A stretch of 64,000 nt of DNA from positions 248,001 to 312,000 of the forward strand of contig JAXHLS010000002.1 of the NCBI GenBank assembly GCA_034522055.1, read 5' to 3'. The stretch comes from Gammaproteobacteria bacterium. GTDB taxonomy: Bacteria > Pseudomonadota > Gammaproteobacteria > JAABTG01. Numbering within the stretch: the stretch's first letter is position 1; each line of letters begins with the position of its first letter. The notes under the pieces are model-generated. The model ran no database searches. It saw only the letters and a program-made list of their open reading frames with translations, and was not told the origin of the DNA. Both the position numbers and the translations under genes were made by a program. This document shows positions 1 through 64,000 of this stretch, piece by piece.

Positions 1-94
1 GGGCCCGGGGCCCGAGATGGCCGTGAATGACCTCCAGCCTGCGGTTGTTGGCCGCGGAGAAGAGTTCGCTCAGGTGTCTCTCGTTTTTGCCCAT
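1..94 (-). CDS. N-terminal fragment of an unidentified protein (cut by window edge)
   Basis: An ATG at 92-94 (minus strand) is preceded by a good ribosome site (AAAGGAGA, then CAT, then ATG) and opens a 31-codon reading frame that runs off the left edge. The peptide starts MGKNERHLSELFSAANNRRL. I do not recognise the family from so short a stretch. It lies downstream of the amylosucrase gene on the same strand, so it could be the last gene of that transcript or have its own promoter in the 137-bp gap. The ribosome site supports a real gene; no function is proposed. Confidence 0.6.
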   Translation of the reverse strand, partial: MGKNERHLSELFSAANNRRLEVIHGHLGPRA

Positions 95-231
95 ATGTCT
101 CCTTTATTAGATTCAAGGCATTTTTGTTGTTGCGAGCCCTGCAGACGGGATCGGTGGCCCCGCATCAGCGGCGGTGGTGATAGTTAAGGACCGGCGCCCG
201 CAGCGCGCCATTGCCTGTCCCGCCGCGGCCA

Positions 232-2223
232 TCACGCCACCCGCGACAGCACCATGAACTGGTAGGGCTCCATGACGAGTTCCTGGGTAGCCGTCACCAC
301 CCGGCCCGCATAGAGGTCCACCATGGTCTTGCGCATCCCCATCTGGCGCAGGCGCCGCGCCTCCAGGCGCTGTTCCCGCTCGCTGAAGTTGGCGAGCACG
401 AACACCACGTGCTGGTCGTTGCTCCTGAAGAAGGCGAACACGTGCTTGTTGCCGGTCTCGGTGAACTCGGTATCGGCGTAGGCGAAGGCGGCATTCTGGC
501 TGCGCAGTTGGATGACCCGCAATAGGCCCTGGTAGACACGCCCGGGCACGGTCACCTCGTCGCGGCGCTGCTCCGCCCGCTCCCAGTCGAAGGTGGTGCG
601 ATGGAGCCAGCGCGAGTCCCCCTGCTTGGCCGCGTCGCGGCCGTAGTCATAGTCGTTGAGCATGGCGATCTCGTCGCCCAGGTAGATGAGGGGGATGCCG
701 CCGATGGTGATGATGACGCCGTGGATCAGCAGAATCCGGCGCACCGCCAGTTCCGTCTCTTCCGCGTCACCCTCGGCCAGGGCCCGTTCCAGGCCCGCCA
801 GGGAGGCCCCCATGCCCGACACCCGGGCGTCACCGGTGACGGGGTCCTCCTGGAAGGGCTCGCCGCGGGCGAAGCTGCCCTCGAACTGGCCGGTGAAGAA
901 GCGGGTCAGGAAGCGCCGGTGCTCGCCGGGCTTGAAGCCCACCGCCGCCACGTCATCGTCGGCGAAGGCCCAGCCGATGTCATCGTGGCAGCGCACGTAG
1001 TTGACCCAGCCGCAACCCTCGGCGATGGCGAAGCGGCGCGCCATGGCGTAGTAGAGCAGGCGGGCGTCGCGGGTGGCCAAAGCGTCCCACAGCAGGGCCA
1101 TGAGCTGGGGGTTGTAGGACAACTGGCACTCCTCGATGCCGATGTACTTGTTCACCTCGTCCGGGTGCACGATGGCCTCGGACTTGAACACCATGGCCGG
1201 CGCCGCGATGCTGGCGATGGCGTTGAAGGCCTGGATGATCTGGTGGGCCTCGGGCAGGTTCTGGCTGTTGGTGCCGAGGCGCTTCCAGATGAAGGCCACG
1301 GCGTCCAGGCGCAGGATCTCGATGCCCTGGTTGGCCAGGAACAGCATCTCCTCGATCATGCTCGCGAACACCGCGGGGTTCTCGTAGTTGAGGTCCCACT
1401 GATAGGTGTGGAAGGTGGTCCATACCCATTTCTTGATGCGCGTGCGATAGGTGAAGGCCCCCGGATGGTCATCGGTGAACACCTCGGGCATGCTGCGCTC
1501 GTAGGCGTCGGGCATCTCCCGGTTGGGGAACATGCGGTAGTAGGCCTGGTATTCGCGGCTTCCCGCCAGGGCCCGGGTGGCCCACTCGTGCTCGTCGGAG
1601 GTGTGATTGAAGATGAAATCCAGGCACAGCGAGATGCCGTGGTGGCGCAGCTCCGTGGCCAGGGCGGCGAGGTCCTCCATGGTGCCGAGCTCCGGATCCA
1701 CCTCGCGGTAGCTGGAGACGGCGTAGCCGCCGTCGTTGTCGTCCGCCGGCACCTTGAACACGGGCATGAGGTGGAGGTAGGTGATGCCCATCTCCGTGAG
1801 GTAGGGCAGGCGCTCCCGCAGGCCCTTGAGGTCGCCGGCGAACAGGTCCACGTAGCACATGGCCCCCACCATGCGGTTGGACTGGTACCAGTGGGGGTCG
1901 GCCTCGCGCATGGCGTCCAGGGCCTTGAGCTCGCCGGGGCGGGCCAGCCACATCTCGGTGGCCGCGGCCAGGATGGCCTCCAAATGGTAGAAGAAATCGT
2001 AGTTCCTGCCATAAAGGGCATGGAGATGACCGAACAGGCGCGGAAAATGGCGGCGCACACGGTCCACGTAGGCGTCCCATTCCGCGGCGTCGGTCTGGTC
2101 CTTGAAACGGGCCTCGATGCGGGGCAGCAGCCGCCTCAGGGACACGGCCCCATGCTCGTCCAGCCACTGCTGTTCTGTCTTCAACACGATCTCCGGAAAC
2201 AAAGGGGGGGACACCACCGCCAT
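232..2223 (-). CDS. amylosucrase (GH13 subfamily 4)
   Basis: About 663 aa. Amylosucrase transfers glucose from sucrose to an alpha-1,4-glucan, releasing fructose. GH13 regions are in order: DFIFNHTSDEHEWA near 202, RLDAVAFIWK with nucleophile Asp307, FKSEAIVHPDEV with acid/base Glu349, and RCHDDIGWAF with His413/Asp414. The FKSEAIVHP and NYVR-HDDIGW strings match Neisseria amylosucrase much better than amylases or sucrose phosphorylases. The N-terminal helical region and C-terminal beta domain are present, so it looks full length. A TTG at 2242-2244 directly abuts the stop of the upstream PAS gene; I prefer the ATG at 2223, though neither start has a clear ribosome site. It is the last gene of the chemotaxis-headed gene string. 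With the glucan phosphorylase at 44090 it suggests sucrose-to-glucan storage and recovery. Confidence 0.93.
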   Translation of the reverse strand: MAVVSPPLFPEIVLKTEQQWLDEHGAVSLRRLLPRIEARFKDQTDAAEWDAYVDRVRRHFPRLFGHLHALYGRNYDFFYHLEAILAAATEMWLARPGELKALDAMREADPHWYQSNRMVGAMCYVDLFAGDLKGLRERLPYLTEMGITYLHLMPVFKVPADDNDGGYAVSSYREVDPELGTMEDLAALATELRHHGISLCLDFIFNHTSDEHEWATRALAGSREYQAYYRMFPNREMPDAYERSMPEVFTDDHPGAFTYRTRIKKWVWTTFHTYQWDLNYENPAVFASMIEEMLFLANQGIEILRLDAVAFIWKRLGTNSQNLPEAHQIIQAFNAIASIAAPAMVFKSEAIVHPDEVNKYIGIEECQLSYNPQLMALLWDALATRDARLLYYAMARRFAIAEGCGWVNYVRCHDDIGWAFADDDVAAVGFKPGEHRRFLTRFFTGQFEGSFARGEPFQEDPVTGDARVSGMGASLAGLERALAEGDAEETELAVRRILLIHGVIITIGGIPLIYLGDEIAMLNDYDYGRDAAKQGDSRWLHRTTFDWERAEQRRDEVTVPGRVYQGLLRVIQLRSQNAAFAYADTEFTETGNKHVFAFFRSNDQHVVFVLANFSEREQRLEARRLRQMGMRKTMVDLYAGRVVTATQELVMEPYQFMVLSRVA

Positions 2224-2244
2224 GGCGGTGACGTATTGGGGCAA

Positions 2245-2601
2245 TCAATCGCTTATATAAGCTATCAAGAGTGGCGCGCCATGTGCAAAGCCGTCGCACC
2301 CCGTGGCCGGGGATGACCGCGGCGCATCCAGCCGGCAGTGAACCGCGGCCGCAGGTTCAGGCGCGCCGCCCGAGGCCGCATAGGCGCGGCGCCACGCGAG
2401 GTGATCGAGGCGACAGTGGGTGGGCATGAGGGCCTCCACCTGCAGGCCGCACAGCTCCCCGGCGCCGTAGCCGAACACCGCCTCGCAATGCCGGTTGGCC
2501 AGCAGGATTCCGCCCTCAGGGCCCACCAGCAGCGTCGCCTCGGGCGCCTCCTCGAAGAGCTCCAGGGCCTGGATGGTGGCGCTGTCGTTCCGGCAGTTCA
2601 C
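2245..2601 (-). CDS. orphan PAS-domain protein, probably a sensor fragment
   Basis: 118 aa from a GTG start seven bases after the stop of the NarL-type regulator gene. Residues about 8-75 read as the first half of a PAS domain (LFEEAPEATLLV, ANRHCEAVFGYGAGEL, VEALMPTHCR), as in PAS-kinases. After about residue 80 the usual continuation (the GRRKDGSEFP region) is missing and the tail is low-complexity. There is no kinase, cyclase or membrane segment. The stop TGA is directly followed by the alternative TTG start of the amylosucrase gene. It is either a small stand-alone sensor or the stub of a PAS-kinase whose kinase part survives as the H-less gene at 3267. The PAS assignment is confident; integrity is doubtful. 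Confidence 0.65.
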   Translation of the reverse strand: MNCRNDSATIQALELFEEAPEATLLVGPEGGILLANRHCEAVFGYGAGELCGLQVEALMPTHCRLDHLAWRRAYAASGGAPEPAAAVHCRLDAPRSSPATGCDGFAHGAPLLIAYISD

Positions 2602-2608
2602 GGCGGGC

Positions 2609-3253
2609 TCACTCCATCATGCCGTGGCGCAGGGCGAGATGCACCAGCTCCACGGTGGTCTGGACACCAAGCTTGTGCTTGATGCCACTGACGTTGTTGG
2701 AGACGGTCTTGGACGACACGTGGAGGCGCTCGGCGATGCCCTGGGTGGAATGCCCCGCCACCAGCAGCTGAAAGACGGCGAACTCGCGCTCGCCGAGGGT
2801 GCACAGGGGGTTTCCGGCACCGGCGGCGGTATGGGCGAAGAAGGCCTGGGCGATGTCCGGGCCGAGGTAGCGCCGGCCCTCGCAGACCTCCTCCAGGGCC
2901 TGCCCCAGCAGCGTGCCGTCACTGGACTTGGTGAGATAGCCCAGGGCCCCGGCCTCGAAGGCGCGCTGGGCGAACAGGGCGTTGTCGTGGACGCTGAGCA
3001 TGAGGACCCTGGCCCGCTCATCCCGGGCACAGATGCGCCGCGTGGCATCGATGCCGCTCATGCCCGGCAGGGAGATGTCCATCACCACCACGTCCGGCTC
3101 CAGGGTGGGATAGAGCCGGCACGCCTCCTCGCCCCGGGCGGCCTCCCCCACCACCCGGGCATATCCTTCATGCTCCAGCAGGCAGCGGATGCCGGCGCGC
3201 ACCACGGCGTGGTCATCCACCAGCAGGACCGTCATGGTCTGCCGGCGGGTCAT
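2609..3253 (-). CDS. NarL/FixJ-family response regulator
   Basis: 214 aa. The receiver domain (about 7-125) has acidic pocket VDDH, phospho-acceptor Asp59 in VVMDISLPG, and the switch lysine in GYLTKSS. The C-terminal LuxR-type HTH (about 148-210) carries TLGEREFAVFQLLVAGHSTQ and VSSKTVSNNVSGIKHKLG, so it should bind DNA on phosphorylation. An internal ATG at 3235 (MTVLLVDDHA) is an equally good start. It lies just downstream of the kinase fragment, as expected of a two-component pair, but that kinase lacks its own phosphorylatable histidine, so the phosphate source is uncertain. The downstream PAS and amylosucrase genes might be targets; no site was identified. Confidence 0.9.
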   Translation of the reverse strand: MTRRQTMTVLLVDDHAVVRAGIRCLLEHEGYARVVGEAARGEEACRLYPTLEPDVVVMDISLPGMSGIDATRRICARDERARVLMLSVHDNALFAQRAFEAGALGYLTKSSDGTLLGQALEEVCEGRRYLGPDIAQAFFAHTAAGAGNPLCTLGEREFAVFQLLVAGHSTQGIAERLHVSSKTVSNNVSGIKHKLGVQTTVELVHLALRHGMME

Positions 3254-3266
3254 GGTACGGCGGGCT

Positions 3267-3788
3267 TCATGATGTGCCGAGGCGGGCCGTCACCCGGACA
3301 CCGCCCGCCCGGCCCCGGGCGATCTCGAGTTCGCCGCCGCAGGCCCCCATGCGCTCGCTCATGGTCATCAGGCCGAGCCCCCCATCCCGGACAGGGGACG
3401 GCAGGCCGCGACCGTCGTCCTCCACCACGAGGGTGAAGGGCCCCGCAGCGTCTCCGTCGTGGCAGAGTTGTCGCCCCGTCATGCTGACCCAGACCCGCTC
3501 CGCCCCGGCATGGCGTGACACGTTGGTGAGGCTCTCCTGCAGCACCCGGAAGAAGGCGATGTTCTGGGACCAGTCGAGGGCATCGAAGACCCCCGTGATG
3601 CACAGGTCGCAGTGGACCCCCGGATGCCTTGCCGCCCACTCCCGGACGGTCTCGGTGATGGCGTCCCGCAGTCCCAGGCGATCCAGGGTGACGGGCCGCA
3701 ACTGGCGGGTGATAGAGCGCACCCGGGTGATGGTGTCCCGGGCCAGGCCGGCGATGGCGCGCGCGATGCCCTCGGCCTCGGGGTCCAC
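3267..3788 (-). CDS. NarX-type histidine kinase C-terminal half lacking the H-box
   Basis: 173 aa if it starts at the GTG at 3788; the frame stays open back into the end of cheZ. What remains is the second DHp helix (TRVRSITRQLRPVTLDRLGL, residues about 21-40) and a complete HATPase_c domain with N-box ESLTNVSRHAG, G1 DDGRGLPSP and G2 GGLGLMTMSERMGA, typical of NarX/UhpB/DesK kinases. The HisKA_3 H-box (ELHD--GQ), expected about 55 residues before the LRP motif, is absent and there is no sensor domain. It follows cheZ without a gap and precedes the regulator. It could be a degraded kinase, or an ATPase module acting on another protein's histidine. Confidence 0.75.
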   Translation of the reverse strand: MDPEAEGIARAIAGLARDTITRVRSITRQLRPVTLDRLGLRDAITETVREWAARHPGVHCDLCITGVFDALDWSQNIAFFRVLQESLTNVSRHAGAERVWVSMTGRQLCHDGDAAGPFTLVVEDDGRGLPSPVRDGGLGLMTMSERMGACGGELEIARGRAGGVRVTARLGTS

Positions 3789-3835
3789 CGCGGCGATGCG
3801 GGCACGAACGAACTCCGCAGGGGACAGGCAACGAT

Positions 3836-4573
3836 TCAGAATCCCAGTTCCGCCAGCAGATCGTCCACATCGTCCTGGCCGCTGACCACGTCGCCCCGGG
3901 CCATGGAGGGGATGACCGGTCCTTCGGCGGCGATGGCATCCGCCGCGGCCGGTGGTACGCCCTGCCGCGGTCGTCCATCTCCCTGCCCCACCGTCACCAC
4001 CAGTTCCACCAGCCGTTGTTCCACCTCCTGAACGATGTCCGTGACGCGCCTGATGATCTGGCCCGTGAGGTCCTGGAAGCCCTGGGCCATCTGCACCTCC
4101 GAGAACTTCACGCGCAACAGATCGGAGGCCATGGCCGCATCACCCAGGAATTCGCGCAGTTCGCCGGCCATGCCGTTGAGGGGCTGGCCCGGGGGCTCCC
4201 GATCCCACTCCCGGGCCAGCAGCCGGGCGCGTTCCCCCAGCATCTCGGCCATGGGAACACTCACGTCCATGGCGTCCAGGGTGTCGGTGGCGGCCCGTTC
4301 CGTGAGGGTGTTGACATAGTCCAACCGCTCCTTGGCCTCGGGCATGGTCTCCGCGGAGATGGCGGACAGATCCTCGCCCACGCGCAGGCTGTCGAGGGCG
4401 TCGTGGAGTTCCCGGGTGAGTTCCCCGAGGCGCTGGTACAGGGTGGACTCACCCAGCCGGGTCAGCTCGGCGAGGGCGTGCTCCGTCTCCCCGGCATCGT
4501 CTGCCTCGATGGACGCCACCAGCCGGCGGGCCAGGGGCAGCAGGGTGTCGTGGTCACTGAGAGCCTGGTTCAT
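3836..4573 (-). CDS. cheZ: CheY-phosphate phosphatase CheZ
   Basis: 245 aa. It dephosphorylates CheY-P and so ends the motor signal. The long helical hairpin is visible (KERLDYVNTLTERAATDTLD about 81-100). The catalytic stretch is AQGFQDLTGQIIRRV, with Asp168 and Gln172 at the spacing of E. coli Asp143/Gln147. The extreme C-terminus DDVDDLLAELGF is the classic CheY-tethering helix. A low-complexity linker of about 35 residues joins the two. It sits directly downstream of cheY (21-bp gap) and its stop lies inside the open frame of the kinase fragment. CheZ together with CheD fits gammaproteobacterial chemotaxis operons. Confidence 0.97.
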   Translation of the reverse strand: MNQALSDHDTLLPLARRLVASIEADDAGETEHALAELTRLGESTLYQRLGELTRELHDALDSLRVGEDLSAISAETMPEAKERLDYVNTLTERAATDTLDAMDVSVPMAEMLGERARLLAREWDREPPGQPLNGMAGELREFLGDAAMASDLLRVKFSEVQMAQGFQDLTGQIIRRVTDIVQEVEQRLVELVVTVGQGDGRPRQGVPPAAADAIAAEGPVIPSMARGDVVSGQDDVDDLLAELGF

Positions 4574-4594
4574 AGGGTTTCGTTTCCCGTTGTC

Positions 4595-4978
4595 TCACGC
4601 CACCTTCTCGAGGACCTTCTCGATCTTCTGCCGGAAGGTCTGGGCGTTGAAGGGTTTGACGATATAGCCGTTCACCCCGGCCTTGGCGGCCTCGATGATC
4701 TGCTCCTTCTTGGCCTCGGCGGTGACCATAAGCACCGGCAGGTTCTTCAGTTTGTCGTCGCTGCGGATGTTCCGCAGCAGCTCGATGCCGGGCATGTTGG
4801 GCATGTTCCAGTCCGAGATGACGAAATCGAAGCTGTCCGCCTTCAGCATCGGCAGGGCCGTGGCCCCATCGTCGGCCTCGGCGGTGTTGGTGAAGCCGAT
4901 ATCGGCCAGCAGGTTGCGAACGATGCGACGCATGGTCTGAAAATCGTCCACCACGAGTATCTTGATGTTGGTATCCAT
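4595..4978 (-). CDS. cheY: chemotaxis response regulator CheY
   Basis: 127 aa single receiver domain. Start [12 protein letters not shown] is preceded by a strong ribosome site (AGGAGG, 5 nt spacing); the frame stays open upstream into cheB but without similarity. Key residues are the VVDD acidic pair, phospho-acceptor Asp56 in [12 protein letters not shown], Thr in VTAEAKKEQ and Lys in [10 protein letters not shown], all in the CheY arrangement. The protein carries the phosphoryl signal from CheA to the flagellar switch. No flagellar genes lie in this window, so the target motor must be encoded elsewhere. Confidence 0.98.
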
Positions 4979-5064
4979 GGTGCCTCCTGTCATCGTGTCA
5001 TGACGCATTCCCGGAAACCTTAACCTCCGGAAACCTCGCCGGGTCTGTGTTGCGATAAAACGCC

Positions 5065-6174
5065 TCAGTTCTTGATGGCGGCGACGATGCCGGTGAGGCT
5101 CCCGGCGATGTCCTGCAACGGCAGCACATGGTCGGCGGCGCCCCGTTTGACCGCCTCCCCCGGCATCCCCCAGACCACGCTGGTGTGCTCGTCCTGGGCC
5201 AGGGTCGGGGCACCGGCTTCCTGCATCTCCTTGAGGCCCCGGGCGCCGTCGTCCCCCATGCCCGTGAGCAGCACGCCCACGGCATTGGGCCCCAGGTTCT
5301 GGGCCACCGAGCGGAACATCACGTCCACCGAGGGCTTGTGGCGGTTGACCCGCGGCCCGTCGTGGAGCCTGATGATGAACCGCGCGCCGTCCCGCTCCAC
5401 CACCAGGTGGCGGTCGCCGGGGGCGATGTAGGCATGGCCCGGCAGGATCTGCTGGCCGTCCTCGGCCTCGCATACCGCGAGGGCGGAGTTGTCGTTCATG
5501 CGGCGGGCGAAGGGGCCGCTGAAGGCCGCCGGGATGTGCTGGGTGATCACCATCCCCGGCATGGCGGGGTCGAGCCGGCACAACACCTCGCGAATGGCCT
5601 CGGTGCCGCCGGTGGAGGCGCCCAGGGCGATGAGCTTGTCCGTGGTCCTGAAGCGCGCGACGCCGTTGGTCTGGGGCAGCACGGCGTCTGCCGTCTGCTT
5701 CTGCTCCACCATGCGCCGCCGCATCTGGGTCATCTCCATGGCCCGCAGCTCCACGCCCGCCGCCCCCTTGATCTTCTCGCGGATGTCCTCGCCATAGCCC
5801 TCGAAGGAGTGAGCGAGATCCATCTTCGGCTTGGTCACGAAGTCGATGGCGCCGAGTTCCAGGGCCTGGAGGGTCACGTCGGCCCCCTGATCCGTGAGGG
5901 ACGAGACCATGACGACCGGCATGGGCCGCAGGCGCATGAGGTTGCGCAGGAAGGTGATGCCGTCCATGCGGGGCATTTCCACGTCCAGGGTCAGCACGTC
6001 CGGCTTGAGTTCCTTGATCTTCTCGCGGGCCACGTAGGGGTCCTGGGCGGCCCCCACCACCTCGATGTCGGGGTCCTCGTTCAGCATGGACGTGATCAGC
6101 TTCCTCACCAGGGCCGAATCGTCCACGACCAGCACACGTATCTTCTTGTTGGCTCTTACAGCTGTCGCAGTCAC
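5065..6174 (-). CDS. cheB: chemoreceptor methylesterase/deamidase CheB
   Basis: 369 aa, full length. The N-terminal receiver (about 12-128) has Asp64 in [11 protein letters not shown]. The C-terminal methylesterase domain (about 178-368) has triad residues Ser187 (GASTGGTEA), His213 ([10 protein letters not shown]) and Asp309 ([11 protein letters not shown]). It removes methyl groups from receptor glutamates when phosphorylated by CheA, giving adaptation with CheR. It lies between cheD and cheY. The neighbouring receptor ends in a WxxF-type pentapeptide that can dock CheR and often CheB. Confidence 0.98.
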
Positions 6175-6221
6175 CGGTTGTCTCCTGAATCGATGCGCAT
6201 TGGTTTATGGGCTGCCACGAC

Positions 6222-6842
6222 TCAGGTACCGGCCGCCCGGCGCAGGGCCGGTGACTCCTCGAGTTCGTGCATGTACTCCTCTTCCCGTCGAATGATGGTG
6301 TCGTTGTGCATGGTCTTCAGCTTCCTGACGTAGGCGGCACCGGTGCGCGGGAAATACACCACCTTGCGGGGATAGATGTCCCCCAGGTCGCTGCCCCGCA
6401 CGGGGATACGGTGTTGCTCCAGGTACTGCACCACGAACTCCATGTTCTTGCGCCCCACGTCGGTCATCTGGCTCAGGACCCGGCCGCCGCCGAACACCTT
6501 GGCCTCGAGGTTCTGCCTCAGGGCCCCGGCCCGCACCACGTCCGCGATGAGGCGATCCATGGCATGGTTGCCGTAACGGGTCTCGAACACGGGGCTGGCC
6601 GGGGTCGACTGGCTGCCCTGCAGACCCAGCAGTGGCAGCATGAAGTGGTTCATGCCACCGATGCCCGACTCCGCATCCCGGATGCAGGCCGACACGCAGG
6701 AGCCCAGCACCGTGGTTATGAGCTCCTCGTTGCGGGTGACGTAGTATTCGCCCGGCAGGATCTTGGCGGCCGGGGACATGCGCCCCCGGTCCCAGTAGCG
6801 GTTGATGTGTTCGAACTCGGGTATAGCCAGGGGAATATCCAT
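6222..6842 (-). CDS. cheD: chemoreceptor glutamine deamidase CheD
   Basis: 206 aa. It deamidates receptor glutamines to glutamates, creating methylation sites. The catalytic Cys49 lies in [14 protein letters not shown], His66 in GGMNHFMLP 17 residues later, and a Thr at 43 completes the Thotoga-type Thr-Cys-His set. The FGGG motif (KVFGGGRVL) and GRKN follow. Length is typical of the longer proteobacterial CheD proteins, with a C-terminal extension after about residue 170. It lies between cheR and cheB (29- and 47-bp gaps). Confidence 0.96.
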
Positions 6843-6871
6843 GTTCTTGTCCTTGCTGGGGGCGCCGTGAC

Positions 6872-7729
6872 TCAGGCGCTGACCTGGTAGACCGTCTTGC
6901 CGAGCAGATCGAATCGGGTACTGACGTTATGCAGGGTCTCCGAGTGGCCGAGGAACAGATACCCCCGGGGATTGATAACGTTGGCGAAGCGCTCGAACAG
7001 CACCCGCTGGGTGTCCTTGTCGAAGTAGATGACCACGTTGCGGCAGAGGATGAGGTCGAAAGGCCCCTTGAAGGGCCAGTCGTGCATGAGATTCAGCTTG
7101 TTGAAGGTAATCATGTCCCGCAGCTCGTCCCGCATCCTCACCAGGCCCCGCTGCCCGCCACCGCCCTTCATCATCCACCGGCGCTTGCGTTCCAGGGTCA
7201 CTCCTTCCACCCGCTCCAGGGGATAGACAGCGGCGGCCGCGCGCTCCACCACGCTGGAATCCAGATCAGTGGCCAGGATGCGCACGTCCCAGTCGGCGGG
7301 CAGCTGCTCGGCCACCACCATGGCGATGGAATAGGGCTCCTCCCCGGTGGAGCAGCCGGCGGACCAGATACGCAGCCGGCGACTCACGCGGTTGGCCTCC
7401 ATGAGGGCCGGCAGGGCCTGCCCGGCCATGAACTCGAAGTGGTGGTTCTCACGAAAGAAGGACGTCAGGTTGGTGGTGATGGCGTTGATGAACTCACCGA
7501 ACTCGGTGTCGTCCTGAGTATCCGTAAGCAGGGCGCAGTAGTCCCGAAAGCTGGTCATGCCGTGGTGACGCAGGCGCCGCGACAGGCGGCCATAGACCAG
7601 ATCCTGCTTGGCATCCGACAGGGCGATGCCCGAATGCTCGTGGACAATCTTCTTGATGTAACGGAAGTCCTTGTCGGAAAAATTGAATTCCCGTGTCCCG
7701 CGCTCCACCGTCGTGGCCTGCATGTTCAT
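6872..7729 (-). CDS. cheR: chemoreceptor methyltransferase CheR
   Basis: 285 aa from ATG 7729 (MNMQATTVERG); the upstream open frame is only a shadow of the STAS gene. The N-terminal helical domain (about 15-75: FSDKDFRYIKKIVHEHSG, YGRLSRRLR) precedes the SAM-binding Rossmann domain with IWSAGCSTGEEPYSIAM, ATDLDSSV and the FDLILCRNVVIYFD stretch. It methylates receptor glutamates using S-adenosylmethionine. The EWEEF tail of the adjacent receptor resembles the docking site bound by CheR beta-subdomains. Only a weak GAGAA-like ribosome site is visible. Confidence 0.97.
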   Translation of the reverse strand: MNMQATTVERGTREFNFSDKDFRYIKKIVHEHSGIALSDAKQDLVYGRLSRRLRHHGMTSFRDYCALLTDTQDDTEFGEFINAITTNLTSFFRENHHFEFMAGQALPALMEANRVSRRLRIWSAGCSTGEEPYSIAMVVAEQLPADWDVRILATDLDSSVVERAAAAVYPLERVEGVTLERKRRWMMKGGGGQRGLVRMRDELRDMITFNKLNLMHDWPFKGPFDLILCRNVVIYFDKDTQRVLFERFANVINPRGYLFLGHSETLHNVSTRFDLLGKTVYQVSA

Positions 7730-7830
7730 GGTTCTTGTTCTCGTTGGTTGGCAAAACGCTGCTATTGGGCCCTGTCGTCTTCCGTGCCGATGCCGGCCAG
7801 GGATGTCCGGTCGTCGGCGTTCCTCAGGGT

Positions 7831-8337
7831 TCAGGCATCTTCGAGGGCCAGCATGGATTCCAGACCCAGGGTCCGGGCATCCTCCCTGAGCGCCGCCGAG
7901 GCGCCGTGCCAACCCGCGAACACGTTGTCCCGCTCGGCGGTCTTGAAAAACGCCGCCAGCAGTTGCAGGCCAGCGGTATCGCACAGGCTCACGCCATCGC
8001 CTTCCAGCAGGACGATCTCCTCCTCCGCCAGCATGGCGGCGAGGCGCACCTTGAGTTCGGGCACCGCTTCGCGGGTGAGCTGAGCGGGCAGCCTGACGGG
8101 GGTGCTGGCGAAGATGCCGCTCTCCTGTGCCGCTCCCGCCGCGCCTTCCGCGGCGCCGAGGGTCGTCTCCTGTGCCGGCTCCGGGGTTCCGGGGCTTTCC
8201 CCGTCTCCATCCAGGGCCCCGGCATCCAGGGCTACGGTCGTTGGCGCCGTGGCGGCATCGCCATCGCCGCCGGCATCGGCGGCCATCTCGTCGATCCAGT
8301 CGAAGGGGTCATCCTTTATCAGGTCTTGTTCGGACAT
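7831..8337 (-). CDS. STAS-domain protein in the chemotaxis operon
   Basis: 168 aa. Residues 1-75 form an acidic, Ala/Gly-rich, probably disordered segment. Residues about 78-165 form a STAS fold of the anti-sigma-antagonist/MlaB type, with the signature SLCDTAGLQLLAAFF; Thr121 is at the position phosphorylated in SpoIIAA-like proteins. No partner kinase of the SpoIIAB/RsbW type is adjacent. It lies between parA (13-bp gap) and cheR, so a role in array assembly or positioning, or in coupling to a signalling kinase, is plausible but unproven. Confidence 0.9.
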   Translation of the reverse strand: MSEQDLIKDDPFDWIDEMAADAGGDGDAATAPTTVALDAGALDGDGESPGTPEPAQETTLGAAEGAAGAAQESGIFASTPVRLPAQLTREAVPELKVRLAAMLAEEEIVLLEGDGVSLCDTAGLQLLAAFFKTAERDNVFAGWHGASAALREDARTLGLESMLALEDA

Positions 8338-8350
8338 GTTCCTGCCTCTG

Positions 8351-9103
8351 TCAGGGGGTCACGGCGGCGAGAAAGTTGCGTGCCAGCAACCGGTAGTCCT
8401 CGGCGCCTTCGCTGCTCTCCCGGTACTCGAAGATGCTCTTGCCCTGGGTGGGGCACTCGGCCAGGGTCTCCGATTCCCGGATGGGCGGTTCCAGCACCCG
8501 TGCCGGGAAGCGCTCCATCACCCGCCTCCTCACCTCCAGGGCGAGGCGCCGATCATGATGAAAACGGGTGAAGGTGAACCAGGCCCGGATGCGGCGGTCG
8601 AAGGCCTCTTCGAGGCGTTTCAGCATCTTCAGGAAACGGCCGAGCCCCTGCACCGTGAGGTAATCGCCCACCACGGGTATGAGCACCTCGTCGGCGGCCA
8701 GCAGGGCGTTCACCGCCAGCAGGCCGGAAGACGGCGGGCAGTCGATGATGATGTAGTCATAGTCCTTGGACACGCCGGCCAGGGCGCGCTGCAACAACTT
8801 CGCGCGGTTGGGATCGCCATGCTTCGCGTGCTCCACCCGGGCCAGTCGCGGCCCCGTACCCACCAGCATGATGTTGGGCCGCACCTCGCGGCCCACCGGG
8901 GCCATCGCGGCGTCCTCCAGCAACACGCGGTCCACGCCGGGCGCCGCCGCGTCTCCCCCCAGGGCCACCGTCAGGTGACCCTGGGGATCGAGGTCGATGG
9001 CCAGCACCCGATACCCTTCATGGGCGATGGCATGGGCCAGGTTGACGCAGGTGGTGGTCTTACCCACGCCGCCCTTCTGGTTGATTACCGCGATGGTGCA
9101 CAC
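8351..9103 (-). CDS. ParA-family ATPase of the chemotaxis operon
   Basis: 250 aa. Deviant Walker A is KGGVGKTTT near residues 10-18, the A' motif is AIDLDPQGHL, and Walker B is YIIIDCPPSSG near 115. These place it in the ParA/Soj/MinD class without an N-terminal HTH. Such ATPases inside che operons (PpfA in Rhodobacter, ParC in Vibrio) position chemoreceptor clusters and secure their inheritance. Here it directly follows a soluble receptor gene, closest in logic to PpfA with TlpT. No ParB gene is present. Role by context is inference; the ATPase family is clear. Confidence 0.93.
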   Translation of the reverse strand: MCTIAVINQKGGVGKTTTCVNLAHAIAHEGYRVLAIDLDPQGHLTVALGGDAAAPGVDRVLLEDAAMAPVGREVRPNIMLVGTGPRLARVEHAKHGDPNRAKLLQRALAGVSKDYDYIIIDCPPSSGLLAVNALLAADEVLIPVVGDYLTVQGLGRFLKMLKRLEEAFDRRIRAWFTFTRFHHDRRLALEVRRRVMERFPARVLEPPIRESETLAECPTQGKSIFEYRESSEGAEDYRLLARNFLAAVTP

Positions 9104-9149
9104 GTCGGCTCAGCCCCTGGTGGATTGCCGCGATTGCCGGATGGAGCCA

Positions 9150-11981
9150 TCAAAACTCCTCCCATTCCCCGCCCTCCGCCACCGCTGCGGGGCGGGGGGC
9201 CGGCCGGCGGGCCGGTGCCTGCTGGGGCCGCTGCGGCCGTGTCCCCTGACCGCGCTCCTTGGGGGCGGGGGCGGCCGGGCGCCGCGGCGCGGCCTCGCGA
9301 CCACCGCCGGTGTCCACCTTGAAGAAGCTCATGAGCTCCTTGAGCCCGCCCGCCTGCTCATCCAGGGACTCGCTGGCGGCCGCCGCCTGCTCCACCAGGG
9401 CGGCGTTCTGCTGGGTCACCTCGTCCATCTGGGCCACCGCCTTGTTCACCTGCTCGATGCCGGTGGACTGCTCCTCGCTGGCGGCGGCGATCTCGGCGAT
9501 GATGTCGCTCACCTTCTTCACCGAGGCAACGATCTCCTCCAGGGTCTTGCCGGACTCGTCGACCAGTTGGCTGCCCTCACCCACCTTCTCTACGCTGTCC
9601 TTGATGAGGGCCTTGATCTCCTTGGCGGCATTGGCGCTGCGCTGGGCCAGATTGCGCACCTCGGTGGCCACCACCGCGAAGCCGCGGCCCTGCTCGCCGG
9701 CCCGCGCCGCCTCCACCGCCGCGTTGAGGGCCAGCAGATTGGTCTGGAAGGCGATCTCGTCGATGACGCTGATGATGTCGGAGATCTTCTTGCTGCTGCC
9801 GGTGATCTCGCCCATGGCCGCCACCACCTTGTCCATCACCTCGCCGCCGCGCTCGGCGTTGTCCCGGGCTCCCACGGCCAGTTGATCGGCATGGCGGGCG
9901 TTGTCGGCGTTCTGGCGCACCGTCCCCGTGAGCTCCTCCATGCTGGAGGCGGTTTCTTCCAGGGAGGCCGCCTGTTCCTCGGTGCGCTGGCTGAGGTCGG
10001 TGTTGCCCTGGGCGATCTCCCCCGCGGCGGAGGCGATGTTGGAACTGGAGTCGTTGATCTCCGTCACCATGTTGCGCAGGTTGACGATGGAACCGTTCAC
10101 GGCATCACGCATCACCGCAAACTCGCCATGGAACTCACCGTTCATGGTCTCGTTGAGGTCACCCTCGGCCAGACGTTCGAGGACCGACACGCTCTCCTTG
10201 ATGGGGGCCACCACCGTATCCATCATGTCGTTGATGCCATTGGCCAGGGTGGCCATGAACCCCGAGTACTTGGCGGCATCGATGCGCTGGTCCAGTTCGC
10301 CCCGGGTGGCGGCATCGATGAGTTCCTGGATCTGGCGTTCGCCATCCTTCTGCTCGGTGATGTCCTTCCACTCCACCATGTTGCCCCGGTAGTTGCCCTG
10401 GACATCGCGAATCATGGTGGCGTTCAGTTCGAACTCCAGGTCGGCCACCTTGATCTGGGTAGTGAAGGGCATGCGCCCGGGATCCTTCAGGAGGCCACGC
10501 TGATGGGCCGCGTTCTTGTGGAAGATGTCGATGTTCTTGCCCACGAGGTCCCGTGCGACGAAGCCCGGGAAACGCTCCCGCAGCACCGCTTCCCGCTTGG
10601 CCAGCATGTTCACCACCGCCGGGTTGACATAGCTGATGTTGAGATCCTCATCGCACAGCATGAGGTTGGAAGTGGAGCCGTCGATGGCCGCCTGGAGGCG
10701 CGCCACCTCCTGCTCGCGGCTGCGCAACTCGGTGACGTCCTGCCACTCCATGGTGCTGCCGACATAATCACCATCGAGATTACGGATGGCGGTGACATTG
10801 ATGCTGAAGATGAGAGGCCCCACCTTGATGTCCGTGGCATAGGGCAGGTTAGCGGGGTTGGCCAGCAGCTGGCGCTGGTGGGCCGGATTGGCGTGGAAGC
10901 GGTCGATGTTGGTACCCACGATGTCACGGGCACTGAAACCCGGATAGGTCTGGCGCAACACCGCCTCGTTGCGGGACAGCAGATCGACGGTGGCCTGATT
11001 GGCATAGGTGATGTTGAGGTCCCGATCGATCATCATCATCGCCGTCTGGGCGCCGTCCACCGCGCCCTGGAGGCGCGCCGCCCGGGTGGCCTGTTCATAC
11101 TCATCGGTGGCATCCCGCCACTGCACGATGTAGCCGATGCGATTGCCCCGGCCGTCCGTAAGCACCCGCGTCTCGTGGGCGAAACGGAAATGCCCCGGGG
11201 TGATCTCCCCGGTGCGCTTGTCGCCCGGCCTCATGTTCTGAAGGATGCCCTTGATGGCACCGGGATCGCGGTGGTAGCGATGGATGCTGCCCCCCACCAC
11301 CGCATCCGCGGAAAAATTCGGCAGGTACTGCCGCAGTTGAGGCTCGAGGCCCCGCAGGGTCTCACGCGCCCGCTCGTTGACCATGACGATGTTCTCGTCC
11401 ACATCCGCGATCATCACGTTCAGGGGGAGTTTCTCGATGATGTCCTTATAGACTTCGAAACTGTCGATGGCACCCGTGCCGTGATCCACCTCTTCAATCC
11501 GCTGTGCACTCATATCCACTGCCGTATCTCCTCGGTTCATTTCGTTGCCAAGCATGGTGTTCGCTACATGGGTGAGGGCCCGGTCCCACGCCCCACCGAG
11601 TTCTTCCGTCCACTGATCCCCCGCCATCTCCGGCAGGACCTTCAGCAGGACATCCTTTACCGCCGTGTAGTGCTCGGGCTGCACGCCATAGCCCCGGTGT
11701 TTGTTGCCGAGTTCCGCCAGCGCATCGTGCAGGGCCTCGGGCTTGCGGATGTTGCGCACCACCAGGGCCAGGGCGGCCAGCAGCTTCTTGCGCTGCTCCA
11801 CCATGTCGGTGTCGGCGAACATCCCCCGCACCTGCGGATAGTCGGTGAACAAACGGTCATAGAACCGCTCCACCAACTCCTCGGCCTGGCCCGCAACGGC
11901 CGCGAAGCTGTGCTCGATGAGAGCGGCATCGTCTGCTCCGTGGTGCCCCTCGGTCGCGTACTCGCGTTCCATTACATTCAT
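9150..11981 (-). CDS. soluble globin-PAS-PAS-PAS methyl-accepting chemoreceptor with CheR-docking tail
   Basis: 943 aa from ATG 11981, chosen for its GAGGTG ribosome site. Order: a flavohaemoglobin-type globin domain (about 18-140), three PAS domains (about 165-285, 290-410, 415-530), a HAMP-like segment (about 560-640), the MCP coiled coil (about 640-880) with tip [20 protein letters not shown], a Pro/Arg-rich tail, and the terminal pentapeptide EWEEF. Haem-pocket residues typical of Hmp are present: Tyr41 in RFYDRLF (B10), Gln63 (E7), proximal His95 in NKHRGYG, and Tyr105 in QPEHY. No transmembrane helix is visible, so it should form a cytoplasmic array. PAS2 and PAS3 share FHxN-AHQR-LL motifs and look duplicated. 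Likely ligand O2, NO or redox state; this is inference. Confidence 0.95.
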
Positions 11982-12053
11982 GTCTTCACCTCTGGTCAGG
12001 GCCACTCCGGCGGTGGCATGGGGTCGTTGTTGCGGACTGTCCGGGTCGCGGGC

Positions 12054-12206
12054 TCAGCCCCGCCAGGCCGTCCCGGCAAGCAGTTCGATCCACAGGGGCG
12101 GGGGCACCAACGGCTTGCGTCCGCCGGACCTCCGTGGTGGCCGCACGGCCACCTTCAGGGGCCCGGGCCGCACCGCCACTGCCTTTGTCCTGATGCGAGT
12201 CGTCAT
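12054..12206 (-). CDS. possible 50-aa basic protein between cheW and the receptor gene
   Basis: ATG at 12204-12206 has GGAG eight bases upstream and begins just after the cheW stop. The product (MTTRIRTKAVAVRPGPLKVA...) is Arg/Pro-rich with a short hydrophobic end (WIELLAGTAW). I know no such family. It fills the otherwise unexplained 215-bp gap between cheW and the receptor gene. Small size and ordinary composition for high-GC DNA mean it may be spurious. Confidence 0.35.
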   Translation of the reverse strand: MTTRIRTKAVAVRPGPLKVAVRPPRRSGGRKPLVPPPLWIELLAGTAWRG

Positions 12207-12219
12207 GGCCATTGCTCCG

Positions 12220-12723
12220 TCAGGTGATCGCCTTGAGCACACCCACTTCCACCAGTCGTTCGATGTCCAGGAGGATGATCATCTTGTCACTGACCGTGGC
12301 CAGGCCGCGCACGAACTCGGTGTCGAAGGCCCCGCCGAAGTCCGGTGCCGGATTCAGGCTCGCGGCATCGATGTCGTAGACGTCGCACACCGCATCCACC
12401 ACCACGCCCACGGTCTTTTGCGACTTGGCGCCCTTGACCTGCAGCACCACCACCACGGTGGTGGGCCCGTAGGGCTGCTTTTCCAGATTGAAGCGCTCGC
12501 GCAAGTCGATGATGGGGATGATGGTGCCGCGGAGGTTGATCACACCCTTGATGTAACTGGGCACGTTGGGAATGGGCGTCGCAGCGCCCCATCCCATGAT
12601 CTCCCGCACACTGAGGATATCCACACCGTACTCCTCATCGGCGAGACTGAAGGTCAGGTACTGGTTGGCGCCGAGAGCCAGGTCCACCTGGCCGCTGATC
12701 TGTTCCGCATTCATGGAATTCAT
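12220..12723 (-). CDS. cheW: chemotaxis coupling protein CheW
   Basis: 167 aa. It links receptors to CheA. The CheW fold spans about 20-160 with QYLTFSLADEEYGVDILSVREI, a loop at PIPNVPSYIKGVINLRGTII, IIDLRERF and TVGVVVDAVCDV. The start ATG overlaps the cheA stop in ATGA, showing translational coupling; an alternative ATG lies three codons in. Length and motifs are typical. Confidence 0.97.
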   Translation of the reverse strand: MNSMNAEQISGQVDLALGANQYLTFSLADEEYGVDILSVREIMGWGAATPIPNVPSYIKGVINLRGTIIPIIDLRERFNLEKQPYGPTTVVVVLQVKGAKSQKTVGVVVDAVCDVYDIDAASLNPAPDFGGAFDTEFVRGLATVSDKMIILLDIERLVEVGVLKAIT

Positions 12724-14828
12724 GCCACTGCCTCGATGGTTCGGTCTTCGGTTTTTCCGCTGTCCTGTTGCTCGCCCCGGTTCTGGCAGATCTTCACCAG
12801 CCCGGAGATATCAAGGATGAGGGCGACACTGCCGTCGCCGAGAATGGTGGCGCCCGAGATACCGGATACGCGTTTGAAATTGCTCTCGAGGCTCTTGATC
12901 ACGACCTGTTGCTGCCCCAGCAGGTCATCCACCATGAGCCCGAGCCGGCCGTCGTTGGATTCCACGATGACCAGCAGACCCTTCTTGAGATCGGCGTTGG
13001 CCGCATCCACACCGAAGATGCTGTGCAGCCGGGCCACCGGCACGTAGTTGTCACGCAGCCGGTAGAGTTCGAAGTCGGCGCCGATGGATTTGATCTGGCC
13101 GGGATTGACCAGCAGGGACTCGACGATGGATATCAGGGGAATGACATAGATCTGTTCCCCCACCCGGATGAGCTGGCCATCCAGGATGGCGAGGGTGAGG
13201 GGCAGCCGGATGGTGAAGGTGCTGCCCTCGCCGGGCACGGTCTTCACGTCCACCGTGCCGTTGAGGTCATTGATATTGCGGCGCACCACGTCCATGCCGA
13301 CGCCTCTTCCGGAGACGTCGCTGACCTGGGCGGCGGTGGAAAAGCCGGGTTGGAATATGAGGTCCGCGACCTGTTCGTCGCTCAGCTCGTCCTGGGCCGA
13401 CACGATGCCCTTTTCGATGGCCTTGTCGAGGATGCGCCGGGTATTGAGGCCGGCACCGTCGTCGCTCACCTCGATGACGATATTGCCGCCCTGGTGGCTG
13501 GCCTTGAGGCGCAGCACGCCCGTGGGGTCCTTGCCCTTGGCGCGGCGCTCCTCTGCCGATTCGATGCCGTGATCGAGAGAGTTGCGCACCAGGTGGACCA
13601 GGGGGTCGCCGATCTTCTCCAGCACCGTCTTGTCCAGTTCGGTATGCTCGCCCACCAGTTCCAGCCGCACCGACTTGCCGAGCCCCTGGCTGAGATCACG
13701 CACCAGCCGCGGGAATCTGCTGAAAGAGGCCTTGATGGGCATCATGCGGATGCGCATGACGCTCTCCTGCAACTCGCGGGTGTTGCGCTCCAGTTGGGCC
13801 AGCCCGTCCTTCAAGCGCTCGAACTGGACCAGCTCGAACTCCTCGTTGAACTGGCCCAGCATGGACTGGGTGATCACCAGTTCGCCCACCATGTTGATCA
13901 AGGTATCCACCTTGTCGGTGCTGACGCGGATGGAACTCGATTCCCTGGTCGCCGGCGCACCGTTGTCAGCGCCGCTGGCCACTGCGGCGGGGGCCGGCGC
14001 CGTGGGGGCCGGCGCCGCGGACTCCGGCGCCGCACCCGGCATGGCCACGACGTTGTCAGGCGCGGGCGCCACGGGGCGGGCCGTGGTGCCCGCCTCGTGT
14101 TCACTCTCGATAGTCAGTTCGCAGCTGTCCTTGACCCACGCGAAGACCTCCTCCAGTTCCCGCCGGCCCGGCCCGTCCTTGAGGATGATCTCCCAGCACA
14201 GATAGGCCCCCGCCGGATCGAAGTCTTCGAGGGGCGGGACGTGGGCGGCATCCACGCTGACCTCCGCCTCTCCCAGGGAAGCCAGTTCGCGCATGATGCG
14301 CAGGGGGTCGTGGCCTTCGGCGTACATGGCCGCAGTGGGGCCGAAACGAATCCGCCAATCACCACGCGCGGATTCCCCGGCGGCCTCGACCACCTCGACC
14401 GCGTCGCCCGCCGGAAGCGCGGCGGGCATAGCCCCGGGGGCAACCGCCAGGCGGGCCTCCAGACGCGCGCGCATGTCTTCCGCCTCGGCGCAATCCACAG
14501 GGTTGCCGCTACGCGGGGCGTCGATCATGGCACTCACACAGTCCGTGGCCTTCAACAACAGGTCCACGTCCTCACGGCCGGCCTGCCGATCCCCGGCACG
14601 CATCTCGTCCAGCATGGTCTCCATGACGTGAGTCAGGTTGGTGATCTCGGTGAACCCGAACATGCCGCTGCCGCCCTTGATGGAATGGGCGGCCCTGAAG
14701 ATATCGTTGATCTGGCCCTCATCCTGATTGCCCTCGACCAGGGCGAGCAGTCCGCTTTCCAGCAGTTCCAGGCCCTCGGCGGCCTCCTCGAAGAAGGCCT
14801 CGTGAAATTGCGATAGATCGGATGTCAC
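12720..14828 (-). CDS. cheA: chemotaxis histidine kinase CheA
   Basis: 702 aa from a GTG at 14828 with GGGAG seven bases upstream. The start overlaps the stop of the upstream PAS-GGDEF-EAL gene in GTGA. P1 HPt domain (about 1-110) holds phospho-acceptor His48 in FRAAHSIKGGSGMFG. A variable Pro/Ala linker region (about 130-330) contains a P2-like segment. P3 dimerisation (SSSIRVSTDKVDTLINMVGE), the P4 HATPase (HLVRNSLDHGIES, SDDGAGLN, GRGVGMDVV) and the P5 CheW-like domain follow. It autophosphorylates with ATP and passes phosphate to CheY and CheB. Confidence 0.97.
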   Translation of the reverse strand: MTSDLSQFHEAFFEEAAEGLELLESGLLALVEGNQDEGQINDIFRAAHSIKGGSGMFGFTEITNLTHVMETMLDEMRAGDRQAGREDVDLLLKATDCVSAMIDAPRSGNPVDCAEAEDMRARLEARLAVAPGAMPAALPAGDAVEVVEAAGESARGDWRIRFGPTAAMYAEGHDPLRIMRELASLGEAEVSVDAAHVPPLEDFDPAGAYLCWEIILKDGPGRRELEEVFAWVKDSCELTIESEHEAGTTARPVAPAPDNVVAMPGAAPESAAPAPTAPAPAAVASGADNGAPATRESSSIRVSTDKVDTLINMVGELVITQSMLGQFNEEFELVQFERLKDGLAQLERNTRELQESVMRIRMMPIKASFSRFPRLVRDLSQGLGKSVRLELVGEHTELDKTVLEKIGDPLVHLVRNSLDHGIESAEERRAKGKDPTGVLRLKASHQGGNIVIEVSDDGAGLNTRRILDKAIEKGIVSAQDELSDEQVADLIFQPGFSTAAQVSDVSGRGVGMDVVRRNINDLNGTVDVKTVPGEGSTFTIRLPLTLAILDGQLIRVGEQIYVIPLISIVESLLVNPGQIKSIGADFELYRLRDNYVPVARLHSIFGVDAANADLKKGLLVIVESNDGRLGLMVDDLLGQQQVVIKSLESNFKRVSGISGATILGDGSVALILDISGLVKICQNRGEQQDSGKTEDRTIEAVA

Positions 14829-16582
14829 TGTTGCACTCCCGTGTTGAAGGACCCGTCGGGACCGAACTGGTCCCACGGCAGGGGCCGGGCGATGTAATAG
14901 CCCTGCAGCTCGTCGCAGCGGCGCTGGCTGAAGAAGTCGAACTGCTCCCGTTTCTCCACCCCTTCCGCCGTGACCTTGATGCCCAGGGTGTTGCCGATGG
15001 ACAGGATGACGTCGCACAGCTCCTCGTCATTGCCGGGAGTACCGATGTCCTGGACGAACACCTTGTCTATCTTCAGGCGGTCCACATGGAACTGCTTGAG
15101 ATAGCCCAGTGAGGAATAGCCGGTGCCGAAGTCGTCGATGGCGATATGCATACCCAAAGACTTGAGGGCCTCGATGATGGTCTGGGACTGCCTGCTGTTC
15201 TCCATCAGCTGGCTCTCCGTGACCTCGATCTCCACCTGCTCCGGCGGGAAACCCTCTACATTCACGATGTCCTGCATCAGGTGCACGACGCCGCCGGTGC
15301 GGAACTGCTTGCTGGAGATGTTCACGGCCACCTCGTAGGGAAATCGGGCTTGAAGCGACCAGTCCCTGACCTGGCGAACGGCGCGCCGAATGACGTGCTC
15401 CGCGAGGCTGTCGATCATGCCGGCATCCTCGGCGATGGGGATGAAGACGTTGGGCCCTATCCAGCCGTGCTCCGGATGGTGCCAGCGGGCCAGGGCCTCG
15501 AAACCGCTGACCCGACCCCTGACGAGATTGAGTTTGGGCTGGTAGAAGACATCGATGAGCCCGCCCTCGATGGCCAACCGCAGGTCCTTCTCGAGAGCCA
15601 GGCGATTCCGGAAGGTGGTGCTCATCTCCCGGCGATAGAGGGAATAGCCGTTCTTGCCCATGCCCTTGGCGTCGTACAGGGCCACGTCCGCGTACTGGAA
15701 CAGGGATTCGAAGTCCTCGCCGTCCTTGGGATAGAAGGAGATACCGATGCTCGCGGTGAGGCCGATCTCGTGATCGCCGCTGGTGATGGGACTCTGCAGC
15801 TGGGTGAGGATCTTGCCGGCGATGGCCTCGGTACGCGCGACGTCCGTGAGATCCGGCAACACGATCACGAACTCGTCGCCGCCGAGACGGCACACCACGT
15901 CGCTCTGGCGCACCGCCGCCTGCAGGCGGTTGGCGACGATACGCAGGATCTCGTCGCCGAAGGAATGTCCCAGTTCGTCGTTGACGCGCTTGAAGTTGTC
16001 GATGTCCACGAACAGCAGCGCGGAGCCGGAATTCACCTCCCCCAGCAACTCGTTGACCCGTTGCTTGAGGTAGGCCCGGTTGGGCAGGCCGGTGAGGGTG
16101 TCATGGAAGGCGAGATTCTGCAGGCGTTTCTGCATGCCCTTCTCGTTGGTGATGTCGGTGAACATCCCCACGTAATGGGTGACCTCGCCCTGCGCGTTCC
16201 TGATGGCATCGATGCGCAGGTGTTCCGGGTAGATCTCGCCGTTCTTGCGGCGGTTCCAGATTTCGCCCGACCAGCTGCCCTGGTCCAGCAGGGACTGCCA
16301 CAGGGTCTCGTAGAACAGGCGGTCGTGGATGCCGGAGGAGAGCTTCCTGGGGTTCTCCCCCATCACCTCGTAGAAGTCATAACCGGTGGTGCGGGTGAAG
16401 GCCGGGTTCACAGCAACGATGGACATTCTCCTGTCCACCAGCATCATGGCGATCTGGGAGACACGGAATATCTCGCAGGAGATGCGGTCGCCGAGGGCCT
16501 GACACATGGCTTGTTCGAAAAAGTTGTTCATAACCGTCTGTAGTCCATCCGTGAGCCGTTGGTCTGACCTCGCCTGTTTCAT
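14825..16582 (-). CDS. PAS-GGDEF-EAL cyclic-di-GMP signalling protein
   Basis: 585 aa from ATG 16582 (GGGAG seven bases upstream). PAS domain about 40-150 (VAVNPAFTRTTGYDFYEVMG, then a PAC segment). GGDEF about 165-325 has an intact active site LGGDEF plus substrate-binding FVDIDNFKRVND. EAL about 340-580 has intact motifs FEALARWHHPE, NISSKQF, TES, IDDFGTGYSSLGYL, KIDKVF and AEGVE. Both cyclase and phosphodiesterase sites look competent, so net activity cannot be read off. As first gene of the chemotaxis operon, coupled to cheA, it probably ties c-di-GMP level to taxis. No membrane segment. Confidence 0.95.
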   Translation of the reverse strand: MKQARSDQRLTDGLQTVMNNFFEQAMCQALGDRISCEIFRVSQIAMMLVDRRMSIVAVNPAFTRTTGYDFYEVMGENPRKLSSGIHDRLFYETLWQSLLDQGSWSGEIWNRRKNGEIYPEHLRIDAIRNAQGEVTHYVGMFTDITNEKGMQKRLQNLAFHDTLTGLPNRAYLKQRVNELLGEVNSGSALLFVDIDNFKRVNDELGHSFGDEILRIVANRLQAAVRQSDVVCRLGGDEFVIVLPDLTDVARTEAIAGKILTQLQSPITSGDHEIGLTASIGISFYPKDGEDFESLFQYADVALYDAKGMGKNGYSLYRREMSTTFRNRLALEKDLRLAIEGGLIDVFYQPKLNLVRGRVSGFEALARWHHPEHGWIGPNVFIPIAEDAGMIDSLAEHVIRRAVRQVRDWSLQARFPYEVAVNISSKQFRTGGVVHLMQDIVNVEGFPPEQVEIEVTESQLMENSRQSQTIIEALKSLGMHIAIDDFGTGYSSLGYLKQFHVDRLKIDKVFVQDIGTPGNDEELCDVILSIGNTLGIKVTAEGVEKREQFDFFSQRRCDELQGYYIARPLPWDQFGPDGSFNTGVQQ

Positions 16583-17160
16583 ACCCTTGCTCCCGTAACC
16601 CGTGCGCGGAATGGTCCGCCGGTGACCCGCATCCATTCCCTCGTGGGGCGGAATACAGGACACCGATGCCGCCGGGGCACTTTGTGTGCGCTCACGACCG
16701 GCGCCGAAGGGCGCCAAGGATCGCGGCGGACGCACCGACGCCTGGCATTGCGGGTTTAGGGCTTGGCGCTCGTGAAAGGCGCCGGAACAGGAAGGGCATC
16801 CGTTGCGGTGACCGGCCGGTGACATCCTGTCGGGGCCCTGACGCCGGCGGGGGAATGGCCGGCGTTACCGAGGTTAACGTCCCTGGCGAGGATTCCTTTA
16901 GGCGCCCCCGACAGCCACGGCGGCGGTCAAGGGGAAGAACTCATCGCTCCGGCGACACCCTGCGCAGGGAAAGCTATTTTATTGTTTCCATTAATTATTT
17001 TAGCCCGTGGGGCATTCGACGGTGGCACGGGGAAAATGTCAAAGGGCGCGGGAAAACGGCCGGTAAACGCCGGGAATTTTTCCCGGGATCACCGGTGGAA
17101 GGTCACAGGGCGGTACGGGAGGGAGTAATGGGCGGCGTCACGGGAGCATCCGCCCGGGGG
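16583..17160. other. intergenic region upstream of the chemotaxis operon
   Basis: About 580 bp without a convincing gene. An AT-rich island at 16976-17003 stands out in otherwise GC-rich sequence and is the best place for a promoter of the minus-strand operon. I could not find a clean sigma-28 or sigma-70 consensus. Open frames crossing here lack any recognisable similarity. Confidence 0.5.
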
Positions 17161-17742
17161 TCAGGATTCCTTGAATTCGTCGAAAAACCGGTTGTCCTGC
17201 TCGGTGGCCGAGAGGATCTCGAGGGCCAGCACATGGAGCTTCTTGCGGTCGCGCCGGGCCACCGCCCGCATCGCCTCCAGGGCCTTGGGCATGGACACGC
17301 GGTGGCGCTCCATGAGCACACCCACGGCGGCATTGATCTGCTTGTTCTTGTCCATGGCGCCCTTGATGCCGGCCACCTCCTGCCCGCGCACCGCCGCGGT
17401 CTCGATGACCGGGATGAGCCGTGCGACGTCGATGGGCTTGATGACGTAACCGAAGGCTCCGGTACCGATGGCCGATTCCACCAGTTCCCGTTCGTCATAG
17501 GCGGTGAGAAAGACCACGGGGACCTGGAACTCCTCGAACAGCCTCCTCGACAGCTCGATGCCGCTCATACCCGGCATATGGATATCGAGCACCGCCACAT
17601 CGGGCCTTTCCGTACTCACGGCCTGGTAGGCGGATTCCGCGTCCCGGGCCTCCACCACCTGGTAACCCGCCTGTCGAAGGCCCATGCTGAGGGTCGCCAG
17701 TACCACGCCATCATCGTCGGCGATGAGTAGTTTCTTGGTCAT
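17161..17742 (-). CDS. response regulator with ANTAR RNA-binding output
   Basis: 193 aa from ATG 17742 (MTKKLLIADDDG). Receiver about 1-120 has IADDD, phospho-acceptor Asp53 in VAVLDIHMPGMSG, and IKPIDVARL. The C-terminal ANTAR domain (about 125-190) has VRGQEVAGIKGAMDKNKQIN, AVGVLMERHRVSMPKALEAM and ARRDRKK. ANTAR proteins of the AmiR/NasR/EutV type bind paired RNA hairpins and prevent transcription termination when phosphorylated. It lies downstream of the LOV-like HisKA_2 kinase, its likely partner, across a 203-bp gap in which I see no gene. Targets unknown. Confidence 0.94.
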   Translation of the reverse strand: MTKKLLIADDDGVVLATLSMGLRQAGYQVVEARDAESAYQAVSTERPDVAVLDIHMPGMSGIELSRRLFEEFQVPVVFLTAYDERELVESAIGTGAFGYVIKPIDVARLIPVIETAAVRGQEVAGIKGAMDKNKQINAAVGVLMERHRVSMPKALEAMRAVARRDRKKLHVLALEILSATEQDNRFFDEFKES

Positions 17743-17945
17743 TATTCGTCGCCTGAATCCATTACTCTGCAGGACAAAATACCCATATATTATACGGGGA
17801 AACGGGTGTATTTTCGAAGCCGAAAGAGCGAACTGCCGGACGATTTCATATCGCCTCTGTTCAGGCACATTGCCAGATGCATTCCATGCAAAGCAATAAA
17901 CGGACGTCACGCTAACCCACCGCAAGGCCGGCGGGTGGTGGGCAT

Positions 17946-19013
17946 TCAGGCGGCTACGGGCGCCGAGAGTCTCAGGGCCGCCACCACCCGGCCTGCGTGC
18001 TCGGAAATGCCGAGAGTGGCCGTCTTGTGGGGCAGCATGGACCTGACCAACTCGAGCCCCGTACCCAGGCCATGCCCGTTCTGGAGGTCGAATCCGGCAG
18101 GCAGGGTACCGCTGTTCGCCACTTCGACGTAAGTCCCTGCAGCGTCGCACCTGACGGTGACGTCGATCCCGCGACCATCGCCGAAAGCACCATGCTTCTG
18201 GGCGTTGCGAATGAGTTCGTTGATGATGAGGGCGACGGCCACCCCCGTATCGCCCCTCACCTTGGCCCAGGCACCACCATCCGGACCGGCCTCCACCCGG
18301 GTCTCGATGGACATCGCGCCCCCGCCACGCGCCGTCTCGACGATGGCCTCCACCAGCTCCAGGAGATCGAGGTCGGTGCGCGAGGCCCTGCCTTGCAAGC
18401 CATGGACGATGGCGATGGCATTCACCTGGGCGCAGGCCTCCCTGAGGATATCGGCGAGTTCCGGATGCATGTAGGCGTGGCGGGCCAGCAACCCGGACAC
18501 CCCCTGGAGGCTGTTCTTGATGCGGTGATGCACCTCCCGCACCAGCATGTCCCGCTGCGCCTCGGCCTCCGCTATCCGTTGCTCCTGGTGGCGGATACGC
18601 TCGCTGGCGTCCTCCATCACCACCATGAGATGGCTGATCTCGTCCCCTTCGTCACGCATGGGAGACAGACTCAGGTGGTTCATGAAGGCGGTACCGTCCC
18701 GCCGATACTGGCGCAGCACCACATGACGGGATTCCCCGGCGACAATCGCCGTCTTCAAATCCGCCAGGCCGTCCTGGCCCGACTCTTCACCATCGAGGAT
18801 ACGGCAACTGCGGTTGAGGACGGCATCCGCCGAGTATCCGGTCAGGTGCTCGAAGGCGGGATTGACGTAGACGATGGACATATCCCCTCCGGCCTCGGCG
18901 ATCATGACGCCGTGACCCACCGCCTCGAGGGCTTTCCCGCACAGATCCAATTGCGGGAACCTACTGGCACCGTGAACGCCTTCGCGGTCACCCGCTCCAT
19001 GGCTGGAACTCAT
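17946..19013 (-). CDS. LOV-like PAS sensor histidine kinase (HisKA_2 family)
   Basis: 355 aa, soluble. PAS domain about 25-140 carries VYVNPAFEHLTGY, then NRSCRILDGEESGQ, close to the LOV signature GxNCRFLQG, with Cys70 at the flavin-adduct position. The core continues QYRRDGTAFMNHLSLSPMRD as in LOV domains, but the flavin-contacting Asn before Cys is Ser and the Gln after Leu is Asp. HisKA_2 box VREVHHRIKNSLQGV has phospho-acceptor His162. The HATPase has NELIRNAQKH and GHGLGTGLELV. Its start lies nine bases after the 2Fe-2S gene stop. Light or redox sensing is possible; flavin binding is uncertain because of the substitutions. Confidence 0.9.
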   Translation of the reverse strand: MSSSHGAGDREGVHGASRFPQLDLCGKALEAVGHGVMIAEAGGDMSIVYVNPAFEHLTGYSADAVLNRSCRILDGEESGQDGLADLKTAIVAGESRHVVLRQYRRDGTAFMNHLSLSPMRDEGDEISHLMVVMEDASERIRHQEQRIAEAEAQRDMLVREVHHRIKNSLQGVSGLLARHAYMHPELADILREACAQVNAIAIVHGLQGRASRTDLDLLELVEAIVETARGGGAMSIETRVEAGPDGGAWAKVRGDTGVAVALIINELIRNAQKHGAFGDGRGIDVTVRCDAAGTYVEVANSGTLPAGFDLQNGHGLGTGLELVRSMLPHKTATLGISEHAGRVVAALRLSAPVAA

Positions 19014-19022
19014 ATCAGCCCC

Positions 19023-20528
19023 TCAAACATCCGCGCCGGCATCACCACCCTGCCGTCGCAACTGCAGGCGCTCCGCGGCCACCCCCCGCGCCTGGAGAAG
19101 CGGCGTCACGGCGCCGGTGAATTCCTCTGCACCGGCCACGTAGACCTCACAGGTATCGATGTCCTCCACCCGCCCGAGGGCCTCGTCCATGGCCTGCCTG
19201 CTCTCGCCGCCATCCAGGGGCGCGGCCATCACCACGGGCTCGTAGGCGAAATTCTCCAGCGCATCGGACCACGCCCGGCACAGGTTGTCCATGTAACGAC
19301 CCTCCGGATCTGACGTAATCCAGATGAGATGAAAACGCTCCGCATCGTCCGCCGAGATGGCGTTTTCGATGAAGCCCTTGAGGGCCGAGAAGCCCTTTTC
19401 ATGGATGATGAACAGCATCGGGCTGGTCTCCCCCCGATCCTCCAGGGCGTCCCCCTCGGGGCCCGTCACCACCACGCGCGCGCCCGGCTCCAGATCATGG
19501 TCGAAGAGTTCCCGGGCCAGGGCCGAGGCACTACCCCGGTGAACGTGGAACTCAAGGTTCTGACTGTCGCAGGGACAGCATGCCAGGGGCAGCCGGCCCC
19601 GCGCCTCCGAGGGCAGTTCGAGGGTGGCGGATTGGCCCGACAGAAAACGCAGGCGCTGGGTGGCCGGCGTACGCAGATGCAGCACCACGAGGTCTTCCCG
19701 GGGCCGGTCCAGCCGGCGGACGGCGGTATCGATGCTCTGGGGGGAGATATCCTCCTCCCCCTTGGCCTCATCGGCCTCGATCATCACGTCCGTCACCGCG
19801 GTGTAGGAGCACATGAGCACGTAGCCCATCTCCCGCTCCCGCTCGCTCAACTCGTATTCGTGATCTCGCACCTTGAGCACCCGCCCCGTCACCACCCGGG
19901 CCTTGCACGAACCACAGCTGCCGCTGGTGCAGCCGTACTTGAGGGCCAGCCCCGAGCGCAGGCCGGCATCCAGTATGGATACGTTGCCCTCCACGAAGAA
20001 ATCATGGCCGCTGGGTATCACCTCCACCTGGGCCGCCAGCATGCGCAGGAAGGTGTCCTTGGCCAGCAGGGCGGCGTTGCGCCTGGGTTCCCGGGGGCGT
20101 GCGGCCACCTGTTCCTCCAGCCAGCGGAACAGTTCCCGAACCCGCCCGCCCTGCTCTTCGCCCATCGCCTGTTCCAAATCCGCCAGCCGCCCCGTCAATG
20201 ACTCCACCAGCTCGCCGTAGCCGGCCAGCTCGGCACGCGCCGCCGTGAGTTCGTGGGACAGGATGTTCACTCGCTGCGCCAGCACCTCGGCCGAGGGCAG
20301 TTCGTACTTGGGCTCCTTCTCCGGGGTGGCGGCGGACTTGATGCGATTGACCCGCTCCAGGGTGGAATCATCCTCCAGCCTGGCCTCGGGGAAGGCCCGC
20401 AACAGGTCCGACACCCTGACCTTGCCCTCGAAGGTGTCGAGCTCGTCGCGACGGATGCGTTGTTGCAACTCGCCCCGGGTAATACCCACCAGGCGCGCCG
20501 CGCGGGACAGGGTCAACAGATCCGTCAT
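19023..20528 (-). CDS. 2Fe-2S ferredoxin / flavoprotein reductase with an N-terminal coiled coil
   Basis: 501 aa from ATG 20528; the frame continues upstream only through a dispersed repeat. Residues 1-60 look like a small helical DNA-binding-like module (LSRAARLVGITRGELQQRIR). About 78-130 is coiled coil. About 165-255 is a plant-type ferredoxin with Cys200, 205, 208 (YGCTSGSCGSCKA) and Cys240 (YVLMCS). A ferredoxin-NADP reductase-like FAD domain (about 265-365) and NAD domain (about 370-495, SPMLFIIHEKGFSALKGF) follow. Such fusions pass electrons from NAD(P)H to an oxygenase or other acceptor; no partner is visible. Immediately upstream of the LOV-like kinase gene, possibly co-transcribed. 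Confidence 0.88.
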   Translation of the reverse strand: MTDLLTLSRAARLVGITRGELQQRIRRDELDTFEGKVRVSDLLRAFPEARLEDDSTLERVNRIKSAATPEKEPKYELPSAEVLAQRVNILSHELTAARAELAGYGELVESLTGRLADLEQAMGEEQGGRVRELFRWLEEQVAARPREPRRNAALLAKDTFLRMLAAQVEVIPSGHDFFVEGNVSILDAGLRSGLALKYGCTSGSCGSCKARVVTGRVLKVRDHEYELSEREREMGYVLMCSYTAVTDVMIEADEAKGEEDISPQSIDTAVRRLDRPREDLVVLHLRTPATQRLRFLSGQSATLELPSEARGRLPLACCPCDSQNLEFHVHRGSASALARELFDHDLEPGARVVVTGPEGDALEDRGETSPMLFIIHEKGFSALKGFIENAISADDAERFHLIWITSDPEGRYMDNLCRAWSDALENFAYEPVVMAAPLDGGESRQAMDEALGRVEDIDTCEVYVAGAEEFTGAVTPLLQARGVAAERLQLRRQGGDAGADV

Positions 20529-20552
20529 GAATGCTCCAGGGCCGATAATATT

Positions 20553-20755
20553 AAAGTGAAAGTCGCGAAGCACGATCTCCCCCTCGCCCTCTGGTACAAA
20601 TCCGTCGGGAACGGATTTGAACGCGCCTTGGCGCGGCCCGCAGGGCGAAGGGCGAAGGGCAGGATGCCCGGAGTATAGGGATGGGCTGAGGGAACGAGCA
20701 TGGTGATAGGTGCTCTTTTTTTCATCATCTCGAGCGGCGCGTATAGCCCTGAAAG
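20553..20755 (-). repeat. dispersed ~200-bp repeat, copy C (minus orientation, degraded end)
   Basis: Reverse complement of the elements at 21851-22051 and 57791-57988. Shared core: the fragments GACTTTCAC, GGCGCGGCCCGCAGGGCGAA and AAATCCGTCGGGAACGGATT. The distal inverted-repeat arm seen in the other copies is degraded here. It lies directly upstream of the 2Fe-2S gene and supplies an artificial 90-codon extension to its open frame. Confidence 0.85.
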
Positions 20756-20853
20756 TCAGGGCTATTCTAATCCCCCCGGCCAGGCAAGGACATAGCACAG
20801 CCCGCCACCGCCACCGGCGGGACGCAAAAGCAGGTCCCGCCAGAGACGGTCCG

Positions 20854-21402
20854 TCAGGGCTGCCAGCTGCGCCCGGCGAAGGCCTCGTCCAGCTCCGTGC
20901 CGGCGATATGGTTGGTGTAGTTGGACAGGGTCTTCAGGCCCACCCCCAGCACCACCTCCAACAGCTGTTCCCTGTTGAAGCCGGCGCCCAGGAACTCCTC
21001 CACTTCCGTATCCTTGAGCCAGCCCCGCTGCTCCACCATGCGACGGGTGACGGTGCGCAGGGCCTCCAGGCGGGGATCCGGTATGGGCCGGTCGTCGCGG
21101 ATGGCGTCGGTGACCTCGTTGGGCACCTTCTGCATGTCCGCCAGGGCACTGTGCACGCCCACGCAATAGATGCACTCGTTGATGCGGCTGGTGGTGATGA
21201 GCACCACCTGCTGCTCCGCGGCGGACAGGGACGAGTTACCGAACACCGCCGTCAGGGTCCAGTAGCCCTCCAGCAGCGCGGGGGCCTCGGCCATCTTGGC
21301 CAGCAGGTTGGGCAGCATGCCGTAGGCCTTTTCCGCCTGCTCCAGCAGGGGCTTGGCGGCTGCGGGGGCGGTGCTGTGATCGTGATAGGGAAAGTCGGTC
21401 AT
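20854..21402 (-). CDS. AhpD-like / carboxymuconolactone decarboxylase-family protein
   Basis: 182 aa from ATG 21402 with a strong AAGGAG site. The family signature is NECIYCVGVHSALADM, the CxxC-(3)-H active site of AhpD-like alkylhydroperoxidases, with preceding LSAAEQQVVLITTSRI. The C-terminal half (LLEVVLGVGLKTLSNYTNH) matches the usual helical fold. Likely a thiol-dependent peroxidase or related reductase acting on an unknown substrate. A GGAC-N6-GTCC palindrome 57 bp upstream matches one in front of the tetR-type gene at 22092, so it is probably repressed by that regulator. Confidence 0.92.
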   Translation of the reverse strand: MTDFPYHDHSTAPAAAKPLLEQAEKAYGMLPNLLAKMAEAPALLEGYWTLTAVFGNSSLSAAEQQVVLITTSRINECIYCVGVHSALADMQKVPNEVTDAIRDDRPIPDPRLEALRTVTRRMVEQRGWLKDTEVEEFLGAGFNREQLLEVVLGVGLKTLSNYTNHIAGTELDEAFAGRSWQP

Positions 21403-21458
21403 GGTGGCTCCTTCTAGTTGCCAGAGAGATGGGGATGAGGCGCCAGGGCCCCGGTAAT

Positions 21459-21472
21459 GGACCATTCGGTCC
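21459..21472. promoter_or_regulatory. probable TetR-family operator upstream of the AhpD-like gene
   Basis: GGACCATTCGGTCC, flanked by AT and AT so that the full palindrome is ATGGACC-ATTC-GGTCCAT. It shares the GGAC-N6-GTCC arrangement with 22691-22704. It lies 57 bp upstream of the AhpD-like start codon. Confidence 0.6.
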
Positions 21473-21582
21473 ATATTTGGTGAAAAAAAAGGCTCGGCGG
21501 CAGAATCTGTGGGTGAATGTTTCGCTCGCGGTAAGCGCCAACCCTATATAGATACACCACCACCTGTTCCTTCGGCACGGAT

Positions 21583-21764
21583 GTAGGTCGGGATTCATCC
21601 CGACATTAAACCCTGCCGCTCATGCCACAGGCCGGGCCGGAACCCTCCGCCAGGGTTCGGTGTCGGGCTGAAGCCCGACCTACAGCCCGACCTACAGCCC
21701 GACCTACACAACACCCCCCACCGCCCATTCATTCGGCACGAATGTAGGTCGGGATTCATCCCGA
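21583..21764. repeat. cluster of GTAGGTCGGG-type palindromes
   Basis: Three groups of short palindromes (GTCGGGATTCATCCCGAC and GTCGGGCTGAAGCCCGAC, several followed by CTACA) lie in this gap; the middle one is extended by direct repeats of AGCCCGACCTAC. The same words recur at 28709, 40417-40978, 55178-55340 and 59676. No gene is visible here. Confidence 0.85.
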
Positions 21765-21850
21765 CAATCAAACAGGTTCCTTGGCGTTCTCGGCGTTCTT
21801 GGCGAGAGGAAATTCTCCTCTGCTACGCCCACGGACTCTGCGGGCGAGCT

Positions 21851-22051
21851 AACTCTCATGGCGATACGCGCCGCCCAAGATGATGAAAGAGGAGCGCGTA
21901 TCGCCATGTTCGTTCCCTCACCCCATCCCTGTACTCCGGGCATCCTGCCCTGCGCCCTACGGGCCGCGCCAAGGCGCGTTCAAATCCGTTCCCGACGGAT
22001 TTGTCCCAGAGGGAGAGGGGGAGTTCGTGCTTCGCGACTTTCACGTTAACG
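21851..22051 (+). repeat. dispersed ~200-bp repeat, copy B
   Basis: Nearly identical to 57791-57988. It opens with perfect 15-bp inverted arms CATGGCGATACGCGC (21857-21871) and GCGCGTATCGCCATG (21894-21908) around a short loop, then continues through a GC-rich core to a GACTTTCACGT end. Short open frames inside it are repeat artefacts, not genes. Confidence 0.9.
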
Positions 22052-22091
22052 ATAAGTCCGGGTGAAGGCCCCATGGGATCAATCCGGGGGA

Positions 22092-22679
22092 TCAATCCAG
22101 GGCGTCCAGGGTCACGGCGGCGATGGCCCGCACCTCTTGTGGGCCGGCGCCGGCCTTCACCATGGTGCGCAGGCCCGCCACGTTGGTCAGGATATAGGCC
22201 GCCAGCACCCCTGTGTCCTTGTCGGGCGGGATCTCGCCGTCCGCCTTGGCCCGTTCCACGGCGCGCCGGAACACCGCCATGAACGAGGCCGTGCTACGGG
22301 CCACCAGATCGGCGACGACCGGATCACGGCCGGCGAACTCCGAAGCCGAGTTCATCACCAGACAGCCCCGCCGTGCCCCCGGTCCGCGGGTCTCGTCCGC
22401 GATGCCCATGAGTAGTCTTTCGACGAACACCCGTCCCGAGGGCGCCTCTGCCAGCATGGCATCCATGGTTTTCACCATGTAGGCGCTGTAGCGCTCCATG
22501 CAGCGTTCGAACAACGCGTGCTTGCTGCCGAAGGCCTGATAGAAACTGCTCTTGGACAAACCCGTGACGGCCATCAACCGGGCCAGGGAGGTGGCCTCGT
22601 AGCCCCGTCGCCAGAACAGCCCCATGGCCGCCTCCAGGGCGGCTTCGGGGTCGTAGCCCAGGGGTCTTCCGGTACTCAT
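22092..22679 (-). CDS. TetR-family transcriptional repressor
   Basis: 195 aa from ATG 22679 (MSTGRPLGYDPEAAL). The N-terminal HTH (about 8-55) has ALEAAMGLFWRRGYEATSLA and TGLSKSSFYQAFGSKHALFE, typical of TetR proteins. The C-terminal ligand domain has GCLVMNSASEF. An upstream ATG at 22697 would lie inside the palindrome 22691-22704, so the later start is preferred. The regulator probably represses itself and the AhpD-like gene via GGAC-N6-GTCC sites; the AcrR-like family often senses electrophiles or peroxides. The 200-bp repeat copy B separates the two genes. Confidence 0.93.
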   Translation of the reverse strand: MSTGRPLGYDPEAALEAAMGLFWRRGYEATSLARLMAVTGLSKSSFYQAFGSKHALFERCMERYSAYMVKTMDAMLAEAPSGRVFVERLLMGIADETRGPGARRGCLVMNSASEFAGRDPVVADLVARSTASFMAVFRRAVERAKADGEIPPDKDTGVLAAYILTNVAGLRTMVKAGAGPQEVRAIAAVTLDALD

Positions 22680-22690
22680 GAATGCATTTT

Positions 22691-22704
22691 GGACCAATCA
22701 GTCC
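22691..22704. promoter_or_regulatory. probable autoregulatory operator of the TetR-type gene
   Basis: GGACCAATCAGTCC, 12 bp upstream of the preferred start codon, sharing GGAC-N6-GTCC with 21459-21472. Confidence 0.55.
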
Positions 22705-22896
22705 GCTTTAGCAATGAGCCTTCTATGCCCACGCGGGGGCCGGCGGTGGCCTCATGGCCGGACCGGGTATGGCGATCATCGCCCGAAAACGTGCAGGGGG
22801 TTGAGGACCTGGCGGGCCTGGGTTCAGCTGTTGCAGGGCGAGCTGTGCGCCCGGCCGGCCGTGGGCCGGCTGCCGCAACCCATCTTGTGGCGGCGA

Positions 22897-23379
22897 TCAG
22901 TTGCGGGCCTTGAGGTCCCCGGCCGCCCAGCACTCGAACAGGCGCTGGTCGGTCTGCCGCAACCGCCGGCACACCTCCCGGGCCACGTTCATATACAACA
23001 GGTTGAACTGCTCGACGCTGACGTTGTACAAGGCGTAGAGATGCTCCGATGTGATCTCGCAGGCGCTGCTGTCCTGCTGCGCTACGGCGGAGGTATTGCG
23101 TCCGGCGAAATCGAGCAGGGCCACCACGCCGAAGCAATCGCCGGGCGACACCTCTTTGAGCCTCAGGAGTTCGTCGCCGTGCTCGCGCACCAGGGACACC
23201 CGCCCCGACTCCAGCAGGAACAAAGATTCCGCGCCATCACCCTCATGATAGAAGAACTCCCCGGCGCGGCGGCGGTGCCCTATGCCCTTGCTGAGCACCA
23301 GTTCTATGGCATCCGCCGACAGTCCACCGAACAGGGGCATGGTCTGAAACGCGCTGATTTTTTCTTTGGTTATGGCCAT
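22897..23379 (-). CDS. stand-alone cyclic-nucleotide-binding domain protein
   Basis: 160 aa from ATG 23379 (MAITKEKISAFQ). One CNB domain (about 13-130): FYHEGDGAESLFLLESGRVSLV, SPGDCFGVVALLDFAGRNTSAVAQ. There is no HTH, kinase or cyclase domain, and the phosphate-binding cassette is altered (FGVVALLDFAGRNTS in place of FGExAL...RxA), so cNMP binding is uncertain. A C-terminal helical tail follows (REVCRRLRQTDQRLFECW). Divergent from the AttEFGH-like operon. The cyclase at 49300 is the only visible cAMP source in the window. Confidence 0.88.
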   Translation of the reverse strand: MAITKEKISAFQTMPLFGGLSADAIELVLSKGIGHRRRAGEFFYHEGDGAESLFLLESGRVSLVREHGDELLRLKEVSPGDCFGVVALLDFAGRNTSAVAQQDSSACEITSEHLYALYNVSVEQFNLLYMNVAREVCRRLRQTDQRLFECWAAGDLKARN

Positions 23380-23681
23380 CAAACGCCTGCGCATCCCGGT
23401 TCCAGAGACCTGCTATCCAGCACGGAGCGTGAACCTCCTGTGATGATCCCTGACATGAGTAGTCTAATCTGTGACCGGTTATCGATAATACGGTCCTCGG
23501 ACCACCGCAGTTCAACCTCGGTGATCGGTTCGAGGACGCGACCGTAAAGGAGGACAATACGTTATGGAAGAGTCGCCGTAGCGATCCATACTCACCACAG
23601 CGCCCGCCGACAGCCGAACAGCGAGACGCGCGTCCCGCGTTCCATTGCCGCCCCATGTTATCCCGCACCCAGTGGTCCGCC
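23380..23681. other. divergent intergenic region with a five-codon mini-ORF
   Basis: Promoter region between the CNB gene and the ABC operon. It contains AAAGGAGG (23546-23553) ten bases before ATG 23564, which opens a five-codon frame ending TAG at 23581. It also has a palindrome GGTCCTCGGACC at 23492-23503. The mini-ORF may be a leader or chance; nothing else is recognised. Confidence 0.35.
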
Positions 23682-24422
23682 ATGAACCATCCCTACGATG
23701 AACACGTCCCAACCGCCGACGCCCGATCGACGGTCCCGGTGGATGCCCGAGGCCTCACCAAACGTTATCCCGCGGGCAAGACATTCAAGACGGTGCTCGA
23801 AGGCGTGGACCTGTCCATCGCCGCCGGGGAGTCGGTGGCCCTCCTGGGGCGCAGTGGCTCGGGCAAGTCCACCCTGCTCAACCTGCTGGCGGGCATCGAC
23901 CGTCCCGATGGCGGCGAACTCACCCTCCTCGGCCGGCCCCTCCAGCGGCTGGCGGAAAGGGACCGCACCCTCCTGCGGCGCCGCCATCTGGGTTTCATCT
24001 ACCAGGCTTTCAATCTCATCCCCACCCTCACGGCGGCGGAAAACGTGGGCCTGCCCCTGGAACTGAACGGCTGGCGCCGGGACGCCATCGCCCGGCGGGT
24101 CGAGGACCTGCTGGCGGAGCTTGGACTGGACCAGGCCGGTGACGCCTTTCCCGACCGCCTGTCGGGTGGTGAACAACAGCGGGTGGCCATCGCCCGGGCC
24201 CTGGCCCACGACCCGGCCCTGGTGCTGGCCGACGAACCCACGGGCAATCTGGATTCCGTCACCGGCGGACATGTGTTGGAGTTGCTGCTGACGCGGGCGC
24301 GGCGCGGCGGCCAGGCCCTGCTGGTGGTGACTCACAGCCTGGCGGTGGCCCGGCAGGCGGACCGCATGGTGGTGCTGGAGGACGGCCGCCTCACCGCGGG
24401 GGGCGCGGAGCTGGCATGGTGA
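23682..24422 (+). CDS. LolD/MacB-type ABC transporter ATPase (AttE-like)
   Basis: 246 aa from ATG 23682 (an ATG nine codons upstream is possible). Walker A GRSGSGKSTLLNLLAG, Q-loop YQAFNLIPTLTAAENVGLPL, signature LSGGEQQRVAIARAL, Walker B LVLADEPTGNLDS and H-loop VTHS are intact. This is the MacB/LolD/FtsE branch that drives FtsX-type permeases. It overlaps the next gene by 7 bp. The ATPase, large FtsX permease and CrtC/AttH-like lipoprotein together match the AttEFGH arrangement; substrate unknown. Confidence 0.95.
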   Translation: MNHPYDEHVPTADARSTVPVDARGLTKRYPAGKTFKTVLEGVDLSIAAGESVALLGRSGSGKSTLLNLLAGIDRPDGGELTLLGRPLQRLAERDRTLLRRRHLGFIYQAFNLIPTLTAAENVGLPLELNGWRRDAIARRVEDLLAELGLDQAGDAFPDRLSGGEQQRVAIARALAHDPALVLADEPTGNLDSVTGGHVLELLLTRARRGGQALLVVTHSLAVARQADRMVVLEDGRLTAGGAELAW

Positions 24423-26944
24423 ACCCGGTGCTGGGCGGGCTGGTGCGTGCCAGTCGCCGCTACCTCACGCGCCATCCCTGGAACCTGATGCTGGCCATCG
24501 CCGGCATCGGCCTCGGCAGCGCCGTGGTGATCGCCGTGGACCTCACCAACGCCAGCGCCCGCACCGCCTTCCGGCTGTCCATGGAGATGCTTTCCGGCAC
24601 CGCCACCCATCAGATCGCAGGGGGTCCCCGGGGCGTGGACGAGACGGTCTACGCCACCCTCCGACTGCGCCCCGGTAGCCCGCCGAGCGCCCCCGTAGTC
24701 TCCGGCGCCGTGACCCTGGGGGAGCGGAACTACACCCTCATGGGCATCGACCCCCTGGGCAGCGGCGCCTTCCGCGGGGACCTCGAGGGCATGGGGGACG
24801 GCGTAGTGGAACGCCTGCTGGTGACCCCGGGAGCCATCATGGTGTCCGCGTCCAGGGCGGCGGCCCTGGAACTCGAGGAGGGCGACGACGTGGTATTAGA
24901 AGTGGCGGGAGGGACGGCGACGGCCACCATCGCCGGTACCTTCCGCAGCGCCAACCCGGCGGCCCGGGACGGCCTGCTGGTGGCGGACATCGCCACCGCC
25001 CAGGAACTCCTGGGGCGCGTCGGCCGGCTGGACCGCATCGACCTCATCCTCGAACCGGGGATGGAGCAGGCCATGGCGGACACCCTGCCCGCGGGGCTGC
25101 GCCTGACTCCCGCCGCGGCCCGCACCGAGGCCGGCGCCCGCATGACCGAGGCCTTCCACATCAACCTCGCGGCCATGAGCCTGCTGGCCCTGCTGGTGGG
25201 GGCCTTCATCATCTACAACGCCATGACCTTCGCGGTGCTGAGCCGCCGCCCCCTGTTCGGCCAGTTAAGGGTCATCGGCGTGACCCGCGGGGAACTCTTC
25301 CGACTCATCCTCGGCGAGGCCCTGATCCTGGGCCTGGTGGGAACGCTCATCGGCGTCGTCTCGGGCATGGCCATCGCCCAGGGGCTCATCGGCCTGGTGA
25401 CCCGCACCATCAACGACCTCTACTTCAGCCTCACGGTCAACCAGCTCCTGGTGAGTCCCACGGTGCTGGCCAAGGGGGTGCTGGTGGGCCTGGGCGCCAC
25501 CCTGCTGAGTGCCCTGCTGCCCGCCCGCGAGGCGGCCCGCAGCGAGCCCGTCCAGGTGCAGAGACGCAGCGTGGTCGAGACCCCCATGACCGGCATCACC
25601 CGCCGCCTGGCAGTAGCGGGCCTCGGGCTCCTCGTGCTGGCGGCGGCACTGCTGGCCGTCGCCCCGCGGGCCCTGGTACCCGCCTTCGGGGCGCTGTTCA
25701 TGGCGGTCATCGGCTTCAGTCTCCTGGTACCCGGCCTGCTGGTGGCCGGCGGCCGCCTGCTGGGGCCGGTGATGGGGGTCCTGTACCCCCCCCTGGGTAC
25801 CATGGCCCTGCGCGGCATCACCCGCTCCCTGTCCCGCACCGCGCCGGCCATCGCCGCCCTGACGGTGGCGGTGGCGGGCACCGTGGGGGTGGGCATCATG
25901 ATCGAGAGCTTCCGCGGCACCGTGGAACTGTGGCTGGCCCAGACCCTCACCAGCGACATCTACGTGAGCGCCCCCGAGAGCACCGACTCCCGCATCGCCG
26001 GGCGTCTCGACCCGGGGCTCATGGCCGGGCTGGAGACCCTGCCGGGGGTAGATGGGATCAGTCGGGGCCGGCGGGTCACGGTGGAGTCGGAGCACGGACC
26101 GGTGGAGATCCTGGCGCTGGCCATGAGGGACCCCGGGGATCGCGGCTTCCGCTTCAAGGGGGCCGTGGTGAATGACCTGTGGGCGGGCCTGGAGGATGGC
26201 GACTTGGTGTTGGTATCCGAACCCTACGCCTGGCGCCATGGCGTGGCGGCGGGAGAGCGGCTGGAGTTGTTCACGGCCACCGGCTGGCGCTCGTGGCGGG
26301 TGGGCGGCGTGTTCTACGACTACGGCAGCGATCGCGGCCTGGTGGTGATGCACCAACCCGCCTACGCCGCGGCCTGGGAGGACGACGCCATCTCCGCCCT
26401 CGGCCTCACCCTCGCCCCCGGTGCCACCCTCGACGCCGTGATGGCCCGGGTGGAGGGGCTGGTCGCGGCCACCGCGCCGGGGGTGCGGGTGCGTGCCAAC
26501 CGGGACCTGCGGGCCTATTCCATGGAGGTCTTCGACCGCACCTTCGCCATCACCCGGGTATTGCGGCTGCTGGCGGTGGGGGTGGCCGTCATCGGCATCA
26601 TCGGTGCCCTGCTGGCCCTCCATCTGGAGCGCTCCCGGGAGTACGGCACCCTGCGGGCCATCGGCGCGACGCCGCGGCAGATGGGCGGGCTGATCCTCCT
26701 GCAGAGCGCCCTCATGGGCCTGCTGGCGGGGGTGCTGGCCCTGCCCCTGGGGCTGCTCATGGCCCTCATGCTCATCAAGGTGGTGTACCTGCGCGCCTTC
26801 GGCTGGACCATGCAGACCCTCATCGGCATACCCCTGCTGGCGGAGGCGGTGGCCCTGGCCCTGGGGGCGGCCCTGGTGGCGGCCCTCTACCCGGCCTGGC
26901 GCATCGCTCGCACGCCGCCGGCCCTCACCCTGCGGGAGGAGTGA
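24416..26944 (+). CDS. FtsX-type ABC permease, two tandem FtsX domains (AttF/AttG-like)
   Basis: 842 aa. N-terminal helix (MLAIAGIGLGSAVVIAVDL) and periplasmic MacB_PCD-like region to about 250. First FtsX domain about 255-380 (LLALLVGAFIIYNAMTFAVL, RVIGVTRGELFRLILGEALI). Central helices about 395-460. A second periplasmic region about 480-690, then a second FtsX domain about 705-835 (RAIGATPRQMGGLILLQSAL). It works with the upstream ATPase as a mechanotransmitting or lipoprotein-handling transporter rather than a classical importer. Ends 1 bp before the lipoprotein gene. Confidence 0.93.
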   Translation: MVNPVLGGLVRASRRYLTRHPWNLMLAIAGIGLGSAVVIAVDLTNASARTAFRLSMEMLSGTATHQIAGGPRGVDETVYATLRLRPGSPPSAPVVSGAVTLGERNYTLMGIDPLGSGAFRGDLEGMGDGVVERLLVTPGAIMVSASRAAALELEEGDDVVLEVAGGTATATIAGTFRSANPAARDGLLVADIATAQELLGRVGRLDRIDLILEPGMEQAMADTLPAGLRLTPAAARTEAGARMTEAFHINLAAMSLLALLVGAFIIYNAMTFAVLSRRPLFGQLRVIGVTRGELFRLILGEALILGLVGTLIGVVSGMAIAQGLIGLVTRTINDLYFSLTVNQLLVSPTVLAKGVLVGLGATLLSALLPAREAARSEPVQVQRRSVVETPMTGITRRLAVAGLGLLVLAAALLAVAPRALVPAFGALFMAVIGFSLLVPGLLVAGGRLLGPVMGVLYPPLGTMALRGITRSLSRTAPAIAALTVAVAGTVGVGIMIESFRGTVELWLAQTLTSDIYVSAPESTDSRIAGRLDPGLMAGLETLPGVDGISRGRRVTVESEHGPVEILALAMRDPGDRGFRFKGAVVNDLWAGLEDGDLVLVSEPYAWRHGVAAGERLELFTATGWRSWRVGGVFYDYGSDRGLVVMHQPAYAAAWEDDAISALGLTLAPGATLDAVMARVEGLVAATAPGVRVRANRDLRAYSMEVFDRTFAITRVLRLLAVGVAVIGIIGALLALHLERSREYGTLRAIGATPRQMGGLILLQSALMGLLAGVLALPLGLLMALMLIKVVYLRAFGWTMQTLIGIPLLAEAVALALGAALVAALYPAWRIARTPPALTLREE

Positions 26945-26945
26945 C

Positions 26946-28058
26946 ATGGGCCGGCTGATCATAGGGACCCTGGTCCTGCTGCTGGCGGCCTGCGATGCCC
27001 CGCCACCGCCACCCGCTACCATCCGGGTGAGCGATGCCCTGGGGGAAGGCGATACGGCGGGCTTTTCCCGTGCCCTCGAAGCCCGCACCTTCGAATTCCC
27101 CGCCGACCACGGTCCCCACCCGGGCTTCAAGCACGAGTGGTGGTACATCACCGGCAACCTGGACACGCAAGACGGCCGGACCCTCGGCTATCATCTCACC
27201 TTCTTTCGCATCGCCCTGGCGCCGGAGGCGGCGGACCGCGCCTCCCGCTGGGCCGCCCGGCAGGTGTGGATGGGACACCTGGCCCTCACCGATGTGGCGG
27301 CCGGGCGCCATACCGCCCGCGAGCGCATCGTGCGGGAGGCCCTGGGCCTCGCCGGCGCCGAGGCCGACGGCCGGCGCATCTGGGTGGAGGACTGGACCCT
27401 GGCGCGGGACCCGGACAGCGGCCACTGGCGCATCGATGCCGTCACCGACGTCTTCGCCCTCCACCTCGACCTGGTCCCCCTCAAGGCCCCGGTGCTCCAG
27501 GGCGAGGACGGGCTCAGCCAGAAGGGGGCGGCACCGGGCAACGCCTCTTATTACTACTCCCTCACCCGCATGGCCACCTCGGGCCACGTGGCGACGGATG
27601 GCAGCCGCCACGTCGTGGCGGGGCTGTCATGGCTGGACCGCGAGTGGAGCACGTCCGCCCTGGAGCCCGGACAGGCGGGCTGGGACTGGGTGTCCCTGCA
27701 GTTGGACGATGGCGCCGATATCATGTACTACCAACTGCGGCGCACCGGCGGTGGCGTGGATCCCCGCAGCCGCGGCGTCCACGTGGATGCCGCCGGCCGG
27801 CGCACGGACCTGTTGGCGAAGGACGTCGGCCTGACGCCTCTGGCGTGGTGGACGTCGCCCCGGGGCGGGCGCTACCCGGTGTCCTGGAGGTTCGAACTGG
27901 AGCAGCCACCCCGCACTCTGGAGCTGCGGGCCGTGCTACCGGACCAGCTCATGGACCTCAGCGTGCGTTACTGGGAGGGGGCCGTGGGGGTATTCGACGC
28001 GGCCTCGGGAGCAAAGATTGGACGGGGTTATTTGGAAATGACGGGCTATGATGAATGA
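26946..28058 (+). CDS. AttH/CrtC-like lipocalin-fold lipoprotein
   Basis: 370 aa. Lipoprotein signal with lipobox LLLAAC, Cys at about 16. The body has the CrtC/AttH-type lipocalin-like signature GFKHEWWYITGNLDTQDGRTLGYHLTFFR near 60-88, YYYSLTRMATSG near 200 and GLSWLDREWSTSALEPGQAGWDWVSLQL near 225-252. Directly downstream of an ATPase-permease pair, as AttH follows AttEFG. It is likely the outer-face partner or substrate-handling component. The CrtC relation is by fold only; carotenoid hydration is not implied. Confidence 0.9.
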   Translation: MGRLIIGTLVLLLAACDAPPPPPATIRVSDALGEGDTAGFSRALEARTFEFPADHGPHPGFKHEWWYITGNLDTQDGRTLGYHLTFFRIALAPEAADRASRWAARQVWMGHLALTDVAAGRHTARERIVREALGLAGAEADGRRIWVEDWTLARDPDSGHWRIDAVTDVFALHLDLVPLKAPVLQGEDGLSQKGAAPGNASYYYSLTRMATSGHVATDGSRHVVAGLSWLDREWSTSALEPGQAGWDWVSLQLDDGADIMYYQLRRTGGGVDPRSRGVHVDAAGRRTDLLAKDVGLTPLAWWTSPRGGRYPVSWRFELEQPPRTLELRAVLPDQLMDLSVRYWEGAVGVFDAASGAKIGRGYLEMTGYDE

Positions 28059-28119
28059 AGGCGGCCTCGTCTCCGGTCCTCCCCACCGCGGCGGCGGGCC
28101 GAAGGCGAAGCCGATACCG

Positions 28120-28446
28120 TCAGCTGACGGACCGCAACATCCCCACGTCGATGATCTCGAACACGCGCGAGCCGATAGGGGTGGCGACGGTGATGCGCTC
28201 GCCCTCCTGACGGCCCAACAACGTGGCGCCCAGGGGTGATTGCACGGACAACAGACCACGCACCGGGTTCGATTCCCGTTCCTTCACCAGCCGGACATTC
28301 TGGATACTGCCGTCTGCCTCGTCCCGCAACATGACGGCGGAACCGAGGTGTGCCTCCATGGGATTGGGCAGAAGTTCACGCCTTTTCACAGCGCCTTGGT
28401 GGACCATTATCTCCTCCTCATCTTCCATCCTGACGCGACGGGACAT
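28120..28446 (-). CDS. GreA/GreB C-terminal-domain (Rnk-like) protein
   Basis: 108 aa. Residues about 32-105 match the FKBP-like GreA/GreB C-terminal domain: HLGSAVMLRDEADGS, RLVKERESNPVRGLLSVQSP, GATLLGRQEGERITV. The long antiparallel coiled coil of Gre factors is missing; only about 30 residues precede the domain, as in Rnk or shorter. It may bind RNA polymerase without cleavage stimulation. An ATG six codons downstream is an alternative start. Stands alone, convergent with the AttH-like gene. Confidence 0.8.
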   Translation of the reverse strand: MSRRVRMEDEEEIMVHQGAVKRRELLPNPMEAHLGSAVMLRDEADGSIQNVRLVKERESNPVRGLLSVQSPLGATLLGRQEGERITVATPIGSRVFEIIDVGMLRSVS

Positions 28447-28894
28447 CGCGCCACCGGACCGTACCGGTAAGAATTAAGATTAGACGAGCAGGGACGGATT
28501 GGAAGGAAACCTCGGGAAATTCGAGCCGTCTGGCACCAGAATCGCACAAGGCCCTGCCTGTTTCGGCCTCGATCCGGCGACCCCAGACCAGGCTTCGAGA
28601 GCGATGCCGGTGCGCCCCGTGGCCGCTCATGAGCCGGCCCTCCGGACGCGCCGGGAGAAGCCGCATACCCTCCGGCGTTCCCACCGGGGCCGGGGTGCAC
28701 CGCGGGATGTCGGGCTGAAGCCCGACCTACATGCGGCGTTCCCACGGGGGCCGGGATGCACCTCCATGGCGCAGCCTCGTCGGCTATGCCCCGCTACGGT
28801 GCAGACGGCCCGACCACAGAAACGGTGTCAGAAACCGTTTTCGGGGCAGGCGCGCGGGCCGGCCGGTGTTCCCTCACCGGGCGCGGTGCGCCTC
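28447..28894. other. intergenic region with a GTCGGG palindrome
   Basis: No gene seen. It holds the palindrome GTCGGGCTGAAGCCCGAC at 28709-28726, flanked on both sides by near-copies of GGCGTTCCCAC-GGGG-CCGGG-TGCACC (about 28675 and 28736), so a small repeat array has formed around it. Confidence 0.6.
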
Positions 28895-29335
28895 CTACCA
28901 GCTCTTGTAGGGCAGGAACTTGCCGTTCAGGGTGACCACCACCCGGTCCCCGGCGGGGTTTTCCTGTTTCTGGATATCCATGCTGAAGTCGATGGCGCTC
29001 ATGATGCCGTCGCCGAACTTCTCGTGGATGATCTCCTTGATGGTGTCGCCGTAGACGCCCACCATCTCGTAGAGCCGGTAGACGACCGGATCCGTGGGCA
29101 CGAGCTTGTCCCAGCTCTTGTGGGGAAACTCCTGCAACGCCGCAGCCACCTCGGGACCGAGACCGAGGGCGCCGGCCACGCCCTCGGCCGGTCCGGCCTG
29201 CAGGCTGTTCATGCCCAGACAGGCCGAGCAGGTGAACTCGGGGGCCAGCCCCGCCGCGGTCCCCAGGGCCTCCCAGGTGGTGCCCTTGGCCTTCTTGGCC
29301 TCCAGGATGGCATCGCGCATCTCGTCTTTGGTCAT
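28895..29335 (-). CDS. cynS: cyanate hydratase (cyanase)
   Basis: 146 aa from ATG 29335 (MTKDEMRDAILEAKKAKGTT). It converts cyanate and bicarbonate to ammonia and CO2. N-terminal helical domain about 1-75. The catalytic domain has Arg87 and Glu90 in VVYRLYEMVGVYGDT and Ser113 in GIMSAIDFSMD, matching E. coli Arg96, Glu99 and Ser122 in spacing. HEKFGDGIMSAI and LNGKFLPYK are family hallmarks. Transcribed alone, divergent from the SQR-like gene; no cynT or cynR adjacent. Confidence 0.97.
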   Translation of the reverse strand: MTKDEMRDAILEAKKAKGTTWEALGTAAGLAPEFTCSACLGMNSLQAGPAEGVAGALGLGPEVAAALQEFPHKSWDKLVPTDPVVYRLYEMVGVYGDTIKEIIHEKFGDGIMSAIDFSMDIQKQENPAGDRVVVTLNGKFLPYKSW

Positions 29336-29544
29336 GATTCGATCTCCACACGTATTCAATTGGAATGAAAAGCACCCGGGAATATACAAACTTCATGCCA
29401 TGACCCCCCCCGCCCACCACCAGCGCCGCAGCTTGCGCGCCGTGGTCGGGAATGACCCCGCAGACGGGGCCTGACCGGGGCGGTGGCAGCCTCTATAATC
29501 TGCGCCAAACGATCACGGCGAGCCGCACCGCCCCGCATGGCGCG

Positions 29545-29637
29545 AGAGGAGCGGAGATCACCGCGTTCGTCTCCACTCCCCATCCCGCCCCGAGGGACAG
29601 GGAGGGACTTTACTTAGCGACTTCATACGTCAACCTC
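29545..29637 (+). repeat. diverged, internally deleted copy of the ~200-bp repeat
   Basis: In the 323-bp gap between the cyanase and SQR-like genes, the stretch CGTTCGTCTCCACTCCCCAT then GAGGGACAGGGAGG and CGACTTCATACGTCAAC parallels the outer parts of copies A and B (GTTCGTTCCCTCACCCCAT, GAGGGAGAGGGGGAG, CGACTTTCACGT), lacking the GC-rich core. The rest of the gap shows nothing. Confidence 0.4.
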
Positions 29638-29658
29638 CACCACGGCCCGGGAGGCCCC

Positions 29659-30801
29659 ATGGCCAAGACCCTCATCATCGGCTCCGGATTCGCCGGTTGC
29701 ACCGCGGTCCGCACCCTGCGCAAGCAGGGCTATGGAGATGACATCACCGTACTCTCTCCGGCACCGGAACTGTTCTACTACCCCAGCCTCATCTGGGTGC
29801 CGGCCGGCGAGCGCACCGAGGCCGATCTGCGCATCGATGTGCGCAGCTTTTTCGCCCGCCACGGCGTGGAGCACGTGGCAGGCACCCTCACCGGCCTCGA
29901 TGCCGCCACGCGCACGGCGCGCACCGAGAACGACGAGTTCAGCTACGATTACCTCATCGTGGCCAGCGGCGGGCGTTACCTGCGCAAGCTGCCGGGCATC
30001 GAGCACGCCCATATCGCGTGCGCCGGCTGGGGCCCCACGAAGGCCTTCAGCGACCGCCTGGCGGAGCTGGACGGCGGCGCCCTGGCCTTCGGCTTCGCCG
30101 GCAACCCCAAGGAGCCCTCTGCCATGCGCGGCGGCCCGGTGTTCGAGTTCATGTTCGGCACCGACACCCTGCTGCGCCGCCAGGGCCGGCGCGAGCGTTT
30201 CAGTCTCACCTTCTTCAGTCCCGCCGAACGACCCGGCCAGCGCATGGGCGACAAGGCGGTGGACCGGCTGCTGGCGCAGATGGCGAGGCGTGACATCGCC
30301 ACCCACCTCGGCCACAAGCCCCAGCGCCTGGAGGCGGACCGGGTGGTCACCGAAGGCGGGGAGGTGCCTGCCGACCTGATCCTGTTCATCCCCGGCATGA
30401 CGGGCCCCGACTGGGCCGCCGGCAGCGGCCTGCCCCTGTCCGCAGGCGGCTTCATCCAGGCCGACGCCCAGTGCCGGGTAGCGGACACCCAAGGCGTATG
30501 GGTGGCAGGCGATGCCGGCAGCTTCCCCGGTCCCGAGTGGCGGCCCAAGCAGGCCCACATGGCGGACCTTCAGGCCGAGACCGCGGCCAAGAACCTGATG
30601 GCCCACATCCAGGGCAAGCCCCAGGATCACACCTTCCGTACCGAACTCATCTGCCTGGTGGATACCCTCGACGCCGGCTCGGTGGTATACCGTGACCCCA
30701 AGCGCAGCATGATGCTTGGCGCGGGAGCGCCCGTGCACTGGATGAAGCAGGCCTTCGAATGGCACTACCTGCGACCCTACCGGCGTCAGGCGAGGACCTG
30801 A
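29659..30801 (+). CDS. sulfide:quinone oxidoreductase-like FAD-dependent oxidoreductase
   Basis: 380 aa from ATG 29659 with GGGAGG upstream. N-terminal FAD Rossmann motif TLIIGSGFAGCTAVRTLRK. FYYPSLIWVPAGERTEADL and YDYLIVASGGRYLRKLPGIEHAH are typical of the SQR/flavocytochrome-c sulfide dehydrogenase group, and the second FAD motif is VWVAGDAGSFPGPEWRPKQAHMADLQAE. Cysteines occur in HIACAGWG, ADAQCRV and TELICLVD; which pair would form the redox disulfide is not certain. No signal peptide, so cytoplasmic face of the membrane. It could oxidise sulfide to quinone or be a related NADH/thiol oxidoreductase. Confidence 0.85.
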   Translation: MAKTLIIGSGFAGCTAVRTLRKQGYGDDITVLSPAPELFYYPSLIWVPAGERTEADLRIDVRSFFARHGVEHVAGTLTGLDAATRTARTENDEFSYDYLIVASGGRYLRKLPGIEHAHIACAGWGPTKAFSDRLAELDGGALAFGFAGNPKEPSAMRGGPVFEFMFGTDTLLRRQGRRERFSLTFFSPAERPGQRMGDKAVDRLLAQMARRDIATHLGHKPQRLEADRVVTEGGEVPADLILFIPGMTGPDWAAGSGLPLSAGGFIQADAQCRVADTQGVWVAGDAGSFPGPEWRPKQAHMADLQAETAAKNLMAHIQGKPQDHTFRTELICLVDTLDAGSVVYRDPKRSMMLGAGAPVHWMKQAFEWHYLRPYRRQART

Positions 30802-30857
30802 CCCGTGGATCACGGCGGCGTTGCGACGGCCGCGCTCAGCGAGGAGACACGAGCCCC

Positions 30858-31331
30858 ATGGAACGCATGACCATTTCCCTGGACGACGAACTGGTGGATC
30901 AGTTCGAGCAGTTTCTCGTCACCCGGGGTTACCGCAACCGCTCCGAGGCCATTCGCGACCTCATCCGCGAGCGCCTGGAGGCGGAGCGCATGAAGGCCCC
31001 CGACGGCGGCCACTGCATCGGCACCCTGAGCTACGTCTACAATCACCACGAGCGCATGCTGGCCAGCCGCCTCACCGAGGCCCAGCACCGCCACCACGAC
31101 CTGGCCGTCTCTACCCTCCATGTCCATCTCGACCACGACAACTGCCTCGAAACCGTCGTGCTCCGCGGCCCCACCCGGACGGTGGAGGAGTTCGCCAACT
31201 CCGTGATCTCCCAGCCCGGGGTGCGCCACGGCCGGCTCTATGTGGTACCGGTGGAGATCCGGCAGGACGCCCATGCCCACGATGACACCGGCACGGGCCA
31301 TTCCCATACCCACACCCAGCCCATCACGTGA
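30858..31331 (+). CDS. nikR: nickel-responsive regulator NikR
   Basis: 157 aa from ATG 30858. Ribbon-helix-helix DNA-binding domain at 1-45 (MERMTISLDDELVDQFEQFL, NRSEAIRDLIRERL). The ACT-like metal domain contains STLHVHLDHDNCLETVVLRG, giving the two His and one Cys of the square-planar nickel site, and GVRHGRLYVVP. The C-terminal tail is His-rich (DAHAHDDTGTGHSHTHTQ), unusual for NikR. The gene overlaps the ATPase gene in GTGA, so it controls or is co-regulated with that transporter component. Confidence 0.95.
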   Translation: MERMTISLDDELVDQFEQFLVTRGYRNRSEAIRDLIRERLEAERMKAPDGGHCIGTLSYVYNHHERMLASRLTEAQHRHHDLAVSTLHVHLDHDNCLETVVLRGPTRTVEEFANSVISQPGVRHGRLYVVPVEIRQDAHAHDDTGTGHSHTHTQPIT

Positions 31332-32149
31332 GCGCCAGCAGCGCCGGCCACCATCACGGACATGGCCCGCCGCCGGTGGCGGATGGACCGCCCCTGATCG
31401 CCCTCGAAGACGTCACCTTCCGTTACCCGGACCGCCCCGTGCTGGCGGCGGTGGACTTCCACATCCACGCCGGCGAGCGGGTGGCCGTGGTGGGCCCCAA
31501 CGGCAGCGGCAAATCCACCCTGCTCCAGCTCATGGTGGGACTGCACCGGCCCCAGGCGGGCCACATCACCGCCTTCGGCCGGCCCTGCCGCACGGAGCAG
31601 GAATTCCGCGCTATGCGCCGCCGGGTGGGCCTGCTGTTCCAGGATTCCGACGACCAGCTGTTCTGCCCCACGGTGGAGGAAGATGTGGCCTTCGGCCCCC
31701 TCAATCTGGGGCTCGACTCCGCGACCGCCCTGGCACGGGCTCACGCCACCCTGGGAACCCTGGGTCTGGACACCCTCGCCGGGCGCGTCACCCATCGCCT
31801 GTCCGGAGGCGAGAAACGCCTGGTGGCCCTGGCCGCGGTGCTCGCCATGGAGCCCGAGGTGCTGCTGCTGGACGAGCCCACCAACGGCCTGGATACCGCC
31901 ACCGAGGAGCGCCTGACGGCCCATCTGGAGTCCCTGCCCCAGGCCATGGTCTTCGTCTCGCACGACAACCGCCTGCTGGCCCGCATGGTGACGCGGGCGG
32001 TGCTGCTCCACGAAGGCCGACTCCACGCGGCCACCATGCACAGCCACCCCCACACCCATGCCCATCTCCACATCCACGCCCCCGGTGTCCCCGCCGACCA
32101 TCGCCACGGTGCACCGCCCCATTCCCACCCTCACGAGGCGAAAGGCTGA
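31328..32149 (+). CDS. CbiO/NikO-type ECF ABC ATPase with His-rich ends
   Basis: 273 aa from GTG 31328 (GTGA overlap with nikR). Walker A VGPNGSGKSTLLQLM, Q-loop LLFQDSDDQLFCPTVEEDVA (the SDDQLF string is typical of ECF Co/Ni ATPases), signature LSGGEKRLVALAAVL, Walker B VLLLDEPTNGLD. The N-terminus has GHHHGHG; the last 40 residues carry about ten His. It should energise nickel uptake, but no CbiM/CbiQ-type membrane genes adjoin it here. Confidence 0.93.
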   Translation: MSASSAGHHHGHGPPPVADGPPLIALEDVTFRYPDRPVLAAVDFHIHAGERVAVVGPNGSGKSTLLQLMVGLHRPQAGHITAFGRPCRTEQEFRAMRRRVGLLFQDSDDQLFCPTVEEDVAFGPLNLGLDSATALARAHATLGTLGLDTLAGRVTHRLSGGEKRLVALAAVLAMEPEVLLLDEPTNGLDTATEERLTAHLESLPQAMVFVSHDNRLLARMVTRAVLLHEGRLHAATMHSHPHTHAHLHIHAPGVPADHRHGAPPHSHPHEAKG

Positions 32150-32282
32150 AAAGGCATGGGCCGCCGCGTCGCTCGCTGGAAATCGCGGGATCGCTGCGGA
32201 GTCGGGCATACTGCCGTCTCCGGCACCGGACGACTCGCGTCGATGGGACCCAGAGAGGGTGCCGCGGAACGGGCACCATGCC

Positions 32283-33404
32283 ATGACCCTGCATATCCGC
32301 CACGGGGACGTGTCGGACATCCCCGCCCTCGACCAACTCGAGCGGGCCTGCTTCCACGGGGATCGCATCTCGCGGCGCCAGTTGCACTATCTGGTCAAGA
32401 AGGGCAATGCGGCGGTCCTGGTGGCCGAGGAGGACGGCCGCCTGGTGGGCGACGTAGTGCTGTTGTTTTCCCGCGGCACCTCGGTGGCACGGCTCTATTC
32501 CATCGCCGTGGCCGACCACATGCGCGGCCGGAGCGTGGGCCGCGCCCTGGTGACCGCGGCGGAGAAAGAGACCTGGGCCCGGCCGCGGGCCTATCTGCGC
32601 CTGGAAGTGAGAAAGGACAACACTGCCGCCATCCGCCTCTATGAGTCCCTCGGCTATCGCCGCCTGGGGGAATGGCCGGGCTATTACGAGGACCACATGG
32701 ACGCGTGGCGCTTCGAAAAATCCCTGTCGCCGCATCTGCACCCCGACCTTCCTGCCGTCCCGTTCTATCGCCAGACCCTCGAGTTCACCTGCGGCCCCGC
32801 GGCCCTCATGATGGCCATGAAGCACTTGCGTCCGGAGACCGGCCTGTCGCGGCACCTCGAACTGCGGCTGTGGCGGGAGGCCACTACTATCTTCATGACC
32901 TCCGGCCATGGCGGCTGCGGGCCCTTCGGTCTCGCCCTGGCGGCGGCCAGGCGGGGCTTCGGCGCGCAGGTGCATGTCAGCGGCGACGGCGTACATTTCA
33001 TCGCTTCGGTACGTGACCCGGAGAAGAAGGAGGTGATCCGCCTGGTGCAGGAGGACATGCAACTGGAATTGGAGGACCTGGGGGTGCCCATCACCACTGG
33101 CGCCCTCACCGTGGAGGACATGGAACACCGTTTTCACGCCGGCGGAATCCCCATCGTGCTCATCAGCTCCTGGGCCATCTACCAGGAACGTATGCCCCAC
33201 TGGGTGCTGGTGACGGGCTTCGATAGCAACTTCGTCTACGTCCATGACCCCTACGTGGATGAGGAGGAGGGCGAAACGCTCATGGACTCCATCAACATGC
33301 CCATCGGCCGCGCGCAGTTCGGGCGCATGGCCCGCTACGGCCGCGTCGGCCTCCAGGCCGTAGTGACCCTGTACGCCGGGTCCGCCGCCGAGGCCGTGGT
33401 CTGA
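32283..33404 (+). CDS. GNAT acetyltransferase fused to a C39-like peptidase
   Basis: 373 aa from ATG 32283. Residues 1-147 are a RimI-like GNAT domain with the acetyl-CoA loop RGRSVGRALV (81-90) and NTAAIRLYESLGY. Residues about 158-370 are a papain-like C39/BtlCP-type peptidase domain, with oxyanion Gln164 and Cys170 in QTLEFTCGPAALMM, His306 in PHWVLVTGF and Asp322 in VHDPYVD. It is paired with the ATP-grasp ligase 30 bp downstream. Comparative studies of amidoligases have proposed such sets make or trim modified peptides. Substrate unknown. Confidence 0.9.
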   Translation: MTLHIRHGDVSDIPALDQLERACFHGDRISRRQLHYLVKKGNAAVLVAEEDGRLVGDVVLLFSRGTSVARLYSIAVADHMRGRSVGRALVTAAEKETWARPRAYLRLEVRKDNTAAIRLYESLGYRRLGEWPGYYEDHMDAWRFEKSLSPHLHPDLPAVPFYRQTLEFTCGPAALMMAMKHLRPETGLSRHLELRLWREATTIFMTSGHGGCGPFGLALAAARRGFGAQVHVSGDGVHFIASVRDPEKKEVIRLVQEDMQLELEDLGVPITTGALTVEDMEHRFHAGGIPIVLISSWAIYQERMPHWVLVTGFDSNFVYVHDPYVDEEEGETLMDSINMPIGRAQFGRMARYGRVGLQAVVTLYAGSAAEAVV

Positions 33405-33434
33405 CGCGGCGATGACACAGCCCGGAGGCCGGTA

Positions 33435-34901
33435 GTGTCCGAACACCTGTTGCTGGTGGAGCGTCTGAGCCATTGGAAGCCCCACTATCCCAATTTCAAC
33501 GTGGAATCCGCCGCCCGTTACCTGTCCGATCCGACGTGGCAGGACCGCCGCGACCTCCGGGTGGTGAATCTGTGCCGCACCCAGCGTTATCTCGGCGAGG
33601 GCTATTACTGCTCCCTGCTCGCCGAGGCCCGCGGCCACCGCATCATCCCCACGGTACGCACGGTGCGCGACATCAGCGGCCGCTCCCTGTACTCGCTTGA
33701 GACCGCCGACCTGGATGACCGGGTGCAGCGCATCCTGGGGCGGCGCAAGGCCGGCATGGAGACCACCGCCTTCTCCATCACCATCCTGTTCGGCCAGAGC
33801 CAGGTGACCGATCTCCAAAACCTGGCGCGGGAGCTGTTCGAGATCTTCCGCGCGCCCTTGCTCAAGGTGGACTTCACCCTCAAGGGTCACTGGCGCATCA
33901 AGGCCATCCGCGCCCTCGGGCTCCAGGAGCTGGAAGCCTCCCACGAGGCGGCCTTCTTCGCCGCCCTCGAGGCCTATCTCAACAAGCGCTGGCTGGCCCG
34001 CCGGGGGCGCAAGCCGGCACGTTATGACCTGGCCATTCTCCACGACCCGGAGGACAAGTTGCCGCCGTCGGACCCCAAAGCGTTGCGGGCCTTCGTGCGC
34101 GCCGCCACCAGGCTCGGCATGGATGCGGAACTCATCACCCGGCGCGACTTCGGGCGTCTCGGCGAATACGACGCCCTGTTCATCCGCGAGACCACCGCCA
34201 TCGACCACCATACCTACCGCTTTTCCCGCAAGGCCGCGGCCGAGGGCATGGTGGTGATGGACGACCCCGAGTCCATCCTGCGCTGCACCAACAAGATCTA
34301 CCTGGCGGAACTCCTGAAGGGCCATCGCGTGCCCACGCCCCGGACAGTCATGGTGCGCGCCGGCGAGCTGGATGCCCTGGAGCAGGCCATCCCCTATCCC
34401 ATCGTCCTCAAGGTGCCGGACGGCTCCTTCTCCCTCGGGGTCTTCAAGGTGGCGGACCGCACCGAGCTGGAGGCCATGGCCAAACGCCTGTTCAAGAACT
34501 CCGAACTGTTGCTGGGCCAGGCCTACACCTACACCCCCTTCGACTGGCGCGTGGGCATCCTCAATCGCCAGCCCCTGTTCGTCTGCCAGTACTTCATGTC
34601 GGCGGACCACTGGCAGATCTACGACCACGCGGGCCCGGTCACCAATGGCAAATGGCACACCTTCGCCCTCGCCGAGGCCCCGCCCAGGGTGGTCAAGACC
34701 GCCCTGCGGGCGGCAAACCTCATCGGCGACGGCTTCTACGGCGTGGACCTCAAGGAGACCCCCAAGGGCGTGGTGGTGATCGAGGTGAACGACAACCCGA
34801 GCGTAGAATCGGGCGTGGAGGACGAGGTTCTCGGAGACGCTCTGTACCTGAAGGTGATGGAGGAATTCCTGCGGCGCCTCGATGCCCGCCGGGGCCGGTG
34901 A
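33435..34901 (+). CDS. RimK-like ATP-grasp ligase with RLAN N-terminal domain
   Basis: 488 aa from GTG 33435 (GGAGG, 7-nt spacing). Residues about 1-160 correspond to the RLAN domain (RimK-like ATP-grasp N-terminal; NLCRTQRYLGEGYYCSLLAE). About 195-485 is the ATP-grasp ligase: DDPESILRCTNKIYLAELL (275-293), VLKVPDGSFSLGVFKV (324-339), VCQYFM, and metal-binding IEVNDNPSVESG with Glu450, Asn452 and Asn454. It should form an amide or peptide bond on a carboxylate, possibly adding glutamate or another amino acid. Partner of the GNAT-C39 protein. Confidence 0.92.
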   Translation: MSEHLLLVERLSHWKPHYPNFNVESAARYLSDPTWQDRRDLRVVNLCRTQRYLGEGYYCSLLAEARGHRIIPTVRTVRDISGRSLYSLETADLDDRVQRILGRRKAGMETTAFSITILFGQSQVTDLQNLARELFEIFRAPLLKVDFTLKGHWRIKAIRALGLQELEASHEAAFFAALEAYLNKRWLARRGRKPARYDLAILHDPEDKLPPSDPKALRAFVRAATRLGMDAELITRRDFGRLGEYDALFIRETTAIDHHTYRFSRKAAAEGMVVMDDPESILRCTNKIYLAELLKGHRVPTPRTVMVRAGELDALEQAIPYPIVLKVPDGSFSLGVFKVADRTELEAMAKRLFKNSELLLGQAYTYTPFDWRVGILNRQPLFVCQYFMSADHWQIYDHAGPVTNGKWHTFALAEAPPRVVKTALRAANLIGDGFYGVDLKETPKGVVVIEVNDNPSVESGVEDEVLGDALYLKVMEEFLRRLDARRGR

Positions 34902-35236
34902 AGCCCCTCCGGGGCCGCGCCGAGGGCTCCGGCGTCCGACGGGTGACTGAATGCCGCAGGGGCTTGCCGGACTCCCTGCATTGTGAAATAGTCCGGGACG
35001 ATCCAGAGAGCCGGGCGCCATGCCGGGTACCGCGACGGATGTTCGGTGCCGGGAAAGGACTGCCCGGAAATAAAACCATCGCAGTGAAGGTCACCCCATT
35101 CGGACCCTGTACGGGCACCCCCGGCATGCAGCGTGTCGCCCATCTGTAACGCCGGTCCCTGGGGGCAGTGCCGGCACTGCCTGAGAAGGCGCAGGACGGG
35201 CCCCCGGCGGCGGGCCCGGGCGCCCCATGATAGGCC
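34902..35236. promoter_or_regulatory. intergenic region with an 18-bp perfect palindrome before the NosL-type operon
   Basis: No gene seen. GGCAGTGCCGGCACTGCC (35164-35181) is a perfect palindrome 55 bp before the first start codon of the eight-gene operon. It has no T-run after it, so it is more like an operator than a terminator. No regulator gene is adjacent. Confidence 0.4.
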
Positions 35237-35587
35237 ATGGTCCACAGCAAACCCGTTGCACACCCCTCCCGTGATCGCCGGCCGCGCCAATCCGACGTGG
35301 CGCTGGTGGTGGTGGGCGGCCTCGCCATCGCCGTGGCCGCGACCCTGGCCGGCGGCGCCCTGTTTACCGAGCAGGCCGCCGCGCGCATGGCTCGCAACCA
35401 GGCCCTGGTGGCGGCCCTCGAACTCACGGATCTGTGCCTATTCACCGAGGCCCGCTATACCCGCCACCTGACCCAGGCGGATCTCCACACCCCGTTCCAG
35501 GACGCCCCCTACTCCCTGGACCATTTTCCCTCCGGCTCCGTCGTGGGGCCGCCACCCGGGATCACCGCCCATGTCCGTATGGATTGA
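35237..35587 (+). CDS. single-pass membrane protein, first gene of the NosL-type operon
   Basis: 116 aa. One transmembrane helix (about 20-43, VALVVVGGLAIAVAATLAGG) then a periplasmic-side region with AALELTDLCLFTEARYTRHL and DLHTPFQDAPYSLDHFPSG, ending in a 17-bp overlap with the permease gene. The LCLFTEARYTRH and HTPFQD...HFPSGS strings look like a conserved membrane family I have no name for. The single Cys and several His could bind metal. Operon partner of the ABC system. Confidence 0.82.
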   Translation: MVHSKPVAHPSRDRRPRQSDVALVVVGGLAIAVAATLAGGALFTEQAAARMARNQALVAALELTDLCLFTEARYTRHLTQADLHTPFQDAPYSLDHFPSGSVVGPPPGITAHVRMD

Positions 35588-36704
35588 GCGCCAGCGCTAC
35601 CTCATGGACTACACCCTGGCGGCCATGGGGCGGCGTTGGGCACGCAATCTCGGGCTGGTGGCGGTATACACCCTGCTGGTGTTCGTGCTGGCCTCGGTGA
35701 TGATGTTCACCGATGCCATCCAGCGCGAGGCGGGTCTCCTGCTGGAGCAGGCCCCGGAGGTGGTGGTGCAGCGCATGGTGGCGGGGCGCCACGACCTCAT
35801 TTCCGCCGCCTACATGGCGGACATCGAGGCCATTCGCGGCGCCCGCCAGGCGCGGGGGCGGCTGTGGGGCTACCACTTCGATCCCGTCACCGCCGCCAAC
35901 TATACGTTCATGGTTCCCGCCGCCGATGCCCCGCCCGCCGGCGCGGTGGACATCGGCAGCGGCTTGGCGCGGGCCCGGGGCGCGGCGCCCGGCGACGTAT
36001 TGTCTTTCCGCGGCCACGACGGCGGCCTGTTCACCTTCGAGGTGCGGCGCCTGCTGACGCCGGAGTCGGAGATCATCACCGCCGACGCCATCCTGGTCTC
36101 GGAAGCGGACTTCCGCGCCTTCTTCGGCATCCGGCGCGGGCTGTTCACGGACATCTCCCTGCGGGTGCGCAACCCGCGGGAGGTGACCAAGGTGGCCGAG
36201 AAGATCGTGGAACGCTTCCCGGATACCCGCCCCATCCTGCGCTCTGAGATGCAGCGCACCTACGCCTCCCTGTTCGACTGGCGCCAGGGTCTGGTGCTGG
36301 CGGTGTTCTCCGGGGCCCTGCTGGCCTTCGCCATCCTGGCCTGGGACAAGGCCTCGGGCCTGTCCGCCGAGGAACGCCGCGAAATAGGGATCCTCAAGGC
36401 GGTGGGTTGGGAAACCGCCGACATCATCGCCATGAAGACCTGGGAAGGGGCCCTGGTGTCCGTGACCGCCTTCCTGCTGGGGGTGCTGCTGGCCTATGGC
36501 CATGTCTTCGGCGCCTCCGCCGTCATGTTCGAGCCAGTGCTGAAGGGCTGGGCCACCCTTTACCCGCGTTTCACCCTGACGCCCCGCGTCGATCTGTTCC
36601 AACTCGCGGTACTGCTGTTCCTCACCGTGGTGCCCTATACCGCGGCCACGGTGGTGCCCAACTGGAAGACCGCGGTCACCGATCCCGACGCCGTGATGCG
36701 CTGA
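35571..36704 (+). CDS. FtsX-type ABC permease
   Basis: 377 aa. N-terminal helix at about 27-47 (NLGLVAVYTLLVFVLASVMM), a periplasmic domain about 50-235, and three C-terminal helices about 240-370. The coupling region is EERREIGILKAVGWETADIIAMKTWEG, the usual FtsX cytoplasmic loop. It pairs with the ATPase 6 bp downstream. In this operon it more likely moves or powers a protein or cofactor step outside the membrane than imports a small solute. Confidence 0.92.
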   Translation: MSVWIERQRYLMDYTLAAMGRRWARNLGLVAVYTLLVFVLASVMMFTDAIQREAGLLLEQAPEVVVQRMVAGRHDLISAAYMADIEAIRGARQARGRLWGYHFDPVTAANYTFMVPAADAPPAGAVDIGSGLARARGAAPGDVLSFRGHDGGLFTFEVRRLLTPESEIITADAILVSEADFRAFFGIRRGLFTDISLRVRNPREVTKVAEKIVERFPDTRPILRSEMQRTYASLFDWRQGLVLAVFSGALLAFAILAWDKASGLSAEERREIGILKAVGWETADIIAMKTWEGALVSVTAFLLGVLLAYGHVFGASAVMFEPVLKGWATLYPRFTLTPRVDLFQLAVLLFLTVVPYTAATVVPNWKTAVTDPDAVMR

Positions 36705-36710
36705 GGCGCC

Positions 36711-37388
36711 ATGATAGAACTTCGCCAGGTCAGCAAGGTCTTCAATGAAGGCAGGCACAACGAGTTCACCGCCATTCGCGACGTGTCCCTGGAGGTGGCC
36801 GCCCGCCAGGTCACTGTGTTCACCGGGCCCAGCGGCTCGGGCAAGACCACCCTGCTCACCCTGGTCGGCTGCCTGGCGCGACCCACTTCGGGGCGTGTCC
36901 GCCTCGAGGGCCGCGACATCTCGGGTCTGCCGGAACGCTTCCTGACGGAGGTGAGACGCCACAGCTTCGGCTTCGTATTTCAGCACTTCAATCTCATCAG
37001 CGGTCTGTCGGCGCTGGAGAATGTCATGCTGCCCGCCTATCCGCTGGGCCCGCCGCGCCGCGGGCTGGTGACCCGGGCCCTGGAACTGCTGGAGCTGATG
37101 GCCCTGTCGGAACGGGCGGAGGCGCCGGTGGAGTGGCTGTCGGGCGGCGAGAAACAGCGGGTGGCCATCGCCCGCGCCCTCATCAACGACCCGCCGGTGC
37201 TCATCGCGGACGAGCCGACGGCCAACCTGGACACGGCCATGTCGCGGGACTTTCTGGCCATCCTGGAGGTACTCGTGGACCAGGGCAAGACGATTCTCAT
37301 GACCAGCCATGACCCCCTGGTGTACGAGGCCGCCCTGGTGGATACGGTGATCGCCCTGCGGGACGGGCGCGTGGAGGCCGGGGCGTGA
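36711..37388 (+). CDS. LolD/MacB-type ABC ATPase
   Basis: 225 aa, complete: Walker A GPSGSGKTTLLTLVG, Q-loop FQHFNLISGLSALENVMLP, signature LSGGEKQRVAIARAL, Walker B LIADEPTANLD, H-loop TSHD. Belongs to the FtsE/LolD/MacB branch and should drive the preceding FtsX permease. It overlaps the next gene in GTGA. Confidence 0.95.
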   Translation: MIELRQVSKVFNEGRHNEFTAIRDVSLEVAARQVTVFTGPSGSGKTTLLTLVGCLARPTSGRVRLEGRDISGLPERFLTEVRRHSFGFVFQHFNLISGLSALENVMLPAYPLGPPRRGLVTRALELLELMALSERAEAPVEWLSGGEKQRVAIARALINDPPVLIADEPTANLDTAMSRDFLAILEVLVDQGKTILMTSHDPLVYEAALVDTVIALRDGRVEAGA

Positions 37389-38386
37389 TTTTCCAGCCGG
37401 CCATCATCGCCCTGGTGCTGGCGGACTTGGTGGGCCTGGTGTTCCTCGCCATGGCTTCCCTGTTTGCGGTGCGGCTGCTGCGCCATTGGGAACCGGCCAG
37501 CGGCAGCGCCCTGCAGCTGCGGCTGGAGCGCCGCACCTATTTGATGTCCACCCTGGTCACCTTCGTGCTGCTGACCCAACTGGGTGCCCTGCTGTTGTTC
37601 GTGCTCAACGCCGAGCGCATGGCGCCCCTGTTCGTGGGCGCCATGTGCGCGGTGGGCACCCTCAACGCCAACGATTTCGGCTTTCCCAGCCTCAACCTGC
37701 GTATCCTGCTGTTCTTTATGGCCGCCGTGTGGCTGATCATGAACCGCCTTGACAACCGCGCCCCGGACTACCCCCTAGTGCGGGTCAAGTACGCGCTGCT
37801 GCTGGTGGTGGCGCCACTGGCCGCCGTCACCGCCGGGCTGCAGCTCGCCTATTTCCTCAACCTGGAGGCGGATGTCATCACCTCCTGTTGCGGCACCCTG
37901 TTCAGCAGCGACCGCGACGCCGTGGCCGGCGACCTCACGGGCCTGGCGCCCGGGCCCACCATGGCGGCCTTCTACGCCGTCCTGGGCCTCACGGTAGCGG
38001 CCGGCCTGCTGTCCCGGCGCACGCGCTGGCTGCAGCGACTGTTCCTGGTACTGGCGCCGGTGGCCTTCGTGACTGCGATCCTGGCGGTGATCTCCTTCAT
38101 ATCCCTCTATGTCTATGAACACCCCCATCACCACTGCCCCTTCTGCATGCTGCAGGCGGAGTACGGTTTCGTGGGCTACGGGCTCTACATCCCCCTGTTC
38201 CTGGCCACCGCCCTGGCCCTGGGCCACGGCGTGACGCGCCTGTTCGCCCGCACCGCCTCCATGCGGGCCATCGTGGATACCGCGGGCCGGCGCCTCGACA
38301 CCATGGCCACCTTCCTGTTCGCGCTGTTTCTGGTGGCCGTCACCTGGCTCATCGCCAGTTCCAACCTCATACTCCTGGGAGGCTGA
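37385..38386 (+). CDS. polytopic membrane protein with HHHCPFC motif
   Basis: 333 aa from GTG 37385 (GTGA overlap). About eight to nine hydrophobic helices. Loop motifs stand out: ITSCCGTLFSS near 162-172 and EHPHHHCPFCMLQAEYGF near 241-258, both suited to metal or disulfide chemistry. I recognise the HHHCPFC-L-EY pattern as recurring but know no assigned function. It lies between the ABC ATPase and a TlpA-type thioredoxin, so it may accept reductant or metal across the membrane. Confidence 0.85.
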   Translation: MIFQPAIIALVLADLVGLVFLAMASLFAVRLLRHWEPASGSALQLRLERRTYLMSTLVTFVLLTQLGALLLFVLNAERMAPLFVGAMCAVGTLNANDFGFPSLNLRILLFFMAAVWLIMNRLDNRAPDYPLVRVKYALLLVVAPLAAVTAGLQLAYFLNLEADVITSCCGTLFSSDRDAVAGDLTGLAPGPTMAAFYAVLGLTVAAGLLSRRTRWLQRLFLVLAPVAFVTAILAVISFISLYVYEHPHHHCPFCMLQAEYGFVGYGLYIPLFLATALALGHGVTRLFARTASMRAIVDTAGRRLDTMATFLFALFLVAVTWLIASSNLILLGG

Positions 38387-38387
38387 C

Positions 38388-38882
38388 ATGCCCCTGCCCC
38401 GCCCCATGCCCTGGCTCCTGCTGTCCCTCGCCCTGACTCTGCCCGGCTGCGAGCAGGGCCAGCGCCTGGCCCAGGGCGACCCCGCACCGCCCTTCGAACT
38501 GGTGGATCTGCAGGGCGAGCGGCGCGCATTCCCCGAGGATTTCGCCGGCACCCCCGTGGTGCTCCGTTTCTGGGCCGACTGGTGCCGCTTCTGCAGACAA
38601 GAGATGCAGGATGTGGAGGCCGTCTACCAGGGCTACCGGGATCGCGTCGCCATCCTCGCCGTCAACGTCGGCCAGGACCACGACACCGCCCATGACTTCG
38701 TCACCGCCATCGACATCAGCTATGACACCCTGCTGGACCGGAAATCCGAGGTGGCCGGCGCCTACGGCGTGGTGGGCCTGCCCACCACCTTCTTCGTGGA
38801 CCGCGACGGCCGCATCCGCGCCAAGATCCTGGGGGAGGCGGACAGGGAGACCTTCGAGCGCATGCTGGTGGAGACCCTGTGA
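38388..38882 (+). CDS. TlpA-like thioredoxin-fold lipoprotein
   Basis: 164 aa. Lipoprotein signal with LALTLPGC (Cys17). Thioredoxin fold with FWADWCRFCRQEMQDVE, active site Cys-Arg-Phe-Cys, and the cis-Pro loop VVGLPTTFFVDRDG. A periplasmic, membrane-anchored thiol oxidoreductase of the TlpA/ResA type that could keep cysteines of the neighbouring metal-binding proteins reduced. Starts 1 bp after the previous stop and overlaps the next gene in GTGA. Confidence 0.93.
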   Translation: MPLPRPMPWLLLSLALTLPGCEQGQRLAQGDPAPPFELVDLQGERRAFPEDFAGTPVVLRFWADWCRFCRQEMQDVEAVYQGYRDRVAILAVNVGQDHDTAHDFVTAIDISYDTLLDRKSEVAGAYGVVGLPTTFFVDRDGRIRAKILGEADRETFERMLVETL

Positions 38883-39082
38883 GGGACGCCGCCCCCAAGG
38901 CACTCCGGGCCTGCGAGCTGTGCGGCCTCACCGTGTACGAGGACCGCCACCTGCTGCGTAGCGCCGGCCACCTGCTTCACTTCTGTTGTCCCGGCTGTCG
39001 TCAGGCCTACGTGATCTCACGCGCGGTCCACGACGCGGAATTCCCCGCCGCCACGACTACATCCGGGTACCGGAATCCGTGA
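38879..39082 (+). CDS. 67-aa zinc-ribbon-like metal-binding protein
   Basis: 67 aa from GTG 38879. CELCGLTVYEDRH and HFCCPGCRQAYVISRAV give a CxxC...CCxxC set, resembling the N-terminal metal-binding domain of CcoI/CtpA-type copper P-ATPases (FCCPGC-VY), here as a separate mini protein. No signal peptide. Coupled on both sides by GTGA overlaps, so clearly part of the operon. Confidence 0.85.
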   Translation: MRDAAPKALRACELCGLTVYEDRHLLRSAGHLLHFCCPGCRQAYVISRAVHDAEFPAATTTSGYRNP

Positions 39083-39774
39083 GCCCCGAACTCAATTACG
39101 CCGCCGCCTTCATGGCGGGGATCCTGGGCAGCGGCCACTGTATCGGCATGTGCGGCAGCCTGGTGTCGGCTTTCTTCATGAGCGTCAACAAGGACGTGGA
39201 GAACAGGAGCGTGCTGCCCTACGTGGCCTACCACGGCGCCCGGGTGGGGGTATACACCCTGGTGGGTGCCCTGGCGGCGCTGCTGGGTCTCGCCCTCACC
39301 TCCACCGGCATCATCGGCAAGACCCAGGGGATCCTGCAGATCGTGGCGGGCGTGGTGGTCATCCTCATCGGCCTCGAGGTGCTGGGGGTGAGCCGCCTGC
39401 GCTTCGCCGTCAGCTTCCTGCCGGCACGGCTGGTGCGTAGCGGCTTCAGTGCGGCCATGAAACGGGGGCCGGTGGTGGGCTCCATGATGGGTGGCACCCT
39501 CAACGGCTTCATGCCCTGCGCCCTGACCCTGGCCATCGCCGTCAAGGCCACCACCGCCGCCAGCGCCCTCGAGGGCGCCCTGCTGATGGCGGCCTTCGGC
39601 GCCGGTACCCTGCCCTCCATGATGTTCGTGAGCGTGCTGTTCGGCCGTATGGGGGCGAAGTTCCGCGGCGGCCTGATGAAGGCCGCCGCCTTGATCGTCA
39701 TCGCCATGGGCGTGGCCACCGTCTACCAGGGTGTGCGCTACACCATGGTGATGAAGGACCTGGCCAACTGGTGA
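39079..39774 (+). CDS. SafE/DsbD-like membrane transporter
   Basis: 231 aa from GTG 39079 (GTGA overlap). Six or so helices with the family motif GSGHCIGMCGSLVSAFF near 16-32 and a matching GFMPCALTLAIAV near 142-154: the HCxGMCG and MPCAL pair of the SafE/UreH-like branch related to DsbD transmembrane domains. Members often sit beside copper P-ATPases and cytochrome oxidase assembly genes. Could move metal or thiol reducing power. Confidence 0.9.
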   Translation: MSPELNYAAAFMAGILGSGHCIGMCGSLVSAFFMSVNKDVENRSVLPYVAYHGARVGVYTLVGALAALLGLALTSTGIIGKTQGILQIVAGVVVILIGLEVLGVSRLRFAVSFLPARLVRSGFSAAMKRGPVVGSMMGGTLNGFMPCALTLAIAVKATTAASALEGALLMAAFGAGTLPSMMFVSVLFGRMGAKFRGGLMKAAALIVIAMGVATVYQGVRYTMVMKDLANW

Positions 39775-40295
39775 GGCTAATGGCAGCCCGCGCCCTTGCC
39801 ATCCTCATGACCCTGGCCCTGCTGGCGGGACCCGCCCTGGCGGGCCCCGTAGACGTCCCGCAGCCGGGCCCGCGGGCCAGCTGCCCGGTGTGCGGCATGT
39901 TCGTCGCCAGGTATCCCGAGTGGGTCGCCACCGTGATCTTCAAGGACGGTCATGTGCATCACTTCGATGGCGCCAAGGACCTGTTCAAGTTCCTCTTCGC
40001 CCTGGACAAGTACGCGCCGGGCCACCGCCCCGGGGACATCGACATCATCGCCGTCACCGATTACTACGATCTGGAGACCATCGATGCCCGCGAGGCCTGG
40101 TTCGTCATCGGCTCCGACGTCTACGGGCCAATGGGCCACGAACTGGTACCCCTGAAGACGGCCAAGGACGCCGCCGGCTTCAGCGCCGATCACGACGGCC
40201 GGGCCACCCTGCGCTTCGACGACATCACGCCGACCCTGATACGGCACGTGGACGAGGGCCGGTTCGACGACCCGAAGGCGCCCGCCAAACCCTGA
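39771..40295 (+). CDS. NosL-family copper-binding protein
   Basis: 174 aa from GTG 39771 (GTGA overlap), with an ATG three codons later. Signal peptide ALAILMTLALLAGPALAG. NosL core: SCPVCGMFVARYPEWVATV with Cys38, Cys41 and Met43, then FKDGHVHHFDGAKDLFKF. NosL binds Cu(I) and serves nitrous-oxide reductase assembly, but no nosZ or nosDFY lies here, so this is a NosL paralogue delivering metal to another target. It lacks an obvious lipobox. Last gene of the operon. Confidence 0.92.
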   Translation: MRLMAARALAILMTLALLAGPALAGPVDVPQPGPRASCPVCGMFVARYPEWVATVIFKDGHVHHFDGAKDLFKFLFALDKYAPGHRPGDIDIIAVTDYYDLETIDAREAWFVIGSDVYGPMGHELVPLKTAKDAAGFSADHDGRATLRFDDITPTLIRHVDEGRFDDPKAPAKP

Positions 40296-40416
40296 ACCGT
40301 CCGTGTCGGGATCCATGCCGGCATCCAACCCGGACTTTACAACCAGGAAACACGCGAAAGGCAGGAAAAAGCAAAAGTGCAAACCACGAAAGACACGAAA
40401 CATACGAAATAAGGCT

Positions 40417-40978
40417 GTAGATCGGGCTTCAGCCCGACAGCCCGCGGCCGGTTCCACCCCGGCCCAGGGCACATACGGCAGGGTTGAATGTCGGGATGAA
40501 TCCCGACCTACATCCGTGCCTCAGGAACAAACGGGGGTGGTGTTCTTGTAGGTTGGGCTTCAGCCCCACAGCCCGCGGCCGGTTCCACTCCGGCCCAGGG
40601 CACATACGGCAGGGTTGAATGTCGGGATGAATCCCGACCTACATCCGTGCCTCAGGAACAAACGGGGGTGGTGTTCTTGTAGGTTGGGCTTCAGCCCGAC
40701 AGCCCGCGGCCGGTTCCACCCCGGCCCGAGGCATATACGGCAGGGTTGAATGTCGGGATGAATCCCGAATCTACATCCGTGCCTCAGGAACAAACGGGGG
40801 TGGTGTTCTTGTAGGTTGGGCTTCAGCCCGACAGCCCGCGGCCGGTTCCACCCCGGCCCGAGGCATATACGGCAGGGTTGAATGTCGGGATGAATCCCGA
40901 TCTACATCCGTGCCTCAGGAACAAACGGGGGTGGTGTTCTTGTAGGTTGGGCTTCAGCCCGACAGCCCGGGGCGACGA
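40417..40978. repeat. tandem array of 131-132-bp units (four full, one partial)
   Basis: Units begin with GTAG(A/G)T(C/T)GGGCTTCAGCC at 40417, 40548, 40679, 40811 and 40942 (partial). Each has one GTCGGGCTTCAGCCCGAC-type palindrome and one GTCGGGATGAATCCCGAC palindrome separated by CAGCCCGCGGCCGGTTCCAC. Units differ by a few bases; the third has one extra base. With 40296-40416 this fills the gap after the NosL operon. Open frames inside are repeat artefacts. Confidence 0.95.
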
Positions 40979-41083
40979 GGCACGGCTGTCACTCATCGGA
41001 CAACGTCCGGTTCATGAATGCCTTAGAATGAGAGGGTTTCATGAAGTCGGCCCATGCGGGCCGTCCAAGCCCATCACAGCCCC

Positions 41084-42265
41084 ATGGAATCCCTGGTCAT
41101 GACATCCCAACCCCGCGAAATCACCACTCCTTTCAGGCCCATACCCCTGGACGTGCCCGAAGGCATGGCCCCCAACGAGTTCTTCAACAGCACCGAGAAC
41201 CTCGAAGACCTGGTGCATAACAACGGCCTGCTCAACAACCCCGAGCACCTGTTGCTCTATCGCAAGGCCCTCGGCCACAGCAACGAGTTCGACTGCTCCA
41301 TCATCTACAACACCTCCAAGATTATCCTCGACCCCCTGGGCCGGCCCGTGCGGCGCACCCAGGTCCCCCAGAACGTGCGGCAGGTTTGGAACCGCATGAA
41401 CCAGGTGATACTGGACTACATGGTGGAGCAGTACCCGGACCCCGGCCGGCATCTCATCCTCGCCGGCGAGGCCAGTCTCGACGCCACCTGGCCCCTGACC
41501 TCCAAGGGGGTGCCCAGCATCCGCATGCTCCACAACCACTTCATCGCCTTCGACATGGACCAGCTGCGCGGCGCCCCCGCCGCTGATTCCCACGATCCCA
41601 ACCTCACCGACGGCGGCCAGCACAGCCTGTTCCAGGCCTACATGCGGGACGTCTATCGCGAATTCTTCGACCGTGCGCTGGACCTCTCCATCCTAAGGCC
41701 CGCGAGTGCGGAGGCTTCTTGTATCGCCCTCACGGGTTATCCCCAGGGTCTGCCCAGCTGGGAGATCGACGGCGGCATCGACGCCCTGCGGGAGGTGCAT
41801 TTCTGGAAGGAGTACGACGCCGTGCTCCAGGGCTTTCTCGACTTCTATCGCACCTTCTTCAGCCAGGTCTCCACCCGCAATGCCCCCATGCCCCGGGACA
41901 TCTATTACCCCGACGCGGTGGAGAATGTGCTGCTGTTCGACAACGACTTCCTGAAGACCGCCAAAAAGGTACGGGACCACTGCATGAGAGACGCCCGCTA
42001 CGCCAACGCCATCCGCTGGCAACCCGCCTTCAAGCAGATCATCTACCGCAACGACGAGGGCCGGCTCATCGTCACCATCAGCCAGAACTCCATCGGCAAC
42101 GCCATCACAGAACTGCTGGGGGTGGTGGTCAAACGGGTGCCCGATGCCGCGGCCTACGAGGAGCGGGAGCCGGCGCTGCTCGAACGCCTGCTGGAGTTGC
42201 GCCGGCGCCTGGTCGAGGTGGATTTGGGGGAGGGCATCGAGACGCCGTATTGGGGGGCGGCATGA
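41084..42265 (+). CDS. conserved protein of unknown function
   Basis: About 393 aa from ATG 41084; ATG 41099 (MTSQPREITTPF) is also possible. Soluble, normal codon use, no signal. Distinct segments: NEFFNSTENLEDLVHNNGLL near 30, YPDPGRHLILAGEASLDATW near 130, SIRMLHNHFIAFD near 156, and GRLIVTISQNSIGNAITELLG near 330. The LHNHFIAF stretch is reminiscent of HIT-superfamily active sites, but I would not assign it. It follows the 131-bp array and stands alone. Confidence 0.8.
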   Translation: MESLVMTSQPREITTPFRPIPLDVPEGMAPNEFFNSTENLEDLVHNNGLLNNPEHLLLYRKALGHSNEFDCSIIYNTSKIILDPLGRPVRRTQVPQNVRQVWNRMNQVILDYMVEQYPDPGRHLILAGEASLDATWPLTSKGVPSIRMLHNHFIAFDMDQLRGAPAADSHDPNLTDGGQHSLFQAYMRDVYREFFDRALDLSILRPASAEASCIALTGYPQGLPSWEIDGGIDALREVHFWKEYDAVLQGFLDFYRTFFSQVSTRNAPMPRDIYYPDAVENVLLFDNDFLKTAKKVRDHCMRDARYANAIRWQPAFKQIIYRNDEGRLIVTISQNSIGNAITELLGVVVKRVPDAAAYEEREPALLERLLELRRRLVEVDLGEGIETPYWGAA

Positions 42266-42289
42266 GGCCGGTTGAATGGTGAATCAATT

Positions 42290-42388
42290 GTAGGGTGGAA
42301 CAAGCGCAGCGGTTCCACCGTGGCGACGCTGGCGGCATGCCCCCGGCGCCTGTTGGCCGGTGGGTCCGCTGCGCTTGACCCACCCTAC
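42290..42388. repeat. 100-bp inverted-repeat element
   Basis: Two 30-bp arms, GTAGGGTGG-(2)-CAAGCGCAGCGG-(2)-CCACC at 42290-42319 and its complement at 42359-42388, enclose a 39-bp loop. It is a second intergenic palindrome family, distinct from the GTCGGG type. Confidence 0.85.
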
Positions 42389-42576
42389 GTCGCCTGGGTG
42401 CGCGGGAGCCTCCAGCCGCCCGAGACTCGTATGCCTCGATCCCAGGGAAACCCCGGATAGGACGATCTCCTTACAGAACTTCGCCGCTATAGGCGCTAAG
42501 CCTTTGTACCTGTGACAGATTCCCGGATTGCCCACACATCCTGTGGAAAACTCTGTGAACAGATTGGGTTAAATAT

Positions 42577-42592
42577 CCCGCAAACGGGATGG
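42577..42592. promoter_or_regulatory. palindrome ATCCCGCAAACGGGAT
   Basis: Perfect 6-bp arms with a four-base spacer in an AT-richer part of the 42389-42780 gap. No neighbouring start codon makes an obvious target, and it is not T-run terminated. Possible operator. Nothing else is seen in this gap. Confidence 0.3.
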
Positions 42593-42809
42593 TGGCGCGT
42601 TTTCTGTCAGATTGGTGAAATCTTGTACAGCCACCAGTTTTCAATGAGTTAGGGCAAAGAGGGTCGGCGTATGACTGATCCGCCGACAGACAAGCGTGGG
42701 GTCAGGCCTCTAAGGGAATGCGTGTGCATAAGTCAACCCCGAATATGCCTTCAGTCGAAGACCCCGGCGGACATTTATCGCACCTCAGGAGCCCCGGGCT
42801 TTGAAGATC

Positions 42810-43069
42810 TCAGACGGATTCGAGAACACGGCCCTCGATGGCCGCCGCCACGCCATGAGCATCGGCGTGTTGGATGATGTCGAAGGCAGTGCCGGTGAAG
42901 GTGCCGGCACGCCGTCCCCGGCCAGCGCCGGGCCCACGCCCTCGACCTCCACCCGGGACACCAAATCCCGGACGCCGCGACCATCGGCGCCGGTTTCCTC
43001 GATGGCATGACAGTAGAGGGCGAAATCGCTGGCGGCCCGCAGGCCGCCCGGCAGCATGCCTTCGGGCAA
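42810..43069 (-). pseudogene. decayed coding remnant with a frameshift
   Basis: Two adjoining minus-strand frames read as one protein: FALYCHAIEETGADGRGVRD with LVSRVEVEGVGPALAGDG in one, then GTFTGTAFDIIQHADAHGV and AAAIEGRVLESV in the other, with the shift near 42905. Both ends lack a sound start or continuation. The family is not recognised. Confidence 0.35.
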
Positions 43070-43271
43070 CTAGTCGGATGCCTCTTTCAAGCACCAACTG
43101 ATTGGGTGCAAAAGCCCAGCTGCGGGTGCCGCCCCGTCACCATTTGAGAACCGGGTCCCAGACGCCCTCGCCCCTGACCACGATTGAGGTGTTCGGTGAA
43201 CTTCGTCACGGAAGTGTGACGTCAGGGGCGTACTATCCGGTCCGTAGGCACACACGGGAGGATTCCCAACA

Positions 43272-43475
43272 ATGCATATTTTCGCTACCCCCGGACATGC
43301 CAGCCATCGCCTAGACGATGAACCCACCCCGTCCTCGCCGCCCTCTCGGTCCATCCAGACTCAGGAGGCGTTCGAACATGAGCACGCCAAGAGGGCGTTG
43401 TTTCGGGCCCTCGGTGAGGCGTCACCCGTGATCATGGTATTACTGGTGTTGCTGGTTTTCTCTCTCATCTACTGA
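43272..43475 (+). CDS. 67-aa protein with a C-terminal membrane anchor
   Basis: ATG 43272 follows a GGGAGGA site. Residues 1-50 are polar (DDEPTPSSPPSR, EAFEHEHAKRALFRALGEAS); 51-67 form a hydrophobic tail PVIMVLLVLLVFSLIY, so it would be tail-anchored. A strong terminator hairpin begins 33 bp after the stop, supporting a real transcription unit. No known family. Confidence 0.6.
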   Translation: MHIFATPGHASHRLDDEPTPSSPPSRSIQTQEAFEHEHAKRALFRALGEASPVIMVLLVLLVFSLIY

Positions 43476-43508
43476 TACCCGTCAGGCTCCGGCGAGCCGA
43501 CACCGGAA

Positions 43509-43535
43509 GGGCCGCTCGAGCGGCCCTTTTCTTTT
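43509..43535 (+). terminator. rho-independent terminator
   Basis: Perfect 18-base palindrome GGGCCGCTCGAGCGGCCC (43509-43526) followed by TTTTCTTTT (43527-43535). It terminates the plus-strand 67-aa gene. Confidence 0.85.
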
Positions 43536-43572
43536 GCCGCGCGCGACGGATGCCGCCGGGGCCGCCCGCCGG

Positions 43573-43728
43573 TCATCGCAGGATCAGCAGCACCACCACC
43601 CCCATGACCGCCGGCACCACCATGGGGACCCAGACCGCCATACTGCGCATGATACGGCGGCGGGCGGGGTCGGGGTGCGCTCTCGACACGACAGGGGCGC
43701 TGTACCGGGGGGTTCCTCCATCGAGCAT
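43573..43728 (-). CDS. possible 51-aa single-span membrane protein
   Basis: ATG at 43726-43728 has GGAG seven bases upstream. The product starts MLDGGTPRYSAPVVSRAHPD and ends in a hydrophobic span (MAVWVPMVVPAVMGVVVLLI) followed by LR. It converges on the terminator at 43509 and mirrors the small membrane protein on the other side. The rest of 43729-44089 holds nothing recognisable. Confidence 0.45.
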   Translation of the reverse strand: MLDGGTPRYSAPVVSRAHPDPARRRIMRSMAVWVPMVVPAVMGVVVLLILR

Positions 43729-44089
43729 GGCGTGCTCCATCGGACGTTGCGGGGTGAGGCCGCGGGCGGGACAGGCGCTCCGGCGAGAGGCCGGGACTCG
43801 CCGCGATGAACACCTGCCCCTGCGATGATGCGCATGGTATGACGCGACCCTTTGCAGCGCCGTGACAGGCGGGACACGCAGCGATGCCCGCACCACCGCC
43901 ACGGCGCTCCATGACGCGTCCCGAACAGGACACCATCGACGACGCCGCGCACGGGTTGGCAAACGACCACACGCCGGGATTATGCTTGGCGCCGGTTATT
44001 CGAGATAACTACGGCAGATCACTCCGGCGCAGGAACGCGATTGGGCCGGGTACAAGGAACCCCCACACCCCCGAGGCATCACCATCCCC

Positions 44090-46684
44090 ATGACAGGTAC
44101 ACGCTTCACGGTTGAGATCCAACCCATCATTCCCCCGCGTCTGGCGCGACTCGCGGAGCTGGCCAACGACCTCTACTACTCATGGGATCGCAGTGTGCGG
44201 GGCCTGTTCAGGCACCTGGACCCCGAGTGCTGGACCGCCTGCGCCCACAATCCCAAGCTGTTCCTGCGGCGGGTGCCCCAGGCCAGGCTGAACGCCGCGG
44301 CCACGGATCCCATGTTCCTGGCGGAGTTCGGGCGCGCCGTGTCCTCCTATGACATCTACCTCCAGGAGCATCCCCGCCAGGCTTACGGGAAGTACCTGCC
44401 CCACGACGACGACCTCGTAGCCTACTTTTCCGCCGAGTTCGGCTTCCATCAGAGCATGCCCATCTACGCTGGGGGCCTGGGTATCCTGGCGGCGGACTAC
44501 TGCAAGGCCATGAGCCACCTGCGGCTGCCCTTCGTCGGCGTGGGTCTGCTCTACCACCAGGGCTACTTCACCCAGCGCCTCACCTGCGACGGCCACCAGC
44601 AGGCGGAATACGTCCATCGCGACCCCGAGGATCTGCCGGTCAGCCTGGCCCGCGACACCGCGGGCGAGCCCCTGCGGGTGACCGTGCCCATCGCCGAGCG
44701 CGAGGTGGTGCTCCAGGTGTGGCTGGCCAAGGCGGGGCACATCCGCCTCTATCTGTTGGACAGTGACCTGGTAGAGAACCACGCCGATGACCGCGGCATC
44801 ACCTCCCAACTTTACGGCGGCGACCGCGCCAACCGCATCCGCCAGGAGATCGTACTGGGCATGGGCGGCGTGCGTGCCCTGCGCGGGCTGGGGTTGAAGC
44901 CCAGTGTGTGGCACATCAATGAGGGCCATTCCGCCTTTCAGATCCTGGAACGCTCCCGCGAACAGATGGCCACCGGGCTGGACTTTGCGGGGGCCGTGGA
45001 ACGGGTGGCGGCGGACACGGTATTCACCACCCATACCCCGGTGCCGGCCGGCCACGACATCTTCGAGCACGACCTCGTGAACCATCATCTCGGGCGCTTC
45101 CTGACCGACCTCGGGGTCGAGGTCCCCAAGGTGCTGGCCCTCGGGGCCTATCCCGGCGACCCGCGGGGCTTCAACATGACGGCCCTGGCGCTACGGGGCT
45201 CGCGCTTCCACAACGGTGTCAGCCGCATCCACGGCGGCGTAGCCGCCGAGACCGCCCGCTTCCTGTGGCCCCAGGTGCCCGTGGCCGAGAACCCCGTCGG
45301 CTACGTCACCAACGGCGTGGACATCAGCACCTTTCTCGGCCTGCCTTGGATGTCCCTGTTCGACATGTATCTGGACGGCGGCTGGCGCGCCCGCCTGACG
45401 GATGAGGCCTTCTGGGCCCGCTTCGTGGAATCGGTACCCAACCATGTCTACCGCAGCGTCCACCAGATCCTGAAGGCGGACATGCTGCAGGACTGCCGCC
45501 AACGCGTCGCCGTCCAGTACCGCCGCGCCGGCTGTTCGGATGCGATAGCGAAGCGCCTGGAAGAGGCCCTGTCGCCCGCTCGTCTCAATACCCTGGTGGT
45601 GGGCTTCGCCCGGCGCTTCGCGACCTACAAACGCGCCACCCTGCTGTTTCGCGACCTCGACCGCCTGGCCCGCATGGTGAATGACCCGGCCCGTCCCGTG
45701 ATCTTCATCTTCGCCGGCAAGGCCCATCCCAGCGACGAGCCCGGGCAGGCCCTCATCCGTGACATCCACCGCATCAGCATGCGACCGGAATTCCTCGGCA
45801 AGGTGATCCTGCTGGAGGACTACAACTTTTCCATGGCCCGCCGACTGCTTCCGGGCGTGGACCTGTGGCTCAACGTGCCGGAGTATCCCAAGGAGGCCTG
45901 CGGCACCTCCGGCATGAAGGCGGCCATCAACGGCGTCATCAACCTGAGCGTGCTGGACGGCTGGTGGGGCGAGGCCTACGACGGCGAGAACGGTTGGGCC
46001 ATCACGCCCCATCCCGAGCTGGATGGCGCCACCCGCGACGAACAGGAGGCCGCCGCGCTGCTGGATATCCTCGAGCATCAGGTCCTGCCCGTCTATTACG
46101 ATCGCCGCAGCGACGGCGAGCTGGGACCCGACGGCAAGCACCACGACTGGGTGGGCATGAGCAAGGCGGCCATGAAGACCACCATCCCGCGTTTCAATTC
46201 CCAGCGCATGGCCCTGGACTACCTCGAGCACTACTACGCCCCGGCGGCCGCCCACGGGCGCCGTCTGGCGGGTGCGGACGGGGACAACGGCGGGGCCCGC
46301 GAACTCGCCCGCTGGAAGACCCGGGTATGCGCCGCCTGGCCCGGCGTCTCCGCGCGCCTCGCCGTGGAGCCCCCCGCCGCCATCACCACCCGCGATCGGC
46401 TGGTGCTGGAGGTGGATGTCGAGTTGAACGGCCTGCCGCCCGACCAGGTGGCGGTCGAATGCCTCATGGGGCAGGAGGACGTCTTCGGCACCTTCGTCGC
46501 CGAACAGGAGTTCCGACTCGTGCCCGGCGCCGTGACGGGCACCGCCGCCCGCTTCTCCTGTGACCTGTGCGCCGGTGACGATGCACTGCGGCTGAATGGG
46601 CTGGAGCATTACAGGATACGCATATACCCTACTCACCCGCTGCTCGCGCACCGCTTCGAGCACGGCTGCATGGACTGGTTGTAA
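44090..46684 (+). CDS. alpha-glucan (glycogen/maltodextrin) phosphorylase
   Basis: 864 aa, GT35. It releases glucose-1-phosphate from alpha-1,4-glucans using phosphate and PLP. It is of the shorter bacterial/archaeal type that starts with an extra N-terminal domain (LANDLYYSWDRSVRGLF). Motifs: AEFGFHQSMPIYAGGLGILAAD near 115, WHINEGHSAF near 274, VGFARRFATYKRATLLF near 504, FAGKAHPSDEPGQ near 541, and PLP-lysine Lys610 in EACGTSGMKAAINGVINLS. A C-terminal beta-rich domain follows. It complements the amylosucrase at 232 in alpha-glucan turnover. Confidence 0.95.
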   Translation: MTGTRFTVEIQPIIPPRLARLAELANDLYYSWDRSVRGLFRHLDPECWTACAHNPKLFLRRVPQARLNAAATDPMFLAEFGRAVSSYDIYLQEHPRQAYGKYLPHDDDLVAYFSAEFGFHQSMPIYAGGLGILAADYCKAMSHLRLPFVGVGLLYHQGYFTQRLTCDGHQQAEYVHRDPEDLPVSLARDTAGEPLRVTVPIAEREVVLQVWLAKAGHIRLYLLDSDLVENHADDRGITSQLYGGDRANRIRQEIVLGMGGVRALRGLGLKPSVWHINEGHSAFQILERSREQMATGLDFAGAVERVAADTVFTTHTPVPAGHDIFEHDLVNHHLGRFLTDLGVEVPKVLALGAYPGDPRGFNMTALALRGSRFHNGVSRIHGGVAAETARFLWPQVPVAENPVGYVTNGVDISTFLGLPWMSLFDMYLDGGWRARLTDEAFWARFVESVPNHVYRSVHQILKADMLQDCRQRVAVQYRRAGCSDAIAKRLEEALSPARLNTLVVGFARRFATYKRATLLFRDLDRLARMVNDPARPVIFIFAGKAHPSDEPGQALIRDIHRISMRPEFLGKVILLEDYNFSMARRLLPGVDLWLNVPEYPKEACGTSGMKAAINGVINLSVLDGWWGEAYDGENGWAITPHPELDGATRDEQEAAALLDILEHQVLPVYYDRRSDGELGPDGKHHDWVGMSKAAMKTTIPRFNSQRMALDYLEHYYAPAAAHGRRLAGADGDNGGARELARWKTRVCAAWPGVSARLAVEPPAAITTRDRLVLEVDVELNGLPPDQVAVECLMGQEDVFGTFVAEQEFRLVPGAVTGTAARFSCDLCAGDDALRLNGLEHYRIRIYPTHPLLAHRFEHGCMDWL

Positions 46685-46741
46685 GACACCGTCCCGGAGA
46701 ACAGCTATGACGAACATCCACCTTCGACGCCGGCGCGCCCG

Positions 46742-47224
46742 ATGAATATGCCCAACGTCATCCACGCCGAGTCCTCGGACACCAGCGAGGATGGCTTTCC
46801 CTTGGAGATCGGGCTGGTGCTGCACAACGGCGCCGCCTACTGTCTGGTGGCCCGGCCCGAGGCGGCAGGCTTCCCGGTGGCATCCGGCGCGGAGCAGGCC
46901 ACCGGACTCACGCCCGAGGTGCGAGACCGCAGGGCCCTCGCCGCCCCCCAACTGGCGCTGGAACTCAACCGGGCCCTGGGTGACGACACCGTCCATTTCG
47001 ATGACCGCGGGCCCGGCGCGGCGTTGCTCCGGAGGTTGTTCGATGCGGCCGGCGTGGCCCCCTCCTTCAGGATGGAGCCCTTGCAGGCCCTGCTCACCAC
47101 GGACCAGCGCCGGGACTGGGAACGGGCCACCCTGACGGCTCTGGAGGAGCAGCGCCATATACGCAACCGCGCCAGCGACAAGGCGCTGGTGCTCCAGCAG
47201 ACCCTGGTGCGCAGCGCGCAATGA
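46742..47224 (+). CDS. small exonuclease-like (RNase H fold) protein, tentative
   Basis: 160 aa. PLEIGLVLHNGAAYCLVARP, QLALELNRALGDDTVHFDDR and GAALLRRLFDAAGVAPSFRMEPLQALL resemble small DnaQ/3'-5' exonuclease-like proteins, in which an acidic metal-binding set lies in similar positions (Glu22, Asp88/Asp90 region). The first DxE motif is not clearly complete. Follows the phosphorylase gene by 57 bp. Real gene by composition; function tentative. Confidence 0.6.
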   Translation: MNMPNVIHAESSDTSEDGFPLEIGLVLHNGAAYCLVARPEAAGFPVASGAEQATGLTPEVRDRRALAAPQLALELNRALGDDTVHFDDRGPGAALLRRLFDAAGVAPSFRMEPLQALLTTDQRRDWERATLTALEEQRHIRNRASDKALVLQQTLVRSAQ

Positions 47225-47390
47225 GTCAAATTCACCGCCTCGCGCGCCATCCCCGGGATGGTGCAGCGACCGCATCACGGCGCCACGCCAGCGGCCACCG
47301 CACCGCCGGCCGGGCCCTATCGCCAGACGGATTCGACAGCGCCCCCGGAACCCCTTAAATTCCCCACCCATCCCCCATTCGATTCTCACC

Positions 47391-48719
47391 ATGCACATAG
47401 CCATCATCGGAGCCGGCATCAGCGGGCTCGCCACCGCCTTCTATCTCCATCGCCAGCACCCGGACTGGCAGCTCACCCTGTACGAGGCCGAGGACCTGGC
47501 CGGTGGCACCATGCGCACCGTGGACGTGGAGGGCTTCCTCTTCGAGCATGGCGGTAACGGCTTTCTCACCAGCAAGCCCGACACCCTGGACCTGGTGAAG
47601 GATGCCGGTGGCGAGGCTCTACTCATGGAGAGCAATGACGCGGCCCGCATCCGTTACATCTTTACGGACAAACTCCACCGCCTGCCCGAGACCCCACCCG
47701 CCTTCCTCACCACCCGCCTGTTGTCGTGGCGGGGCAAGCTGCGCACCGCGGCGGAGGTGTTCGTCGCGCCCCGCCGCGACGTGGACGACGAGACCCTGAA
47801 GTCCTTCGGCGACCGCCGCCTGGGGGCGGAGTTCACCGACGTCTTTCTCAATGCCATGACCGCCGGCATCTACGCCTCCACCCCCGAGCAGATCTCCGTC
47901 AACGCCGCCTTCCCCCTGGTGGTGGATCTGGAGCGCACCTACGGCGGCCTGTTCCGCGGCATGCTGCGCAAGAAGAAGAAACAGGCCGGCCCCGGCGGCA
48001 GGCTCATGAGCTTCACCGGCGGCGTCAGCACCTTCATCGACCACCTCATGACCCGCATCCCGGGCAACCATCACCTCGGTACGCCGGTCACCGGCGTGGT
48101 CAAACGGCATGACGGCTACGCCGTGCACAGCGCCGGTGATACGGCCACCTTCGACCAGGTGGTGCTCAGCACGCCCGCCCACACCACGGCCAAGCTGTTG
48201 CGTGAGCTGGACAGCCACCTCGCCATGCAGATCGATGCCATCGAGTATTCGCCGGTGGCGGTGGTGGGCCTGGGCTACCGGCACCTGGACCATCCCCTGG
48301 ATGGCTTCGGCCTGCTCACCACCGCCGCGTCCCGGCGCCAGGTGCTCGGGGTGTTGTGGGACAGCTCGGTTTTCCCCGACCGCGTACCCGCCGGCTGCAA
48401 GGCCATGCGGGTGATGATCGGCGGCCAGCGCAACCCCGAACTCGCCCTCCAGGACAAGGACGCCCTGGTGGATACCGCGTTGCGCGGCGTACGGGAGACC
48501 ATGGGCGTGACCTCGCCGCCGGACGTTACCTTCGTGAAGCGCTGGGACCGGGGCATACCCAACTACAAGGTGGGCCACCTGGCGGTGGTGGACGGGGTGT
48601 TCAAGAAGCTCGACCGCCACCCGGGCCTGCACCTCAATGCCAACGCCTACCGCGGCATCGCCCTCAACGATTGCGTGCGCAATGCCCGCGAACTGGCCGG
48701 GCGCATCGGCGACGGCTGA
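47391..48719 (+). CDS. hemY: oxygen-dependent protoporphyrinogen oxidase HemY
   Basis: 442 aa. It oxidises protoporphyrinogen IX to protoporphyrin IX in haem synthesis using FAD. N-terminal dinucleotide motif IAIIGAGISGLATAFYLHR, then GGTMRTVDVEGFLFEHGGNGFL. Central NAMTAGIYASTPEQISVNAAFP, GGRLMSFTGGVSTFIDHL. C-terminal WDRGIPNYKVGHL and NAYRGIALNDCVRNAREL are family hallmarks. Other amine-oxidase-like flavoproteins are possible but less likely. Overlaps the Tat protein gene. Confidence 0.87.
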   Translation: MHIAIIGAGISGLATAFYLHRQHPDWQLTLYEAEDLAGGTMRTVDVEGFLFEHGGNGFLTSKPDTLDLVKDAGGEALLMESNDAARIRYIFTDKLHRLPETPPAFLTTRLLSWRGKLRTAAEVFVAPRRDVDDETLKSFGDRRLGAEFTDVFLNAMTAGIYASTPEQISVNAAFPLVVDLERTYGGLFRGMLRKKKKQAGPGGRLMSFTGGVSTFIDHLMTRIPGNHHLGTPVTGVVKRHDGYAVHSAGDTATFDQVVLSTPAHTTAKLLRELDSHLAMQIDAIEYSPVAVVGLGYRHLDHPLDGFGLLTTAASRRQVLGVLWDSSVFPDRVPAGCKAMRVMIGGQRNPELALQDKDALVDTALRGVRETMGVTSPPDVTFVKRWDRGIPNYKVGHLAVVDGVFKKLDRHPGLHLNANAYRGIALNDCVRNARELAGRIGDG

Positions 48720-49200
48720 TCCTACCCTGTCCCGTCGCCGCCTGCTGTCCCGAGCCCTCAAGCTCCTCGCCCTCGGTGGCGTTTTGGCCTTCATGGTGCC
48801 CCTGGCGGGCTTTCTCGGGGATACCCTCGCGCCAGCCGCAGGAACAGACGGAACCGGGCATGGCGTGATCATCATCCCCGTGGCCGAACTCGTCCCCGGC
48901 ACCGTGCGGGAGGTCCGCTGGCGCGGCCGTCCCCTGTGGATCCATCGGGCCGCCGGCGGGGTCGCGGTGTTCCATCCCTTCGAATCCGTGCGCGGCTGCA
49001 AGGTACATCACCTGCCCGCCGCCGCCCCCGGTACCCCCGCCGGCTGGAGCGGCGGCTTCGGCGAGCCCTGCTTCGGCGCCCTGTTCGACGCCGCGGGCCG
49101 GCGCCTGCCGGGCACCGGGGACCCGCGTCAGGGGGACCTCGAGGGACCGCGCCACCACGTGGATGCCGGCGGCCGGCTGGTGGTGGGCGCCCCGCCCTGA
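48682..49200 (+). CDS. Tat-exported Rieske-like protein with degenerate cluster ligands
   Basis: About 172 aa from ATG 48682, inside the end of hemY; the start is uncertain. Tat signal SRRRLLSRALKLLALGG with a hydrophobic core. The rest follows a Rieske fold order: GTVREVRWRGRPLWIHRAAG, then GCKVHHL where CxH is expected, and GEPCFGALFDAAGRR where PCHGSRFDxSGR is expected. The two Cys are kept in part but the second His is Phe and the first is misplaced, so a 2Fe-2S cluster is doubtful. Possibly an accessory subunit. Confidence 0.7.
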   Translation: MPANWPGASATADPTLSRRRLLSRALKLLALGGVLAFMVPLAGFLGDTLAPAAGTDGTGHGVIIIPVAELVPGTVREVRWRGRPLWIHRAAGGVAVFHPFESVRGCKVHHLPAAAPGTPAGWSGGFGEPCFGALFDAAGRRLPGTGDPRQGDLEGPRHHVDAGGRLVVGAPP

Positions 49201-49299
49201 GCGGGTGCTACAATGCCAGGCAGCCCTCGCTATCCACTCGTCAGGCCCTGTCCAACACCCGGCGCATCCCCTGGACAGGGAGAGGAAAACCGTCAGTCG

Positions 49300-52164
49300 A
49301 TGTCCGAGAAGCAACCCACCGCCGTCGCCAGGCCCGTATCCAAACCCCTGGGGGAATACCTGGGCTGCGACCCCGAGGCCATTCACCGGGCCCTCGCCAT
49401 CCAGCACGACACGGCCGGCCGCGGACAGCGCAAGCGCCTCGGCGACATCCTGGTGGAGGCCGGTCACATCAGCCGCAGCGAACTCCTCGCCGGCATCCGT
49501 GCCCAGCGCCATGACCGCCTCGCGGCCTGCCCGTTGTTCGCCCGCCTCTCGGACCAGGAGCTGGATGAACTCTCCTACAGCTTCGAGGACATCACCGTGG
49601 AGCGGGAGGAGGTGTTCGTCACCCAGGACACCCCGGACAACTACCTCTACATCCTCGCCAGCGGTCTCGTGCAGGTGTTTCGTATCGATGAGCTGGATAC
49701 GGAGATCCCCCTGTCGGAGGTGACGCCCGGCGAACCCATCGGCGAGATGGCCTATTTTTCCGACGGCCTGCGTTCGGCCTCCGCCAAAGCGATGGAGCGC
49801 GCGAGCCTGGTGCGTATCCACTACACCGAACTCAGCCGCTGCCTGGACACCTACCCCAATCTCGCCATCGCCTTCCTCCAGCTGGTCACCCAACGCCTGC
49901 GCCGTACCAACCTGGCCTTCGAGGAGCACGTCCACCGCCGCATCAGCGCCGAACGGTCCCTGAGGAACCTCAACGAGTTCCTGGACCTGTCCGAGGTGCT
50001 GGACCTCAAGCTCGGCATCGAGGGCCTCATAGAACGGGTGGTGCATACCGCCAGTAAGCTCATGGAGGCCGACCGCGCCTCCCTGTTCCTGGTGGATCAG
50101 ACCACCGGCGACCTGTGGTCCAAGGTCGCCGAGGGCGACGAGGTGAAGGAGATCCGGGTGCCCGCGGGCGCCGGCATCGCCGGCTGGGTGGCGGCCCACC
50201 GTGAGACCCTCAACATCCCCGACGCCTACGAAGACCCGCGCTTCAACCACGCCGTGGATCGCAAGACCGGCTACCGCACCCGTACCATCCTGTGCGGCCC
50301 CATCTTCAGCCTGCGGGGCGAGGTCATCGGCGTGGTTCAGGTGATCAACAAACACCGCGGTATCTTCAACGCGCAGGACGAGGCCATGTTCCGCGCCTTC
50401 GCCCACCAGGCCGCCATCTCCATCGAGAACTTCAATCTCTACCGCAAGGTGGTGGGCAGCCATGAGAAGATGGCCCTGCTGCTGGACATCGCCACCTCCC
50501 TGGGCGAGACCCTGGAACTCAACAAGCTCATCCGCGACATCGTCACCCGCATCCCCGACCTGCTCCAGTGCGACCGCAGCACCCTCTTCATGCTGGACCG
50601 CGACAGCCGTGAGCTGTGGACCATGGAGGCCCACGGCGAGGGCATGAAGGAGATCCGCTTCCCCATGTCCGTGGGCATCGCCGGCCACTCGGCCACCACG
50701 GGGGAGGTGGTGAGCATCGCCGACGTCTATCAGGACCCCCGCTTCAATCCCGAGGTGGACCGCAAGACCGGCTACCGCACCCGCAACATGCTGTGCGTGC
50801 CCCTGCGCAACCGCGACGGCGAGGTGGTGGGCGTGGCCCAGGCCATCAACAAGGACGCCGGCCCCTTCCAGCAGGAGGACATGGACCTGTTGCGGGCCAT
50901 CTCGTCCCAGATGGGCGTGGCCCTGGAGAACGCCCAGCTCTACGCCCGTACCGTGTCCATGAAGAACTTCCTAGAGAACGTCCAGGAGAGCATCTCCAAC
51001 GGCATCCTCACCCTGGACGACGAATACCAGGTCATCACCGCCAACGGTGCCGCCCTCAAGATGCTGGGCATGCGGCCGGACCAGATCATCGGCCGTGACC
51101 TGCGGGCCACCCTGGGAGCCCACAACCCCTTCCTGATGGAACTCATGGACCGTGTCCACCAGCAGGGCACCAACCTGGTGCGCTACGACGTGGACATCCA
51201 GACCGGCCGCGGCGAGAGCACCACCAATATCAACATCGTGCCCCTGACGGAGGCCGACCACGACCGCCACGGCCTGGTGCTGGTGCTGGAAGACATCACC
51301 CGCGAGAAGCGGGTCCACGGCACCCTCACCCGCTACATGCCCAAGGACATCGTGGACCAGGTACTCCAGGACGAGGGCTACCAGGGCCTCGGCGGCGTCC
51401 AGAGCGAGGCCACCGTGCTGTTCAACGACATCCGCGGTTTCACCTCCCTGTCGGAGATGCTCGGCGCCACCGGCACCATGGACTTCCTCAACCAGTACTT
51501 CTCCCTGATGGTGGACGAGGTGTTCCGCCACAACGGGCTGCTGGACAAGTTCATCGGCGACGCCATGATGGCCGTGTTCGGCGTCCCCTATGCGAAGGAC
51601 GACGACCCCGTGCGGGCCGTGAGCGCGGCGCTCAACATGAAGGCGCGCCTCGAGGACTTCAACGCCCACCGCGCGGCGGCCGGCCTGCCCCGGGTACGCG
51701 TTGGCGTCGGCATCAACACCGGCGAGATCATCTCCGGCAACATCGGCTCCGAGAAGCGCATGGACTACACCGTCATCGGCGACACCGTGAATATCGCGGC
51801 CCGCCTGGAGAGCCTCAACAAACAGTACGGCACCCAGATCCTCATCAGCGAACCCACCCGGGACCACCTCGGCGACGCCTTCACCCTCATCGAGGTGGAC
51901 CGGGTGATGCTGATGGGCAAGACCCGCCCCACCCGCATCTACGAAGTGGTGGGAGAGCGCTCCTACGAGATGTCGGCCCTCGACCGCATCTTCTGCGACG
52001 GCCTCCATGCCTACCAGGGCCGCGACTTCGCCGCTGCCCTCGCCATCTTCTCCCGCGGCGACGGCGACCCGCGCTGCCAGGCCTATGGCCGGCGCTGCGA
52101 GGGGCTGGTGGTTCGGCCGCCCCGGGAGGACTGGGACGGGGTATGGCGGGCCCTGGAAAAATAG
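49300..52164 (+). CDS. multi-domain class III adenylate cyclase (CNB-GAF-GAF-PAS-cyclase)
   Basis: 954 aa from ATG 49300. MshEN-like N-terminus (KRLGDILVEAGHISRSEL, 45-62), cyclic-nucleotide-binding domain (75-200), GAF-A (235-380), GAF-B (405-545), PAS (555-670), class III cyclase (700-880). Metal Asp710 (VLFNDIRGF) and Asp754 (DKFIGDAMM), adenine-specifying Lys750 and Asp828, and transition-state Asn831/Arg835 are present, so ATP to cAMP is expected. GAF-A has the NKFDE motif of cNMP-binding GAFs (Asn350, Lys351, Phe356, Asp360, Glu361); GAF-B nearly so (Met528 for Glu). This resembles Anabaena CyaB1 with an added CNB. No membrane segments. Confidence 0.94.
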   Translation: MSEKQPTAVARPVSKPLGEYLGCDPEAIHRALAIQHDTAGRGQRKRLGDILVEAGHISRSELLAGIRAQRHDRLAACPLFARLSDQELDELSYSFEDITVEREEVFVTQDTPDNYLYILASGLVQVFRIDELDTEIPLSEVTPGEPIGEMAYFSDGLRSASAKAMERASLVRIHYTELSRCLDTYPNLAIAFLQLVTQRLRRTNLAFEEHVHRRISAERSLRNLNEFLDLSEVLDLKLGIEGLIERVVHTASKLMEADRASLFLVDQTTGDLWSKVAEGDEVKEIRVPAGAGIAGWVAAHRETLNIPDAYEDPRFNHAVDRKTGYRTRTILCGPIFSLRGEVIGVVQVINKHRGIFNAQDEAMFRAFAHQAAISIENFNLYRKVVGSHEKMALLLDIATSLGETLELNKLIRDIVTRIPDLLQCDRSTLFMLDRDSRELWTMEAHGEGMKEIRFPMSVGIAGHSATTGEVVSIADVYQDPRFNPEVDRKTGYRTRNMLCVPLRNRDGEVVGVAQAINKDAGPFQQEDMDLLRAISSQMGVALENAQLYARTVSMKNFLENVQESISNGILTLDDEYQVITANGAALKMLGMRPDQIIGRDLRATLGAHNPFLMELMDRVHQQGTNLVRYDVDIQTGRGESTTNINIVPLTEADHDRHGLVLVLEDITREKRVHGTLTRYMPKDIVDQVLQDEGYQGLGGVQSEATVLFNDIRGFTSLSEMLGATGTMDFLNQYFSLMVDEVFRHNGLLDKFIGDAMMAVFGVPYAKDDDPVRAVSAALNMKARLEDFNAHRAAAGLPRVRVGVGINTGEIISGNIGSEKRMDYTVIGDTVNIAARLESLNKQYGTQILISEPTRDHLGDAFTLIEVDRVMLMGKTRPTRIYEVVGERSYEMSALDRIFCDGLHAYQGRDFAAALAIFSRGDGDPRCQAYGRRCEGLVVRPPREDWDGVWRALEK

Positions 52165-52276
52165 CCGGTCCGGGATCGGGCGCCCGTCACCACCATGACC
52201 CTCCGGTCACGAAGACGAAAAATAAAGCTGTCAACCTCTTCCTGGAGACCGTCTTCCCGACAAGGGGCTGTACCCC

Positions 52277-53839
52277 ATGAGATATCACCTCGCCCTGCTG
52301 TTCCTTTGGTTCGCCTCCTCGGCCGGCGCCATGGCAGGGAGCGTCTCCGGCGTGGTCTTCCACGACGCCAACCACAACGGCAGGCTTGACGACGGTGAGG
52401 GAGGGATCCCGCGGGTGCTGGTGTCCAACGGCAGCGACGTGGTGCCCACCGGGCCCTTCGGGGGCTTCGAACTGCCCGTCGGCGACGCGGCCACGGTATT
52501 CGTCATCCAGCCCCGGGGCTGGCGGGTACCGGTGGATGACCACCATCGGCCGCAGTTCCATTACATCCACAGGCCGGGGGGATCGCCCCCCCTCGCGTAC
52601 GACGGCGTGGCGCCCACCGGCCCGCTGCCGGAGCGCATCGAGTTTCCCCTCTACCCGGCCGACGGCGACGGCCCCCACCGCATCCTGCTCCTGGGGGACC
52701 CCCAGCCCTACACCCAGGCCGAGGTGGACCACTTCGCCCGCAGCACCATCGCCGAACTGGCCGGCAGCCCGGACGTCGCCGCGGCCATCGTGCTGGGGGA
52801 TATCGTGGGGGACGACCTCAGCCTGTTCGAGCCCGTCAGCGCGGCGCTGGCGCGGGTGGGGGTGCCCGTGTGGTACGTCTATGGCAACCATGACATGGAC
52901 TTCGATGCGCCGGACGACGAGTCGGCCGATGACACCTTCGAGGCCACCTTCGGGCCTGCCACCTATGCCTTCCAAGTGGGGTACACCCATTTCATCGTCC
53001 TCGACGACGTCATCTATCCCTACGACGGGCCACAGAGATACATGGGCGGCCTGCGGGAGGACCAGTACGTCTTCCTGGAGAACTACCTCGACCACGTGCC
53101 AACGGACGACCGCATCGTGCTCGCCATGCACATCCCCCTGGAGGACTTCGGCGGCACCTTCCGGGTCACCGACCGCGAGCGTCTGTTCGCCCTCCTGGCG
53201 GACCATCCCCACACCCTCTCCCTGTCGGCCCACACCCATACCCAGAACCACTTTTTCTATGACCACCGCCATGGCTGGCCCCACGCCGAGCCCCACCACC
53301 ACTACAACGTCGGCACCACCTCGGGGAGCTGGTGGCAGGGTCCGCCGGACGCCGACGGTGTGCCCGTCAGCCCCATGCGCGACGGCACCCCCAAGGGCTA
53401 TGCCTTACTCACCCTCGAGGGCGCGGACTATGGCCTGCGCTACAAGGCCACGGGGCACCCGGCCGACGAGCAGATGGCACTCTTCGTGCCCCAGGTGATT
53501 CCGCGCAGCGGTTGGTGGCCGGGCTACGTCTACGCCAACGTCTACAATGGCGAAGAGCGCACGCTGGTGGAATGGCGTGTGGACGGTGGCCCGTGGCGCT
53601 CCATGAAACATCTGGAGCCCCAACCCGACCCCACCTACAGCAGGCGCATGCTCACCACCTGGAGCCAACACCATCCGCCCCGGGGCAAGCCCCTGCCCGC
53701 GCCCGGCCTGTCCCGCCACCTGTGGCGGGCCACCCTGCCGGGCGGGCTGCGAAGCGGCCTGCATGCCGTGGAGGTACGGGTAGCCGATCCCTACGGCGGC
53801 CAGTTCAGCCGCACCACGACCTTTCGCGTAGCGCAATGA
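52277..53839 (+). CDS. secreted calcineurin-like metallophosphoesterase
   Basis: 520 aa. Signal peptide ending near ASSAGAMAG. N-terminal beta domain with VSGVVFHDANHNGRLDDGEG (SdrD-B/EF-hand-like, 23-42). Metallophosphatase core about 135-355: LLLGDPQPY, IVLGDIVGDD, VYGNHDMDFD, LAMHIPLED and SLSAHTHTQNHF give the full metal set. C-terminal beta domain about 390-520. Periplasmic or extracellular phosphoesterase, substrate unknown; three-domain layout matches the MetallophosN/C group. Confidence 0.93.
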   Translation: MRYHLALLFLWFASSAGAMAGSVSGVVFHDANHNGRLDDGEGGIPRVLVSNGSDVVPTGPFGGFELPVGDAATVFVIQPRGWRVPVDDHHRPQFHYIHRPGGSPPLAYDGVAPTGPLPERIEFPLYPADGDGPHRILLLGDPQPYTQAEVDHFARSTIAELAGSPDVAAAIVLGDIVGDDLSLFEPVSAALARVGVPVWYVYGNHDMDFDAPDDESADDTFEATFGPATYAFQVGYTHFIVLDDVIYPYDGPQRYMGGLREDQYVFLENYLDHVPTDDRIVLAMHIPLEDFGGTFRVTDRERLFALLADHPHTLSLSAHTHTQNHFFYDHRHGWPHAEPHHHYNVGTTSGSWWQGPPDADGVPVSPMRDGTPKGYALLTLEGADYGLRYKATGHPADEQMALFVPQVIPRSGWWPGYVYANVYNGEERTLVEWRVDGGPWRSMKHLEPQPDPTYSRRMLTTWSQHHPPRGKPLPAPGLSRHLWRATLPGGLRSGLHAVEVRVADPYGGQFSRTTTFRVAQ

Positions 53840-53936
53840 CGGCTTCACCACGGGAGGAAGACGGGCGGGCCGCGGTGGTGAAGCGGAGCCTCCCGTACCA
53901 TCGCCCTCAAGATCATCGATATTCCTGGAGAACCGC

Positions 53937-54845
53937 TTGAACCAGACACCGATCCGCACCTCCCTCGTGCTGGGCAGCGGTGGCGCCCGGGGCCTCGCCC
54001 ACATCGGCGTCATCAAGGCCCTGGAGCAAAGCGACCGCTACGGGATCGGCTCCATCACCGGCTCGTCCATCGGCGCCCTCATCGGCGGCCTCCATGCCGC
54101 CGGCAAGTTGGAGGCCTACACCGACTGGGTCCTGGACCTGTCCCGCGCCGACATCTGGCAGCTGCTGGACTTCTCCTTCACCGGCCTCGGGCTCTTCAAG
54201 GGTGACCGTCTGATGGAGAAGCTCGAGGATCTGGTAGGGGATACCCGCATCGAGGACCTCGACATCCCCTTCACGGCCGTGGCCTCCGACATCGAGCGGC
54301 GCGAGGAGGTATGGATCGATGAGGGCTCCCTGTTCGAGGCCATTCGGGCCTCCATCGCCATCCCGGGATTCTTCACGCCGGTGGAACGCGATAGCCGGCT
54401 CCTGGTGGACGGCGGTCTCCTGAGCCCCCTGCCCATCGCCCCCGTCCACAGCCACGATGCACAAAAGACCATCGTGGTCTCTCTGAACGGTCTGGATGAC
54501 CCCTCGGACAGCACGCCGGCCGGCGGCCGCAAAGACCCAGTCGATCCGGAGCCCGCCTCCGGCCTGAATGTGCTCCGGGGCTGGTACGCCGAGGCGCGGG
54601 AGAAACTGGGGTTCAGTCCTGAAGATGCGACCAACGAGACGGTCCTGGAGATAGTCACCAAATCCCTGGAGGCCATGCAGGACCGCATCGCCCGCTACCA
54701 GCTGGCCGCCCACGCCCCCGACCTGCTCATCGAGATCCCGGTGGATTCCTGCGCCGTGCTGGATTTCCACCGTGCCCGCGAGATGATCGATCTGGGTCAC
54801 CAGAAGACCCGCCAGGCCATCGAAGGGTCCGACAGGCCTGGCTGA
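53937..54845 (+). CDS. RssA-like patatin phospholipase
   Basis: 302 aa from TTG 53937 (GGAGA six bases upstream). Oxyanion motif LVLGSGGARGLAHIG, nucleophile Ser44 in ITGSSIGALIGG, Asp158 in LLVDGGLLSPLP. SIAIPGFFTPV is characteristic of the NTE/RssA group. Cytoplasmic or peripheral lipid acyl hydrolase. Follows the phosphoesterase gene by 97 bp. Confidence 0.94.
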   Translation: MNQTPIRTSLVLGSGGARGLAHIGVIKALEQSDRYGIGSITGSSIGALIGGLHAAGKLEAYTDWVLDLSRADIWQLLDFSFTGLGLFKGDRLMEKLEDLVGDTRIEDLDIPFTAVASDIERREEVWIDEGSLFEAIRASIAIPGFFTPVERDSRLLVDGGLLSPLPIAPVHSHDAQKTIVVSLNGLDDPSDSTPAGGRKDPVDPEPASGLNVLRGWYAEAREKLGFSPEDATNETVLEIVTKSLEAMQDRIARYQLAAHAPDLLIEIPVDSCAVLDFHRAREMIDLGHQKTRQAIEGSDRPG

Positions 54846-55360
54846 CGTGCACCCTTAGGCCACTGACGAGAATTGGCTTGTCACTCTGATAGCCGCGCCG
54901 AGCTTATCGGTAGTGTTCGCCAGATCGAAAGATGGCAAGTTAATTTCGATCAGGCTCCTTAGCGGGCGCAGTGCGCCAAGATGTTCCTCGTCACGCGAGA
55001 GGGCGATGGCCACGGGGCACGGCCTCTGCGGCCCATCATGCCCGCCAGCACCAGCATGGTAGGTTGGGGTGAGCTTGCGACCCCCAAAGATTGTTGGTCG
55101 AATTCATGGTCATGTTGGGGCTCGTTCCTCACCCCAACCTACGCGCTGCTCGCTCCCCTGTTTCCGCCGCACCGATGTAGATCGGGATTCATCCCGACAT
55201 CCCGGCCAAATACACCGCCACCGCCCGTTCCCGGGGCACGAATGGTCGGGATTCATCCCGACATCCGGCACCGCCCCATGCACCTCATGCCGGGCAGGAA
55301 ATCCCGCCGGCGGGCTGTCGGGCTGAAGCCCTACGAAGACAAAAGAGGCAATGACACGCC
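54846..55360. repeat. gene-free gap with two palindrome families
   Basis: Contains an inverted repeat GTAGGTTGGGGTGAG (55059-55073) / CTCACCCCAACCTAC (55128-55142), then GTCGGGATTCATCCCGAC-type palindromes near 55185 and 55247 and a decayed GTCGGGCTGAAG copy at 55317. No gene is seen. Confidence 0.8.
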
Positions 55361-56209
55361 TCAGCGCATCAGGGCCAGGCGCATGGCGGGCACCAGCAGG
55401 CCCTCGGCGGCGCGCTTCGCCATACCGTCCAGGTCCAGCACCCGCAGCAGCATGCGGGCCGCCTGACGATAGGGGAAGTGGCGGCGGAAGATGGGGCGGA
55501 TGCGGCCCTTCATGGCCCGGTACTCGGCGGCCGTGGGCTCGCGACCATGGCGGTGACGGTGGATATGCTTGAAGGCGTACCACACGTCGTCCTCCTCCAC
55601 CTCGCCGAAGCGCTGGCGCAGGGCCTTGACGATGGCGAGGCGGCCCTGGCCCTCCTGACCGTTGTAGAGTTCGAAATAGTGGCGGAAATGACGGTAATGG
55701 CGCACCTCGTCCTGGCCGATGAGGGTGGCGATACGCGCCAGCACGGGTTCCGGCGAGTAGTCCGCCAGCATGCGGTAGAAGGTGGCGGTGCCGGTCTCCA
55801 CCACGCAACGGGCGGCCATCTCCAGGGCCCGGCTGTCTTCCAGTTCATCGGCGGAGCAGGCGGCGGCGTAGTCGGCGAAGAAGTCCTCGTAGGCCGCCTG
55901 CCAGGGGAAGTCGGGCCAGGCCCTGAGGGCGTAATCCCGGAGCACCTCGCCGTGGCGCAGTTCCTCCGGCTCCCAATGGTCGGCGAGCCACGCCACCACC
56001 TCGTCGCGGCCGGTGCAGTGGTCAACGAGGTTGCGGGTGTAATGCTCCGCGGAGATCTCCACGAAGGAGGCCCCCACCACCAGATCGAACAACAGGGGAT
56101 GGTCGGCAAGGGCGGCGGTCTCGATGGCATCGAGATCGATGTCCCGCGGATGCCAGGCCGCTTCATGGCCGGGCAAGGGCCGCCCGCCTGTTGCATTGCT
56201 GCCGTTCAT
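55361..56209 (-). CDS. ferritin-like diiron protein
   Basis: 282 aa, all helical. Carboxylate-histidine motifs in order: EISAEHYTRNLVDH, EPEELRHGEVLRDY (ExxRH), VVETGTATFYRML and GQDEVRHYRHF (ExxRH). This fits a four-helix diiron site as in acyl-ACP desaturase or related ferritin-like oxidoreductases, though the family name is not certain. C-terminal basic region (RRHFPYRQAARMLLRVLD). Likely O2-activating or iron-handling. Alone between repeats and the malK-type gene. Confidence 0.85.
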   Translation of the reverse strand: MNGSNATGGRPLPGHEAAWHPRDIDLDAIETAALADHPLLFDLVVGASFVEISAEHYTRNLVDHCTGRDEVVAWLADHWEPEELRHGEVLRDYALRAWPDFPWQAAYEDFFADYAAACSADELEDSRALEMAARCVVETGTATFYRMLADYSPEPVLARIATLIGQDEVRHYRHFRHYFELYNGQEGQGRLAIVKALRQRFGEVEEDDVWYAFKHIHRHRHGREPTAAEYRAMKGRIRPIFRRHFPYRQAARMLLRVLDLDGMAKRAAEGLLVPAMRLALMR

Positions 56210-56366
56210 AAACTCCCCTCGTGACCGGGTACACGCTGACTATTGCCTATCCCTGGGGCTATTCCTGGGGCCAGACCTGGACAGAATCAGCACCGAAGCC
56301 GAAAACCCCGGCTTCTCTCAGACACCGAATATTTTCGCCGTTCGCGAAAGTGTAATAAACAGGTCT

Positions 56367-57488
56367 TTACTGGGCCTTGTTGGCCGCGAGGGCCAGTCTA
56401 TCTCCACTGCGGGCGTCGAACAGGTGGATGCGCTCCGGATCCAGGGACAGGCGTATGGGCGCCCCGGCCACCACCCGGGTGGTGGGGTCCACCCGCGCCA
56501 CCAGGCGGTGGCGGGCGTGGTCCCCGGGGTCTTCCACCTCGAAGTGAATGAAGCCGTCGGCGCCCAGCCACTCCACCCGTTCCACCTGTACCTCGAAGAC
56601 CGTCTCCCCCATCGCCGTCTCACCGCCGCCCGCCACGCCAAAGGCCTCCGGGCGCAGGCCGGCCGTCACGGCGTGTCCCTCTTCCAGGGACCTCATGGGT
56701 GCCGGCAGGGGCAGTTCCACCATGGGCAACACCAGGCTTCCCCGCCGCACCTTCGCCGGCAGGATGTTCATGGCCGGCGAGCCCATGAACCCGGCCACGA
56801 ACAGATTGGCGGGGGCCTCGTAGAGGGCCCGCGGGCTGTCCACCTGCTGCACCCGTCCCGCCCGCAACACCGCCACCCGCTGGCCCAGGGTCATGGCCTC
56901 CGTCTGGTCGTGGGTGACATAGACCATGGTGGTGCCGAGACGCCGGTGCAGCCGCGCCAGCTCGTCCCGCATCTGCACCCGCAGGCGGGCATCGAGGTTG
57001 GACAGGGGCTCGTCCAGCAGGAAGGCCACGGGCTCGCGCACCATGGCCCGCGCCATGGCCACCCGCTGGCGCTGTCCCCCGGAGAGTTCGGCGGGCCGGC
57101 GCTCCAGCAGCTCATCGAGTTCGAGCATCGCCGCCACCGCCGCCACCCGCCGGTCCATTTCCTCCCTATGGACACCGGCTATACGCAGGGGAAAGGCGAT
57201 GTTCCCCCCCACCGTCATGTGGGGATAGAGGGCATAGTTCTGGAACACCATGGCCATGTTGCGGGCCCGGGGGTCGAGACCCGTGACCACCCGCCCGTCC
57301 ACCCGCACCTCCCCACTGCTGGGCGGCGTGAGGCCCGCCATGATATTCAACAGGGTGGACTTGCCGCAGCCCGAAGGCCCCACCAGGATGAAGAACTCAC
57401 CGTCCTCGATGGTGAGGCGCGTTGGCTGCACCGCCACCGTCCCATCGGGGAAGCGCTTGCTGATGTCGTCTAGTTCTATACGGGCCAT
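56367..57488 (-). CDS. MalK/UgpC-type sugar ABC transporter ATPase
   Basis: 373 aa from ATG 57488. Walker A VGPSGCGKSTLLNIMAG, Q-loop FQNYALYPHMTV, signature LSGGQRQRVAMARAM, Walker B FLLDEPLSNLDARLR, H-loop VTHDQTEAM. C-terminal OB-type regulatory domain (about 240-370) with VTAGLRPEAFG. It should energise the MalF/MalG-type permeases at 59872-61574, but a 2.4-kb block of opposite-strand genes and repeats separates them. Confidence 0.95.
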   Translation of the reverse strand: MARIELDDISKRFPDGTVAVQPTRLTIEDGEFFILVGPSGCGKSTLLNIMAGLTPPSSGEVRVDGRVVTGLDPRARNMAMVFQNYALYPHMTVGGNIAFPLRIAGVHREEMDRRVAAVAAMLELDELLERRPAELSGGQRQRVAMARAMVREPVAFLLDEPLSNLDARLRVQMRDELARLHRRLGTTMVYVTHDQTEAMTLGQRVAVLRAGRVQQVDSPRALYEAPANLFVAGFMGSPAMNILPAKVRRGSLVLPMVELPLPAPMRSLEEGHAVTAGLRPEAFGVAGGGETAMGETVFEVQVERVEWLGADGFIHFEVEDPGDHARHRLVARVDPTTRVVAGAPIRLSLDPERIHLFDARSGDRLALAANKAQ

Positions 57489-57790
57489 GGATGAAGAAAT
57501 GATCTCGCGGTAAATAAAATATATAACCACGAAAGACACGAAATACCCTAAAGATCATTCGGCTCAGCGCCTTAGCCGCTCGGTAGCCGACGGTCGGGGT
57601 GATGTATTCACTGCCGATGAAAAACGAAGGAACTACGAAAAGCGCGAAATACGCAAAAGATCTTTTGGCCCGGGTGCATCGGCCACCGGGAATGTAGTGC
57701 TCCATTGCCACAACTGCTGAATCATTGCGGCTGTTCCACCCTGCGCACCTGTCAGATGGTTTTTCGCGTCATTTCGCGTGTTTCGCGGTT
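57489..57790. other. intergenic region at the left side of the insert
   Basis: No gene seen. Contains short repeats of the CGAAATACGC / TTTCGCGTCATTTCGCGTG type (57761-57790), seen again at 59640 and 59797. These mark the boundaries of the block between malK- and malG-type genes. Confidence 0.5.
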
Positions 57791-57988
57791 AACTCTCATG
57801 GCGATACGCGCCGCCCGAAATGATGAAAGATGAGCGCGTATCGCCATGTTCGTTCCCTCACCCCATTCCTGTACTCCGGGCATCCTGCCCTTCGCCCTGC
57901 GGGCCGCGCCAAGGCGCGTTCAAATCCGTTCCCGACGGATTTGTCCCAGAGGGAGAGGGGGAGTTCGTGCTTCGCGACTTTCACGTAA
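57791..57988 (+). repeat. dispersed ~200-bp repeat, copy A
   Basis: Near-identical to 21851-22051, with perfect 15-bp inverted arms CATGGCGATACGCGC (57797-57811) and GCGCGTATCGCCATG (57834-57848), GC core and GACTTTCACGT end. It lies immediately upstream of the hicB remnant. Confidence 0.9.
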
Positions 57989-58120
57989 CTGCGGGTGCTG
58001 CCACTACGACCCGCACCCATCGTCGGCTCCATCGTCACGGGCGGCTCCGATGCCGTGCTTCGCAGCACCAGGGTTTTCCGCCATACTCGGTCTCACAATC
58101 CTCAATCGGTGAGGCCCACC

Positions 58121-58543
58121 ATGGAACTAACAGCCGTAGTCACAGCGGCAGAAGAGGGTGGATTCGTCGCCCTAAACCCCGAAACCGGCACGACGAGCCA
58201 GGGAGAGACCCTCGATGAGGCCATCGCGAACCTGCAGGAAGCGACGGCGCTCTACCTCGAGGAATTCCCTCAGGCTCAAGGCTGCCATGCCGTTGTGACG
58301 ACCTTCAACCTCTCGGAAAGTGCCTGGGCTCCCGAGGGTCTCGGGTGCCGAGACCATCCGGACGCCGGAGCGGCTCGGCTTCGAGCAGGCGCGACGGCGC
58401 GACGGCGCGGCAGTCATGTCGTCCTGCGCCGGGGCCTGCAAGGCTGTGTGGTTCCGCTCCACAAGGAACTGAAGACCGGCACCCTCGCGGGTATTCTCCG
58501 TCAAGCCGAAGTATCCGCCGACGAGTTCATCGAGACACTCTAA
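58121..58543 (+). CDS. HicB-type antitoxin reading through into the HicA C-terminus
   Basis: ATG 58121. Residues 1-60 are a HicB-like domain: VVTAAEEGGFVALNPETGTT, LDEAIANLQEATALYLEEFP, VVTTFNLS. No stop occurs where HicB proteins normally end; the frame runs through out-of-phase hicA sequence and then, after the 8-bp duplication, in phase with the HicA C-terminus (RRRGSHVVLRRG, VPLHKELKTGTLAGILRQAE). The 140-aa product is a chance fusion. Whether the HicB part still folds or binds DNA is open. Confidence 0.7.
   Translation: MELTAVVTAAEEGGFVALNPETGTTSQGETLDEAIANLQEATALYLEEFPQAQGCHAVVTTFNLSESAWAPEGLGCRDHPDAGAARLRAGATARRRGSHVVLRRGLQGCVVPLHKELKTGTLAGILRQAEVSADEFIETL
58320..58543 (+). pseudogene. 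hicA toxin gene broken by an 8-bp tandem duplication
   Basis: From GTG 58320 one frame reads VPGLPRVSGAETIRTPERLG then FEQARRR, the HicA start. At 58391-58406 GCGACGGC is present twice; removing one copy restores ARRRGSHVVLRRGLQGCVVP and the rest of a normal mRNA-interferase with the active-site His (GSHVV). As it stands the toxin frame stops early at a TGA. The toxin is therefore probably inactive. Confidence 0.75.
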
Positions 58544-58594
58544 GGCACGCTCGGTCTCACCGCTCCCACCCTCCGACACCCTGATATCACTGCC

Positions 58595-59323
58595 ATGTGC
58601 CGACTCGTGATCGAAATGCCCGCCATCTCCGACCTGGCGCTGCAATCCATGATCCGCGTGGTCGATGAGAACGACGAGACCCAACGCATCACGGACGAGG
58701 AGTCCGGCCCCATCCCCCTGGCCTCGGCCCTCTCGGATTTCTTCCAGCTCACCTCCGGCATCGAGCACTCGGAGCAGGAACCGGATCAGGAGGCCCTCTC
58801 CGAACTCGCCGATTACGGCCTGGACCTGCTGGACAGGCTCTCCTCGCAACTACGCCAGCTGGACATCCATGACCAGGCCGACAACATGGCGTGCGTGTTC
58901 GTCTCCACCGCCGTATGGTTCGCCCGCCGCGGCGCGACGCTGCGCAACCTGGACGGCACCGCGGACGGCTTCGCCCGGGTGATCAACGGCACGTCGGAAT
59001 CAGGCAAGCTGGCCACGCTGGCCCAGCTCATCGACGCGGTCCAGGATGCGACCGCCGACGAGATCAAGATGGACGAGGATAAGAGCAACCCGTGGCGGCC
59101 GTGGCGGGTGCTGACCCTGAACTCCGGCATCGCCGCCACCCGCGCCCTGGACACGGACCTCATGCGCGCCACCTTCGACAGAATGGGCCGCCGGCTCCCC
59201 ACCGACCTGCCCGGGTTCTTCGCCGACGGCAAGCGCCAGATGGACGCCCAGGACGTCCCCCAGCCGGTGCGTGACGTGATGACCGAGTACGCGGGGAAGT
59301 GGCCCGACAAGGCCCTGCACTAA
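58595..59323 (+). CDS. hypothetical acidic protein
   Basis: 242 aa (ATG 58616, MPAISDLALQS, is an alternative start). Acidic and helical, no membrane segment or signal. Features: SELADYGLDLLDRLSSQLRQ, ACVFVSTAVWFARRGATLRN, PWRPWRVLTLNSGIAATRAL. Looks like a real gene by codon use, without a family I can name. Lies in the insert with the broken hicBA. Confidence 0.72.
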   Translation: MCRLVIEMPAISDLALQSMIRVVDENDETQRITDEESGPIPLASALSDFFQLTSGIEHSEQEPDQEALSELADYGLDLLDRLSSQLRQLDIHDQADNMACVFVSTAVWFARRGATLRNLDGTADGFARVINGTSESGKLATLAQLIDAVQDATADEIKMDEDKSNPWRPWRVLTLNSGIAATRALDTDLMRATFDRMGRRLPTDLPGFFADGKRQMDAQDVPQPVRDVMTEYAGKWPDKALH

Positions 59324-59871
59324 ATAGCTGTTCCGAAATCCAGATCACCGAACCGTTCGGAGGTGAGCACAGTTAACCTGTAGATACTCCGTTTCCGGTC
59401 AAGCAGTCTGTGGGTCGGTTGCTCTCGGCAACCGACATCCGCGGCCGCAAAGCGCCGAGTTTCCGTCGGCTGCCAAGAGCAGCCGACCTACGCCTCTGTC
59501 CTTCTCCCCAGGGGAAATGGGAAAGGGGAAATGGGAAAGGGGAAAAGATTACCACCCGTGCGTCCGCTCTGCTGACGCCGAAACGGTCGATCCGCTGCGC
59601 CTTTTCAAACTGCCACTCCTCCCTGACCTTCTCCCTTTTCGCGTCATTTCGCGTCTTTCGCGGTTACGCTTTTTGTAGGTCGGGATTCATCCCGACATTC
59701 AAACAGGTTCCCTGGCCTTCTTGGCGCCTTGGCGATCTTGGCGAGAGGAAATTCTCCTCTTCTACACCCACGAATTCTGCTGACGAGCCATTTTTTCGCG
59801 TCATTTCGCGTCTTTCGCGGTTAAAAGGCTTTTTTCGTGTTTCACGGCCACCACGGCGCCGCGGGAAGACC
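59324..59871. repeat. repeat-filled gap at the right side of the insert
   Basis: No gene. Contains GTCGGCTGCCAAGAGCAGCC-type arms (59467), two CGCGTCATTTCGCGTCTTTC copies (59640 and 59797), a GTCGGGATTCATCCCGAC palindrome (59679) and a segment from there to about 59785 (ending GAGAGGAAATTCTCCTCT) that duplicates 21743-21850. Confidence 0.75.
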
Positions 59872-60702
59872 TCACCCCTTCACCGCACCCGCCGTGAGGC
59901 CGGCGACGATGGGGCGCTGGAAGGCCACGATGAGGGCCACCACCGGGACGGTCACCACCATCGAGGCGGCGGCGATGGAGCCCGTGGGCAGCTCGAAGCG
60001 GGAGCTGCCGGTGAAGAAGGCGATGGCCGCCGGCACGGTGCGAGCGTCGTTGGTGGAGGTGAGGGCGGCGGCGAACAGGAAATCATTCCAGGCGAAGATG
60101 AACACCAGGATGGCGGCGGTGAACACGCCGGGGGCGGCCAGGGGCGCGATGACATGGCGGAAGGCCTGCCACGGGGTGGCGCCGTCCACGCGCGCGGCGC
60201 GCTCCAGTTCCCAGGGCACCTCCCGGAAGAAGGCCGCCAGGATCCAGATGCCCAGGGGCAGGGTGAAGGTCATGTAGGGGAGGATGAGCCCGGCCCAGGT
60301 ATCGAACAGGCCGAGGACCCGCCACATGTCGAACAGGGGGCCGATGATGGCCACCGGCGGGAACATGGCGATGGCCAGGGCCGCCCCCAGCAGCAGGCCG
60401 CGGCCGCGAAAGCGCAGGCGCACGATGGCATAGGCGGCGAGCATGGCCAGCATCACCGACAACAGGGTGGAGATGGCGGCGATGCCCAGCGAGTTGGCCA
60501 GGGCGGCCGGGAACTGGGCGTCGGCGAAGATGGCCCGGTAGTGCTCCAGACTGAGGCGGGCGGGCACCAGGCGACCGTCGCCGAGGTCTGCCGCCGGCTT
60601 CAGCGACAGGGCGGCGATCCAGGCCATGGGCAGCAGGGCGTAGACCAGCACCACCGCCACCCCGGCGCGCCAGAACAGGGCCTCCATGGTGCGTCCGTTC
60701 AC
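59872..60702 (-). CDS. MalG-type sugar ABC permease
   Basis: 276 aa, six helices. Binding-protein-dependent transport motif EAA: VPWELERAARVDGATPWQAFRHVIAPLAAPG near 160-190. N-terminal helix VAVVLVYALLPMAWIAALSL. Overlaps the malF-type gene by 4 bp. Subunit of a CUT1-type sugar importer (maltose, trehalose, sucrose or alpha-glucoside type). Confidence 0.95.
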   Translation of the reverse strand: MNGRTMEALFWRAGVAVVLVYALLPMAWIAALSLKPAADLGDGRLVPARLSLEHYRAIFADAQFPAALANSLGIAAISTLLSVMLAMLAAYAIVRLRFRGRGLLLGAALAIAMFPPVAIIGPLFDMWRVLGLFDTWAGLILPYMTFTLPLGIWILAAFFREVPWELERAARVDGATPWQAFRHVIAPLAAPGVFTAAILVFIFAWNDFLFAAALTSTNDARTVPAAIAFFTGSSRFELPTGSIAAASMVVTVPVVALIVAFQRPIVAGLTAGAVKG

Positions 60703-61574
60703 GGCTGGGTCCGCCGCGCCAGGTCGAGGCCGAGGCCTTTGACGAACAGCCAGGCGATGGCCACCACGCAGAGGAATATGAGTACCGACACCGCCGAGCC
60801 GAGGCCCAGGTTCAGGCGACCCATGAGGGTCTCGTAGCCCACCACCGAGACCGTCTCGGTGCCCTGGGCGCCGCGGGTCTGCACGTAGACGGTGTCGAAG
60901 ATACGGAAGGCGTCAAGGGTACGGAACAGCAGCGCCACCAGGATGGCCGGTCTCATGAGGGGCAGGGTGACGTGGCGGAAGCGTTGCCAGGCCGAGGCCC
61001 CGTCCACCCGCGCCGCCTCCAGCAGCTCCCGCGGCACCAGGGTGAGGCCGGCCAGCAGCAACAGCGCCATAAAGGGGGTCGTCTTCCACACCTCGGTGAG
61101 GATGATCACCAGGAACGCGGACCAGCGCTCCCCCAGCCACGCCTGGTCCACCCCCAGCCACGGGTTCACGAAGCCGGACACGGGGTCGAAGGCGAACTTC
61201 CAGGCCAGGGCCGCCACCACCGTAATGACGGCGTAGGGCACCAGCACCGCGGCCCGCAGGGTGCGGCGCAGGAACAGGGCGCGGTGCATCATCAGCGCCA
61301 GGGCCATGCCCAGCACCAGCTCGATGGCCACCGAGCCCACGGTGATGAACAGGGTATTGGCCAGGGACTGCCACCACACCTCGGAGCCGAGGACGCTGAC
61401 GTAGTTGTCCAGGCCGGCGAAGCCACGGCGGGCAGGGAAGCGCAGGTCGTAGTGGAACAGGGACAGCCCGATGGCATGGATCAGCGGCCAGGCCGTCACC
61501 GCCACCATGGCCAGGGCCGCGGGTGCGCACAGCAGCCAGCCCAGGCGCTCCTCCGGGCTCACCCTTCCCTTCAT
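60699..61574 (-). CDS. MalF-type sugar ABC permease
   Basis: 291 aa from ATG 61574 (MKGRVSPEERLGWLLCAPA). Six helices; EAA motif VPRELLEAARVDGASAWQRFRHVTLPLM near 187-215. First helix LLCAPAALAMVAVTAWPLIHAIGLSLF. Pairs with the downstream MalG-type gene and is preceded by the binding-protein gene (10-bp gap). Confidence 0.95.
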   Translation of the reverse strand: MKGRVSPEERLGWLLCAPAALAMVAVTAWPLIHAIGLSLFHYDLRFPARRGFAGLDNYVSVLGSEVWWQSLANTLFITVGSVAIELVLGMALALMMHRALFLRRTLRAAVLVPYAVITVVAALAWKFAFDPVSGFVNPWLGVDQAWLGERWSAFLVIILTEVWKTTPFMALLLLAGLTLVPRELLEAARVDGASAWQRFRHVTLPLMRPAILVALLFRTLDAFRIFDTVYVQTRGAQGTETVSVVGYETLMGRLNLGLGSAVSVLIFLCVVAIAWLFVKGLGLDLARRTQP

Positions 61575-61584
61575 GGCTGGCCCT

Positions 61585-62838
61585 TCACAACAGGCCCTCG
61601 GAACGCAGGGCGCGACCCACTGCCGCCCGCAGGCGGGCCAGGTCCCGCTCCGGCTCGATGGCCGCCATGGGGTGAAGGGTACGGCTGATGGCCAGGGAAA
61701 CGTCGTTGTAGAGGGGGGTGCGGGGGCGCTGCACGGCATCCTCCAGGGTGGCACGCAACAGGTCAGCGAAGGGAAAAACCGCCCTCACCACGGGTTCGTC
61801 GTAGAGGGCGGCGATGGTGGGCGGCAGCCCGCCGCGGGCCGCTGCCAGGCGCTGGTTGTCGGCGGCGGCGATGCATGCGGCGGCCTCGAAGGCCAGTTCC
61901 GGGTGACGGGTGTGGGCCCCCACCCCCAGATTGATACCCCCCAGGGTTACCCGGCTGGGGCGCCCCGGCACCACCGCCGGCCAGCGCGCCCAGCCCATAT
62001 TCTCGGCCACCGCCGGGGCATGGGCCCGGGCGCTCGGCCAGACATAAGTGTAGTTGACCATGAAGGTGGCGATGCCCGCCTCGAAGGCGCGCCGCCCGTG
62101 GTCCTCCCGGGCATTGGCCAGGCCCGGGGGTGCCGCGGGCGAGGTGGCCAGCCGGCGCATGGTGTCGAGGGCGGTGAGGGTGGGTCCCCGCTCCAGGGAT
62201 ACCGCCTCGCCGTCCGGCGTCAATACCGACCCGCCGGCGGAGGCCAGCAGGGCGGTGAAGAACACCGTGAAGCCCTCGTAGCGCTCCCCCTGGACCTGGA
62301 TGGCACCGGGGGTACCGAGGGCCTCGGCCAAGTCCAGCATCTCACCCCAGGTCGCCGGCGCCTCCTCCACGCGGTCGCGGCGATACCACAGCAACTGGGT
62401 GTTGGTGGTGAAGGGCGCTGCCCACAGACGTCCATCGTACCCGGCGCTCTGAAGGGGGGCCGCCAACCGCCCCCGGCGGATGGCGTCGGCCTGGTCCTGC
62501 GGCCACGGCAGCAGCCAGCCTGCGGCGGCGAATTCCGGCGTCCAGATGACGTCCATGCCCATGAGATCGATGGCCTCGTCCCCCGCCGCCAGGCGCCGCA
62601 CCAGTTGCTCGCGTTGCTGGGAGGCGTCCGTGGGCAGGGGCGCGATGACCACCTCGTAGGCCCCGCCGGCGGCCTCGGTGCAGTGCCGCGCCGCCTCCTC
62701 GAAGGCCCCGGAAGGCTCGTCGAAGACGTACCAGTGGAGGGTGGGCGCCTTGTCGGTCGACTCGGCGCAGGCGGCGAGCAGCAGTGCCCCGGCGAGGGTC
62801 GTGGGGATCGCTAAGAGATGGCGGATGACGGACGGCAA
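61585..62838 (-). CDS. sugar ABC transporter substrate-binding lipoprotein
   Basis: 417 aa from TTG 62838, the only start that gives a proper N-terminal lipoprotein signal (LPSVIRHLLAIPTTLAGALL, then LAAC). Family 1 extracellular binding-protein features: DLMGMDVIWTPEFAAAGWLLP, GYDGRLWAAPFTTNTQLLWY, MVNYTYVWP, LGGINLGVGAHTRHPELAFE. An open frame continues upstream through the minisatellite but would bury the signal peptide, so it is rejected. No ribosome site is visible because the start abuts the repeat array. Confidence 0.9.
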   Translation of the reverse strand: MPSVIRHLLAIPTTLAGALLLAACAESTDKAPTLHWYVFDEPSGAFEEAARHCTEAAGGAYEVVIAPLPTDASQQREQLVRRLAAGDEAIDLMGMDVIWTPEFAAAGWLLPWPQDQADAIRRGRLAAPLQSAGYDGRLWAAPFTTNTQLLWYRRDRVEEAPATWGEMLDLAEALGTPGAIQVQGERYEGFTVFFTALLASAGGSVLTPDGEAVSLERGPTLTALDTMRRLATSPAAPPGLANAREDHGRRAFEAGIATFMVNYTYVWPSARAHAPAVAENMGWARWPAVVPGRPSRVTLGGINLGVGAHTRHPELAFEAAACIAAADNQRLAAARGGLPPTIAALYDEPVVRAVFPFADLLRATLEDAVQRPRTPLYNDVSLAISRTLHPMAAIEPERDLARLRAAVGRALRSEGLL

Positions 62839-62961
62839 TGGTGAATGGTGAATGGTGAATGGTGAATGGTGAATGGTGAATGGTGAATGGTGAATGGTGA
62901 ATGGTGAATGGTGAATGGTGAATGGTGAATGGTGAATGGTGAATGGTGAATGGTGAATGGT
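62837..62961. repeat. 7-bp minisatellite, 17 full copies plus 6 bases
   Basis: Unit AATGGTG on the plus strand (CACCATT on the minus), uninterrupted from 62837 to 62961. Its last unit overlaps the TTG start of the binding-protein gene. Because 7 is not a multiple of 3, unit loss or gain would shift any frame or promoter spacing crossing it. 62962-63198 holds no recognisable gene. Confidence 0.97.
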
Positions 62962-63198
62962 CTGCAGCAAAACCCGGGGCGCGGGGATCGTCAAGGTCTG
63001 GAGCGCGATCACTCCCCGGGGAGGCTCAGTGCCACAGGTCGCTAATGCGCCAGCGGGGCGGGGTCTCCCTGGGCGGTCGAGGTAAACTTCGTACTCCCGC
63101 CTGCATGACAGGGCCAACCGGGCAGGGAGTGGGACCGATTGAGCCCGCCAGGGCACCGCCATCACTGACGGTCCATGCCACCGCCCTTGGGCTTCGGA

Positions 63199-63510
63199 TC
63201 AATCCTCCAGGCGCCAGCGACGGGCGCGCAACCGCTCCAGTTCCTCCAGCAGGTCGAGGGCCAGGGCCGCCCCGGCGGCGTTGACGCCGAGATCCCTTTC
63301 CAGGCGCAGGGCGCAACGGACCCGGTAGACGCTCACCCCGCGGAAACGCCAGCCCCGCGGGTCGCGCCCCAGGGGCTCCGCCACGCCCTGCTCCACCAAC
63401 TCGAACACATGCTCCGCCGGCACCCCACAGCTGCGGCAGAGTTCGCCGAGGCTCAGTTCCACCTCTTCCAGCACCTCGCCGGTCATCAATGACAACACGT
63501 CTCCAGCCAT
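63199..63510 (-). CDS. cbpM: CbpM-like chaperone modulator (MerR-type)
   Basis: 103 aa. MerR-like N-terminus: LSLGELCRSCGVPAEHVFEL, VEQGVAEPLGRDPRGWRF, then VYRVRCALRLERDLGVNAAG and ALALDLLEELERLRARR. This matches CbpM, which binds and inhibits the DnaJ homologue CbpA. Located 6 bp downstream of the cbpA-type gene, the usual cbpAM order. Confidence 0.88.
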   Translation of the reverse strand: MAGDVLSLMTGEVLEEVELSLGELCRSCGVPAEHVFELVEQGVAEPLGRDPRGWRFRGVSVYRVRCALRLERDLGVNAAGAALALDLLEELERLRARRWRLED

Positions 63511-63516
63511 GGCTCG

Positions 63517-64000
63517 TCAGCCTCCCATGTGTGCCCGTGGATTGAAGGCCAGAGCCTGCTCCATCTGGCGATAAGCGGCCTTGGCCGCCTCGGTGTCCGC
63601 CGGTGGCAGGGCCACATTCAGTACCACGTAAAGGTCGCCCGGCCTGGGCCCCGGGATACCCCTGCCCTTCAGGCGCAGTTTACGCCCGTTGCCGGAACCG
63701 GGGGGTATCTTGAGGTCCACGGCCCCCGTGGGCATGGGCACCTTCACCGTGGCCCCGAGGGCCGCCTCCCATGGGGCCACGGGCAGTTCCATCACCACGT
63801 CCCTGCTCTCCACGTGATAGAGGGGGTGAGGACGGAACTCGATCTCGAGGTAGAGGTCTCCGGCCTCGCCCTGGCCCATGCCGGCCCCGCCCTGACCGCC
63901 CAACCGGATATGTTGGCCCTGGCGCACACCCTTCGGTATGCGCACGTTGAGGGTGCGCTCCTGCACCCGCGGCCGGCCGTCCGGCCCCAACTCCGTGTGG
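63517..64000 (-). CDS. cbpA: CbpA-type DnaJ homologue, C-terminal part (cut by window edge)
   Basis: The frame is open to the window end (about 160 codons). It shows the DnaJ C-terminal substrate-binding domains: RTLNVRIPKGVRQGQHIRLG, GDLYLEIEFRPHPLYHVESR, DVVMELPVAPWEAALGATVK, LRLKGRGIPGPRPGDLYVVL. No zinc-finger repeats occur in the visible part, consistent with CbpA rather than DnaJ. The J-domain lies beyond the right edge. Confidence 0.9.
   Translation of the reverse strand, partial: HTELGPDGRPRVQERTLNVRIPKGVRQGQHIRLGGQGGAGMGQGEAGDLYLEIEFRPHPLYHVESRDVVMELPVAPWEAALGATVKVPMPTGAVDLKIPPGSGNGRKLRLKGRGIPGPRPGDLYVVLNVALPPADTEAAKAAYRQMEQALAFNPRAHMGG

Follow-up and report, generated by a model that had tools for sequence, protein, structure and literature searches.

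Nitrous oxide (N2O) is a greenhouse gas that is destroyed by nitrous-oxide reductase; this enzyme is, as far as known, the main biological N2O sink, and its copper assembly constitutes a bottleneck. Thiol reduction during CuA assembly is the task of the TlpA-Sco branch. In the NosDFY and NosL system, according to one account, an inner-membrane ABC pair works together with a Cu(I) chaperone (PMC7558416). Here we describe a conserved operon of a Gammaproteobacteria bacterium whose products probably supply copper to extracytoplasmic respiratory enzymes. It occupies positions 35237-40295 of the window, the whole 64,000-nt stretch of DNA that was analysed (positions 248,001-312,000 of contig JAXHLS010000002.1, assembly GCA_034522055.1). 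Like NosDFY and NosL, the operon combines a NosL protein with an inner-membrane ABC pair, and some of its relatives directly adjoin nos genes. In contrast, its ABC pair is of the FtsX/LolD type and not NosFY, NosD is absent from the operon and the genome is devoid of a recognisable nosZ. We know of no counterpart in the NosDFY and NosL system of two of its proteins, here termed PM and 'a'.

Further parallels exist to CcoGHIS/CopA2-type cbb3 copper delivery with Sco and PCuAC, as many relatives of the operon encode a P-ATPase with an HMA domain, Sco and a DsbD_2/SafE protein. However, CcoG, CcoH and CcoS were not seen in the operon, the window copy of which also lacks P-ATPase and Sco, and no cco genes were recognised among the typed flank genes, a subset of the flank. 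The TlpA-Sco branch is matched by a TlpA-like lipoprotein with a CxxC motif and by Sco in 30/80 loci, but here TlpA is tied to NosL and the ABC core, and its score remains below the cut-off of the equivalog NF047696. LolCDE, MacB and FtsEX, all type VII ABC systems, share the permease fold and a LolD/FtsE-like ATPase with the operon, which differs from them by scores under the equivalog cut-offs, by the additional PM and 'a' proteins and by its copper-chaperone context. On balance, we favour, if cautiously, an ABC-driven Cu(I) maturation module whose clients are respiratory cuproenzymes, namely NosZ if present and otherwise another enzyme. The NosL, Sco and P-ATPase neighbours point to copper rather than other metals as the putative cargo. 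Among the matches listed from open-licence PMC literature, no title or abstract start describes the operon.

All eight open reading frames were confirmed on the + strand, as the preliminary description had stated, and its claim that most genes are coupled by overlaps is true of five of the seven junctions. The genes for 'a' (35237..35587), the FtsX/LolC-type ABC permease (35571..36704), the LolD/FtsE-type ABC ATPase (36711..37388) and PM (37385..38386) form a tight four-gene core, with a 17-bp overlap between 'a' and FtsX, a 6-bp gap between FtsX and the ATPase and a 4-bp overlap between the ATPase and PM. After a 1-bp gap follows the TlpA gene (38388..38882); the junctions TlpA/TRASH, TRASH/SafE and SafE/NosL are 4-bp overlaps each. 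No sigma-70 promoter-like site was detected in the operon region, and its terminator-like sites (4 versus 2.9 expected) are all intragenic. The 64-kb window contains no Rfam family above the gathering score and no tRNA.

The first core protein, 'a', is small and anchored, with a single N-terminal hydrophobic stretch discerned by eye. In neither Pfam nor NCBIfam did it reach the cut-off of any family, and it was found at 70/80 PM loci. Its conserved C-terminal motif EARYxRH....DxH..FQDHP....HFP includes E71, R73, R76, H77 and D82, kept in 71/71 aligned rows, and H90 and H96, kept in 69/71. The permease matches FtsX PF02687 in Pfam with 27.2 bits (cut-off 25.5), and its AlphaFold model (pLDDT 85.5, pTM 0.76) retrieved LolCDE (E 1.6e-14) and MacB (E 1.2e-11) as best Foldseek hits. 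The predicted fold is thus of the LolCDE/MacB type, and by this model the permease belongs to the type VII ABC transporters. For the ATPase (ABC_tran, 106.9 bits), the top NCBIfam models are FtsE, MacB, DevA and LolD, every one under its own cut-off. The LolCDE equivalogs were missed, with 25.6 versus 362.45 bits for lolCE (TIGR02212) and 172.9 versus 307.75 bits for LolD.

PM likewise passes no family cut-off in Pfam or NCBIfam. PM and 'a' are central in the operon, which moreover contains a permease with a LolCDE/MacB-like predicted fold; in this respect the earlier suggestion of an undescribed system is supported. The AlphaFold model of PM (pLDDT 86.1, pTM 0.86) displays eight helices. In the alignment A2, C88, C168, C169, H249, H250, C251 and C254 are invariant in 63/63 rows, and in the model these seven residues all map to loops 2, 4 and 6 on the same side of the membrane; the loops are presumably periplasmic. 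PM matched no PDB sequence up to E 10 and no plasmid of the collection searched. Because Foldseek yielded no match at E 0.001 or better (best E 0.86) and the best VIA-align hits (Z up to 11.9) are largely unrelated helical bundles, we claim no structural relative. A tandem duplication of helices 1-4 and 5-8 was considered and is unsupported (hhalign probability 0.6%, E 0.095).

The invariant CxxC and paired Cys in the PM loops, together with the TlpA and DsbD_2 neighbours, might also be read as a periplasmic thiol-redox module, in which PM, with its CPFC, CCG and C88, would act as a thiol oxidoreductase akin to DsbB/VKOR and be linked with TlpA and the DsbD_2 protein, the copper chaperones being no more than its substrates. 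The invariant HH adjoining the CxxC, however, equally fits metal binding, and DsbB and VKOR have about four helices, compared with eight in the PM model. Neither protein appears among the sequence and fold matches shown for PM, none of the fold matches being significant. As such a module would also leave the ABC pair, the two NosL proteins and the P-ATPase unexplained, we regard it as distinctly unlikely.

The remaining four gene products resemble known families to different degrees. The TlpA/ResA-like thioredoxin-fold lipoprotein (AhpC-TSA in Pfam, 88.1 bits) carries an LPGC lipobox, identified by eye, and a WCRFC active site; C66 and C69 are kept in 67/67 rows, and with NF047696, the TlpA equivalog, it reaches 44.7 bits (cut-off 230). 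The 67-aa protein encoded at 38879..39082 had been likened to the CcoI metal-binding domain, an assignment that we revise: the CcoI-type N-terminal domain PF12156 reaches 17.6 bits versus a cut-off of 27, and the protein passes the Pfam cut-off only with TRASH PF24273 (28.7 versus 27 bits). C12, C15, C36, C37 and C40 of this TRASH protein are kept in 26/26 rows, and no signal peptide was seen. The SafE-like DsbD_2 membrane protein (39079..39774; HCxGMCG and MPC motifs) matches PF13386 with 137.4 bits (cut-off 24.9), and H20, C21, M24 and C25 are conserved in 45/45 rows and C147 in 43/43. NosL (39771..40295) matches PF05573 with 108.8 bits (cut-off 24). A study of NosL (PMC6530538) describes a CXM/CXXCXM Cu(I) motif and a second conserved Met, with CXXCXM for clade II NosL. 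The window NosL carries both the CXXCXM motif (C38, C41 and M43, kept in 40/40 rows) and the second Met (M121, in 38/38). Its signal peptide was read as ...LALLAGPALAGPVD, with no Cys before C38, so that no lipobox Cys as in canonical NosL was seen. Its PDB sequence matches comprise NosL chains, including 7og7 (E 5.4e-12), 7osf (E 4.1e-6) and the further entries up to 7osj, which like 7osf are titled 'Copper-binding lipoprotein NosL'.

A pattern scan with tblastn confirmation identified 385 PM relatives, and the best 80 of these 385 loci were read. Genes were counted if they lay on the same strand and exceeded a score floor, using the 43/80 fetched loci that offer enough flank; the loci are partly non-independent, as L078 and L080 differ at 2/11,035 bases and several others are closely related. 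In these 43 loci, the core is nearly constant (a 40, FtsX 42, ABC 43, PM 43), and the accessory genes are frequent (TlpA 33, SafE 28, NosL 30, second NosL 32, TRASH 18). TlpA, SafE, NosL and the second NosL are the usual followers of the core, to which Sco (19/43) and a P-ATPase (18/43) are added at many loci; the recurrence of the operon genes exceeds chance. One member of each was scanned, identifying Sco as SCO1-SenC (142.6 bits) and an HMA domain in the P-ATPase. NosL or the second NosL accompanies the core in 33/43 loci, and neither is within reach in the other 10. Four of the 43 loci (L034, L035, L071 and L076) harbour FtsX-ABC-PM without NosL, second NosL or TlpA. Taken with LolCDE and MacB as the best folds of the permease, these loci would suit a LolCDE/MacB-like exporter of a lipoprotein or small metal-binding molecule, with NosL and the others as separate passengers of the operon. 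Given the company of NosL or the second NosL and of TlpA in 33/43 loci each, and a lolCE score far below its cut-off, we consider such an exporter very unlikely.

Gene position and co-occurrence link the module family to nitrous oxide respiration. A Thauera genome has the module with nosY on one side and nosL on the other, and at 7/80 loci nos genes are found no more than about 10 kb away. L073 has the order nosD-G-H-F-Y-a-FtsX-ABC-PM-TlpA-NosL2-NosL and L053 the order nosR-Z-D-F-Y-L-x-a-FtsX-ABC-PM-NosL2-NosL, the labels NosG, NosH, NosF and NosY being our own reading of the sequences. One family was surveyed across 150 genomes: clade II nosZ occurs in 17/23 genomes with PM versus 26/127 without (p 1.1e-6), and any nosZ in 20/23 versus 69/127 (p 0.005), all p values being computed without correction for phylogeny. 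Exclusion of the fragment-only genomes G128 and G171 left 16 genomes with PM and 25 without PM that encode clade II nosZ (p 4.6e-6). Clade II nosZ is also common without PM, as the 26 PM-less genomes illustrate.

In the window genome (98.16% complete), by contrast, no recognisable nosZ was found, which supports the preliminary description, and no NosZ client of the kind served by canonical NosL was recognised. TIGR04244 matched once (E 7e-4), in a CuA-like frame of 165 aa adjoining a COX1 gene, L-NosZ NF052460 gave nothing above cut-off, and PF18764 matched neither this genome nor its controls. Neither nosZ nor nosDFY is present among the operon genes and the two typed neighbours, and none was recognised by eye in the list of window reading frames. 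Overall, 26/74 PM genomes lack a recognisable NosZ, and 23 of these 26 keep NosL. The majority of the genomes are drafts for which no completeness is given, which makes gene absences in them weak; among the NosZ-less ones, it is stated for G001, G003, G004, G072 and the window genome G000 (94-100%). A lactonase-type NosZ as hidden client was rejected: a scan of 28 genomes, the 26 NosZ-less ones and the positive controls G131 and G132 (E about 1e-42), gave no hit above cut-off in the former. Propeller-only partial matches occur, for example in the window genome (E 5.5e-23, model positions 132-270).

A dedicated maturation accessory of NosZ (mostly clade II), left over in the window genome after loss of nosZ, would account for the position of the module inside or beside nos clusters, its co-occurrence with clade II nosZ and the CXXCXM-type NosL among its members. 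The 26 genomes without recognisable NosZ, the five of stated completeness included, argue against it, as do the intact operon genes, conserved with dN/dS of 0.09-0.33 between the window genome and a same-genus relative; both lack a recognisable nosZ, and a recent loss in both is a residual possibility. We judge this explanation unlikely. The earlier proposal of a client other than nitrous-oxide reductase stands in part: this genome has conserved operon genes and no recognisable NosZ, but the relatives in or beside nos clusters, the 20/23 module genomes of one family with nosZ and the NosL motif show that the module is not wholly apart from the reductase.

For the maturation module that we favour, the client in nosZ-less genomes is most plausibly a haem-copper oxidase. 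ccoN is present in 69/74 PM genomes, but also in 145/150 family members regardless of PM; this near-universal occurrence is uninformative and does not single out cbb3. The oxidase clusters of the window genome carry, by eye, their own Sco- and CcoI-like genes, so an extra copper route is not obviously needed.

In the mechanism that we propose, the operon products would form a module for Cu(I) delivery and maturation that is located in the inner membrane and the periplasm. Its core would be a type VII (LolCDE/MacB-like) pair of FtsX and ATPase, partnered by PM and the anchored 'a', with the five Cys and two His of PM clustered on the outward-facing side of the membrane. Driven by ATP, the periplasmic domain of FtsX may move and so open or close this site. 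Through it, Cu(I) would pass between the NosL chaperones and a source in the membrane, namely SafE/DsbD_2, joined in many relatives by the P-ATPase with its heavy-metal domain. TlpA, supplied through the DsbD_2 protein, would maintain the reduced thiols of chaperones and clients. NosZ (mostly clade II) would be the client where encoded, and an enzyme such as a haem-copper oxidase elsewhere. Delivery would be powered by the ATPase; we infer this role of ATP, the direction of transfer and the identity of the clients. More tentatively, the operon might represent an undescribed metallocentre maturation machine, in which the ATP-moved FtsX domain gates the PM copper site to load NosL-type chaperones. 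Such a machine would have evolved together with the clusters for nitrous-oxide reductase (mostly clade II) or been recruited into them, and in nosZ-less bacteria its clients would be other respiratory copper enzymes.

With a conserved ABC core that some denitrifiers carry within their nos clusters, and with two unnamed families, the module would amount to a missing factor of nitrous-oxide reductase assembly, and NosL in nosZ-less genomes would end the reading of NosL as proof of N2O reduction. Many of the nosZ-less bearers of the module are titled as sulfur- or iron-oxidiser groups.

The eight open reading frames of the operon occupy one strand at window 35237-40295 (+), as the preliminary description had placed them; its statement that most are coupled by overlaps holds for five of the seven junctions (17, 4, 4, 4 and 4 bp), and at the remaining two the genes stand 6 and 1 bp apart. 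Six of the genes could be named by family scans: an FtsX permease, a LolD/FtsE-like ATPase, a TlpA/ResA-like lipoprotein, a TRASH-domain mini protein, a DsbD_2 (SafE-like) protein and NosL, for which the NosL chains of PDB entries 7osf-7osj were among the matches in a PDB sequence search. The first gene product, a small anchored protein (35237..35587 (+), hereafter 'a'), and the fourth, an eight-helix membrane protein (37385..38386 (+), hereafter PM), matched no family above cut-off in Pfam or NCBIfam. A tandem array follows nosL directly (window 40416-40973; 131-bp unit, 4.3 copies, 96% matches). Words similar to its translation also occur at window 21595-21771 and at L014:1195-1356, a further locus of the same genome, and therefore the array may be a dispersed genomic repeat.

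Across 63 aligned PM sequences, C88, C168, C169, H249, H250, C251 and C254 are invariant. The AlphaFold model (pLDDT 86.1, pTM 0.86; below 50 in the stretch 171-178, just past the Cys pair) consists of eight long helices, and all seven invariant residues sit in the loops following helices 2, 4 and 6. As these loops carry few positive charges, compared with the more Arg/Lys-rich alternate loops and helix ends, we infer that the Cys- and His-bearing side is periplasmic. PM yielded no PDB sequence match and, in a fold search with the model, no significant fold match; its VIA-align rows were mostly unrelated helical bundles. A two-fold repeat within PM was tested and found unsupported. The permease model (pLDDT 85.5, pTM 0.76) matches the folds of LolCDE (E 1.6e-14), MacB (1.2e-11) and HrtBA (2.7e-10), and with the LolC/E and LolD equivalog models the ABC pair scores far below cut-off. 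In 'a', E71, R73, R76, H77 and D82 do not vary in 71 rows, and H90 and H96 are present in 69 of them.

Scanning 84,980 genomes, one per species, with two short PM motifs and tblastn confirmation returned 385 PM-encoding stretches. The best 80 of these 385, on which all gene-order figures rest, carry titles that name, among others, many Rhodocyclaceae with their relatives (Thauera, Azoarcus, Dechloromonas, Sulfuritalea), Gallionellaceae, Thioalkalivibrio, Competibacteraceae and marine-invertebrate endosymbionts; around the window's genome (G000), 6 of 95 genomes, itself counted, encode PM. Forty-three loci are well flanked (2.6 kb or more ahead of the PM start and 7 kb or more beyond it), and own profiles with score floors, applied to the same strand, detect there a core of 'a' (40), FtsX (42), ABC (43) and PM (43), accompanied by TlpA (33), a second NosL (32), NosL (30), SafE (28), Sco and a 72-aa protein (19 each) and, in 18 loci each, TRASH, a 121-aa protein, an HMA-like protein and a P-ATPase. 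The corresponding counts for all 80 loci, incomplete ones included, are 70 for 'a', 76 for FtsX, 78 for ABC, 63 for TlpA, 45 each for SafE and NosL, 46 for the second NosL, 30 for Sco, 29 for the P-ATPase and 33 for TRASH; the loci are interdependent, L078 and L080 showing 2 differences in 11,035 bases. The fullest order, e.g. in L042 and L078, is 72aa-Sco-a-FtsX-ABC-PM-TlpA-TRASH-121aa-HMA-P-ATPase-SafE-NosL2-NosL. Absent from the window operon, the second NosL sits between SafE and NosL in L015, which appears to be the locus of the same-genus relative G001 and where it scores 45.1 bits to PF05573; its start reads by eye as twin-arginine-like. Four of the 43 loci (L034, L035, L071, L076) have FtsX-ABC-PM without NosL, second NosL or TlpA, so this core can stand alone. 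The tiny families of the long form, of about 72 and 121 aa (L016:7037-7255, L016:11681-12004 and relatives), have no Pfam match, and the 72-aa protein is very alike among four sequences compared. Several relatives (L074:1272-3207, L033, L075) have, upstream of the module, a histidine kinase (typed in L074) and an apparent response regulator, possibly for redox regulation.

Genes for nitrous-oxide reduction lie within about 10 kb of the module in 7 of the 80 loci (L051, L052, L053, L066, L071, L073, L085), with L074, matched by the cytochrome query alone, left out. By our estimate this is above chance, since a locus window spans 21 kb at most, less than 1% of a genome of 3-4 Mb. NosZ is of clade II in L052 and L071 (TIGR04246, about 900 bits) and of clade I in L053 (TIGR04244, 1052.8 bits). 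Locus L073 (Thauera sp. UBA6194) reads cyt c-cyt c-(336 aa)-nosD-G-H-F-Y-a-FtsX-ABC-PM-TlpA-NosL2-NosL, the module filling the slot that separates nosY from nosL; at L053, from Azoarcus taiwanensis NSC3, it comes after nosR-Z-D-F-Y-L, and in L051 the adjoining nos genes are on the opposite strand. Here nosZ and nosR (L053) were named by profile scan, nosD by a scan of L051 and tblastn, nosG, nosH and nosF by reading the sequences, and nosY as our reading of a permease without NCBIfam match. A radical SAM gene adjoins nosD and the module at L066:5575-6717 and L085:6463-7623; the L048 member of its cluster is NirJ (633.5 bits).

Among 150 genomes from the family of Sulfurisoma (G112), 23 encode PM. 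NosZ (E below 1e-20, whereby G150, with fragments at E 3.9e-8 only, counts as negative) occurs in 20 of the 23 versus 69 of the 127 without PM (Fisher p 0.005, kinship ignored). Clade II NosZ, recognised by TIGR04244 scores from about 100 to 410 bits as calibrated on three proteins, is present in 17/23 versus 26/127 (p 1.1e-6), or 16 versus 25 once G128 and G171, which have only fragments, are set aside (p 4.6e-6); clade I NosZ is present in 3/23 versus 45/127 (p 0.05), kinship being ignored throughout. Of the 50 genomes of L016-L065, 31 have NosZ at E below 1e-20 and 19 gave no such match; it is present in only one (G088, two copies) of the six PM genomes near and including G000, and in 15 of 18 additional PM genomes of the Sulfurisoma family, G145 and G278 having none and G150 fragments. 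Overall, 47 of 74 PM genomes have NosZ, one has fragments and 26 have none recognisable, nor any lactonase-type NosZ over cut-off; G000, G001, G003, G004 and G072 are 94-100% complete, and most others are drafts without a completeness figure. NosL is kept in 23 of these 26 (not in G101, G105 and G136). PMC6769254 reports NosL mostly in betaproteobacteria having N2O reductase, and the NosZ-less genomes with NosL are exceptions to that pairing.

In line with the preliminary description, profile searches with TIGR04244 and NF052460 detected no recognisable NosZ in the G000 assembly (5.14 Mb, 98.16% complete, seven contigs), of which the window is C2:248001-312000. TIGR04244 hit just one place (E 7e-4), a CuA-like frame of 165 aa that adjoins a COX1 gene, and the lactonase-type model NF052460 gave partial matches only, all below cut-off; one of them, at G000:C2:3103007-3103423 (-), is propeller-only (E 5.5e-23, model 132-270) and has no CuA part. 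PF18764 had zero matches in G000 and likewise in the controls. Between G000 and L015, dN/dS is 0.09 to 0.33 in all eight genes, which speaks for their being functional without NosZ. G000 has two NosL matches and G001 three; the other NosL of G000 (L014:7977-8927, G000:C2 about 3016000, (-)) carries a fused PCuAC copper chaperone domain (80 and 128.8 bits, respectively, for the two parts). About 1.2 kb from this fusion lies a convergent pair of histidine kinase and Fis-type response regulator genes (L014:4793-6789).

On the basis of these results, we read the operon as a probable copper chaperone operon built around an ABC core, of which we found no published description. Delivery to an exported enzyme other than nitrous-oxide reductase, as originally proposed, fits the NosZ-less window's genome, where the module is independent of nos, but not many denitrifiers, where it is tied to nos. 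The leading candidate for its client in G000 is a haem-copper oxidase. Six COX1-type matches are present there, including a cbb3 oxidase (ccoN 756.6 bits); as read by eye, one further cluster is aa3-type and one NorB-like, plus others. Matches to ccoN (E below 1e-80) occur in 69 of the 74 PM genomes, with none in G102, G105 and G107 and only weak ones in G110 and G128, and the sole COX1-type match in each of G098 and G104 is that to the cbb3 gene. As ccoN is found in 145 of the 150 Sulfurisoma-family genomes (147 counting weak matches) irrespective of PM, the cbb3 oxidase is a possible client but not singled out. In a structural study of the NosDFY-NosL complex, the ABC transporter reportedly takes copper from NosL. 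By analogy, FtsX-ABC might shift PM between loading and release states, with 'a' as a putative adaptor and TlpA and the DsbD_2 protein as the presumed reductant supply. Published work establishes Cu(I) binding by NosL and its role in CuZ assembly (PMC6530538), and that oxidases are served by CopA2/CcoI-type P-ATPases, Sco and PCuAC (PMC7558416).

Elsewhere in the window, a regulator resembling NikR and, after it, a CbiO-like ATPase of the ABC type (114.3 bits to ABC_tran) lie upstream of the operon (30759-32149), and a 164-aa ORF at 28895-29389 (-) resembles a cyanase. A short repeated TIHHSPF peptide run in an ORF at about 61585-63165 (-) is probably a simple DNA repeat.
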